A stretch of 36,942 nt of DNA from positions 1-36,942 of the IMG/VR virus record IMGVR_UViG_3300048588_000283; one strand, given 5' to 3'. Origin of the DNA: a virus. Position numbers and translations under genes: made by a program. This document shows, piece by piece, positions 1 to 36,942 of the stretch (position 1 is the stretch's first letter; each line of letters begins with the position of its first letter). The notes below the pieces were generated by a model. That model searched no databases, had not been told where the DNA came from, and saw only the letters and a list, made by a program, of their open reading frames with translations.

Positions 1-1
1 T

Positions 2-127
2 GGTGCGTCGGAGTTCGGTGCATCCGGCTGCCGTGAGGGCGGCGATGACCTTGCGGGTCTTCATCGGCTTCATGAGTATGAGTCTATCCCCCCTAGACGT
101 CAAGAGTCAAGGGGGGATAGACAATTC
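2..127. repeat. Terminal direct repeat, left copy
   Basis: These 126 bases are identical to the last 126 bases of the window; the base just before each copy differs (t here, c there). The repeat carries the 5' end of hicA (minus strand) and its promoter/operator. A repeat of about one assembly k-mer at both ends is the usual mark of a circular contig, so the circle is about 36,815 bp. A real terminal redundancy of a linear packaged molecule would look the same here, but it would be odd for one to fall inside a toxin gene. Confidence 0.95.
81..122 (-). promoter_or_regulatory. hicAB promoter and inverted-repeat operator
   Basis: A perfect inverted repeat has 12-base arms (gtctatcccccc at 82-93, ggggggatagac at 111-122) separated by 17 bases. 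On the minus strand it overlaps a promoter-like pair: TTGACT (105-110) and TAGACT (81-86), 18 bases apart, pointing into hicA. The same element recurs at 36896-36937 because of the terminal repeat. HicB-type antitoxins are known to bind palindromes over their own promoter, so autoregulation is the likely role. A third half-like gggatag lies at 132-138. Confidence 0.75.
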
Positions 128-171
128 GCGCGGGATAGTTGGAGGGCCGACGACCGGCCTAGGCTCGACCA

Positions 172-210
172 GGGCGCGGCCCGCGATCCCCCGTGAGGCG
201 GGCCGCGCCC
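172..210 (+). promoter_or_regulatory. Strong GC hairpin in leader of the 302-aa gene
   Basis: Perfect 13-bp arms (gggcgcggcccgc at 172-184 and its complement at 198-210) enclose a 13-base loop. It lies between the hicAB operator and the start codon at 282. There is no T-run, so it is not a classical terminator. It could be an attenuator, an RNA structure, or a protein-binding site that separates the divergent units. Confidence 0.6.
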
Positions 211-281
211 CCGATTCCCGAACGACAGGACACGCCCCCTCTGGTCGTGGCAGGCTGCTGCGGATCCGCAAGGGGGAGTGC

Positions 282-1190
282 ATGGCCTACCGGACAATGA
301 CGTTCAAGCACCTCTTCGCGCACAAGGCGCGCCAGCCCGACAGCGAGCACCACGTGCTGGCCGCCCTCCCGGACGGGTCAGACTTCACGGATCTATGCCA
401 CCAGGTGCTGCAAGAGATGAGCGAGCGCGGCGCTGACATCGACCACGCGAAACGAACATTCCGCCAGGTGACGGCAGTTCAGCGATTCTCGGATGGCGTC
501 CTGGCGACGGTCGAGACGGGCAGCATGGGTGATGTGCCGCTCGTGCGCGACGTCCGCACCGGAGCGGCCTCCTACCAGCTGACCGAGTACGACGCCCCGG
601 CCGTGACGTTGCGCTGCGCCATCGTGGTCCCGCAGGGAAGCCGCTCGGCGATCGCCTGCATCGAGCACGGAAACCACCGATCAGCGGACCAGAACCTGCT
701 CAAGGAGATTCATACGGGGTGGGTCAGCACACAGAGCGGGCTTACCCTCCAGATCGAGACCGTGGTGCAGTCACAGGACTGGATCACCATGGCCCAGCTC
801 GAAGCCGTCACGGCCGTGGTCTATGGACACCGAGCCGACATCGCCGACCAGGGTCGGCCGGCGAAACTGGGCACCATGCAGTACCACCTCATCCCGGACA
901 AGGGCGAGCGATACCTCCCGGCTGCCCTCAAGCAGCGCCTCATGAACCGCGACCTGTCTCGGGCCCGCGTGCTCGGCCTGCGGTCAGACCTCGACATCGA
1001 CGAAGTCACGTTGACGCTGAGCGACGACGGGCAGCGCAAGACGGTCGTGCTGGGGCACGAGCGCACCCCCACGATCCGACTCGTCCTGTCAGAGCCCGAT
1101 CAAGAGCCCTTGGCCGATCAGTCCTTCGTGAGATACTCCCAGCAGGAGGCGCGCAGGACGATCGCCGCGATGAACGGCTCGCATCCATAG
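282..1190 (+). CDS. Unknown 302-aa soluble protein (accessory islet)
   Basis: Function not recognised. The ATG at 282 follows a good Shine-Dalgarno (aagggggag); the reading frame is open further upstream, but that part crosses the hairpin and operator and is unlikely to be translated. The product is soluble, mixed alpha/beta and charged, with no signal peptide, membrane segment or known catalytic motif that I can see. It is followed after 37 bases by a four-helix membrane protein and lies beside hicAB, outside the early and late phage operons. This position is typical of lysogenic cargo. A role in defence or superinfection exclusion together with the membrane protein is inference only. Confidence 0.85.
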   Translation: MAYRTMTFKHLFAHKARQPDSEHHVLAALPDGSDFTDLCHQVLQEMSERGADIDHAKRTFRQVTAVQRFSDGVLATVETGSMGDVPLVRDVRTGAASYQLTEYDAPAVTLRCAIVVPQGSRSAIACIEHGNHRSADQNLLKEIHTGWVSTQSGLTLQIETVVQSQDWITMAQLEAVTAVVYGHRADIADQGRPAKLGTMQYHLIPDKGERYLPAALKQRLMNRDLSRARVLGLRSDLDIDEVTLTLSDDGQRKTVVLGHERTPTIRLVLSEPDQEPLADQSFVRYSQQEARRTIAAMNGSHP

Positions 1191-1227
1191 GTGTGACCCA
1201 CAGCCACAAGCCCCACCGGGAGACCCG

Positions 1228-1749
1228 ATGAGCTCCAAGACTTCAGTCACCCAGATCGTCCATGATCACTTCGACACGCTGCGCGACTCCCGCACGTCGA
1301 GGCCCCTGGTCCGCGACTACCTGACCCAGTTCGGCCTCCCTCTCGCCGTGGCGGTCGTGGCTCCGCTGCTCGGCTTCCGCCTGGGCGAGACAGGTCAGCT
1401 GATTGCCGGGCTGGCCGTCTTCGCGGGCTTCACGTTCGGATTGCTGATCTTCGTCTTCCAGCTGCGGCTCAGCATCACGAACGATCCACGCCTCCACGCC
1501 GACAACCTGCTCAAGGAACTCGTCGATCAGCTCTTCGCCAACATCACCTACGCACTGGTCGTGGCTTTGGCGACCGTCGCGGTGGCGGTTGCGTCGGTAT
1601 CGGTGCAGTGGCCGAGCAACCCGCTTCCGGCGGGATGGGCGAGCGGCATCGAGACCGCCGTCATGCTCTTCCTGTCCCTCCACTACGTCCTCACGATGGC
1701 GATGTGCGCCAAGCGGCTGCGTCGGGCCTACCGGCTCGCCAGCGCCTGA
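1228..1749 (+). CDS. Four-helix integral membrane protein (accessory islet)
   Basis: 173 aa. Hydrophobic stretches at about residues 35-52, 57-79, 104-127 and 141-163 predict four membrane helices. A hydrophilic N-terminal 30 residues, a charged loop near 80-103 and an Arg-rich C-terminus (AKRLRRAYRL) suggest cytoplasmic ends. There is no enzymatic motif. It sits directly downstream of the 302-aa gene with a ggag-type RBS and is probably co-transcribed. Small helical membrane proteins paired with soluble sensors are common effector arrangements in anti-phage systems and in superinfection exclusion. That link is inferred from architecture, not homology. It is not near the lysis genes, so a holin role is unlikely. 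Confidence 0.85.
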   Translation: MSSKTSVTQIVHDHFDTLRDSRTSRPLVRDYLTQFGLPLAVAVVAPLLGFRLGETGQLIAGLAVFAGFTFGLLIFVFQLRLSITNDPRLHADNLLKELVDQLFANITYALVVALATVAVAVASVSVQWPSNPLPAGWASGIETAVMLFLSLHYVLTMAMCAKRLRRAYRLASA

Positions 1750-1778
1750 CTGTCGCACCGTCCCGTCACACTCGACCC

Positions 1779-2024
1779 ATGGCCCTGACCGACACCGAGC
1801 GAGCACTCCTCGACTTCGCCGGCCGCTGGTACCGCTTCCCCGGCGCACAGGAACAAGCCATGCGCGACGAGCTCGGACTGTCCGCCACCAGCTACTGGCG
1901 CAAGGTCAACACCCTCATCGACCGCCCAGACGCACTCGCCTACGCCCCCACGACCGTCGCCAGACTGCGACGCATCCGGGCCGACAAGCTCCGCGCCCGC
2001 TCACTCAGCCGGATCGCGAGCTGA
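1779..2024 (+). CDS. DUF3263-like small protein
   Basis: 81 aa. The pattern LTDTERALLDFAGRWYRF, then GAQEQAMRDELGLSATSYW, then LIDRPDALAYAP and an Arg-rich tail closely resembles the actinobacterial DUF3263 family as I remember it. Members are short, helical, HTH-like proteins usually encoded on host chromosomes, with no settled function. The start ATG was chosen because the family begins at this point; the open frame runs further upstream into the preceding gene. The gene converges on integrase, with stop codons one base apart. It may be a host-derived regulator carried as cargo. Confidence 0.75.
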   Translation: MALTDTERALLDFAGRWYRFPGAQEQAMRDELGLSATSYWRKVNTLIDRPDALAYAPTTVARLRRIRADKLRARSLSRIAS

Positions 2025-2025
2025 C

Positions 2026-3234
2026 TCAGGTCGCCAACGACTGACCCAGACCGTCCAACGCGCTCCGCGCCATCGTCAGGTCAGCGTGCTGGTACATCTG
2101 CGTCGTCGCCGCCTGCGAGTGCCCCATGATCGACTGGATCACCTTCACGTCGACTCCCTGCTGCATCAACAGCGTCGCCACCGTGTGCCGAGCCGAGTGC
2201 AGCGGAACCTTCGCTACGTCGGCACGCTCAAGCAGCTGGTACCAGCCCGCCAGGTCATCCTTGGCCTCGACCGGATACCCATCCGCATCGGTCCACACCA
2301 GGCCGAACGGCCGTGCCTGCGCGATCTGCCGCTTCCGATGCTCGCGCAGCGCCTCGACCAGGACAGCCGGGATCGGCACCAGACGGATGCCGGCCTCGGA
2401 CTTCGGGCGGGTCAGGCACATCCGGCCGCGCAGCACCCGGTACTCGAACCCTTCCGGCACATCCAACTCCCGCGACGGGCACGACCCGGCGCGTGTCTTG
2501 CCGCAGGTGCCCGCGCAGCCGTGCCGGTAGCCGATCGGCTGCAACTGCCAGGACAGGTCGAGCGTGCCCGCCTCGAGGTCGACGCGGTCCCACTCCAGAC
2601 CCAGGCACTCCGCCTGGCGTGCGCCTGTCAGCAGGGCCGTCAGCCATCGGGCGCGGCCCTCGTCCGCGGCGGCGGCGCCCAGGATCGTTCGCGCATCATC
2701 AGCAGTCAGGGCTCCCCGAGTGCCCTTCGCAGCCTTGGTCTGCACCAGCTTGGCCACGTTCCGCGGCACCAGGCCCTCCCGCTCAGCGTCCGACAGCGCC
2801 GCCCGCAGGACCCGATGACACTTGTTCGCCGTCGCCAGCGACACCTCCTGAACCATCTCCCGGTGCATGACACGCACGTGACCAGGCGTCAGCTTGCTCA
2901 GCGGCACCTTCCCCAGCCGCGGAGTCAGGTGACGAGTGATCATCGATCGATAGTCCGAGTACGTCCGCGGCTTCAGCGTCGGCTTCGCGATCTCCTCCAG
3001 CCACTTCTCCAGCCACGATCCCAGGGGCGTCCCCTTGTCCGGGATCGCGCCGAGGCTGTCGAGGTCAGCACGCGCCTGTCGCAGCTTCTTCAGCGCACCG
3101 GCCTTCGTCCGGCTCGTCGCCTCCCACCGCCTCCGCTCGCCCCGCTCGTCCCAGCCGAGCTCAAGCCGCGCCACCCACAGGCCCCGGTCCTTCCGCTCGA
3201 ACAGCGACCCGTCGCCGTACGTCATGCGCCCCAT
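2026..3234 (-). CDS. int: Tyrosine-family integrase
   Basis: 402 aa from the ATG at 3234, which has an RBS-like gggggtg; a GTG at 3255 is an alternative. The order is an N-terminal AP2-like arm-binding region (residues about 1-60), a SAM-like core-binding domain (about 72-165) and the catalytic domain. Active-site residues are visible: R206 (TGARQAE), K278, H346-x-x-R349 (HSARH), H372 (MGHS) and Y381. A Cys-containing insert at about 239-252 (HGCAGTCGK...C) could bind a metal. The gene lies beside its attP, as expected for site-specific integration into tRNA-Lys. The 3' end meets the DUF3263-like gene with no visible terminator. Confidence 0.97.
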   Translation of the reverse strand: MGRMTYGDGSLFERKDRGLWVARLELGWDERGERRRWEATSRTKAGALKKLRQARADLDSLGAIPDKGTPLGSWLEKWLEEIAKPTLKPRTYSDYRSMITRHLTPRLGKVPLSKLTPGHVRVMHREMVQEVSLATANKCHRVLRAALSDAEREGLVPRNVAKLVQTKAAKGTRGALTADDARTILGAAAADEGRARWLTALLTGARQAECLGLEWDRVDLEAGTLDLSWQLQPIGYRHGCAGTCGKTRAGSCPSRELDVPEGFEYRVLRGRMCLTRPKSEAGIRLVPIPAVLVEALREHRKRQIAQARPFGLVWTDADGYPVEAKDDLAGWYQLLERADVAKVPLHSARHTVATLLMQQGVDVKVIQSIMGHSQAATTQMYQHADLTMARSALDGLGQSLAT

Positions 3235-3245
3235 GCCACACCCCC

Positions 3246-3272
3246 GCTGGTCCACCCATTAGTCCACCCATT
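3246..3272. repeat. Integrase arm-type repeat, copy 1
   Basis: A 27-base sequence, itself a tandem of gtccacccatt, is repeated exactly at 3466-3492. The two copies flank the attP core at about 83 and 67 bases. Paired direct repeats either side of the core are the usual arrangement for integrase N-terminal arm binding. This copy lies just upstream of the int start, so binding may also repress int. Confidence 0.75.
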
Positions 3273-3305
3273 ACTAGACCACACAGGACTGACACAGACA
3301 GCAAC

Positions 3306-3322
3306 AGCGTTGCGCCGCAACG
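3306..3322. repeat. Inner attP repeat (left)
   Basis: The sequence agcgttgcgccgcaacg is matched imperfectly by agcgttgtgccgcaagg at 3406-3422, exactly 100 bases away. The pair straddles the tRNA-like core. The near-palindromic ttgcgccgcaa suggests binding by a bending or excision factor, or an inner integrase site. Confidence 0.5.
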
Positions 3323-3354
3323 GTTTTCGCTGATCCCATGAGGGCAAGGACGTG

Positions 3355-3399
3355 CTTTTAATCCGTAGGTTCGGGGTTCGAGCCCCCGGCGACCCACCA
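3355..3399 (+). other. attP core: 3' half of tRNA-Lys(TTT)
   Basis: From the anticodon loop (cttttaa) to the encoded CCA, this matches the 3' half of a bacterial tRNA-Lys: variable loop, T-stem cgggg/ccccg around ttcgagc, acceptor strand gcgaccc, discriminator a, then cca. No 5' half precedes it, so it is not a whole tRNA. Phages that integrate into tRNA genes carry such a segment so that the host tRNA is restored after insertion. Its position next to int and between repeated arms supports attP. The predicted host target is tRNA-Lys with anticodon TTT. Confidence 0.92.
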
Positions 3400-3465
3400 G
3401 TGAAAAGCGTTGTGCCGCAAGGCGTTTCACGTGAATCACGAGACCCGAAAACGGCCTCCAGACGG

Positions 3466-3492
3466 GCTGGTCCACCCATTAGTCCACCCATT
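3466..3492. repeat. Integrase arm-type repeat, copy 2
   Basis: Exact second copy of the 27-base element, on the other side of the attP core and just downstream of the metalloprotease gene. Each copy holds two gtccacccatt half-units 11-12 bases apart, consistent with side-by-side protein binding. Confidence 0.75.
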
Positions 3493-3505
3493 CGGGCCCA
3501 CGCGC

Positions 3506-3910
3506 TCATGACGCAACCTTGAGCAGGGCTGCTCTACGCCAGACCCGCAGCATGTGCAGCGTCACGTCCAGCTCGTCGGCCAGGGCCCCCGCGTGAGAGC
3601 CGTGCAGCTCCTCCGCCAGCGCGTACTCGTCCGGGCAGATCAAGTGCATCGACGCCATCCGGTCCGCGTGCGCCTCCTGGCGCGCGTTGACGATCCCGAA
3701 CGGCGACCGCCGGTGACCAGCGAGCGCGTGCATGATCTCGTGTGTCAGCGTGCAACGCTCCTGGCGCCCGGACAGGCCGCGGCGGACGACGATCAGCTTG
3801 TCCCGGTGACGGTACTCGCCCTTGCGACCCTCGCGCAGTCGCGCATACGCGACCTCGAGGCCGAGAGCCTCCGCGTGCGCGTGCGGCTCGTAACGCTTCC
3901 CCCGATGCAT
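3506..3910 (-). CDS. ImmA/IrrE-type zinc metallopeptidase
   Basis: 134 aa. It has the zinc protease motif HEIMH at residues 57-61, followed by EAHADRMA (E79), the third-ligand region of the family. ImmA/IrrE proteins cleave or antagonise phage-type repressors; in ICEBs1, ImmA cleaves ImmR. Here the gene is two bases downstream of the HTH repressor gene on the same strand, the classic ImmR-ImmA pairing. This suggests that induction works through repressor proteolysis rather than only RecA-stimulated autocleavage. No S24-type peptidase domain is seen in the repressor, which fits. Confidence 0.9.
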   Translation of the reverse strand: MHRGKRYEPHAHAEALGLEVAYARLREGRKGEYRHRDKLIVVRRGLSGRQERCTLTHEIMHALAGHRRSPFGIVNARQEAHADRMASMHLICPDEYALAEELHGSHAGALADELDVTLHMLRVWRRAALLKVAS

Positions 3911-3912
3911 CG

Positions 3913-4320
3913 CTACTCTCCCCGCTCGTCCCTCAGCTTGTCCTCGTCAGGTGACTCGTCCGCAGCAACGTCGTCCTCATCCTCGGCCCACCGGGTGACA
4001 CTCCCCAAGTCAGGATGAGGACTCCCGGGCCCGGGATCCGGCAGCAGCGGGATCACGGTGCCGGGCGGATCCACATCGAGGCTGGCCAGGAACTCCACGA
4101 CGTCAAGATCGAGCGCGTTGCAGGCCCGCTCGACGTCCTCGAGGTACCAGGCCCGCTCGCCGTTCAGCAGCTTCGCGAGCCGACCACTGAACCCGGCGTC
4201 GGTCTTGAACTGATCGCGGCGCCCCTCGCGAGCGTCGACGATCCCGGCGATTCGCGCTGCCACGGCCCGCGACCACGGTCCTGGCGCGATCTGCACGCGC
4301 CCCTGCTTCTGTGCGCCCAT
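3913..4320 (-). CDS. HTH immunity repressor (ImmR-like)
   Basis: 135 aa. The ATG at 4320 was chosen; the open frame extends upstream across the operators and is unlikely to be translated there. Residues about 16-80 form an XRE-like helix-turn-helix (FSGRLAKLLNGERAW...LEDVERACNAL). The C-terminal 45 residues are Pro- then Asp/Glu-rich and probably disordered. There is no LexA/S24 autoprotease domain. It is divergent from the Cro-like gene and shares an intergenic region with two perfect palindromes, so it is the likely lysogeny repressor. The acidic tail may be the target of the neighbouring metalloprotease (inference). Confidence 0.88.
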   Translation of the reverse strand: MGAQKQGRVQIAPGPWSRAVAARIAGIVDAREGRRDQFKTDAGFSGRLAKLLNGERAWYLEDVERACNALDLDVVEFLASLDVDPPGTVIPLLPDPGPGSPHPDLGSVTRWAEDEDDVAADESPDEDKLRDERGE

Positions 4321-4329
4321 GTGAGGAGA

Positions 4330-4347
4330 GTCGCACAAATGTGCGAC
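4330..4347. promoter_or_regulatory. Operator 1, perfect palindrome
   Basis: The sequence gtcgcacaaatgtgcgac is a perfect inverted repeat with 7-bp arms and a 4-base centre. It lies 10 bases upstream of the repressor start, where bound protein would block repressor transcription or translation. Its sequence differs from operator 2 but shares the cac-n-gtg core, so the two sites may differ in affinity or in the protein they bind. Confidence 0.8.
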
Positions 4348-4363
4348 ACGCCGCAATAGCCCT

Positions 4364-4392
4364 TGACGGTGACACATATGTGTCACTAGGTT
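4364..4392 (+). promoter_or_regulatory. Early promoter with operator 2
   Basis: TTGACG (4364-4369) and TAGGTT (4387-4392) are 17 bases apart and form a rightward promoter in front of the Cro-like gene. The spacer holds a perfect 18-bp palindrome, gtgacacatatgtgtcac (4369-4386). A repressor bound there would block RNA polymerase directly. This is the likely lysis/lysogeny switch promoter for the early operon. Confidence 0.8.
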
Positions 4393-4399
4393 CGTACTC

Positions 4400-4645
4400 A
4401 TGAAACAGCCAGTCGAAACGCTCTCTGAGCGGTTCAGCGCCCAGGTCCGAGCCCACCTAGCGTTCCGGCGACAGACCGTCGCTGACCTAGCTCAGGCCGT
4501 GGGCATCTCCGAGGCGACTCTCTACCGACGTCTCAACGAGGGCCGTCGCTGGCCGCTCGACCAGTCCGCTTCCGTCGCCGCCCACTTCGGCTACGCCAAC
4601 CCCGTCGACATGGTCAGCAGCGGCATCCCAGAGACCGCGGCATGA
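4400..4645 (+). CDS. Cro-like HTH regulator
   Basis: 81 aa. An XRE-type helix-turn-helix spans about residues 22-66 (QTVADLAQAVGISEATLYRR), with little sequence beyond the domain. It is the first gene of the rightward operon, starts 8 bases after the -10 element and is divergent from the repressor, so it occupies the cro position. It probably binds the same palindromes to favour lytic growth. The next gene overlaps by 4 bases (ATGA). The very short distance from -10 to ATG means the message may be nearly leaderless. Confidence 0.85.
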   Translation: MKQPVETLSERFSAQVRAHLAFRRQTVADLAQAVGISEATLYRRLNEGRRWPLDQSASVAAHFGYANPVDMVSSGIPETAA

Positions 4646-4845
4646 CCGCCGACACCGCCGTCATGCCGGTTGCCGTCACCCTCGACCGCGCGGCCGAGCT
4701 CGCCGGCGTCTCAGTGGAGACAGTCCGCCGCGCCATCCGCGCCAACCGACTCATCGCCCACTACCCGACCAAGCGCCCCGTCGTGCTGGTCGACGACCTG
4801 CGTGCCTGGATCGAAGCCGCGCCCACTTCCGGGAGCTCGCGATGA
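4642..4845 (+). CDS. Excisionase-like HTH protein
   Basis: 67 aa. A winged-helix excisionase/MerR-like DNA-binding domain (HTH_17 type) is visible: VTLDRAAELAGVSVETVRR, then a wing-like hydrophobic segment and DDLRAWIEA. Proteins of this size directly after cro are commonly excisionases or early regulators. It overlaps the preceding and following genes by 4 bases each (ATGA), so it is translationally coupled. It may act at the attP repeats during excision, but a role in early gene control is equally possible. Confidence 0.8.
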   Translation: MTADTAVMPVAVTLDRAAELAGVSVETVRRAIRANRLIAHYPTKRPVVLVDDLRAWIEAAPTSGSSR

Positions 4846-5276
4846 CGCCAGATCAGCTTCCTAGCCGCATGGCAGCCAAGGTCGAGGTCGACGACAACGG
4901 CTGCTGGCTTTGGACGGGCTATGTCACGCCTGACGGCTACAGCCAACTGACGATCCGGCCCCGGCGTCATCGTGGTCACCGGCTCTCCTACGAGCTTCTG
5001 GTCGGCCCGATCCCAGAAGGCCGCGAGATCGACCACCTGTGTCGAGTCCGACGTTGCATCAACCCTGACCACCTTGAAGTGGTCACCCGCTCGGAGAACA
5101 ACCGCCGCTCTCAGCGCAACTGGATACCGGATGTCAACGGGGCGCCGATGTGCTTCCGCGGGCACGCGGTGCAGGGCGCCAATGCCATCCATGACACCGA
5201 CGGCAAGACCAGGTGCCGCACCTGCCGCCGTGAAGCGCGGCTGCGTCGACTAGCTCGACTCAAGCAGGCCGCATAG
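4842..5276 (+). CDS. HNH endonuclease (HNH_3-like)
   Basis: 144 aa. It begins with a CWLWTGYVTPDGY motif typical of phage HNH_3 homing-type nucleases, then EIDHLCRVRRCINPDHLE, where the H-N-H metal and catalytic residues lie, followed by a Cys pair region (MCFRGH...CRTCRREAR) that probably binds zinc. These proteins are often selfish free-standing endonucleases but can also nick phage DNA. It is coupled to the upstream gene by a 4-base overlap and is followed by a hairpin, which suggests that this is where the immediate-early transcript is attenuated. Confidence 0.88.
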   Translation: MTPDQLPSRMAAKVEVDDNGCWLWTGYVTPDGYSQLTIRPRRHRGHRLSYELLVGPIPEGREIDHLCRVRRCINPDHLEVVTRSENNRRSQRNWIPDVNGAPMCFRGHAVQGANAIHDTDGKTRCRTCRREARLRRLARLKQAA

Positions 5277-5279
5277 ACC

Positions 5280-5316
5280 CCGGCCGCTGCCTGCGCCCCC
5301 GCCGGGCAGCGGCCGG
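5280..5316 (+). terminator. Hairpin after the HNH gene (attenuator-like)
   Basis: Perfect 12-bp arms, ccggccgctgcc (5280-5291) and ggcagcggccgg (5305-5316), enclose a 13-base loop immediately after the HNH stop codon. There is no T-run, so it is a weak match to an intrinsic terminator. In high-GC actinobacteria such stems can still stop or slow polymerase. It separates the switch genes from the main early operon. Confidence 0.55.
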
Positions 5317-5367
5317 ACACCACCCCCGGAGGGGACAACGAGCGGAGACAGCGCCCGCTCCACATAG

Positions 5368-5421
5368 CCGCTAGGCGCCCGATGGACGGCGACCTCAACA
5401 GACCGACCGGGCGCCTAGCGG
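5368..5421. promoter_or_regulatory. Long perfect inverted repeat before the early operon
   Basis: The 14-base arms ccgctaggcgcccg (5368-5381) and cgggcgcctagcgg (5408-5421) are perfect complements with 26 bases between them, centred 40 bases apart. This lies in a gene-free stretch 30 bases before the next start codon. It could be a pair of protein-binding sites with looping, or a structured leader RNA. I see no clear -35/-10 pair beside it. Confidence 0.6.
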
Positions 5422-5450
5422 ACCCGATGGACCTTCCTGAGGAGCAGGAC

Positions 5451-5687
5451 ATGCCCAACATCACCTACCACCGGCTCACCCCCAGTGCCCGCGCCACCAT
5501 CCGCGAGCAGATGCCGATCGCCGCCTTCGTCCGCTACTTCTACCCGGACGGCAGCTGGCGCGGCGACGTGTGCGGCTGCCCCGACGACCGATGCGCCGAC
5601 GGCTTCCACCACGGCGGCATCGACTACTGCGGCTGCCTGCCCGTCGCCATCGCCGAGGCCAACGCCGGTTCGAAGGCGGCGGCATGA
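5451..5687 (+). CDS. Small Cys/His-rich early protein
   Basis: 78 aa from the ATG with a strong RBS (gaggagcagg); upstream in-frame ATGs fall inside the inverted repeat and are less likely. The C-terminal half holds closely spaced Cys and His residues (VCGCPDDRC, HHGG, YCGC), suggesting a zinc- or metal-binding knuckle. No family was recognised. It is the first gene of the main early operon and overlaps the next gene by 4 bases. Confidence 0.75.
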   Translation: MPNITYHRLTPSARATIREQMPIAAFVRYFYPDGSWRGDVCGCPDDRCADGFHHGGIDYCGCLPVAIAEANAGSKAAA

Positions 5688-5983
5688 ACCCCGACGGCCT
5701 CCACATCCTTCTGGCCTTCGCCACCACCCTGGCCGCGATCGGCTGGACCGTCGACTACCGCCGACGCATCGTCGTCGAACGGCAGCGGGACATCCACGCC
5801 CGCGTCGCGACCGAGCGCGGCCGGCGCCTCATGGTCGCCCTCGACGAGCGCGACCAGGCACGCCGGCACGCCGACGACGCACAGTGGGTCATCAGCGCCA
5901 TCGCCGAGGAGCATGCCGCAGCCAAGCAGCGGCATCCCTCGAACGTCCGCGTCCTCCACTCGATCGACGGCGGCGCTTCATGA
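5684..5983 (+). CDS. Small membrane-anchored coiled-coil protein
   Basis: 99 aa. An N-terminal hydrophobic segment (about residues 5-23, LHILLAFATTLAAIGWTV) is followed by a long, charged, helical stretch rich in Arg and Glu. It looks like a single-pass membrane protein with a cytoplasmic coiled coil. Function unknown. It is coupled by ATGA to its upstream neighbour and overlaps the next gene, another one-helix protein, so the two may act as a pair at the membrane. Confidence 0.75.
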   Translation: MNPDGLHILLAFATTLAAIGWTVDYRRRIVVERQRDIHARVATERGRRLMVALDERDQARRHADDAQWVISAIAEEHAAAKQRHPSNVRVLHSIDGGAS

Positions 5984-6162
5984 GCACCGTCGGATGGCTC
6001 GCCCTCGGCGCAGTGCTCATGGTCGTCTCCGCACGCCTGGGCTATCTCGCCGGCCGGGAGGCCGCCGAGTCCCGCGCAGCAGCCACGATCGCCGACCTGC
6101 GTTCTTCACTGCGCCGCGCGACCGGCCGCTACGTCACCGCTGACGACACGAAACCGGAGTAA
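5980..6162 (+). CDS. Small single-helix membrane protein
   Basis: 60 aa. A hydrophobic segment at about residues 4-26 (VGWLALGAVLMVVSARLGYL) ends in a GRE sequence, then a helical charged tail. Start codon overlaps the previous stop (ATGA). No family recognised. With its neighbour it makes a tandem of membrane mini-proteins early in infection, plausible for takeover or exclusion functions, but there is no direct evidence. Confidence 0.7.
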   Translation: MSTVGWLALGAVLMVVSARLGYLAGREAAESRAAATIADLRSSLRRATGRYVTADDTKPE

Positions 6163-6165
6163 CCG

Positions 6166-6654
6166 ATGCTCGAGACATTGACCGGCGCCCTCGTCGAAGC
6201 CATCTCCACCGCCGATGACAGGCGGGAATGGGCCGCCAGCCGCCCCTCCCGCTCAGTGCCGAGCGTGCGCGCCGCGGTCCAGCCACCGCGGGCATGGCGG
6301 GCGTTCGCGGAGTGCGTGCTGCGGCGCGAGTCGGGTGCGACGCTGGACCGCCAGCAGTCCGGCGTCGGCGCTCGTAACACCAGCTCTAGCGCGTCGGGCC
6401 GCTGGCAGATGCTTGACGCCAGCGGATGGCGCGACGGTGGCGCATGGAACGTGCAGAAGCGGCTCGTCCGCTTCGGTGCGACGAGAGCGCAGGCCCGTGA
6501 GGTCCGCGTCTACCTACAGCGCACACCCATTTACCGCTGGAACGGCATCTGGCAGGACATGGCTGCGTTCGAGGCTCTCCAGTCCGGAGGCTGGCGGCAC
6601 TGGTACGCGCCCGGCTCCCCGTGCAACGACCTGGTCCCGGCAGGCGCGCGATGA
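6166..6654 (+). CDS. Lysozyme-like / transglycosylase-like protein
   Basis: 162 aa. The segment AECVLRRESGA followed about 25 residues later by SASGRWQML resembles the catalytic core of actinobacterial lysozyme-like and Rpf/SLT transglycosylase folds: a Cys, the catalytic Glu in RESG, then a G-x-WQ strand. No signal peptide is seen. It lies in the early operon, far from endolysin and tail genes. It may be an internal or structural wall-degrading enzyme, or may have lost activity. Family assignment rests on short motifs only. Confidence 0.7.
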   Translation: MLETLTGALVEAISTADDRREWAASRPSRSVPSVRAAVQPPRAWRAFAECVLRRESGATLDRQQSGVGARNTSSSASGRWQMLDASGWRDGGAWNVQKRLVRFGATRAQAREVRVYLQRTPIYRWNGIWQDMAAFEALQSGGWRHWYAPGSPCNDLVPAGAR

Positions 6655-7124
6655 AGGGACTAACCGTTGAGCAGCGGTTCAGGGCCAAGGTCGACACGTC
6701 ACACGACTGCTGGATGTGGCTGGGCGCGAAGGACAAAGACGGCTACGGGGTGTTCAAGCCGGACACCCGGCGGTCCAGCCCCAACAGGTCACGAGCGGTG
6801 AGGGCGCATCGCTTTGCAGCACAGCTGGCCTTCGGGATGTTCGACACCCGTGCCCTGGTGTGCCACACGTGCGACGTTCCGTCCTGCGTGCGGCCTGCCC
6901 ACCTGTATCTGGGCGATCCAGTGTCGAACAGCAGGGACCGCATCCACCGCGGCCGCGACTTCAATGCGAACAAGACTCACTGCAATCGTGGGCACGAGTA
7001 CACGGCTGAGAACACCTTGTGGCGCGGGCACCAAAGGGCGTGCCGGGAGTGTGCGTACGCGAGCAATCGGCGGTGGTGGGCTCGGAACCGGGCATCATCC
7101 GCTGACACCTGCGGGCGGCCGTGA
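6651..7124 (+). CDS. HNH endonuclease (second HNH_3-like)
   Basis: 157 aa. It has the same architecture as the HNH gene at 4842: CWMWLGAKDKDGYGVF near the N-terminus, an LVCHTCDVPSCVRPAHLYLG core, and a zinc-like tail (KTHCNRGHEY...CRECAYA). The start overlaps the previous stop (ATGA). Two related HNH genes in one early operon suggest duplication or independent invasion by mobile endonucleases. This one may be inserted between otherwise continuous early genes. Confidence 0.9.
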   Translation: MKGLTVEQRFRAKVDTSHDCWMWLGAKDKDGYGVFKPDTRRSSPNRSRAVRAHRFAAQLAFGMFDTRALVCHTCDVPSCVRPAHLYLGDPVSNSRDRIHRGRDFNANKTHCNRGHEYTAENTLWRGHQRACRECAYASNRRWWARNRASSADTCGRP

Positions 7125-7330
7125 TGAGCCACCACGCCCTCTGCCCAGTCACTCAGGTGCCCACCCAGCCGGAACCGTGCGTCTGCCTGCAGCTCGAGAC
7201 CGCTGAACGCGACACCGCAGACGCCATCCGCGGCCGCATCCTCGACTACGCCGCCACCCTCGACGGCAAGGCGTCACGCGGAGTCGCCATGACCTGCGCC
7301 GGACTGTCCACCACAGCAGGCCTGCGATGA
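7124..7330 (+). CDS. Small hypothetical protein
   Basis: 68 aa. The ATG overlaps the preceding stop (TGATG); a GTG three bases earlier is an alternative. It holds several Cys near the N-terminus (CPVTQ...CVCLQ) and a helical middle. No recognised domain. It is retained because of the tight coupling on both sides and matching codon use. Confidence 0.6.
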   Translation: MSHHALCPVTQVPTQPEPCVCLQLETAERDTADAIRGRILDYAATLDGKASRGVAMTCAGLSTTAGLR

Positions 7331-7452
7331 CCGACGACACCATCACCCGCCGCTGCAGCGAGTGCGGATTCGTCATGACCACCAGCGAGCCCTGCGTCCT
7401 CACCCCCTTCGGATGGGCTCACCCCGCCTGCGCCCCCATGGAGGACCAGTGA
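7327..7452 (+). CDS. 41-aa Cys-rich mini-protein
   Basis: The product begins MTDDTITRRCSECGF and carries further Cys residues later (EPC, PAC). Four Cys plus a His fit a small zinc ribbon. Starts with ATGA overlap on the previous gene and ends with a GTGA overlap on the next. It is very short, so the call rests on coupling and on the Cys pattern. Function unknown. Confidence 0.6.
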   Translation: MTDDTITRRCSECGFVMTTSEPCVLTPFGWAHPACAPMEDQ

Positions 7453-7721
7453 CCTGGACCAGCCCAGACCCCTGGCACTGCTACGAGTGCGGCGCAGACG
7501 GCCTCGGCGGCCGCCCCGCGTTCGACGCCCACACCGACGAGCACGCACCCAAGCCCACCCCCACACGCAAGCCCGGCCCCGTCGTCCCCGACGGCGTCGA
7601 CTCCCGTCACGTACGCGCCTGGGCCCTCACCAACGGCTGGCCCACCCTCGGGCAGCGCGGCCGGCTCCCACAAGCCGCCATCGACTCCTACCTGGAGGCC
7701 CACCGTGGCGACCTGGGCTGA
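7449..7721 (+). CDS. C2H2 zinc finger fused to Lsr2-like DNA-binding domain
   Basis: 90 aa from a GTG that overlaps the previous stop. Residues 11-32 form a C-x2-C-x13-H-x3-H zinc finger. A Pro-rich linker follows. Residues about 52-85 (VRAWALTNGWPTLGQRGRLP, then AIDSYLEAH) match the C-terminal DNA-binding domain of Lsr2, including the RGR (70-72) that in Lsr2 enters the minor groove of AT-rich DNA. The Lsr2 N-terminal oligomerisation domain is absent and replaced by the finger. It could compete with or redirect host Lsr2 silencing, or act as a phage regulator. The function is inferred. Confidence 0.82.
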   Translation: MTWTSPDPWHCYECGADGLGGRPAFDAHTDEHAPKPTPTRKPGPVVPDGVDSRHVRAWALTNGWPTLGQRGRLPQAAIDSYLEAHRGDLG

Positions 7722-8031
7722 CCGGCAACTGTCCCTGCTCGAGGACCCGCTCGACGTGCGCTTCGCCGAGTACCACCAGGCGCACCCCGAGGTGTACGCC
7801 GCGATCGTCCAGCTGTGCCGCGACTGGAAAGCCGCCGGCCACCAGCGCATCGGCATCGGCATGGTCGTCGAAGTCCTCCGCTGGCAGCACGGCCTACGAG
7901 TCGCAGGGGAGCAGTTCGGCATCGACAACTCGATGCGCTCCCGCTACGCCCGCCTCGTCATGGCCAACGAACCCGACCTCATCGGCTTCTTCGAGACCCG
8001 CACCCTCCGCTCAGATTGGACCGCCGCATGA
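7705..8031 (+). CDS. Conserved early hypothetical protein upstream of recT
   Basis: 108 aa from a GTG inside the end of the preceding gene. It is helical, with a basic middle (CRDWKAAGHQRIGIGMVVEVLRW) and a C-terminal segment (SRYARLVMANEPDLIGFFETR). I recall similar proteins next to recombination genes in actinophages, without an assigned role. The start overlaps recT's upstream neighbour by 17 bases and its end overlaps recT by 4. It has no exonuclease motif, so it does not obviously replace the missing RecE partner. Confidence 0.75.
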   Translation: MATWADRQLSLLEDPLDVRFAEYHQAHPEVYAAIVQLCRDWKAAGHQRIGIGMVVEVLRWQHGLRVAGEQFGIDNSMRSRYARLVMANEPDLIGFFETRTLRSDWTAA

Positions 8032-8909
8032 CCGACCTCGTCCGAACCGCCGACCTGCCTACCCGCATGCAGTACGCCAAGGCACTGGCCGAGGCGTCAC
8101 TTCTGCCCAACGCCTACCGCAAGCAGCCCGCCAACGTCCTGCTGGCCATCGAGTACGGCGACGCCCTGGGCCTGTCACCCATGGCCGCGATCCAAGGCAT
8201 CCACATCATCGACGGCAAACCGACTGCCTCCGCCGCCATGATCGGCGCCTTGGTCCGCCGCGCCGGACATCGCCTCCGCGTCCAGGTCAACCAGCAGGGA
8301 ACAGCCGCCAAAGCCACCATCACCCGGTCCGATGACCCGGACTTCACGTTCGAGTCAGTGTGGACCATCGAACGTGCCCAGGCGGCAGGCCTTGTCGGCA
8401 AGGGCTCATGGAAGGCCTACCCCGCGGCCATGCTGAAGGCCCGCGCCATCACCGAGGTCGCACGAGACGCCTGCCCTGAGGTCCTGTCCGGTGTGCAGTA
8501 CACGGCGGAAGAGCTGGGAGCCGACGAAGCAGGCAGCATGCAGCCCGATCGGGGACACACCACGGCCCCTGACCAGCATGACCCGTGGGTATCACAACCC
8601 GCCCACGTCGACCCCGGTACCGGCGAGATCCTCGAACCCGACGTGGTCGACGCGGAGGTCGTCGACGACTATCCCGCCCCGTCCGCAGCGCCGGTTCGTG
8701 GGCCCCTGGGCCGCGACATCGCCACCCGGCCAGCGTCCGAGAAGCAGATCAAGTTCCTCGACGACCTTGCCAAGAAGGCCGGGCACCTGGACCTCGCCGC
8801 CTACCTCGACTCCGCGGCCGCCGCCGACGTCCTCGGCGGAACCCCATCCGAACCGCTCACCGACGGCCACGCCCGCCTCCTCATCGACGCACTCAAGGCC
8901 GAGCTGTGA
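8028..8909 (+). CDS. recT: RecT-family single-strand annealing protein
   Basis: 293 aa. The N-terminal two thirds match actinophage RecT: PANVLLAIEYGDALGLSPMA, then AAIQGIHIIDGKPTASAAMI, and AAMLKARAITEVARDACPEV. RecT-type proteins anneal complementary strands and promote strand exchange during phage replication. The C-terminal part (from about 165) is acidic and low in order, ending in a helical segment resembling a small domain (KQIKFLDDLAKKAGH). Its usual partner, a 5'-3' exonuclease, is not recognisable nearby. Confidence 0.92.
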   Translation: MTDLVRTADLPTRMQYAKALAEASLLPNAYRKQPANVLLAIEYGDALGLSPMAAIQGIHIIDGKPTASAAMIGALVRRAGHRLRVQVNQQGTAAKATITRSDDPDFTFESVWTIERAQAAGLVGKGSWKAYPAAMLKARAITEVARDACPEVLSGVQYTAEELGADEAGSMQPDRGHTTAPDQHDPWVSQPAHVDPGTGEILEPDVVDAEVVDDYPAPSAAPVRGPLGRDIATRPASEKQIKFLDDLAKKAGHLDLAAYLDSAAAADVLGGTPSEPLTDGHARLLIDALKAEL

Positions 8910-9049
8910 CCGGGGAGTACCCGCCGATCACGGCCGCCGACCTGCGCCGCGTCCAGACCCACCCGGCGCCGCCACCCACCGACGACGACCTCGCCGAGGC
9001 GGCACGACTCGACGACCACACCGAGCAGACCGAACCGGACTGGGCATGA
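8906..9049 (+). CDS. 47-aa hypothetical protein
   Basis: Starts at a GTG overlapping the recT stop (GTGA) and ends with an overlap on the next ATG. The product is acidic and Pro-rich in the middle, with no Cys pair or membrane segment. Nothing about its function can be seen. It is kept because it exactly fills the gap between two coupled genes. Confidence 0.6.
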   Translation: MTGEYPPITAADLRRVQTHPAPPPTDDDLAEAARLDDHTEQTEPDWA

Positions 9050-9204
9050 CCGGCTTCTGCTGGACGTGCGGCGGCCTCGCCGTCACCACACGCGACGGCC
9101 GCGACTACTGCGACCACTGCACCCCGACCGACCCCACCGAGGCCCACCTGAAGGCCTACATCGCGCAGCGCCTGCGCGCGAACATGAACGGAGACCGTGC
9201 ATGA
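9046..9204 (+). CDS. 52-aa zinc-ribbon mini-protein
   Basis: Two Cys pairs, CWTC near residue 5 and CDHC near residue 22, form a clear treble-clef or ribbon type zinc site, followed by a short helix (AHLKAYIAQRL). Overlaps its neighbours by 4 bases at both ends. Small zinc ribbons are often nucleic-acid or protein adaptors. No family name can be given. Confidence 0.7.
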   Translation: MTGFCWTCGGLAVTTRDGRDYCDHCTPTDPTEAHLKAYIAQRLRANMNGDRA

Positions 9205-10340
9205 CCGCCACCTTCGAACGAATCAAGACCGACTGGATCACCCCGCACGACCGCAACGTCCGCCGCGACCTCGGCGACCTCGACGAGCTCGCAGCCAGCA
9301 TCAAGGCCCAGGGCCTCCTGCAGCCCCTCGTCGTCGCACCACGCACGGACAGCGACAGCGTCACCCGGGAGTACGTCATCGTCGCCGGCCACCGCCGCCA
9401 CGCCGCCGCCACCAAGGCCGGCCTGGAGACAGTCCAGTGCATCGTCCGCGATGACCTCGACACCCCCGCCAAGGTCATCGAGGCGATGCTGGTCGAGAAC
9501 CTGCAGCGCACCGACCTGACCGTCATGGAGGAGGCCGACGCCTACGCCCAGCTCGAGCTCCTCGGCGTCAAGGAAGCCGCCATCGTCAAGACCACCGGCC
9601 GGTCCCGCAAGACCGTCCACGAGCGCCTCCTCCTGGCGTCGCTGCCCACGGAGCGCCGCCAGCAGTACGAGACCGGCAAGCTCAGCCTGGAAGGTGCCGT
9701 CAAGTGCGCGAAGCTGCGCCAGCAGTACGCCGACGACACCGAGATCCTCGAGCTCATCGACAAGGCCGGCACCTACTCCTTCGCTCAGAGCGGCTACGGC
9801 ATCGACTACACGATCAGCCGCATCCTCGAAGACCGCAACCGGCCCCAGGAGCCCGAGGACGACGACGAGGACACCATCGACTACGCCGGCAAGCGCGCCG
9901 AACGCGAAGCCGAATGGGAGAAGCGCCAAGCAGAGCAGAAGGCTGAGCAAGAGCGCCTCGCTGAGATCTGGCGGTCCCACAACGAGTGGATCGGCGGCCT
10001 CATCGTCCGCGCACGCAGCGACGAGCACACCATCTACGCCCTGGCCCGCTCCGTGTTCGCCGAGCTCGTCGAGTCCCAGAACGTCAACGAGGACGTCCTA
10101 CCCGTCATCGCAGTCGAGGCCAACGACGAAGGCGACCCCGTCGACTGGACCGACAGCGACGCACTGCTCTACCTGCTGCTGAACGAGGCCCCCGTCGAGT
10201 TCGAACCCGCCGGCTGGGGCTCCCACCACTGGAACCTGCGCCGGCGCATCCAGTGGATGCAGTCACTCGGATACAGCCCCACCGCCGACGACCTCGCGAT
10301 CCTCCAGCCCGCGCAGGAGGACGACGATGAGGTGGCGTAG
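9201..10340 (+). CDS. ParB-like nuclease domain protein
   Basis: 379 aa. Residues about 5-130 match the ParB N-terminal fold: ITPHDRNVRRDL, DLDELAASIKAQGLLQPLVV, the AGHRRHAAA box and VENLQRTDLTVMEEADAY. A helix-turn-helix-like segment follows (AIVKTTGRSRKTVHERL). The rest is an acidic linker, a Glu/Gln/Lys-rich coiled coil (about 226-260) and a unique C-terminal domain. There is no ParA partner, so plasmid partition is unlikely. In phages such proteins are DNA-binding or nuclease-like factors in replication or recombination. It lies between recT and rusA. Confidence 0.88.
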   Translation: MTATFERIKTDWITPHDRNVRRDLGDLDELAASIKAQGLLQPLVVAPRTDSDSVTREYVIVAGHRRHAAATKAGLETVQCIVRDDLDTPAKVIEAMLVENLQRTDLTVMEEADAYAQLELLGVKEAAIVKTTGRSRKTVHERLLLASLPTERRQQYETGKLSLEGAVKCAKLRQQYADDTEILELIDKAGTYSFAQSGYGIDYTISRILEDRNRPQEPEDDDEDTIDYAGKRAEREAEWEKRQAEQKAEQERLAEIWRSHNEWIGGLIVRARSDEHTIYALARSVFAELVESQNVNEDVLPVIAVEANDEGDPVDWTDSDALLYLLLNEAPVEFEPAGWGSHHWNLRRRIQWMQSLGYSPTADDLAILQPAQEDDDEVA

Positions 10341-10599
10341 GAAGCCCACGGCCACAGCCCCCGCCCCACCGCCAGAGTCCGTCTGGGACGACGTCGTCAC
10401 CGTCGTCTCCGCCCTCGACGAACGCGACCGCGCCCGCGACCTGGCCGTCCGACTCGAGTGCGAGAACGCCCACCTCATCGGCTTCCTGCACTACATGAGA
10501 GACGACCTCGAGGCCGGCGGACGCACCCTCCTCACCATCGATGACCTCATCGAAGCCATCGACATGGCCCTCGCCGACGTCACCACCGAGGACGCCTGA
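10327..10599 (+). CDS. Hypothetical 90-aa helical protein
   Basis: Basic Pro-rich start (MRWRRKPTATAPAPPP), then a helical, acidic body (VVTVVSALDERDRARDLAVR) and a C-terminal helix. It overlaps the ParB-like gene by 14 bases and its TGA overlaps the next ATG. No domain recognised. Placement suggests a replication accessory protein, but this is only position. Confidence 0.7.
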   Translation: MRWRRKPTATAPAPPPESVWDDVVTVVSALDERDRARDLAVRLECENAHLIGFLHYMRDDLEAGGRTLLTIDDLIEAIDMALADVTTEDA

Positions 10600-10778
10600 T
10601 GCCCACGATGGACGCCGACAAGCGCGGCAGCGGACAACGCGTCACCGCCACCGCCGGCACCTGGAAGAAGTGGACATGCGACCTGTGCGGCCGCACCGGA
10701 CGGGAGGTCGGCACCCGAGCCGCCCGCGACGCACACCTACGCCACTACCTCACCAACCACCAGGAGGTGCCCTTCTAG
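10599..10778 (+). CDS. 59-aa zinc-finger-like protein
   Basis: The ATG overlaps the previous stop (TGATG). The segment WTCDLCGRTG followed by HLRHYLTNH gives a C-x2-C and H-x2-H pattern of a C2H2-type finger. The rest is short and basic. It ends one base before the next ATG. It is one of several Cys/His mini-proteins in this operon; the target is unknown. Confidence 0.72.
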   Translation: MPTMDADKRGSGQRVTATAGTWKKWTCDLCGRTGREVGTRAARDAHLRHYLTNHQEVPF

Positions 10779-11048
10779 ATGGACCGGCCACCCCACATCA
10801 GCGCCCAGGACTGGCAGCGCATGTCCTGGCACGCCCGCCAACGCGCCGCCCGCACCGCCGGCATCTACCTCGTCCCCACCTACCAGGAGACCCTCGTGCC
10901 CAGAACACCCACAGTGCGACGGCCCAAGGTCCGCATCTACCGCGTCACCGCCGGCTGCTGGGAGATCACCAACGGCATCTCCACCGCCCGCACCGCCTCC
11001 GCCGAAGCCGCCTGGCGGCTCATCGACATGTTGAGTAGGACCGCATGA
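10779..11048 (+). CDS. Hypothetical 89-aa protein
   Basis: Begins at the base after the previous stop codon. The N-terminal half is basic and rich in Arg/Ala (WHARQRAARTAGIYLVP); the C-terminal half looks beta-rich (VRIYRVTAGCWEITNGIST) followed by a helix. No family recognised. An internal ATG/GTG start around the RIYRVTAG part would give a smaller domain, so the N-terminus is uncertain. It overlaps rusA by 4 bases. Confidence 0.65.
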   Translation: MDRPPHISAQDWQRMSWHARQRAARTAGIYLVPTYQETLVPRTPTVRRPKVRIYRVTAGCWEITNGISTARTASAEAAWRLIDMLSRTA

Positions 11049-11413
11049 GCTGGACGATCCGCCTCCCGTGGGCAACGCCACCGATATCCCTGAACGACCG
11101 CGGACACTGGCGAGCCAAGGCCGCCCGCGTCAAGCACGTCCGGTACCAGGTCGCGCAGCTGCTCGCTATGCACCGCATCCCGCCGGCCGAGCGCATCCAC
11201 GTGACCCTGCACTACGTCCCGCGCGACCGGCGGCGGCGAGACGCGGACAACCTCGTCGGCACCTTGAAGCCATGCATCGACGCCATTGTCGACGCCGGGA
11301 TCGTTCCGGACGACTCGCCGGAGTACGTGACGTGGAGTCAGCCCATCATTGATTCGGCAGATCACAGCAACCCACACCTGTACCTCGTGATCCGACAGGG
11401 GGAGACGCCATGA
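11045..11413 (+). CDS. rusA: RusA-like Holliday junction resolvase
   Basis: 122 aa, the usual family length. The catalytic region is clear: RRRRDADNLVGTLKPCIDAI with D66, D68 and N69, then D79, and GIVPDDSPEYV with D89/D90. RusA dimers cut four-way junctions and clear recombination intermediates before packaging. It fits with RecT in the same operon. Start overlaps the previous stop (ATGA) and the stop overlaps the next ATG. Confidence 0.93.
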   Translation: MSWTIRLPWATPPISLNDRGHWRAKAARVKHVRYQVAQLLAMHRIPPAERIHVTLHYVPRDRRRRDADNLVGTLKPCIDAIVDAGIVPDDSPEYVTWSQPIIDSADHSNPHLYLVIRQGETP

Positions 11414-11970
11414 GCATCAGCAAGCGCCTGCGCTACGAGATCCTCAAGCGCGATGGCTTCAAGTGCCGGTACTGCGGCACCACGTCCCAGGACACGGAGC
11501 TCACGATCGACCACGTACTTCCGGTCGCTCTAGGAGGATCGGACGACCCGACGAACCTGGTCGTTGCCTGTGTCGACTGCAACCTCGGCAAGTCCTCCAG
11601 CCCCGCCGACGCCGAGCACGTCGCTCAGGTCGCCGCAGACGCCGCACGATGGGCCCGAGCCATCGAAGAAGCCGCGGACCAGATGCAGGCATCCCGCGCT
11701 ACCGAGTCCACATACGCAACGGCGTTCCTCGAGGTCTGGCCGAACTACTACAACCTGCCTGCTGACTGGGACGTGTCCATCATGAGGTTCCAGAGCGCCG
11801 GCCTTCCGCAGCAGGTCATGGTCGACGCCGCCCATGCCGCGATCGGCAACGCCCGCGTCGCGGGAGGCGCCGCCAAGTTCCGCTACTTCGCCGGCATCTG
11901 CTGGGCGCGCGTCCGCGAGCTCCAAGACCTCGCCGCGGCCATCATCGAAGAACAGGACGGACACCCATGA
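11410..11970 (+). CDS. HNH endonuclease with C-terminal helical extension
   Basis: 186 aa. Classic HNH domain in the first 65 residues: YEILKRDGFKCRYCG, then TIDHVLPVALGGSDDPTNLV and CVDCNLGKS, with two Cys pairs for zinc. The remaining 120 residues are helical and look like a phage replication or DnaD-associated region (FLEVWPNYYNLPADWD, then AKFRYFAGICW). That suggests the HNH part was joined to a replication gene, or that this is a nuclease acting with the replisome organiser encoded next, with which it overlaps by 4 bases. Confidence 0.9.
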   Translation: MSISKRLRYEILKRDGFKCRYCGTTSQDTELTIDHVLPVALGGSDDPTNLVVACVDCNLGKSSSPADAEHVAQVAADAARWARAIEEAADQMQASRATESTYATAFLEVWPNYYNLPADWDVSIMRFQSAGLPQQVMVDAAHAAIGNARVAGGAAKFRYFAGICWARVRELQDLAAAIIEEQDGHP

Positions 11971-12362
11971 GCGGCCTGAAGTGGGTACGGCTCGACACGT
12001 CGATCTGGTGCCACGACAAGGTCCTCGACCTCATGGAGAAGCGCGACGGCCACAAGGCATTCGGCCTCTACGTGTTCGGCCTTTCCTACTCCGGCCTGGT
12101 GCAGACCGACGGCCGCATCCCTGCCCGAGCCCTGCCGCTCCTGCAGGGCAACCGCCGACTGGCCGACATGCTCGTCGACCACGGACTGTGGCGCCACCTC
12201 GAGGCCGGCGACTACCAGGTCATCAACTACGCCGAACGGCAGCAGACGTCCGAGACGACCGACCGCATCGTGTCCGGCCGGCGCAAGGCCGCCTGCGCCC
12301 GGTGGATGAAGGAAGGCCGGCCCTGCTCGTGCGGCTTTCACCTCCGAGCAGTGGAGGCGTGA
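11967..12362 (+). CDS. DnaD-like / replisome-organiser-like protein
   Basis: 131 aa. The N-terminal pattern WVRLDTSIWCHDKVLDLMEK, then GLYVFGLSYSG, TDGRIPARAL and VDHGLW resembles the winged-helix N-terminus of phage replisome organisers as I recall it in actinophages. It ends in a basic segment with a C-x-C-x2-H motif. No helicase or primase is encoded in the genome, so the phage likely recruits host replication proteins. The repeat cluster immediately downstream is a candidate origin. Confidence 0.72.
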   Translation: MSGLKWVRLDTSIWCHDKVLDLMEKRDGHKAFGLYVFGLSYSGLVQTDGRIPARALPLLQGNRRLADMLVDHGLWRHLEAGDYQVINYAERQQTSETTDRIVSGRRKAACARWMKEGRPCSCGFHLRAVEA

Positions 12363-12471
12363 TGCATATGCAAACCGGATGCGAGATGCAGTGCACATGC
12401 ATATGCAACCTCCAATGGACGATGACGATGACGATGACGATGACTGCAGATGCATGCACTCCGTGCATGCA
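12362..12471. repeat. ATGCAT / GACGAT repeat cluster, candidate origin
   Basis: In a gene-free gap of about 170 bases after the replisome-organiser-like gene: a direct repeat atgcatatgcaa at 12362-12373 and 12397-12408; a tandem of gacgat repeated 4.5 times at 12418-12444; and a perfect hairpin tgcatgcac-tcc-gtgcatgca at 12451-12471. The stretch is visibly less GC-rich than its surroundings. Iteron-like repeats beside an initiator gene suggest a replication origin. A regulatory site for the next gene is possible. An open frame here would encode a run of Asp residues but does not look coding. Confidence 0.55.
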
Positions 12472-12531
12472 GTCTCGGGTCAATCAATCTCGCCTGTCAC
12501 CCTCCGTAACGCGCGCGAAGGGAAACCCACG

Positions 12532-13194
12532 ATGACCACACACCAGACCCTCTGCCTCGTCGACCACGACCCGCCCCGCCAAGCCACCCCAGGCCTCACC
12601 GTCTGCCACTCCTGCCGCACCCACACCCTCGACGCCACCGCCCAAATGCCCGCCCTCTGGCGCCACCTCGAGGACTACCTCGACAACCACACCGGCACCA
12701 GCAACGGCCCCATCGTCACCACCAGCCGCGACCCCGGCCTCAACCTCAACCAAGCCGTCGTCCGCACCCGCGCCAACATCCGCATCCACCTCGAATGCTG
12801 GACCCGCATCGGCATCGACGAAGGCCCCTGGCACACCCGCCCCACCAACCGCCTCGAAGGCATGGCCACCTGGATCGCCACCCGCATCGACTGGTACTGC
12901 TCACAGGACTGGTCCGACGAGTTCGTCACCCAAACCCTCGAGCTCCGCTCCGAAGGCCGCCGCCACCGCCAACCCAACAAAGCCGCCACCTTCACCGTCG
13001 GACCCTGCCCCGAACCCGACTGCCAAGGAACCCTCATCACCCGCCTCCGCCCCGCCGACTCCCTCCTGCCATCCGTCATCTGGTGCGACAAAGCACCCGA
13101 AGACCCCGAGACCGGAGAACAACTCCACGTCTGGCCCGCCGGCGACGGCTGGCACCAGCTCGGCCGCAAGATCCACAAGCGAGCCATCCAATGA
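12532..13194 (+). CDS. Hypothetical protein with zinc-ribbon motifs
   Basis: 220 aa. Start chosen at the ATG after the repeat cluster; the open frame extends upstream through the repeats. It has an N-terminal C-x2-C (VCHSCRTHTL) and a second Cys set near 160 (GPCPEPDCQGTLI...WCDKA), like a zinc-ribbon pair, with a helical middle. The pattern resembles actinophage proteins I recall near replication genes, with no function assigned. It may be a nucleic-acid-binding adaptor. RBS is only moderate. Confidence 0.78.
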   Translation: MTTHQTLCLVDHDPPRQATPGLTVCHSCRTHTLDATAQMPALWRHLEDYLDNHTGTSNGPIVTTSRDPGLNLNQAVVRTRANIRIHLECWTRIGIDEGPWHTRPTNRLEGMATWIATRIDWYCSQDWSDEFVTQTLELRSEGRRHRQPNKAATFTVGPCPEPDCQGTLITRLRPADSLLPSVIWCDKAPEDPETGEQLHVWPAGDGWHQLGRKIHKRAIQ

Positions 13195-13361
13195 CCAGCT
13201 GGATCACCATCGAGGAAGCAGCCGTACTGCTGGCCACGAGCACCGACAACGCCCGCAAGATCGCCAGCCGGAGGGGTTGGCGACGAGCCCGCATCGACAG
13301 ACGCATGCACTACGCCATGGACGATGTACTCGACACGCCGCGGAAGGGCTTGCTTACTTGA
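13191..13361 (+). CDS. Small HTH protein, end of early operon
   Basis: 56 aa. The sequence ITIEEAAVLLATSTDNARKI followed by a basic segment and DDVLDT resembles a truncated excisionase/HTH_17 domain. It overlaps the previous stop by 4 bases (ATGA). As the last early gene before the tRNA and the packaging genes, it could be a late-gene regulator. That role is only positional. Confidence 0.7.
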   Translation: MTSWITIEEAAVLLATSTDNARKIASRRGWRRARIDRRMHYAMDDVLDTPRKGLLT

Positions 13362-13423
13362 CAAGCCGTGTCACAGAATGATCCCTAGCGTCGGGTCCCG
13401 TATGGGAGCCCGGCGTTCGTCAT

Positions 13424-13501
13424 TGCCGGGTGGAGCAGCTAGGTAGCTCGCCAGACTCATGCTCTGGAGGTCGCGCGGTTCGAATCCCGCCCCGGCTACC
13501 A
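13424..13501 (+). tRNA. tRNA with CAT anticodon (Met or Ile2), irregular
   Basis: A 78-base cloverleaf with encoded CCA: acceptor tgccggg/cccggct, D-stem gagc/gctc, anticodon stem ccaga/tctgg around ctcatgc (anticodon CAT), T-loop ttcgaat. Two defects are visible. The first acceptor pair would be T-T, and the T-stem pairs fully only if one C is bulged. It may be an unusual but working tRNA-Met, an Ile2 tRNA (CAT read as AUA), or a decaying copy. It sits alone before the late genes. Confidence 0.85.
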
Positions 13502-13516
13502 ACCAGGGCAGGTGAC

Positions 13517-13777
13517 ATGAGACGCATCGGCGGCCACCGCTGGCGCAAGCTCGTCGAACGCGTCCTCGCCGAAGAAGGCAGCATCTGCCACCTCTGCGGC
13601 CTACCAGGCGCCGACAGCGCCGACCACCTCATCCCGGTCAAGTACCGGCCCGACCTCGAGTTCGACCGCGCCAACCTCCGAGCCGTCCACCACAAGAACG
13701 CCGGTCGCTGCAACCGCAAGCGCGGAGACCGGCCCCTGCCACAGCCCGTCACCCTGCGCACGTCGCAGCCTTGGTGA
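13517..13777 (+). CDS. Packaging-associated HNH endonuclease
   Basis: 86 aa. Compact HNH domain: [20 protein letters not shown], then [18 protein letters not shown], with the two Cys of the zinc site and the H-N-H core. Small HNH proteins directly upstream of terminase genes take part in cutting at cos or pac in HK97-like phages. This position makes a packaging role more likely than homing, unlike the other three HNH genes here. Confidence 0.88.
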
Positions 13778-13901
13778 CTCGACCCGCATGGGTGGGGGAC
13801 CACCCCTCCCCGGGGGGCCTGGGGGCGATTGTCCGGGGGCTCAGTCGCGTTTCTCTCCCCGAGCGTGGCTGGTCACGCTAAGCCGCTGGAAGGACTCCGT
13901 G
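13778..13901. other. GC-rich gap before terminase, candidate packaging site
   Basis: A 124-base gene-free stretch between the HNH and small-terminase genes. It contains G-runs and C-runs with a near-palindromic ccaccc/gggtgg element and ctccccggggggcc. In phages with this gene order the cos or pac site lies here. No overhang can be read from sequence alone, and a promoter for late genes is not evident. Confidence 0.4.
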
Positions 13902-14297
13902 ATGGAACGCGACTGCGACCGTTGCGGGGGCACCTACGTGGCGAAGCGGTCGACTTCGCGGTTCTGTTCGCCGCGGTGTCGGAAGCAGGCGTCGCGCCAT
14001 CCTGTGGAGCTGGTCGAGTCGTCTGGGTCGGTCGAGCAGCCGGAGTCGGCGTCGGTGTCCGATGCCACACGGACGGAGCTGCGGGCGGCGGGGTCGTTGG
14101 ATTCGGCTTTGGGTCAGGCTGCGCTTCGCCTCGCGTTGCTGGTCGACATGCAGGGCCCGATGTCGGGGTCGGCTGCGGCGTCGCTGGTGAAGGAGTGGCG
14201 GGTGACGCTGGCGGAGGCTGTGAAGCAGCAGGCGGCGCCGACATCGCTGGTGGACGAGCTGCGGAAGCGCCGTGAGCAGCGCCGTTCTGTCTCGTAG
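13902..14297 (+). CDS. Putative small terminase subunit with zinc ribbon
   Basis: 131 aa. N-terminal ribbon CDRCGGTYVAKRSTSRFC followed by CRKQ, then a variable acidic linker and a helical C-terminal half (SLDSALGQAALRLALLVDMQ, LVKEWRVTLAEAV) that could form the oligomerisation part. It directly precedes and overlaps the large terminase by 26 bases, the usual TerS place. Actinophage proteins of this layout are often annotated as small terminases. DNA recognition by the ribbon is plausible but not shown. Confidence 0.7.
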   Translation: MERDCDRCGGTYVAKRSTSRFCSPRCRKQASRHPVELVESSGSVEQPESASVSDATRTELRAAGSLDSALGQAALRLALLVDMQGPMSGSAAASLVKEWRVTLAEAVKQQAAPTSLVDELRKRREQRRSVS

Positions 14298-15762
14298 CGG
14301 GGCACTGCCGACGTACTTGTGGATTCCGGAGGGGGCCCGGTTCGACGCGGCTGATGAGGCCGCGGATCTGGCTCGAGCCCTGGGGGACCAGGTCGACGAG
14401 CCGGAGGAGGCTGCGCTTCGAGTGCTGCTGGCCGAGGACGCCAGGGGCCGGCGGATCGCGCTGGAGTCGGGCCTGTTCTGTGGCAGGCAGAACGTGAAGA
14501 CGTGGGCCGGTCAGCGGATGGTCATCTACCGCGGCTGGGTCCATGACCTCAAGCGGATCGTGTGGACCGCGCACCTGTACAAGACGACGCAGGACACGTT
14601 CTTCGAGCTGCTGAACCTGATCGAGGCGCATGCCTGGCTGGAGCAGCAGGTGCTGAAGGTGTCTCGCGGCAACGGTGAGGAAGGCATCCACCTGCGGAAC
14701 GGGTGCCAGATCGACTTCGTGGCCCGGTCGCAGAAGTCCGCTCGAGGGTGGGCGGCGGATGAGGTCGTAGGGGATGAGGGCCTGTACCTGACGCCGGCGA
14801 TGATCGGCGCAGTGTTCCCAACGCTGTCGAGCCGGCCGGATCCGCACTTCACGCACCTGTCGAGCCCCGGCCTGCCGTCGTCAGATGTGATCCGGGCGGT
14901 GCGGGACCGTGGCCGTGCCGGTGGTGATCCGTCCCTGTCGTACGGGGAGTGGACGAGTGAGCGTGGCCGCTGCGTGGATGTCGAGTGTCGGCACAAGCCC
15001 GGCACTGTCGGGTGCCAGCTCGACGACCTGGACAAGGTGAGGCAGGCGAACCCGGCGCACCCGCGGCGCATCAGCCTGGACTACATCCGCTCTGAGCGGC
15101 GGGCGATGCCCGTTGCGGAGTACATGCGCGAGCGGCTGGGATGGTGGGAAGACCCGCCGCGGGAAGACGAGTCGACGTCACCGTTCCCCGTGGAACAGTG
15201 GCACGGCCTGGCTGATCCCGGTTCGCGGATCGAGCCTGGTTCGCCGATCGTGTTCTCGGTCGACGTGTCCTGGGACCGTTCACGGGCGTGGGTCGCGGTC
15301 GCGGGGCTGAACCAGCACGGCGTCCCGCATGGGGAGGTCGCGCACACGAACTTCGGCACCGACTGGGTGCTGGACTGGCTGGTCAAGCGTGTTGCTGCTC
15401 GAGGGCCGATGAAGATCGGCCTGCAGGGCGGCAACTCGCCGGTGTCGAGCCTGATCGAGCCGCTGGAGAAAGCGTTCGGCGACCTGGTCGAGACCATGGC
15501 CGGACCGGACCTGACCAGGGCGCACGGCGCCCTGTTCGACGCGATCACGGCTGGCAGCGTCGCCCATATCGGGCAGGAGCAGGTCGATGACGGCATCACC
15601 CGCGGCGTCCCTAAGACCCTTGGTGACGGGTGGGTGCTCGACCGGCGGAACTCTCCCGTCGACGTCGCGGGCGCGGTCGCTGTGATCGAGGCCCTGTACC
15701 TGCTGCAGACCACTGAGCCGCCGGCCCCCAAGCGGGTGTCGGTCCCGAAACGACTTCGCTAG
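14272..15762 (+). CDS. terL: Large terminase subunit
   Basis: 496 aa from a GTG. Packaging ATPase: Walker A-like FCGRQNVKT at about 69-77, Walker B VVGDEG at about 165-170 with the adjacent acidic pair, and a motif HLSSPG near 195-200. RNase-H-fold nuclease: VFSVDVSW with D331 and a conserved YMRERLGWW segment before it. Length fits headful or cos TerL proteins. It pumps DNA into the prohead through the portal encoded next and cuts the concatemer. Adjacent HNH, TerS and portal agree. Confidence 0.95.
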   Translation: MSSAVLSRSGALPTYLWIPEGARFDAADEAADLARALGDQVDEPEEAALRVLLAEDARGRRIALESGLFCGRQNVKTWAGQRMVIYRGWVHDLKRIVWTAHLYKTTQDTFFELLNLIEAHAWLEQQVLKVSRGNGEEGIHLRNGCQIDFVARSQKSARGWAADEVVGDEGLYLTPAMIGAVFPTLSSRPDPHFTHLSSPGLPSSDVIRAVRDRGRAGGDPSLSYGEWTSERGRCVDVECRHKPGTVGCQLDDLDKVRQANPAHPRRISLDYIRSERRAMPVAEYMRERLGWWEDPPREDESTSPFPVEQWHGLADPGSRIEPGSPIVFSVDVSWDRSRAWVAVAGLNQHGVPHGEVAHTNFGTDWVLDWLVKRVAARGPMKIGLQGGNSPVSSLIEPLEKAFGDLVETMAGPDLTRAHGALFDAITAGSVAHIGQEQVDDGITRGVPKTLGDGWVLDRRNSPVDVAGAVAVIEALYLLQTTEPPAPKRVSVPKRLR

Positions 15763-15771
15763 GAGGCGAGC

Positions 15772-17151
15772 GTGACTGTCGACGCGTTCGCCGTGGACCG
15801 CACCAAGATGACTGACGGCGGTGTGGAGTCTCCTGGTTGGTGGGTGCAGCAGCTCGACCGGTCGATGCAGCGGAAGCGGCCCCTGCTGCAGCTGCTGCAG
15901 TCCTATGACGAGGGCAACGCCCCGCTGATGGACATCGCGCCCACGGTGCGGGAGGCGTATCTGGCGTTCCAGAAGCGTGCCCGGACGAACTTCGCCAGCC
16001 TGGTCGTGGACGCCATGATCGACCGCATCCAGGTCGCCGGTATCCGTACCGGGGCTGGCGCCGATGAGTACGGCGATCAGCTGGCGTGGGACTGGTGGCA
16101 GGCCAACGAGCTCGACGCGGACGCCAACGTCCTGCATCGGTCGGTGTTCGTGATGGGCGAGGCGTACGCCATCGCCGGCGACCTCGACCCGGACACTGGT
16201 GTGCCGGTCGTCACTGTCGAGGACCCGCGGCAGATGGCGGTCGCGACGGATCCGCTGCGGCGACGTCGGGTGCGGGCAGCACTGAAGCGGTTCACCGACG
16301 AGTGGACCGGGCTGGATCACGCGTACCTGTACCTGCGCGGCGAGCAGGGCGGCCCGGCGTTGGTGTTCCGGGCGGAGAACTCGAAGCGTCGCGGCTGGGA
16401 GTGGCTGGGGGAGCCTCAGCGGCTGCCGTTCTCGCAGGCTCCGGTCGTGTGGTTCCCGAACCAGCTGAGCATCGACGGCCGGAAGGTGTTCGGCGAGTTC
16501 CAGAAGCACATCGACGTGCTCGACCGGATCAACTCCACGGTCCTGCAGCGGATCGTGACGGGCGCGATGCAGGCGTTCCGGCAGCGGATCCTGAAGAACC
16601 TGCCCACGCACGACAAGGACGGCGTCGAGATCGACTACGAGGGCATGTTCGCCGCCGACCCTGCGGCGCTGTGGAACCTGCCTGAGGGCGTCGACGTATG
16701 GGAGTCTCAGGTCACTGACCTGACCCCGATGCTGATGGCCGCCCGGGACGACATCAAGGACCTGGCGGCCGTGACACGGACACCGCTGCCGTCGCTGATG
16801 CCCGATGGAGCGAACCAGTCCGCCGCGAACTCCGAACTCGTCGAGTCCGGGCTGATCTTCAAGGCGATCGACCGGATGACCGCGCTGTCGGAGCCGTGGG
16901 AGCAGCTGCAGCAGCTGCAGTTCCTGTGGGCCGGCGACGTGGAGCGGGCAGCCCGGCGGGACATGGAGATCCTGTGGATGCCGCCCAGCATCCCGTCGAT
17001 GGCTGAGCGGTTCGACGCCGCATCGAAGGCACAGGCCGCGGGCCTGCCAGACGCCTACATCCGGCGGAACGTCCTCGGCATGACGCCGCAGGAGATCGCC
17101 CGGTACGCGGCTGAGCCCGCGGCACAGACTCAGGAGCCGTCCGGCTCCTAG
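15772..17151 (+). CDS. Portal protein (SPP1 gp6-like family)
   Basis: 459 aa from a GTG with strong RBS (aggaggcgag). The long N-terminal helix region with YDEGNAPL, the NFASLVVDAMIDRIQVAGIR segment, the YLYLRG strand region and the later PLPSLMPDGANQSA...S pattern match the SPP1 gp6-like portal family of actinophages. The portal dodecamer forms the DNA channel and the head-tail vertex. A Gln/Leu-rich wing region (WEQLQQLQFLWAGD) and a disordered C-terminus are typical. Confidence 0.93.
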   Translation: MTVDAFAVDRTKMTDGGVESPGWWVQQLDRSMQRKRPLLQLLQSYDEGNAPLMDIAPTVREAYLAFQKRARTNFASLVVDAMIDRIQVAGIRTGAGADEYGDQLAWDWWQANELDADANVLHRSVFVMGEAYAIAGDLDPDTGVPVVTVEDPRQMAVATDPLRRRRVRAALKRFTDEWTGLDHAYLYLRGEQGGPALVFRAENSKRRGWEWLGEPQRLPFSQAPVVWFPNQLSIDGRKVFGEFQKHIDVLDRINSTVLQRIVTGAMQAFRQRILKNLPTHDKDGVEIDYEGMFAADPAALWNLPEGVDVWESQVTDLTPMLMAARDDIKDLAAVTRTPLPSLMPDGANQSAANSELVESGLIFKAIDRMTALSEPWEQLQQLQFLWAGDVERAARRDMEILWMPPSIPSMAERFDAASKAQAAGLPDAYIRRNVLGMTPQEIARYAAEPAAQTQEPSGS

Positions 17152-17230
17152 GCGTGACGGCTGCGCTTCAGCCGGTACGGGCGACGACGGCCCTCAACGT
17201 CGGCATGTGGACGCACTGACGGAGCCTGAC

Positions 17231-17872
17231 ATGAGCGACAGCACCCTGCCCACCCACCCGCGCACCGGACTGACTGCGGTCGGCTTTCGGCGCAACGGCG
17301 CCCCGATCTGGCCGATCCTCGGCGGGTCCGAGGACGGCGGCGACCCGCCCGCCGGCGACGGGCAGGAGAACCCGCCCGCTGGTGACCAGCCGCCCGCCGA
17401 CCCGCCCAAGACGTACACGCAGGCGGACATCGACAAGGCCGTCGAGGCCCGGCTCGCCCGTGAGCGGTCCAAGTTCAAGGATTACGACGACATCAAGGCC
17501 AAGGCCGCCCGCCTCGACGAGCTCGAGCAGGCGAACGCCAGCGACCTGGAGAAGGCCGTCAAGGCCGCCCAGGACGAGACCAGGGCCGCCGTGGTCCGCG
17601 AGTACGGGCAGAAGCTCGCCGCGGGGATCCTGAAGGCCGAGCTGTCGCAGCGGATGAAGCCCGCCGACGCGGACGCCCTCATCAGCGACCTGAACCTGGG
17701 CAAGTTCGTCACCGACGACGGCGACGTCGACAGTGACGCGCTCAAGGCCGTCATCGACCGGGTCGCCCCCAAGGGTCAAGCCGACCTCGGCCAGGGCAGC
17801 CGCGGCGGCCAGGCCAAGCCGAAGTCCCTCAACGAGGCCATCGCGAACCACTACACCCCGGCCCGTTCCTGA
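17231..17872 (+). CDS. Capsid scaffolding protein
   Basis: 213 aa. N-terminal disordered Gly/Pro/Asp region, then a predicted coiled coil (TYTQADIDKAVEARLARER, AKAARLDELEQANASDLEKA) and a C-terminal helix-rich end. This composition, and its place between portal and capsid genes, are typical of scaffolds, which shape the prohead and leave before DNA enters. No protease gene is seen next to it. The ATG at 17231 was preferred to an upstream start at 17207 because of its RBS. Confidence 0.88.
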   Translation: MSDSTLPTHPRTGLTAVGFRRNGAPIWPILGGSEDGGDPPAGDGQENPPAGDQPPADPPKTYTQADIDKAVEARLARERSKFKDYDDIKAKAARLDELEQANASDLEKAVKAAQDETRAAVVREYGQKLAAGILKAELSQRMKPADADALISDLNLGKFVTDDGDVDSDALKAVIDRVAPKGQADLGQGSRGGQAKPKSLNEAIANHYTPARS

Positions 17873-17926
17873 ACCCCCTGAGCCTGCGTTGGCGAGGGGT
17901 CAACCCACCTCCAGAAGGAGAATGCA

Positions 17927-18934
17927 ATGGCGATCACTCTCGCTGACGCTGCTCTGAACACCCAGAACGACATCGACTTCCAGGTGATCGAGCAGTTCCG
18001 CAAGGAGTCTTGGCTCCTCGACAACATGCTGTTCGACCAGGCCGTCAACCCGGCCGGCGGCGGCGCCACCCTCACCTACGGGTACACCCGTGAGAAGACC
18101 GAGCGTGCGGCCGCGTTCCGCGCGATCAACGCCGAGTACACGGCGGCCGACGCCGAGCGTGAGCAGGTCACGACCACGCTGAAGCCCCTCGGCGGCTCGT
18201 TCGAGATCGACCGGATCCTGTCGGCCCTGGGCCCGGCCCAGACCAACGAGGTCGCGTTCCAGCTCGCCCAGGTCGTCAAGTCGACCCGCACCAAGTTCGC
18301 CGACGAGTTCATCAACGGCGACACCGCAGTCGACGCGAACGGCTTCAACGGCCTGGACAAGATCCTCACCGGAACGTCGACGGAGATCATCCCCGGCGGC
18401 GCCTCGGCGTACGTCGACTGGTCCGCGGCCACGGTCGACACCGAGGGCGAGGCCCACACGGCGATCGACCTGCTCGACCAGCTCGTGTACGCCCTCGACG
18501 GGCCCGCGTCGGCTCTGCTGTGCAACACGCAGGGCTTCCTGCGCGTCAAGGCGATCGCCCGCCGCGCCGGGTACTACACCCGAGCGGAGAACGCGTTCGG
18601 CCAGATGGTCGAGTTCTACGGCAACGTCCCGATCGTCGACCTGGGGGCCAAGCCGGCGTCCAGCAACCCGATCATCCCGACCGAGACCCGCGACCCCGAC
18701 GGGGCCGGTGGCGGTGGCAACATCACGAACCTGACCGACATCTACGCGGTCCGGCTCGCTGAGGACGCCGTCCACTCCGTCGCCGTGGCCGGCAGCCCGC
18801 TGCTGCAGACCTGGCTTCCGGACTTCTCCACCGCCGGCGCGGTGAAGAAGGGCGAGGTCGAGATGGGCCCGGTCAGCATCGTGGTGAAGAAGACCCGCGC
18901 CGCCGCCGTGCTGCGCAACGTCAAGGTCGCCTGA
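17927..18934 (+). CDS. Major capsid protein
   Basis: 335 aa with an excellent RBS (agaaggagaa), as expected for the most abundant virion protein. The N-terminal arm (QNDIDFQVIEQFRKESWLLD), the beta-rich region GATLTYGYTREKTERAAAFR, a KSTRTKFADEFINGD spine helix and the C-terminal VSIVVKKTRAAAVL strand resemble HK97-fold capsids of actinophages. It follows the scaffold gene. No decoration protein gene is obvious unless it is the N-terminal part of the next frame. Confidence 0.93.
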   Translation: MAITLADAALNTQNDIDFQVIEQFRKESWLLDNMLFDQAVNPAGGGATLTYGYTREKTERAAAFRAINAEYTAADAEREQVTTTLKPLGGSFEIDRILSALGPAQTNEVAFQLAQVVKSTRTKFADEFINGDTAVDANGFNGLDKILTGTSTEIIPGGASAYVDWSAATVDTEGEAHTAIDLLDQLVYALDGPASALLCNTQGFLRVKAIARRAGYYTRAENAFGQMVEFYGNVPIVDLGAKPASSNPIIPTETRDPDGAGGGGNITNLTDIYAVRLAEDAVHSVAVAGSPLLQTWLPDFSTAGAVKKGEVEMGPVSIVVKKTRAAAVLRNVKVA

Positions 18935-19635
18935 TGCAGGTCATGACGCCCGTTGCCGGGTTCACCGGCGAGGTCGCCGGGGTGCACTTCGTCGACGGTG
19001 TCGGCGAGACGAGCGACCCTCGCGCGCTGGCGTACTTCTCCCGCCACGGCTACCAGCTCGGGGACGCCCCCGCGCCGTCGCCCGTGGTCGAGGAGGAGCC
19101 CGCGCCCGTCGAGGAGACCACGGACTCCGAGGAGCCCGTGGTCGAGGAGGAGCCCGCCCCGCGCGGGCGCCGCCGCTCATACCCACCCCACGTGTGTGGG
19201 GGCCGGACACGATCCGGCCACCACACAGGGAGACCACCACTGGAGGAAGCCATGGCCCTGATCACCATCAGCGACCTCGAGGCGCACCTCCAGCAGGCCC
19301 TGGCCTTCAGCGCCAATGGCGCCGACGCCGCCCAGGCCGCCATCGACGACGCCTCCGGCGCCGTCAACGGCTACAAGAACCTCGCCTCCCACGGCTGGGA
19401 CGCCACCACCTGCCCCGACAGCGTCAAGCTCGTCGTCAAGCGCGTCGCCGGGCGCCTGCTGACCAACCCCCAGCAGCGCACCAATTACACCGGGCCTGAC
19501 GGCCTGAACTACACCGGCGGACCCGTTCGCCTGCTCACCGACGATGAGCGCGAGCAGCTCGACGTGTGGGTGCCGCGCTCAACCAAGGTCGGCATGATCC
19601 GCATGACCGCTGCTCCTTGGTCCGTGCCGCAGTGA
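18934..19635 (+). CDS. Head protein / head-tail connector, fused frame
   Basis: One open frame of 233 aa joins two parts. Residues 1-about 85 start GFTGEVAGVHFVDGVGET and become Pro/Glu-rich (repeated VVEEEPAP), like a small head-associated protein. Residues from 107 look like a head-tail connector. Between them lie a hairpin and an RBS with ATG at 19252, as between two genes, but no stop codon. Either the stop of the first gene was lost, or a 233-aa readthrough protein is made as well as the short one. Confidence 0.65.
   Translation: MQVMTPVAGFTGEVAGVHFVDGVGETSDPRALAYFSRHGYQLGDAPAPSPVVEEEPAPVEETTDSEEPVVEEEPAPRGRRRSYPPHVCGGRTRSGHHTGRPPLEEAMALITISDLEAHLQQALAFSANGADAAQAAIDDASGAVNGYKNLASHGWDATTCPDSVKLVVKRVAGRLLTNPQQRTNYTGPDGLNYTGGPVRLLTDDEREQLDVWVPRSTKVGMIRMTAAPWSVPQ
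19194..19226 (+). other. Hairpin inside the fused connector frame
   Basis: The arms gtgtgggggccgga (19194-19207) and tccggccaccacac (19213-19226) pair at 13 of 14 positions around a 5-base loop. It sits where an intergenic region would be expected, about 25 bases before the RBS of the connector start at 19252. It may modulate translation of the internal start or mark the former gene boundary. Confidence 0.6.
19252..19635 (+). CDS. Head-tail connector (gp6/HK97-like) from internal start
   Basis: 127 aa. The ATG follows tggaggaagc, a strong RBS. The product begins MALITISDLEAHLQQALAF and continues with a helical domain (AAIDDASGAVNGYKNL, KLVVKRVAGRLLTNP), the typical adaptor fold of Phage_connect_1/HK97 gp6-like proteins that sit below the portal. 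It is in frame with the upstream head gene, so it is also the C-terminal part of the 233-aa frame. The stop overlaps the next GTG start. Confidence 0.8.
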   Translation: MALITISDLEAHLQQALAFSANGADAAQAAIDDASGAVNGYKNLASHGWDATTCPDSVKLVVKRVAGRLLTNPQQRTNYTGPDGLNYTGGPVRLLTDDEREQLDVWVPRSTKVGMIRMTAAPWSVPQ

Positions 19636-20129
19636 CTGCCGCATCGCACTACGCCTCCAAGCTGCGGTCGAAGCAGCGTTCCCGTGCGCTGGCCGAGCAG
19701 GGCACAGGTGCGGTCGTCATGGACCGCATCGATCAGCTGATCGACGTGTCGACGGACCTGTCGCCGGTGTGGCCGGTGCTGGGCCGGCTGTGGGCCGAGC
19801 GGCAGCGGCAGGTCTTCGCGACTGGGTCGAATGGCCGGTGGGCGCCGTTGAAGGCGTCCACGGTCGTGATCAAGCGCCGTGAGGGCCTGTCGAATGATCC
19901 GCTGGTCGCGACCCGGACCCTGCTGGGGGAGGTGTCTCGGGAGGAGCCCCGCTCCTCCGGGACGCACTTCGTGGTCTTCGGGCCCGTGAAGGGCGCTGTC
20001 ATCGACTACGCGAAGTTCCACATGAAGGGCCAGGGCGTGCCGCAGCGGCATCCGGTGCCGCGGTTCACGCCGACGGAGCGGAAGCGGTTCCTGGAGAAGA
20101 TGGCTGAGCAGCTCGGGTTCCGGCCATGA
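19632..20129 (+). CDS. Tail completion / morphogenesis protein (gpS-like)
   Basis: 165 aa from a GTG overlapping the previous stop (GTGA). Features match the phage virion morphogenesis family (P2 gpS, Phage_tail_S): RWAPLKASTVVIKRREG, then ATRTLLGEVSREE, a strand pair ending in VVFGPVKGAVIDYAKFHMKG and RHPVPRFTPTERKRF. These proteins complete the head-tail joint. Next in order is a terminator-like gene. The open frame extends upstream of the GTG, but there it overlaps the connector. Confidence 0.82.
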   Translation: MTAASHYASKLRSKQRSRALAEQGTGAVVMDRIDQLIDVSTDLSPVWPVLGRLWAERQRQVFATGSNGRWAPLKASTVVIKRREGLSNDPLVATRTLLGEVSREEPRSSGTHFVVFGPVKGAVIDYAKFHMKGQGVPQRHPVPRFTPTERKRFLEKMAEQLGFRP

Positions 20130-20719
20130 ACGGACATGAGCAGGTCAAGACCGCGGTGCGGGACTACCTGGAGCTGTGGGTGCCGATCCGGCTGGAGCTG
20201 GTGCGGCAGACCCTCGAGGTCGACGGCCCCGGCGACCCCAACTCGTACCGGATCGCGGATGCCCTGCCGGACAACGACCCGTCGCTGTACCCGGCGGTGG
20301 TGATCACTTCGACCCGGACACTCGGCATGGGACGCCGTCAGGCCACCGCGACCGGTGAGATCGCCGTGTTCGACGTCGACTACGAGGTCACCGTCCTCGT
20401 CGCCGCGCAGTACACGGACTTCCGGGACGAGGAGACCGCAGTCGCGTACCGGGACCGTCTCCTGCTCGCGGTCCGCGAGTGCGTGCTCTTGCCGGCCGCG
20501 TTGAACGACACCACCCACATCCTGGCGACGATCCCGGACGAGGTGACCGGTGCGGCGTCGCAGACGCTGCGCGGCGCGCCGCTGGCCGCGGGCCAGATCA
20601 CGTTCGTCGTCCGTTCCGCCGAGGCTCTCATGCCGACGGTGACGCTCGCCGAGATCGTCGGCGGTGACGTCACCGTGACCCCTGTCGACGCTTCCGTCGG
20701 CGTCCTGCCCACCCAGTGA
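20126..20719 (+). CDS. Putative tail terminator / neck protein
   Basis: 197 aa. The start overlaps the previous stop. Mixed alpha/beta: a long N-terminal helix, then strands (YPAVVITSTRTLGMG, IAVFDVDYEVTVLVAAQY) and a C-terminal helix region typical of tail terminator proteins (gpU-like), which cap the tail and join it to the head. Size and place between gpS-like and the sheath agree. The assignment is by fold pattern and synteny, not by a signature motif. Confidence 0.65.
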   Translation: MNGHEQVKTAVRDYLELWVPIRLELVRQTLEVDGPGDPNSYRIADALPDNDPSLYPAVVITSTRTLGMGRRQATATGEIAVFDVDYEVTVLVAAQYTDFRDEETAVAYRDRLLLAVRECVLLPAALNDTTHILATIPDEVTGAASQTLRGAPLAAGQITFVVRSAEALMPTVTLAEIVGGDVTVTPVDASVGVLPTQ

Positions 20720-20727
20720 GGATCCCC

Positions 20728-20880
20728 ATGTCCCGCATCAACACGACCATGACGGTGTCTGTCGACCTGGTCCCCGCCCCCGTCGAGCCGGAGCCCGCCC
20801 CTGAGGCCCCGGCCCGCAAGCCCAGCAAGTCCGACGCGGCGAAGGCCGACGTCGCCGATGAGTCCGAGGAGACGCCGTGA
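20728..20880 (+). CDS. 50-aa acidic, Ala/Pro-rich protein before the sheath
   Basis: ATG with RBS-like gaggatc; ends in GTGA overlapping the sheath start. Product has a beta-like start (MSRINTTMTVSVDLVPAP) and then a disordered region rich in Pro, Glu, Ala and Lys. No family recognised. Coupling to the sheath suggests a small structural or assembly factor. A reading error or leader-peptide role cannot be excluded. Confidence 0.6.
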   Translation: MSRINTTMTVSVDLVPAPVEPEPAPEAPARKPSKSDAAKADVADESEETP

Positions 20881-22265
20881 GCGACCGCGTAACGAGCATC
20901 ATCAGCACCAGCCCGTCCGCTCCGGCCGTCGGTGGCCGCAAGAGCGGCCGGTTCATGATCGTCGGCCAGACCCAGACCGGCCCGGGGGATGCCCCGCGTG
21001 TGGTGAAGTCGCTGGCGGAGTACTCGTCCGTGTACGGGAACCGTGCCGGCGGGTCGAGCATGTACGACGCCGCGGAGCTGGCGTTCAAGTCCGGCGTCGC
21101 TGAGCTCGTCGTCGCCCGTGCGGTCGGCCCGACCCCGGTGAAGGCGACCGTGTCGCTGGACTCGGGGAAGATCGTCGTGACGGCGAAGGACCCGGGCGCG
21201 TACGCGAACGGGTGGACCGCCGCCTGGGATGCCGCCAGCAAGACCCTCACGGTCGTCGCCGGGTCGGTCACGGAGACGTACGTCGGGGCGACGGCGGCGG
21301 AGCTGCTGCTCGCGGCCGCGTCGAGCCAGCGGGTCACCGTCACCTCGTCGGGCACCCTGCCGGCCGGGAACGTGACCGCGACCGCGCTCGCATCCGGCAA
21401 TGACGACTTCGCGAACGTCGCCTGGGCCACGTCCCTGGCGCTGCTGTCGCCGGACCTCGGCGCCGGTGCCGTCGCCGTCCCGGGTGTCGCGTACGGCACG
21501 GTCGGGCAGGCCCTGGCGACGCACTGCGCGTCCACGAAGCGGCACGGCCTGGTCACCGCCGCGGCCGGCACCGCCGTCGCCGGCCTCGTCTCGGCGGCCG
21601 CCACGATCAAGGCATACACGTCGAGCGAGTTCCTCGACCTCGTCGGCCCGTGGGTGAAGGTCCCCGACGGCGCCGGTGGCGTGAAGACGATCGACCCGAC
21701 CCCGTTCGCCGCCGGCCTGCGGGCCGCAGCCCACCGGGTGTCCCCGGGTGAGTCCGCCGCGGCGGAGGTGTACGCCCGCGGCGTCGTCGACGTGTCACCT
21801 GAGTACCAGATCAGCTCGTCGGACTGGTCGACGCTGCACGCGGCCCGGATCTCCAGCATCCGCACCGTCGGCGCGTACACGCGTCTGTACACGTACACGA
21901 TGCTGACCGCGCCGGGCGGCAACGCCAACCTGGTCGGCGGCCAGTACCGGGACCTGATCAACGCGATCACGGTCGACGCGGAGGAGATCCTCGAGTCCGA
22001 GACGAACTCCCCGGCGTCCCCGGCGCGGCTGGCGCAGGTCGCCGGCCGCCTGTCCGCGATGCTGGCCCCCTACTCGGGGACGTACCTGGCGGTGAAGACC
22101 GCGGCCGACGGCAACCTCGTCGACCCCGGCTACCGCGTCGAGGTGTCCACCGGCACCGCGCCGGCCGACAACCGCATCGAGGCCCGGATCTCGCTGCGCC
22201 TGTCCGAGTCGATCGACTTCGTCGACCTGGTCGTCGCCGTCGGCGACGCGTCCGCCTCCCTCTAA
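20877..22265 (+). CDS. Contractile tail sheath protein
   Basis: 462 aa from a GTG. It begins with a sheath-type arm and GRFMIVGQTQTGPGD, followed by VKSLAEYSSVYGNRAGGSSM, a signature of the phage sheath N-terminal domain, then a variable beta-domain (about 90-190), and a C-terminal region (SSIRTVGAYTRLYTYTM, LVDPGYRVEVSTGTAPADN, LRLSESIDFVDLVV) that matches the sheath C-terminal domain. This shows that the particle is a myovirus-type phage. The sheath surrounds the tube encoded next and contracts on adsorption. Confidence 0.95.
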   Translation: MSDRVTSIISTSPSAPAVGGRKSGRFMIVGQTQTGPGDAPRVVKSLAEYSSVYGNRAGGSSMYDAAELAFKSGVAELVVARAVGPTPVKATVSLDSGKIVVTAKDPGAYANGWTAAWDAASKTLTVVAGSVTETYVGATAAELLLAAASSQRVTVTSSGTLPAGNVTATALASGNDDFANVAWATSLALLSPDLGAGAVAVPGVAYGTVGQALATHCASTKRHGLVTAAAGTAVAGLVSAAATIKAYTSSEFLDLVGPWVKVPDGAGGVKTIDPTPFAAGLRAAAHRVSPGESAAAEVYARGVVDVSPEYQISSSDWSTLHAARISSIRTVGAYTRLYTYTMLTAPGGNANLVGGQYRDLINAITVDAEEILESETNSPASPARLAQVAGRLSAMLAPYSGTYLAVKTAADGNLVDPGYRVEVSTGTAPADNRIEARISLRLSESIDFVDLVVAVGDASASL

Positions 22266-22292
22266 CCGCCGCCGGCCTCGAAAGGACCCACC

Positions 22293-22706
22293 ATGGCCAC
22301 CCCGATCCTCACCAAGGACCGCGTCCTCATCGGGCTCGACAAGATGCCCGGCGACTGGGACACCTGCTCCGACCCCGGCTTCGGCCGCGAATCCTCGCCG
22401 ATGCGGCGCTCCGCCGACGCCCAGATGGAGAACGTCAACGGGCGCCTCACCTACGAGGACATCACCCTGACCCGGTTCTGGGACGAGACCCGCGACGCGG
22501 CGATCGTCCGGCAGGCCAAGGCGAACATCGGCGCGTACAACGACATCACCCTGTCGCTGACGTCGCTGTCCTCGGACGGTGTCCCGCTCGGGGCACCCGA
22601 CACCTATGTGGGGTCGGTGAAGACCGTGCAGAAGGTCGGCTCGGACGCCAACTCCACGGACCCGGTCAAGCTGACCGTCGTCCTCGCCGTCGCCCGCGGC
22701 GCCTGA
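22293..22706 (+). CDS. Tail tube protein
   Basis: 137 aa. Compact and beta-rich with RLTYEDITLTRFWDETRDAA, a strand-turn pattern of the tail tube fold (Hcp/gpFII-like), and a C-terminal KLTVVLAVAR strand. Small tubes directly after the sheath gene are the rule in contractile phages (P2 FI-FII order). It polymerises around the tape measure protein and is inside the sheath. RBS gaaagga is good. Confidence 0.88.
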   Translation: MATPILTKDRVLIGLDKMPGDWDTCSDPGFGRESSPMRRSADAQMENVNGRLTYEDITLTRFWDETRDAAIVRQAKANIGAYNDITLSLTSLSSDGVPLGAPDTYVGSVKTVQKVGSDANSTDPVKLTVVLAVARGA

Positions 22707-22726
22707 CCAGGAAGGGGACCACCGGC

Positions 22727-23239
22727 ATGAGCGGTGACCTCGAGTTCGACAACGGCTACACCCCCGGCGACGACGTGCCGGTGGTGGCGCGGTCCCTGAA
22801 CGAGCGGATCCGCGCCGACTTGGCGCAGCGCCGGCGCCGGGTAGTGAAGATCACCCACCCGGACCTGGTCCAGTGGGAGGTCGCATACCGGCTGCCGACA
22901 GACCGTGGCGACCTCGAGCCGTACTTCCAGCGGGCCGAGCGCGCAGCCAAGAGGAAGCAGCCATACTCATTCGACGCGGCCGTTCTCGCCGCACTGTGTG
23001 AGGGCCTGTGGTTCATGGGGGAACCGGTCGAGGGAGAAGACGGCAATCCCGTCACGTTCCGTGACCCGGCGTTCCTGGACCTCGTGGAGGCGGGCACACC
23101 GTCCGATGCAGTTCGCTCCGTATACGGGTCGGACGGTGTCGTCAGCCAGGTCGCCAAGCAGCTGCTGCGCGAGGCCGGGTTCGACGACGATGCCGAGGTG
23201 CAGGCCGAGGACATCGGGGACCCTACGCGCCTCGCCTGA
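22727..23239 (+). CDS. Tail assembly chaperone (upstream frame)
   Basis: 170 aa. Between tube and tape measure, with helical middle (DAAVLAALCEGLWFMGEP, AVRSVYGSDGVVSQVAKQLL) typical of tail assembly chaperones (lambda gpG, P2 gpE analogues). It binds the tape measure during tail assembly and is not in the mature tail. Downstream the -1 frame is open and has its own coding character, as in the programmed frameshift pair of many tailed phages. Confidence 0.85.
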   Translation: MSGDLEFDNGYTPGDDVPVVARSLNERIRADLAQRRRRVVKITHPDLVQWEVAYRLPTDRGDLEPYFQRAERAAKRKQPYSFDAAVLAALCEGLWFMGEPVEGEDGNPVTFRDPAFLDLVEAGTPSDAVRSVYGSDGVVSQVAKQLLREAGFDDDAEVQAEDIGDPTRLA

Positions 23240-23427
23240 CCGTCCAGCAGTGGCTGGCCGGTGACGGCGAGGAGCACGCCCACCCGCTGATCACGTTCGT
23301 GCAGCGGTACGCGCGGGCGTTCCACCAGGACCCCGTCACCGCCGGGCAACGGCCGGAGACGGACCTGACGCTGATGCAGCTGTACTACGAGTCGGCGGCC
23401 GCCGACACAAATCGTGAGGGAGAGTGA
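23236..23427 (+). CDS. Tail chaperone extension in -1 frame (no own start)
   Basis: Directly at the stop of the upstream frame, the -1 frame continues as LTVQQWLAGDGEEHAHPLIT and ends in LMQLYYESAAADTNREGE, about 63 residues with coding-like composition. No good start codon or RBS precedes it. This fits a ribosomal -1 frameshift giving a G-GT type fusion, as in lambda and P2. The slip site is likely in the last codons before 23236; a G-run (cggggaccc at 23215-23223) is a candidate, but is not a canonical heptamer. An assembly error is the alternative. Confidence 0.7.
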   Translation: MTVQQWLAGDGEEHAHPLITFVQRYARAFHQDPVTAGQRPETDLTLMQLYYESAAADTNREGE

Positions 23428-23428
23428 C

Positions 23429-25594
23429 GTGTCGTACTCCGACGAGCTCTCCGTCAAGCTCACGACCAAGGACGAGATGTCCGCACGCCTCAAGGGCGTG
23501 AAGAAGGAACTCGAGAGCACGACCCGGGCGATGGCAGTAGCCCGGAAGGAGTTCCAGGACACCGGTTCGCCTGAGGCCTTGTCGGAGCTGAAGCGGCTGG
23601 AGAAGCAGCACCAGGAACTTGCCAAGGCGTACCGGGAGTCATCGGCAGCAGCTCGCAAGGCCCGCAAGGACTACGAGGACGCCGCCAACGGCGCCACCAA
23701 GGCCAGCACCATGACTGGCCGGCTTGCGCAGTCCGTGGAGAAGCACTCCAAGAGCATCCAGCGCGCGGGCTTGGTCATGGCCGGTGCGATGGCCTTGTTC
23801 TCCAAGGGTGCGCTGCAGCAGTTCTCCCGCGTGGAGGACGCGTCTAGTGCCCTGGCTGCGACGTTCGACGACCAGGGCGACGCGATGATCGCCTGGGCGA
23901 AGAAGTCCGGCGATGCCCTGAACCTGTCCCAGGCGGACGCCCTCGACGCGCTGATGACCTTCTCAGGCTACGCCAAGACGGCCGGCCTGCAGGGGCAGGA
24001 ACTCGCGAAGTTCTCGGAGGACCTGGTGGCCCGATCTGCGGACCTGGCCTCCTACTACGGGGGCACCACGGCTGACGCGATCAACGCCATCGGCAGCGCC
24101 CTTCGTGGGGAAGCCGAACCCGCGCGGCGCTACCAGATCTTCGTCGACGACGCCGCACTCAAGGCCGAGTACTTCGCGCAGACTGGCGAGAAGGTCAACG
24201 GCACCCTGACCGCACAGCAGAAGGTCCTGGCCGCGTCGGCGCTGGTCATGAAGCAGTCGTCGGTGGCGCAGGGCGACCTCGCGCGGACCGCGGACTCGAC
24301 GGCGAACACGCTGAAGGACGCCTCGCAGCAGTGGGCCGACTTCCAGGCGGCGATGGGCGAGACGGTCGCCAAGGGCGTCACCCCGTTCCTGCGCGGCGGC
24401 AACCAGGTCCTTGGCATGCTGACGGTCCTGCCGCAGCCGGTGCAGCAGGCCGCCTTCGCGATCACGGCGCTCGGCGTCGCGGCGATGATCGCGACACCGC
24501 GACTGCTGGCCATGAACGTGGCACTGAAGGGCATCGGCCTGTCGGTCGCGGCGCTGGGGCCGATCGCGGCGATTCTCGCCGGCGGAACGGCGGCGATCCT
24601 GCAGGCCAAGGACGCCAGCGCGCAGTTGGACAGCGGCGAGAAGAACGTCACGCAGACCATGCAGGAGCAGACCGGCGTCCTGGGGTTCTTCACCTTGGGC
24701 TGGAACAACGCCGGCAAGGTGATCCGCAAGTTCACCGGAGAGGCTGAGGAAGCCGCCGAGGCAACCAAGGAAGTCGCCCAGGTCAGCGACTACGCGGCCT
24801 CACGGTCCAGGTCGCTGGCTGCCGCCCAGCGGGAGGCCGCCTCCGCAGCGAGTCTGCAGGCATCCGCGGAGAAGCGCCTGACCGGCGCCCTGGGTCGGGC
24901 TGAGCGGATGCTGGCCCGACGGGATGCGATGCGCGGCTATCGGGAGGCCATGAAAGCTTTCATCGCCAAGCCCAGCGCGGAGGCCGGCGACGCCGTGTCC
25001 CGCTCGATGCTAGGCGTCGCACAGACGTACAAGGACCCCGAAAAGCGGGCGAAGTTCGTGAAGCGGTCCTACAAGGACATCGAGGCAGCAGTGAAGGGCT
25101 CCAACCTTCCCTCCAACATCAAGACGAAGATCACCAAGCCGCTGACCGACGCCTACATCGAAGCCCGCAAACTGCTCAGCACGATGCAGGCGATCGCGGT
25201 GCAGAACGCGAACCCTGCGACTCGGAACCCGGGCGCACAGGTCGTGTTGAACAGGGCCGTGGGCGGCGCGGTATTCGGGCCCGGATCGGGCACGTCGGAC
25301 TCGATCCCGGCGATGCTGTCCAATGGCGAGTACGTCATCCGCGCCGCGGCTGCTCGCAGCATCGGGTACGACACGCTTGACCGGCTCAACGTCGCGGACC
25401 GCGCCCCGGTGCTGCCGCCGCTGGTGAACGCTCCCGTCATCTCCCTGCCCGCGTCCCAGCCCGGCCGGGACGTACCGCTGGTCGGGCACCTCGAGGTCCA
25501 CGCCTCCCAGCAGGTCGACGTCGACCTCGCCCTCATGCGGCTGCACCGGCAGCAGCAGCGCGATCAGCGGACCCGGATGGCGGGCACCCGATGA
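23429..25594 (+). CDS. Tape measure protein
   Basis: 721 aa from a GTG with RBS gagggag; a GTG at 23414 is an alternative. N-terminal coiled coil (KGVKKELESTTRAMAVARKE, KQHQELAKAYRESS), a central domain resembling the TP901/minor tail family (AQQFSRVEDASSALAATFDD-like start), hydrophobic helices at about 340-390, and a C-terminal end with GPGSGTSDSIPAMLSNGEY, a hallmark of tape measure C-termini. At about 0.15 nm per residue the tail would be roughly 100-110 nm. No lytic domain is seen. Confidence 0.93.
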   Translation: MSYSDELSVKLTTKDEMSARLKGVKKELESTTRAMAVARKEFQDTGSPEALSELKRLEKQHQELAKAYRESSAAARKARKDYEDAANGATKASTMTGRLAQSVEKHSKSIQRAGLVMAGAMALFSKGALQQFSRVEDASSALAATFDDQGDAMIAWAKKSGDALNLSQADALDALMTFSGYAKTAGLQGQELAKFSEDLVARSADLASYYGGTTADAINAIGSALRGEAEPARRYQIFVDDAALKAEYFAQTGEKVNGTLTAQQKVLAASALVMKQSSVAQGDLARTADSTANTLKDASQQWADFQAAMGETVAKGVTPFLRGGNQVLGMLTVLPQPVQQAAFAITALGVAAMIATPRLLAMNVALKGIGLSVAALGPIAAILAGGTAAILQAKDASAQLDSGEKNVTQTMQEQTGVLGFFTLGWNNAGKVIRKFTGEAEEAAEATKEVAQVSDYAASRSRSLAAAQREAASAASLQASAEKRLTGALGRAERMLARRDAMRGYREAMKAFIAKPSAEAGDAVSRSMLGVAQTYKDPEKRAKFVKRSYKDIEAAVKGSNLPSNIKTKITKPLTDAYIEARKLLSTMQAIAVQNANPATRNPGAQVVLNRAVGGAVFGPGSGTSDSIPAMLSNGEYVIRAAAARSIGYDTLDRLNVADRAPVLPPLVNAPVISLPASQPGRDVPLVGHLEVHASQQVDVDLALMRLHRQQQRDQRTRMAGTR

Positions 25595-26076
25595 CGACCG
25601 TGTCCGCCGTCCTGCCTGGCAGCGTCATCCCGGACACGCAGCTCGCCCAGCTGATCTGCCCCGGCGTCGGCACCCTCGTGCTGCCGTGGTGGCCGACCGA
25701 GGTCGAGCACGGGTCCTGGGCGCCGGACTATGCGGAGACCCCGCGGCCTGGCCGCACCCCGACCCTGACCAGGTCCAGCGACCCGCTGCCCACCCTGCGG
25801 CTCGCGTTCACGCTGCAGACCGGCGACCTCGACCAGTCGATCGGTGAGCTGCTGGCCATGGTCCGCACCCTCGCCGCGGCCAAGCCCGTCGTCCAGGTGA
25901 TGCTCGGCCCGTCCGACCGGGGCCGGTGGCGGATCCTCGAGGCCGGCGCCGTCGAGACGGACTGGGCGACCAACGGGGAACCGTCCGTCGCGGACGTCAC
26001 CCTGCAACTGCGCGCCGAGTCGAACGCGGCGATCGTCGTCGGCCCGATCCGCAAGAAGCCCAAGCCGAAGAGGTGA
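25591..26076 (+). CDS. Baseplate/tail protein after tape measure
   Basis: 161 aa. Starts in the tape measure stop (ATGA). Beta-rich with LPWWPTEVEHG, a helix LDQSIGELLAMVRTLAAAKP and the segment RWRILEAGAVETDWATNGEP, then a basic tail KKPKPKR. The position matches baseplate entry proteins of PBSX-type contractile tails that lie between the tape measure and the hub. No LysM domain is visible. The name is positional. Confidence 0.7.
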   Translation: MTTVSAVLPGSVIPDTQLAQLICPGVGTLVLPWWPTEVEHGSWAPDYAETPRPGRTPTLTRSSDPLPTLRLAFTLQTGDLDQSIGELLAMVRTLAAAKPVVQVMLGPSDRGRWRILEAGAVETDWATNGEPSVADVTLQLRAESNAAIVVGPIRKKPKPKR

Positions 26077-26082
26077 CCTGCG

Positions 26083-26265
26083 ATGGCTGATCCCGACGGC
26101 TGGGCCCTGGTCAGCGCGGAAGGCGTACCCGCGCCGGACGCGCCCGCCGGGCTCCCGGACGTCGAGGCCCTGTCCCCGGCCCGCCGGTCACCGCAGGTGA
26201 GGGCCGCACAGCGCACCGGGTCACGTCGACCTGACCTGCTGCCCCGGCAGCCGTCCGACCGATGA
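26083..26265 (+). CDS. 60-aa hypothetical tail-region protein
   Basis: The ATG lies 6 bases after the previous stop, with an RBS-like aagaggtga. The end overlaps the hub start by 4 bases. Acidic/Pro-rich N-terminal half (VSAEGVPAPDAPAGLPDVEA), then Arg-rich. In related tails a small LysM or gpX protein often lies here, but no such domain is seen. It may be a remnant of one. Confidence 0.55.
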   Translation: MADPDGWALVSAEGVPAPDAPAGLPDVEALSPARRSPQVRAAQRTGSRRPDLLPRQPSDR

Positions 26266-27107
26266 CCGCCCCCAACTTCGACACGATCACCCTCGCCGGC
26301 ACCCGGCTCACCGCTGACCTGACCGACGCGGTCACCAGCATCCAGGTCGAGTACGGCACCGGCACCGTCGCCCAGCTCACCCTCGCCGTGACCGACTCGG
26401 CGAAAGCCTTGGCCGGCAGTCCACTGCTGGCGCCGGGCACGGCAATGACCTGGCAGGGCGACCGGTGGCAGGTCGCCGGCCGGTCCTCGACCCGCGGCAG
26501 CGACGACACGCTGACGCACACGTTCACCGCCCGGTCCGCACTGGCACGGTCCCTGCGCCGCCGCTACCAGGCGTCCGCAGAGAAGAGGGTGTCCCCGTCA
26601 GAGTGGGTGACCCGCCGCGTCGCTAAGGCTGGCGGGCAGGCCGTGTGCCAGGCATCCGCGAAGCAGGGCACCATCGCCCAGTCCTCAGGCAAGGACCGGC
26701 AGTCCGACCTCGACGTGATCGCGAACCTCGGGTCCGACCAGGAATGGACGTGGGTCGAGTGGGGCGGGCGCCTGTACTTCGGGCACCGGCACTGGGCCTG
26801 GTCGACCAACCCGACCGGGCGCAGCTGGTCCGTGACCTGGGGCGTCGACCCTGCCACGGACGCACTCGGCAGCGACCTCGCGTGGGATGACGACGACACG
26901 GAGAACGCGATCGCCGGCACCGTGGACCTGCCCAACGCGTACGGGTCGCTGATCCGCCCGTGGGACAGGCTCGTCGTGGCCGGGTTCGGGCCGCTAGCGA
27001 CCGTCCTAGTGGAGCAGGTGTCCATCACCGTCGACGGGACCAGCCCGGTGCAGGTGCAGGTCGCGCAGCCGCGGCCGCCGGCGAAGAAGGCGGGGTCGAG
27101 CTCGTGA
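26262..27107 (+). CDS. Baseplate hub protein (gpD / XkdQ-like)
   Basis: 281 aa. Beta-rich, with a pattern of domains like the gp27-fold hub: an N-terminal segment FDTITLAGTRLTADLTDAVT, a ARSALARSLRRRYQASAEKR helix, a SPSEWVTRRVAKAGG region as in XkdQ/gpD proteins, and SDQEWTWVEWGGRLYFGHRH. It joins the tube end to the spike. Ends in GTGA overlap with the spike-like gene. C-terminus is Pro/Lys-rich. Confidence 0.82.
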   Translation: MTAPNFDTITLAGTRLTADLTDAVTSIQVEYGTGTVAQLTLAVTDSAKALAGSPLLAPGTAMTWQGDRWQVAGRSSTRGSDDTLTHTFTARSALARSLRRRYQASAEKRVSPSEWVTRRVAKAGGQAVCQASAKQGTIAQSSGKDRQSDLDVIANLGSDQEWTWVEWGGRLYFGHRHWAWSTNPTGRSWSVTWGVDPATDALGSDLAWDDDDTENAIAGTVDLPNAYGSLIRPWDRLVVAGFGPLATVLVEQVSITVDGTSPVQVQVAQPRPPAKKAGSSS

Positions 27108-27325
27108 TCGGTGTGGTGTCCCGCGTCACCGGCGACGGTGTCTACGTCACCGGACTGGCGAACTACCCCGGCATCGAGCTGGGCCCACTGCCTGCCCTCG
27201 TGCACCGCTACCACGATGACCCGCCCGCGACCGCGGACCTGTTCACGACCTATGAGGCAGGCGACCGGGTCCACGTCGTCGAGGACTCCCCGAACGACTT
27301 CATCGTCACCGGCATCCTGACCTGA
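27104..27325 (+). CDS. Small spike/OB-fold baseplate protein (gpV-like)
   Basis: 73 aa from a GTG. All-beta, with VIGVVSRVTGDGVYVTGLAN, then ADLFTTYEAGDRVHVVEDSP, NDFIVTGIL, which looks like the OB-fold of the gpV/gp5 family that plugs the hub. The normal C-terminal spike helix and metal-binding tip are missing. The phage may use a very short spike, or another protein gives the tip. Confidence 0.72.
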   Translation: MIGVVSRVTGDGVYVTGLANYPGIELGPLPALVHRYHDDPPATADLFTTYEAGDRVHVVEDSPNDFIVTGILT

Positions 27326-27338
27326 GAGGAGTGATGGC

Positions 27339-27635
27339 GTGATCTCGCACCCGATGCGCCTCGACTCCGCCGGTTCGATCGTCACGATCGGCGACTACTC
27401 CCCGCGCGCCGCGGGTGAGGTCGCCGGGCACGTCGTGTCCTGCTTGACCGGGGAACGTCCCCTCGCGCCGCTGTACGGGATGCGGGAGGCCGTCCTGGGG
27501 GATGTGTCCGCGGAGATGGTCGCGGCGGCCGTCGCCGTGTGCGAGCCCGAGGTCACGGTCACCTCGTCCACCGTCACCCCCGCCGGCCCCGGCCGGGTCC
27601 GCATCCAGGTCGACGTCGAATGGAGCCAGCAGTGA
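27339..27635 (+). CDS. gp25 / GPW-like baseplate wedge protein
   Basis: 98 aa from a GTG with a good RBS (gagaggagtga). RLDSAGSIVTIGDYSPRAAG, a central helix and VRIQVDVEW at the end give the gp25/GPW (lysozyme-fold, non-enzymatic) size and order. GPW-like and gpJ-like genes in tandem define the baseplate wedge of contractile tails. It ends in GTGA overlapping the gpJ-like gene. Motif agreement is moderate; synteny is strong. Confidence 0.82.
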   Translation: MISHPMRLDSAGSIVTIGDYSPRAAGEVAGHVVSCLTGERPLAPLYGMREAVLGDVSAEMVAAAVAVCEPEVTVTSSTVTPAGPGRVRIQVDVEWSQQ

Positions 27636-28732
27636 AGGACCTCGACCTCTCGGCGATCAACCTGGTCGTCGACGACCGGGACCCGCAGGCCGTGTTCGAC
27701 GCGGCGCTGGCGAAGTGGGTCGAGCTCGCCCCCACCGCCCGACCCCGCAACGGGTCGGTCGAGGCGATCCTGCTCGAGGCCGTCGCGACGGCAACCGCGG
27801 ACGGCATCTACGCGCTCAACCGGTTCGTCGGCAAGGCCGTCGAAGGGATCCTGAACCTCTACGGCGTGCCCCGGTTCGCCGGGTCCGCCGCGGCCGGCAC
27901 CGTCACCCTCACCCTCGACGGGCCCCGCACCCTCACGGTCACGGCCGGGCAGCGGCTCCTCGAGCCCTCCAGTGGCCTGGTCCTCGAGGTGTCCGCCGAC
28001 ACGACCGTCACCGCCGCGTCCAGCATCTCCGTCCCCGTGGTCACCGCCGAACCCGGTGGCGCGGGGAACGCGATCACCGCCGGCACCGCCGTCGACCTGC
28101 TCGACGCGATCCCGTACGTGGTGTCCGCGCAGGTCACCACCGGCCTGACCGGGGGAGCGGACCCCGAGTCCGACACCTCCTACGTCGACCGGGCCTCCAC
28201 CGTCCTCGCACGCGTCACCAGCTCCCTGGTCCTGCCGGTGCACTTCACCGCGTACGCGCTGCAGGACACCCGCGTGAACCGTGCCACCGTCGTCGACCTG
28301 TTCGAGCCCGGCGGCACCCCCGGCTCGGACCTCGGGCACCTGACCGTCTACGCCTACGGCTACGGCGCGGCGCTGTCCGCGCCGGTGAAGACCGAGCTGC
28401 AGGCCGCGATGCAGGCCCGCTCCGCCGCCATGATCGAGGTCCACGTCGCTGACCCCACCATCATCACCCAGGCTGTCACCCTCACCTGCCACGCCCTGCC
28501 CGGCTACTCCACCACCACCGTCCGCGACGCCATCGAAGCCGCCCTCTCGGCGTGGATGAACCCCGGCGTGTGGACGTGGGGAGACGACATCCGCCCGACT
28601 GACATCATCGCCCTGGTCTCCGCCGTCACCGGCGTCGACTACGTCGACACAGTGACCACCCCTGCCGCGACGGTCACCCTCGACGTCGACGAGCTCGCCA
28701 CCGTCGGCACGATGACGATCACCGTGATCTGA
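27632..28732 (+). CDS. Baseplate wedge protein (gpJ-like)
   Basis: 366 aa from a GTG. Matches the baseplate J family in order: a helical N-terminus (GSVEAILLEAVATATADGIY), an Ig-like beta section (GTVTLTLDGPRTLTVTAGQR), GGAGNAITAGTAVDLLDAIP, and GGADPESDTSYVDRAS, a family signature, then a C-terminal beta/helix domain (RDAIEAALSAWMNPG). It forms the baseplate wedge with the gp25-like and gpI-like proteins. Confidence 0.92.
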   Translation: MKDLDLSAINLVVDDRDPQAVFDAALAKWVELAPTARPRNGSVEAILLEAVATATADGIYALNRFVGKAVEGILNLYGVPRFAGSAAAGTVTLTLDGPRTLTVTAGQRLLEPSSGLVLEVSADTTVTAASSISVPVVTAEPGGAGNAITAGTAVDLLDAIPYVVSAQVTTGLTGGADPESDTSYVDRASTVLARVTSSLVLPVHFTAYALQDTRVNRATVVDLFEPGGTPGSDLGHLTVYAYGYGAALSAPVKTELQAAMQARSAAMIEVHVADPTIITQAVTLTCHALPGYSTTTVRDAIEAALSAWMNPGVWTWGDDIRPTDIIALVSAVTGVDYVDTVTTPAATVTLDVDELATVGTMTITVI

Positions 28733-29361
28733 TGACCGCGCCGATCCTGCATCCGGCTGCCGAGCAGGTGTACCGGCTACTGCCGGACTACCTGCAGGCC
28801 GCCGACCCCGGCACCGACTGGACCCTCGCCAAGTTCGCCGGCGCCACCGCCGTCGGGCTCGAACGGGTGAACGAGTTCCTCAACCTCGTCGACCCCGACA
28901 CGTCCGTCACCGGCACCTGCGAGGTAGTCAACCCCGCCGCCGTCCCGCGCGCCTGGCTGGCGTGGCTCGGCTGGCTCGTCGGCGTCGACACGTCACCGAT
29001 CCCCGACTCGGATGTCCGTGACGCGGTCGGGAACGCAGCCGCGACGCAGCGCCGCGGCTCCCTCGGCGCGATCCAGGACGCGGTGCAGCGCACCCTCACG
29101 GGATCCAAGTCGTGCCGGGTGTACGCCAACGCATCCAGCGTCGACCCGTACCTGATCACCGTCATCACGCTCACCGCCGACACCCCCGACAGTGCCGCCG
29201 CCCTCTCCGCTGCCTGGAATGAGAAGCCCGCCGGCGTCGACCTCGAGCTGCAGACGGTCGCGGGATCGATCTGGAGCGAGGTGGTGGCCGAGTACGCCGA
29301 CTGGAACGCCGTCGTCGCAGCGCAGCCGACGTGGAACGACCTCGTGAACTGGACCCCCTAG
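28732..29361 (+). CDS. Tail protein I-like baseplate/fibre connector
   Basis: 209 aa. Follows the gpJ-like gene with overlap (TGATG). The pattern AEQVYRLLPDYLQAADPGTD, then LEWLVGVD-like ALLAWLGWLVGVDTSPIPD, and RRGSLGAIQDAVQRTLTG matches the P2 gpI / phage tail I family that joins the baseplate wedge to the fibres. C-terminal Trp-rich strand (YADWNAVVAAQPTWNDLVNW) is of a type also seen in the repeat protein at 33297, perhaps a common fibre-binding element. Confidence 0.85.
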   Translation: MTAPILHPAAEQVYRLLPDYLQAADPGTDWTLAKFAGATAVGLERVNEFLNLVDPDTSVTGTCEVVNPAAVPRAWLAWLGWLVGVDTSPIPDSDVRDAVGNAAATQRRGSLGAIQDAVQRTLTGSKSCRVYANASSVDPYLITVITLTADTPDSAAALSAAWNEKPAGVDLELQTVAGSIWSEVVAEYADWNAVVAAQPTWNDLVNWTP

Positions 29362-29370
29362 GAGCAGCTG

Positions 29371-30156
29371 ATGGCGAACACGACACTGGGCTACCCGTAC
29401 TACACCGGCACGGACCAGCCCGCCGGCTTCTCCCAGCAGCAGGCCCTCGCCGAAGCCGTCGACGCATCACCAGGTGTCACTCCGCTGTCGGACGCCACCA
29501 TCTCCGGCCTGTCCGCCGGGCTGAAGCGCGCCGGCCGGGTCATCTGGCGGTCCACCGTCGGCCGGCTCGCCGTGTTCGACGGATCGTCCGCACTGGACCT
29601 GGCGTTCCTGTCCGACGTCACCACGCATGAGGCGCTCACCGCCGCCCACGGCGCGACCGGCGCGGTCGTCGGGACGACGAACACGCAGACGCTGACGAAC
29701 AAGACGCTCACCGCGCCCTCCGTCACGAATCCCACGGTCACGGACGGTGTGTTCTCTGACCCGGTGCTGCTGTCCCCGGAGGAGCGGTGCACCGTCGCCG
29801 CCACGGCCGCCACGGGCACGGTCAACTTCGATGCCCTCACCCAGGGTGTCCTGTTCTACACGTCGAACGCGGCCGCCAACTTCACCCTCAATATTCGCGG
29901 GAACTCGGGCAGCACACTGAACTCGATCCTCGCCGTCAACGACTCGATCACCGTCGTATTCCTAGTGACGAACGGCGCAACGCCGTACTACCCGACCGCG
30001 TTCCAGATCGACGGCAACGCTGTCACCCCGAAGTGGTCGGGTGGGTCCGCGCCGTCCGCGGGCAACGCGAGCAGCATCGACGTGTACAGCTTCACGATCA
30101 TCAAGACAGCGTCGGCGACGTACACGGTGCTCGCTAGTGCAGGGAGGTTCGCGTAA
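29371..30156 (+). CDS. Tail fibre protein
   Basis: 261 aa. N-terminal anchoring region (MANTTLGYPYYTGTDQPAGF) then NTQTLTNKTLTAPSVTNPTV, a short motif often seen in phage fibre shafts, and a beta-rich C-terminal domain ending VLASAGRFA. Directly after gpI-like protein, so it is the likely trimeric fibre. It is coupled to the glycine-rich tip gene by a TAATG overlap. Confidence 0.85.
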   Translation: MANTTLGYPYYTGTDQPAGFSQQQALAEAVDASPGVTPLSDATISGLSAGLKRAGRVIWRSTVGRLAVFDGSSALDLAFLSDVTTHEALTAAHGATGAVVGTTNTQTLTNKTLTAPSVTNPTVTDGVFSDPVLLSPEERCTVAATAATGTVNFDALTQGVLFYTSNAAANFTLNIRGNSGSTLNSILAVNDSITVVFLVTNGATPYYPTAFQIDGNAVTPKWSGGSAPSAGNASSIDVYSFTIIKTASATYTVLASAGRFA

Positions 30157-31046
30157 TGCCCATGCTCGGAACCCTCAACGTGGGCGGGTCAGGCGTATCG
30201 GCGGGCAACTTCTCCAACGCAGCTACTGGCTCTGGCTCTGGCTACAAGTACGTCTCGTTCACAGCATCAGGCACCCTTGTCGTCACTCGCGCAGGGCTGT
30301 TCCAGATCGTCTGTGTCGGGGGCGGTGGAGCTGGTGGAACTTCGTTCAACAACAGTGGACCGTCAGGTGGAGGTGGCGGCGGAGCAGTCGTGGAACAGAC
30401 TGTGTACCTGCCCGTCGGCTCACACGTGGTAACGGTCGGCGCCGGAGGCGCCGGCATCACCGCTGGTTGGGGCAACGAGCGCGGAGGACAGGGATCACCG
30501 TCCAGTGTCGGCACCTACATGGTTGCAGTCGGGGGCGGTGGCGGCGGCGGAGCCAACGGCCAGACCGGTGATGCCGGCGCCAACGGAGGCGGGGCCGGCG
30601 GCCTGTCCAACAGCGGCTCAACATTCACCGGCGGCACCGCATATGCAGGACTGTCAGGCTTCAACGGAGGCACCGCAAATGGGTCCGGAGGCGGTGGCGG
30701 CGGCGGAGCCGGCGCTACCGGTCAGAACTCCGGTGCCGGCGGCTCCAAGGCTGGAAACGGCGGAGCCGGCAAGGCCACCACGATTACCGGATCCTCGTCA
30801 ACATACGGCGGCGGCGGAGGTGGAGGGAACTACAACTACACCTCAGGAAGTGGCCAGGGCCTCGGCCAGAACGGGGGAGGCAATGGCAACTCCAACTTCC
30901 TCGGCAGCACTGAGAATGCCACCGCTGGCAGTGCAAACACAGGCGGCGGCGGTGGCGGCGTGAATAACGCTGATGGAGGAACGAGCACAACGGTCGTCGG
31001 CAGAGCCGGCGGATCAGGCATCGTGATTGTGAGGGTGAACTCCTAA
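30156..31046 (+). CDS. Glycine-rich fibre-tip adhesin (gp38-like)
   Basis: 296 aa. N-terminal beta domain (YKYVSFTASGTLVVTRAGLF) and then many Gly-runs (GGGGAGG, GGGGGGGAN, GGGGGGGAG), ending VGRAGGSGIVIVRV. The pattern of short Gly-rich strands separated by variable loops resembles the polyglycine sandwich of S16 gp38-like adhesins. Variable loops between Gly strands would set host range. It overlaps the fibre gene, so the tip is made with its shaft. Confidence 0.85.
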   Translation: MPMLGTLNVGGSGVSAGNFSNAATGSGSGYKYVSFTASGTLVVTRAGLFQIVCVGGGGAGGTSFNNSGPSGGGGGGAVVEQTVYLPVGSHVVTVGAGGAGITAGWGNERGGQGSPSSVGTYMVAVGGGGGGGANGQTGDAGANGGGAGGLSNSGSTFTGGTAYAGLSGFNGGTANGSGGGGGGGAGATGQNSGAGGSKAGNGGAGKATTITGSSSTYGGGGGGGNYNYTSGSGQGLGQNGGGNGNSNFLGSTENATAGSANTGGGGGGVNNADGGTSTTVVGRAGGSGIVIVRVNS

Positions 31047-31294
31047 TGGCCCACTTCGCCCACGTTGAGAATCACATCGTCATGCAGGTGATTGTCGTCA
31101 GCAACGACGACTGCGGTGGCGGTCAATACCCGGACTCTGAGCCGATCGGACAGGCGTTCATAGCCTCTATTGGCCTCGACGGTGAATGGCGGCAGACGTC
31201 TTACAACGGAAGCTTCCGCGGCAAGTACGCAGCGATCGGTGATGCGTACGACGCGAAAGCAGATGAGTTCATCACACCGCCCGATCCCACATAA
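31046..31294 (+). CDS. Small conserved phage fibre-region protein
   Basis: 82 aa. Features IVMQVIVVSNDDCGGG and RQTSYNGSFRGKYAAIGDAY, then DAKADEFITPPDP. The YNG-x-FR-x-x-YA-x-IG-x-x-Y pattern is a family I recall in many aquatic tailed phages (cyanophages and others), often beside fibre genes. The function is unknown; a structural role is likely. It overlaps the tip adhesin by one base. This may point to an aquatic origin of the phage. Confidence 0.8.
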   Translation: MAHFAHVENHIVMQVIVVSNDDCGGGQYPDSEPIGQAFIASIGLDGEWRQTSYNGSFRGKYAAIGDAYDAKADEFITPPDPT

Positions 31295-31385
31295 CTGTCG
31301 ATGTCATGTGACCTCATCTAGCAAAGCTCGCATCTAGTGCCGCGGTCCTCCCGCGGCCGTCCCATCACGGCTCAGGGAGGCCCTG

Positions 31386-31733
31386 TTGCACGTCCTCGCT
31401 GCGTTCTTCGACCCCGCCGGCGACGGCTTCGACATCACCGACGCCTCCGTCATCGCCGGCTTCATCCTCCTGGTGTGGGGTGCCGTGTGGGGAGCGGTCC
31501 GCTGGAACGCCCGCCGTGTCGCAGCTGAACGCGAGCAGGAACGCGCCGAGCTCGAGCGCCGCCTCACCCAGCAGATCAAGGAAGCAACCCGCCCGATCCA
31601 GCCGGACGCGAACGGCGGGTTCGCTCTCGCCGACGTCGTCCGCACCCTCGACGGCATCGGCGACGACATCCGTTACCTGCGCAAGCGCCTCGACGACCAC
31701 GTCGACTGGCACGTCGAGAACCGAAAGGACTGA
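31386..31733 (+). CDS. One-helix membrane protein with coiled coil (DUF2746-like)
   Basis: 115 aa from a TTG with RBS ggagg; no ATG/GTG gives the N-terminal helix. A membrane segment at about residues 20-40 (SVIAGFILLVWGAVWGAVRW) is followed by a coiled coil (AEREQERAELERRLTQQIKE) and an acidic/basic end. The layout is like DUF2746 proteins near lysis genes in mycobacteriophages. It probably acts with the holin or is a spanin-like or regulatory part of lysis, but this is inferred. Confidence 0.75.
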   Translation: MHVLAAFFDPAGDGFDITDASVIAGFILLVWGAVWGAVRWNARRVAAEREQERAELERRLTQQIKEATRPIQPDANGGFALADVVRTLDGIGDDIRYLRKRLDDHVDWHVENRKD

Positions 31734-31738
31734 CCCCC

Positions 31739-31945
31739 ATGTTCGACCGCATCCCGGCGCAGTGGCGCCACCTCATCCTCATGCTCGCCGCGGCGCTGCT
31801 GGGCTGGGCCAGCGACAACGTCCTCAACCTGGGCCTGTCGCCGCTGGTCGCGTCGCTCGCCGGCGTCCTTGTCGCCACCGCCATCGCCTGGCTCACCCCG
31901 ATCACCCGCCAGTACGGCATCGGTGTCAGCAAGGAAGGCGAGTGA
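31739..31945 (+). CDS. Holin-like protein
   Basis: 68 aa with two hydrophobic segments, about residues 11-30 (HLILMLAAALLGWASDNVL) and 35-54 (PLVASLAGVLVATAIAWLTP), and a short charged tail. Small two-helix proteins immediately before the endolysin are usually holins, which open the membrane so that the endolysin can reach the wall. It overlaps the amidase by a GTGA. Confidence 0.8.
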   Translation: MFDRIPAQWRHLILMLAAALLGWASDNVLNLGLSPLVASLAGVLVATAIAWLTPITRQYGIGVSKEGE

Positions 31946-32574
31946 CGGTGGCGTACCACGACGACCTCCGGACCGCGCTGCTCGACAACCTCGGCCGCGA
32001 CTGGCTGGTGTTCCTCCCACGCTGGAATCAGATCCGCAACGGCACCGACTGGCGCGGCAAGGGCAAGCCCGCCGCCCTCCTGCTTCACCACACCGCCGGC
32101 GCCGCCACCGACTCCACCAACCCCAACCACCCCGGCAACCAGCGCGGCGCGAACGCCGGGCAGGTCGCGTTCATCCAGAACCACTACCGGGTCCCCGCCG
32201 CGAACTTCACCCTCGACCGCGACGGCACCGTCTACATCCACAACGCCTACCCGATCTGGCACGCCGGCCTCGGCACATTCCGCGGCAAGCGCCCCTGGTC
32301 CGCGCTCGGCATCCCCGACAACCTCGGCAACAACTACATGCTCGGCGTCGAGATCGTGTCCAAGGGCCTGAAGCAGGACTTCACCGAAGCGCAGAAGGAC
32401 TCCCTCGTGCACCTGCTGCGGGCCTGCCGCGACGCATCCGGCTGGGAATCCATCGGCACCCTGCGCCGTCCCCGGCACAAGGACTGGACCTCGCGCAAGG
32501 TCGATATCAAGTATGGCGACGCTGACGTCGCCAAGTGGATCGCCCAGTACGGGTTCACCCAGGCCGCGGCCTGA
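31942..32574 (+). CDS. Endolysin, N-acetylmuramoyl-L-alanine amidase
   Basis: 210 aa from GTG (31942, with a second GTG at 31948); RBS aaggaagg. Amidase_2/PGRP fold: LLLHHTAGAA (H49/H50), WHAG (W106, H107), GVEIVS with E137, and RHKDW (H179, K180) supply the zinc and catalytic positions of the family. It cuts the peptide from MurNAc. No separate wall-binding domain is visible, so binding must be by the catalytic domain or the C-terminal helix. It follows a holin-like gene. Confidence 0.92.
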   Translation: MTVAYHDDLRTALLDNLGRDWLVFLPRWNQIRNGTDWRGKGKPAALLLHHTAGAATDSTNPNHPGNQRGANAGQVAFIQNHYRVPAANFTLDRDGTVYIHNAYPIWHAGLGTFRGKRPWSALGIPDNLGNNYMLGVEIVSKGLKQDFTEAQKDSLVHLLRACRDASGWESIGTLRRPRHKDWTSRKVDIKYGDADVAKWIAQYGFTQAAA

Positions 32575-32583
32575 TCACCACAT

Positions 32584-32787
32584 ATGAGCTACGTCCACGA
32601 CCGGTTCTGTCCCGCGTCGTCGATCCCAGCCGACGGCTGCCCGTTTTGCGCTGACCTCACCGCCGCCCGCGACGAGACCCGGCAGCAGCTGAACGACACC
32701 TGGCAAGACGTCCTCACCGCGAACGGGCGACGCGAGTACGCCCGCGGCTGGCAGGACGGCCGCAACGGCAAGCCCGCCGCCCCGTAG
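32584..32787 (+). CDS. 67-aa hypothetical protein
   Basis: Starts 9 bases after the amidase stop. Contains three Cys (RFCPASS, GCPFCADL), then a helical charged part ending in REYARGWQDGRNGKPAAP. The ARGWQDGRNG type end resembles short helical phage proteins. No assigned family; a zinc knuckle is possible. The start RBS is weak, so confidence is moderate. Confidence 0.65.
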   Translation: MSYVHDRFCPASSIPADGCPFCADLTAARDETRQQLNDTWQDVLTANGRREYARGWQDGRNGKPAAP

Positions 32788-32829
32788 ACCCCCGCCCGAC
32801 CGCTCACCCCATCCCCGTAAGGAGTCACC

Positions 32830-33249
32830 ATGCCCGGCGAGTTCTCAGACGCAGGTTCGGCGAAGGCCCTCGACGCCGTCACCGGCCGCGCCACCGTCAC
32901 CGCAGCCACCAAGTACCTGGCACTGCTCACCGCCGCACCATCCGACACCACCACCCCTGCCACGATGACGGAGTACGCCGCGACCGGCTACTCCCGTCAG
33001 GCCGTCGAGTGGGACGCCCCCGCCCTCAACGGCTCCAGCATCCAGGAAACGAAGAACACGAACGTGGAGACGTTCGGACCGTTCACCGCCGGCACCGGCG
33101 CCACCATCACCCACGTCGCCCTCGTCACGTCGTCCTCGGGCACGACCGGAACGATCGACGCGATCTGGACGCTGGACAACTCCCGCACCCCCGGCACGAA
33201 CGACTCGCTGCAGATCGCCGCGGGAGCGTTGAAGCTAACCTGCGACTAG
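32830..33249 (+). CDS. Small tail-fibre-like structural protein
   Basis: 139 aa with strong RBS (aaggagtcacc). Pattern TVTAATKYLALLTAAPSDTT, then TEYAATGYSRQAVEWDAPAL, FGPFTAGTGATITHVALV and SLQIAAGALKLTC resembles a small beta-rich phage protein often annotated as a tail fibre protein in actinophages. It lies after lysis genes and before a large repeat protein, so a second surface module is likely here. Confidence 0.82.
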   Translation: MPGEFSDAGSAKALDAVTGRATVTAATKYLALLTAAPSDTTTPATMTEYAATGYSRQAVEWDAPALNGSSIQETKNTNVETFGPFTAGTGATITHVALVTSSSGTTGTIDAIWTLDNSRTPGTNDSLQIAAGALKLTCD

Positions 33250-33296
33250 CCGCCCCGCAGTGTCCGGACTGGTGACGACGTGAGGCCGGTGACCGC

Positions 33297-35930
33297 GTGA
33301 CGATCTCCCTGCGCGCGGCCACCGCCCGCACCGCCTCCGCCGACACCACCAGCCCGTTCGGCAATCTCGCCTACACGCTGCCGACCGGGCACACGACTGA
33401 TGACCTGCTGATCGCGTTCTACGGCGGCAAGCCGTACGACACGGTCCCGTCCACGCCGACGGACTACACGGCCCGTTCAGGTGGCGCGAACGGGACGACG
33501 GCGATGGGTGCCGGGTCGGGGTCGGTGTACGCGGTCGCGTTCACCAAGGTCCACGACGGCACCGAAGCCAACCCGACATCGACGTTCTCCGCCCAGTACT
33601 CGCCCGGCATACGGGCAATGATCGGCCTGTACTCGACCAACACGGGGTCCGGGTGGACCGTCGAGTCGTGCAAGGGCTCCGACGCCACCGCGACGGGCAC
33701 GGACTTCTCGGCAACCGGTGACGCCACCCTCAGCCTGACCGCCGGCGACTGGATCGTCGTTCTCCTCGTCCACAATGACGACTCCTCGTCCGACTCGGCG
33801 TTCGCGATCACGGTGCCGGGTTGCACCGTCGGCACCGTCACACAGCGGCTGACCGGCACGCTGACGACGGCGACCGGCAACGACGGCCGCATGTACGTGG
33901 TCACGGCGGAGATCACCGCCGGCACCGCGTCCGGCGCCCCCACCGTCACGGCCACCACCGGGTCCGGCGACGCCGACGGCCAGGCCGTGTTCCTCCTCGT
34001 CCGCGAGCCCGCCGGCGGCACCATCCACGCCGGCACCGCGTCCGGCGCCTCCACGTCCACGGGCAGCGCAGCAGCCACCATCGTGGACGCTGTCTGGGCT
34101 GCCACTGCGTCTGGCGGCAGCAGCTCGACCGGCACGGCGGACGCGGACCTCATCCTCATCCGCCAGTGGGACGACCTGACGCAGGCGACGTGGAACCAGG
34201 TGGTCGCCACCTACGCGACGTGGGACGACCTCGCCGCGGGCCACATCACCGCCACCGCAACCGGCGGCAGCACCTCGACCGGGTCCGCGGTCCTGACCAG
34301 CGCCCCTTACCCCCTCACCGCGTCCGGCGCCGCCAGCTCGACCGGGTCCGCGACAGCGCGGGTCACCGTCCAGGTCACCGCCTCCGGCGCATCGACCTCC
34401 ACTGGCAGTGCCCTCGCGACTGTCACGGCCCGCGTCACAGCATCCGGCGCCTCGACATCGACCGGTGCGGCAGCGGCGACCATCCTGGAAGCCTTGTGGA
34501 CTGCCACCGCGACCGGCGGGTCCACGTCCACCGGGACGGCAGCAGCGACCAGCATCCAGCGCGTCACCGCGACCGGCGGGTCCACGTCCACCGGCAGTGC
34601 AGCGGCCACCCAAGTGGAAGCCTTGTGGACCGCGAGCGCCGCCGGCGCCGCGACGTCGACAGGTAGCGCCGCAGTCCGCGCCACTCTCCAGGTCACCGCA
34701 TCAGGTGGCAGCGCATCCGCAGGCACGGGCGACGCGACCGTCGCCGACGCCGTCTGGACCGCCACCGCCACTGCGACCTCGACCTCGACAGGTGCTGCGA
34801 CAGCAACCGCGATCCAACGCCCCACCGCCTCCGGTGCGTCCACAACGACCGGCACCGCGACTGTCACCGTCACCGCACGCGTCACCGCCACCGGCGGCTC
34901 CCTCTCCACCGGTACGGCCAACGCCACCCTCCTCGAAGCCTTGTGGACCGCGAGCGCCACTGGGGCCGCGACCTCCACCGGTGCGGCCGCCGCGACCGTC
35001 ACCGGCCAGGTCACCGCCAGCGGCGCGAGCACCTCCACTGGTACCGCGACAGTCGGGATCGCCTCGCCAGCCGCCGCGACGGGAGCCAGCACCTCCAGCG
35101 GCAGCGCCGCGATCACCGCCACCCTCAACGTCACCGCGTCTGGCGGCAGCAGCTCGACCGGCACCGTCGACGCGGACATTCCCGGCACCGGCCTCGACGT
35201 CACCGCGACCGGGGCGAGCACCTCCAGCGGATCAGCCGCTGTCACCCTGACGGCCCGCGTCACCGCGACCGGCGGGTCCACGTCCACCGGTGACGTGACG
35301 ATCTCCGGCCTCATCCCAGCCACCGCGACCGGCGCCGCAGTCTCATCGGGCACCGCCACCGCCGCCCTCCTGATCGCCTCTGCCGCGAGCGGGCATTCCT
35401 CGAGCAGCGGCAGCGTCGACCTCACGCCCGCCGGTACCACCTGGCCCGCCACCGGGACGGCCGCGAGCATCTCCAGCGGCACTGCTGCCGCGACCCTCGA
35501 CATTGCTGCAGCAGCCACCGGCGCCTCCACCACGACCGGCACCGCGCGGATCGTCCTGATCGCACGCATCACCGCGACCGGCACTGCTACGTCCTCAGGC
35601 TCTGCCGCGGCCGACGGCGTCGCACCCCCGCCCCAGCCCCTCACCGCCGACGGGTCTAGCACGTCGACCGGAACCGCCTCCCTGATCACCCTGCACGGCG
35701 TCACCGCCGCCGCCCTGGCAGCCTCAGCCGGCGAGGCAGCCGCGACCCTCCTCGCTGCCCTCGGCCCCGACATCACCGCCACCGGCAGCCTCGGCACCCG
35801 CGGCTGGGACGGCTCCCTGGCCGGCCGCGCCTGGACCACCCACAGCAGCGACCGGCCCTGGGACGGCGACCTCACCGACCGCCGCGTCCACGCCACCACC
35901 GCACGCCGCCGATGGGAAGGAACCACATGA
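33297..35930 (+). CDS. 877-aa repeat-rich surface protein
   Basis: From a GTG. Residues 1 to about 240 form a beta-rich domain (TADDLLIAFYGGKP-like, GDATLSLTAGDWIVVLLV). From about 245 to 835 there are about 25 degenerate units of roughly 20 residues, with a core like TATGGSTSTGSAAAT, some linked by an LEALWTA segment. One Trp-rich insertion (WDDLTQATWNQVVATYATWD) recalls the end of the gpI-like protein. A short C-terminal domain has Trp/Asp pairs (TRGWDGSL). It is probably a fibre or decoration with a repetitive shaft; Ser/Thr would allow glycosylation. Not characterised to my knowledge. Confidence 0.85.
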   Translation: MTISLRAATARTASADTTSPFGNLAYTLPTGHTTDDLLIAFYGGKPYDTVPSTPTDYTARSGGANGTTAMGAGSGSVYAVAFTKVHDGTEANPTSTFSAQYSPGIRAMIGLYSTNTGSGWTVESCKGSDATATGTDFSATGDATLSLTAGDWIVVLLVHNDDSSSDSAFAITVPGCTVGTVTQRLTGTLTTATGNDGRMYVVTAEITAGTASGAPTVTATTGSGDADGQAVFLLVREPAGGTIHAGTASGASTSTGSAAATIVDAVWAATASGGSSSTGTADADLILIRQWDDLTQATWNQVVATYATWDDLAAGHITATATGGSTSTGSAVLTSAPYPLTASGAASSTGSATARVTVQVTASGASTSTGSALATVTARVTASGASTSTGAAAATILEALWTATATGGSTSTGTAAATSIQRVTATGGSTSTGSAAATQVEALWTASAAGAATSTGSAAVRATLQVTASGGSASAGTGDATVADAVWTATATATSTSTGAATATAIQRPTASGASTTTGTATVTVTARVTATGGSLSTGTANATLLEALWTASATGAATSTGAAAATVTGQVTASGASTSTGTATVGIASPAAATGASTSSGSAAITATLNVTASGGSSSTGTVDADIPGTGLDVTATGASTSSGSAAVTLTARVTATGGSTSTGDVTISGLIPATATGAAVSSGTATAALLIASAASGHSSSSGSVDLTPAGTTWPATGTAASISSGTAAATLDIAAAATGASTTTGTARIVLIARITATGTATSSGSAAADGVAPPPQPLTADGSSTSTGTASLITLHGVTAAALAASAGEAAATLLAALGPDITATGSLGTRGWDGSLAGRAWTTHSSDRPWDGDLTDRRVHATTARRRWEGTT

Positions 35931-36193
35931 GCCGCAACCGGTACCCCCGCGAGACCGTCGAGTTCACCCCCATCACCGTCACCGTCGACGGCGTCCCCGT
36001 CGTCGACGACGTCGAAATCGCCATCACCCCCATGGGCGAACGCCCCACCACCTGGCAGCCAGCGCCCGTCCTCGGCGGGAGGATCGGCGTGATGATCTCC
36101 GCCCTCGACCCCGGCTGGCACACCGCGTGGGCCCGCGTCGCCTCAAGCCCCGAGACGCCCGTCATCGAGCTCGATTCGTTCGAGATCACCTGA
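35927..36193 (+). CDS. Small protein downstream of repeat protein
   Basis: 88 aa. The ATG overlaps the previous stop (ATGA), RBS ggaagga. Beta-rich: YPRETVEFTPITVTVDGVPV, VEIAITPMGERPTTWQPA, GWHTAWARVASSPETP. Looks like a one-domain Ig-like or head/tail accessory protein and may be a partner of the repeat protein. It is the last rightward gene before the terminator. No family recognised. Confidence 0.75.
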   Translation: MSRNRYPRETVEFTPITVTVDGVPVVDDVEIAITPMGERPTTWQPAPVLGGRIGVMISALDPGWHTAWARVASSPETPVIELDSFEIT

Positions 36194-36255
36194 AGCAACC
36201 GCGTCGGGAAGCGCGGAAGCCTGGCCGGACCCGAGCGGCGGCCAGGACAAGACGA

Positions 36256-36287
36256 GACCCCCTGTTGGCTACTGCCAACAGGGGGTC
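36256..36287. terminator. Strong intrinsic terminator between late operon and hicB
   Basis: A perfect 14-bp stem, gaccccctgttggc (36256-36269) and gccaacagggggtc (36274-36287), with loop tact, followed by cttcgtcgtt. It lies between the convergent late operon and hicB and can work in both directions. It is the clearest terminator in the genome. Confidence 0.88.
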
Positions 36288-36304
36288 CTTCGTCGTTCCC
36301 GGGT

Positions 36305-36682
36305 TCAGCCGTCGGCGAGCAGTTGCGACACGCGCTGCGGCGAGATGCCGAGGATGACGGCCGCATCCCGCCCGGAGACGCCGTGGGCAGCCACCAGGTC
36401 GCGGGCGGCCTTGCGGGAGATCCGCGCGACCTTCACCTGGCGGTCGGCGAGGTCCTCGACGGCGGCCTTGGCGTCGGCGATCTCCTGCGCGAGGTCGTCG
36501 GCGAGGTCGACGTGCAGGTCGATGTCGATCGACGCCTCCGGCTCGCCGGTCATGATCGCGGCGAGGTCGAGGGCCATGACACGGGCCTCGGTGAGGTTGC
36601 GGGCCTGGGTGACGCCGACGCCATCGACGTCGATGACCCACCAGCGGCCTTCGCGGGTGGCGGTGGCGCGGAAGGTGCTCAT
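36305..36682 (-). CDS. hicB: HicB-like antitoxin with HTH
   Basis: 125 aa. The N-terminal part (MSTFRATATREGRWWVIDVD, then GVGVTQARNLTEARVMALDL) is the HicB partial RNase H-like fold. Residues about 101-122 (SGRDAAVILGISPQRVSQLL) are a helix-turn-helix. ATG at 36682 overlaps the hicA stop; an ATG at 36691 is possible. It should bind and block HicA and repress the hicAB promoter at the palindrome. The gene order toxin then antitoxin is the usual one for HicAB. Confidence 0.9.
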   Translation of the reverse strand: MSTFRATATREGRWWVIDVDGVGVTQARNLTEARVMALDLAAIMTGEPEASIDIDLHVDLADDLAQEIADAKAAVEDLADRQVKVARISRKAARDLVAAHGVSGRDAAVILGISPQRVSQLLADG

Positions 36683-36888
36683 GAGAGCCATCCTTTCGGC
36701 AGGCAGGGCAGCATCTTGACGATGCTGGTGAGGGTTCCGGCGGCGATCTCGGTGTGGGAGGCGGGGACGGGTGCCGTGTGTCGCCCGCAGGGGCAGCCGT
36801 AGACCGTGTGGCGGCCGGTGCGTCGGAGTTCGGTGCATCCGGCTGCCGTGAGGGCGGCGATGACCTTGCGGGTCTTCATCGGCTTCAT
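36679..36888 (-). CDS. hicA: HicA-like mRNA interferase toxin
   Basis: 69 aa from ATG at 36888 (a second ATG at 36879). Double-stranded RNA-binding-like HicA fold: KTRKVIAALTAAGCTELRRT, then GRHTVY with His27 in the catalytic position, and PVPASHTEIAAGTLTSIVKM. HicA cuts mRNA and stops growth until HicB neutralises it. The 5' end and promoter are in the terminal repeat, so the whole operon is intact across the circle. It may stabilise the lysogen or act in defence. Unusual Cys pair (GCPCG) in the central loop. Confidence 0.9.
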   Translation of the reverse strand: MKPMKTRKVIAALTAAGCTELRRTGRHTVYGCPCGRHTAPVPASHTEIAAGTLTSIVKMLPCLPKGWLS

Positions 36889-36942
36889 GAGTATGAGTCT
36901 ATCCCCCCTAGACGTCAAGAGTCAAGGGGGGATAGACAATTC
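36817..36942. repeat. Terminal direct repeat, right copy
   Basis: Exact copy of the left terminal repeat. Joining the two ends makes hicA, its promoter and the accessory islet contiguous, which supports a circular map. The real genome start cannot be read from this junction. Confidence 0.95.

Follow-up and report, generated by a model that had tools for sequence, protein, structure and literature searches.

Organization of the window and of the gap downstream of rep

The stretch of DNA analyzed here, referred to as the window, constitutes a complete virus record of IMG/VR and is 36,942 bases long. It carries genes for an integrase and a metallo-protease, an early region encoding RecT-like, ParB-like, RusA-like, and HNH proteins, and, thereafter, genes for the terminase, the portal, and the major head protein. 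The co-occurrence of the integrase, early, and terminase/portal/major head genes denotes a temperate phage or prophage, and the source of the window is a temperate actinobacterial phage or prophage. A tRNA-Met (CAT) gene is located at positions 13423 to 13500, after the early genes and before those for packaging. The features of relevance are as follows.

9192 to 10340: gene for a ParB-like protein, in the early region of this integrase-encoding phage, approximately 2 kb upstream of the repeat cluster
11967 to 12362, + strand: gene for Rep, the predicted short-form replication initiator (131 amino acids [aa]), with a winged-helix domain (residues ~9 to 93) and a C-terminal helix
12249 to 12311, + strand: codons of Rep residues 95 to 115, the C-terminal helix (..RRKAACARWMK..), where covarying columns cluster in two locus sets
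12362 to 12417, + strand: iteron array, with two copies of ATGCATATGCAA (GCATATGC core), ATGC sites at 12379 and 12386, and GCACATGC at 12393 to 12400
12418 to 12444, + strand: simple tandem (GACGAT)4.5, corresponding to the 4- to 6-bp tandems of relatives, (ACGN)n among them
12445 to 12471, + strand: TGCAG and the inverted repeat TGCATGCAC-TCC-GTGCATGCA, outside the consensus of relatives
12495 to 12518, + strand: conserved tail block ..GTAACGCGCGCGA, the best match of a tail model from whose construction the window was excluded
12532 to 13194, + strand: downstream gene whose function is not known (220 aa; phrog_1467/908) and whose start bounds the noncoding gap

The noncoding gap between the initiator gene and the downstream gene comprises 169 bp (12363 to 12531). 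The first repeat begins within the TGATG which ends the initiator gene, the Rep stop codon (12360 to 12362) thereby preceding the array. An initial annotation of this DNA had described a direct repeat, a GACGAT tandem, and a perfect hairpin, lying together in a less GC-rich cluster at 12362 to 12471, and each of these elements was recovered. The exact ATGCATATGCAA occurs at 12362 to 12373 and 12397 to 12408 and nowhere else in the window, the GACGAT run covers 27 bp (4.5 units), and TGCATGCAC and GTGCATGCA constitute a perfect 9-bp inverted repeat (12451 to 12459 and 12463 to 12471) with a 3-nt loop, while GC content is 51% in the cluster versus 69% in the window. The end of the cluster requires correction, as the feature continues to approximately position 12519, taking in TAACGCGCGCGA.

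The tetranucleotide TGCA is present 11 times in the 110 bp of the cluster versus four times in the best 110-bp stretch elsewhere in the window; none of 5,000 first-order Markov sequences reached 11 copies, and a 12-bp repeat arises in 0.3% of such sequences. Chance is therefore a poor explanation for the cluster, of which the window has no second example. GC content is 45 to 65% through most of the gap, the single-strand structure of the gap as a whole is not unusual (z = -1.12), and the segment from 12445 to 12471 may contain extra half-iterons. The cumulative GC skew, proposed as a check in the initial annotation, is uninformative, as there is no global minimum at the gap, and the minimum near 13.8 kb is a local one.

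Two reading frames cross the gap, one corresponding to a 57-aa open reading frame (12362 to 12535) and the other to an Asp-rich N-terminal extension of the gene at 12532 (open from 12379), and the TGATG and ATGA overlaps at the two ends resemble translational coupling. However, GC3 is 0.65 for the 57-aa frame and 0.59 for the Asp-rich frame, compared to 0.84 to 0.91 in seven other genes of the window, the 57-aa product has no match in PHROG, Pfam, or NCBIfam, and iterons and tandems occupy the same place in relatives. Furthermore, residue 14 of the 12532 product aligns to position 15 of its family profile, so that a start at 12532 fits the family and an extension is not needed. We therefore regard a coding function of the gap as very improbable; translation of an Asp-rich N terminus, the result that the initial annotation had held would speak against an origin, was not borne out, the frame being open but its codon bias wrong.

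The product of the gene at 12532 to 13194, directly after the candidate origin, is Cys rich and is weakly matched by phrog_1467 and phrog_908 as well as by a family of DNA-binding proteins. The two contigs nearest to the window by this gene (L002 and L003) both lack the gap itself. The second of these, a metagenome contig, is 99.97% identical to window positions 12926 to 16191, and its positions 1 to 1416 harbor an IS-like transposase which reaches right to the break in the 12532 gene, a junction explained either by an insertion event in a close relative or by chimerism of the assembly.

Rep is a short form of a replication initiator family

Rep matches the 312-aa profile phrog_3926 (E = 1.5e-23) across positions 3 to 117, where the short form stops, the C-terminal half of the profile being absent. 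Both phrog_3926 and phrog_2447 are annotated as "replication initiation protein," an annotation that Rep shares through the first ~117 positions only. No model of Pfam or NCBIfam matched Rep, and single-protein scans with Rep found nothing. In the AlphaFold2 model (pLDDT 87.5), a winged-helix region is predicted with confidence, and residues 95 to 115 form a long helix. A Foldseek comparison against the PDB returned no match at an E value of ≤0.001, and a profile search of PDB sequences returned a single match (E = 0.73) that was taken as chance, although solved relatives may have escaped these searches. The PDB matches of Rep are weak (Z score of at most 7.7) and of a type frequent among winged helices, ORC/Cdc6 and RepA_N domains being examples.

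Equally short relatives of Rep are encoded by the named phages Dori, Sonali, Liefie, Tweety, REQ2, B3, and Avani. The Reps nearest to that of the window are those of loci L164 (49% identity) and L165 (46 to 47%), whose iterons differ from those of the window. The nearest Reps of the window have in common a Cys/His pattern, C-x-R-(W)..G-x-x-C-x-C, which could bind zinc (alignment A6); in the window, it is encoded at 12294 to 12350 (residues 110 to 128), where the C-terminal helix ends and in the residues that follow.

A conserved module downstream of short rep genes

The module was characterized from Rep-anchored loci, a scan with the DNA pattern GAACTACTCACCTT having given a long list of contigs. 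Downstream of most short-Rep stop codons, a common order is apparent, consisting of short repeats, a 4- to 6-bp tandem (mostly ACGN), a lower-GC stretch, and (G)TAACGCGCGC. This layout is common to dozens of related phages, while the iteron letters differ between phages; the conservation anticipated by the initial annotation thus holds for the architecture and not for the iteron letters. When the 240 bp located 3′ of the short Rep were compared with same-locus controls across 57 nonredundant loci, tandem runs of at least 8 were found in 60% versus 8%, the repeated-7-mer score was 25 versus 6 (P = 6e-19), and ACGCGC-type motifs were found in 54% versus 10%, figures which are lowered by some loci in which a small gene, nuclease-like or otherwise, precedes the repeats and follows Rep. 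Small nuclease-like genes, judged as such from their sequence, separate Rep from the iterons in L163, L180, L184, L200, L201, L192, and L241, as if nuclease genes had been inserted at the origin in those relatives.

On average across 61 loci, GC content dips to 43 to 46% in the 40 bp which follow the tandem. DnaA boxes are common, although not universal, in iteron origins, and a perfect box (TTATCCACA) was present within 600 bp 3′ of Rep at 14 of 88 loci versus 2 of 195 controls (P = 2e-6). The window has no DnaA box within one mismatch.

In 40 long-form Reps from genomes and phages, repeats and 5-bp tandems are located in the gene just after the winged helix (P = 7e-17). Loci L246, L248, L221, and L036, among others, exhibit (CCCGA)n or similar 5-bp tandems in frame at this position. 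Judging by this shared arrangement, the in-gene origin of the phage lambda O kind and the gap origin appear to be variants of a single layout.

The window conforms to the module in that a short winged-helix Rep is encoded directly upstream, several short-repeat copies lie beside the initiator gene as in an iteron origin, and the iterons, the tandem, and the (G)TAACGCGCGC block follow in the same order and on the same strand. The tail model, when applied to both strands of the whole window, gave E values of 0.032 for the tail block on the + strand and 13 for the next match. The window departs from the module in the period of its tandem (6 rather than 4), its weak tail match, an unrecognizable midtail, and a hairpin which is peculiar to it.

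Iteron sequence covaries with the C-terminal helix of Rep

Across 50 loci, iteron similarity rises with Rep identity (rho = 0.37; 0 of 2,000 permutations), whereas flanking DNA upstream of rep and further downstream does not (rho = 0.01 and -0.04, respectively). In a per-column analysis from which overall relatedness had been regressed out, residues 101 to 113 stood out. Covariation was again concentrated in the helix in a second locus set (n = 26), which was drawn from the same families by different queries, near-copies of loci in the first set being excluded (Mann-Whitney U test, P = 4e-5 and 3e-4 for the two sets; combined P = 4e-7). Furthermore, nearest neighbors defined by the helix residues predict the iterons better than neighbors defined by the rest of Rep. 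By these comparisons of related loci, it is helix residues ~100 to 114, and not the rest of Rep, that the iteron sequence tracks, and repeats which change in step with the helix suggest how Rep finds its origin.

As the helix codons are situated no more than ~110 bp from the first repeat, helix and iterons might covary only through adjacency and joint exchange. Given the rest of Rep, however, the partial rho of the helix is 0.59 for the iterons but falls to 0.10 for the 60 bp that follow the tandem, a difference which argues against simple linkage, and the residues which follow the helix covary less despite being closer to the repeats. In a tree constructed from residues 1 to 95, four supported independent pairs all agree, the two traits switching together on four of four occasions on supported branches (a number of pairs for which a sign test cannot reach 0.05), and the best tree has seven changes in both traits; the loci are related, and the tree and the permutations allow for this kinship in part. 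Such a linkage artefact is, in our estimation, unlikely and, if right, would undo the claim of recognition but not that of an origin.

The covariation is most readily seen at residues 108 and 109. Where these are AA, ATGC iterons (at least three matches) are present at 44 of 44 loci (43 of 43 without the window), compared to 0 of 13 loci with Asn109 (Fisher's exact test, P = 5e-13) and 0 of 6 with GG, GA loci being mixed; since the data had been inspected before classes and motif patterns were defined, such P values are descriptive. Of the named phages, Tweety and Liefie fall into the AA class and Dori into the Asn class. The sequence GCATATGC occurs 43 times in AA loci and is absent from the octamers listed for 32 other loci. 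AA-class iterons are usually ~11 bp apart, equivalent to one helical turn, whereas the ATGC sites of the window are spaced by ~14, 7, and 14 bp.

The window possesses AA at residues 108 and 109, 13 ATGC/GCAT matches, and GCATATGC, although the remainder of its Rep places it among mixed relatives, most of them non-AA. Across all loci, greater helix identity is not accompanied by greater similarity to the iterons of the window (rho = 0.05), and the helix-iteron match of the window rests on the residue pair at 108 and 109. On balance, we lean toward a widespread and previously undescribed actinobacteriophage module in which residues ~108 and 109 of the C-terminal helix, rather than the winged helix, would set the iteron (AA, ATGC cores; Asn, GATC/GACTCC types; Gly-Ala, TGGCAAA in some; Gly-Gly, AAGCA type), with repeated natural swaps.

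Proposed function of the gap as a replication origin

The region from 12362 to 12519 very probably serves a temperate actinobacterial phage as its origin of lytic replication. The proposal of the initial annotation that an origin lies beside the replisome-organizer gene is supported by the architecture of relatives, the tail model which selects the same gap and strand, the enrichment of DnaA boxes in relatives, and the iterons which track the helix. At the level of sequence, the architecture, its conservation across relatives, the noncoding character of the gap, and the iteron-helix matching are established.

Winged-helix proteins are often regulators, and the repeats overlap the rep stop codon, such that they might instead serve transcription of the early operon, as operators or as a signal, while Rep regulates its own gene. 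However, no sigma-70-like promoter (the only promoter type covered) or terminator was detected between 12000 and 12800, the long forms have the same layout inside the gene, the Rep families are annotated as replication initiators, and DnaA boxes are enriched downstream in relatives; a regulatory role in place of an origin thus appears very improbable. Since parS sites can be repeat arrays, and the gene for the ParB-like protein is located upstream, a centromere-like site for this protein may also be envisaged. The iterons, however, track the helix of the adjacent Rep, and stable plasmid partition is not expected of a phage with an integrase gene, making a parS function extremely improbable.

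With regard to the lytic origin, we infer that Rep binding, DNA opening, helicase recruitment, and the start of replication take place at the gap. Rep would be produced early after induction, from a gene just upstream of the array, and would bind the ATGC/GCATATGC iterons, the C-terminal helix most likely reading the sites and representing the main specificity determinant. Once occupied, the array may strain the adjacent tandem and AT-richer stretch, or aid their opening, and would recruit a helicase. As none of the window genes examined was found to encode a phage helicase, this enzyme is probably that of the host.

Comparison with known initiator-origin systems

The O protein of phage lambda has an N-terminal winged helix and an origin within its gene, in which iterons lie beside an AT-rich stretch. 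The window resembles this system in its winged-helix initiator and in the position of the origin at the initiator gene, and its long-form relatives have in-gene iterons. In contrast to lambda O, the repeats of the window follow the stop codon rather than lying within the initiator frame, Rep corresponds to the N-terminal part only (131 aa) without the C-terminal domain that recruits the helicase loader, and specificity seems to reside in the helix after the winged helix, the iterons being short ATGC-core sites.

Replisome organizers of Firmicutes phages, such as G38P of SPP1, which acts at oriL, are small origin-binding proteins with repeats beside or inside their own gene. The window has a candidate for such a protein, acting on repeats at its own gene; the hosts differ, however, and the likeness is one of layout and not of sequence comparison. 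We know of no tandem and TAACGCGCGC tail in SPP1-type origins.

In cluster A mycobacteriophages, the subject of a study of prophage maintenance, RepA-type origins are reported to have no repeated motifs near repA (PMC7157519). That system likewise pairs an actinophage initiator, containing a helix-turn-helix, with a linked origin, but it concerns extrachromosomal prophages and another initiator, whereas the phage of the window is temperate and integrating. The RepA_N plasmid initiators (PDB 4pt7 and 5kbj) share the winged helix with Rep (VIA-align Z of ~5.7 to 6.0 over 82 residues). Identity to them is, however, 8%, Rep has no Pfam match, and similar Z scores are obtained with many other winged helices. 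A VIA-align Z of ~6 is common among unrelated winged helices.

Significance

To our knowledge, the origins of most temperate actinobacteriophages have not been mapped. Iteron origins are of a known kind, while the short-Rep module is apparently without an earlier description in open-access papers, in which none was found. Papers on Gordonia and Mycolata phages noted repeats, the origin not being identifiable (PMC4524720, PMC4972346). The module described here would provide many sequenced phages with a recognizable origin and a defined initiator, together with a residue-level hypothesis of DNA recognition that is testable with natural proteins. It could be of use in replicon construction for mycobacterial and related hosts and in explaining which phages can share or exclude replication systems.
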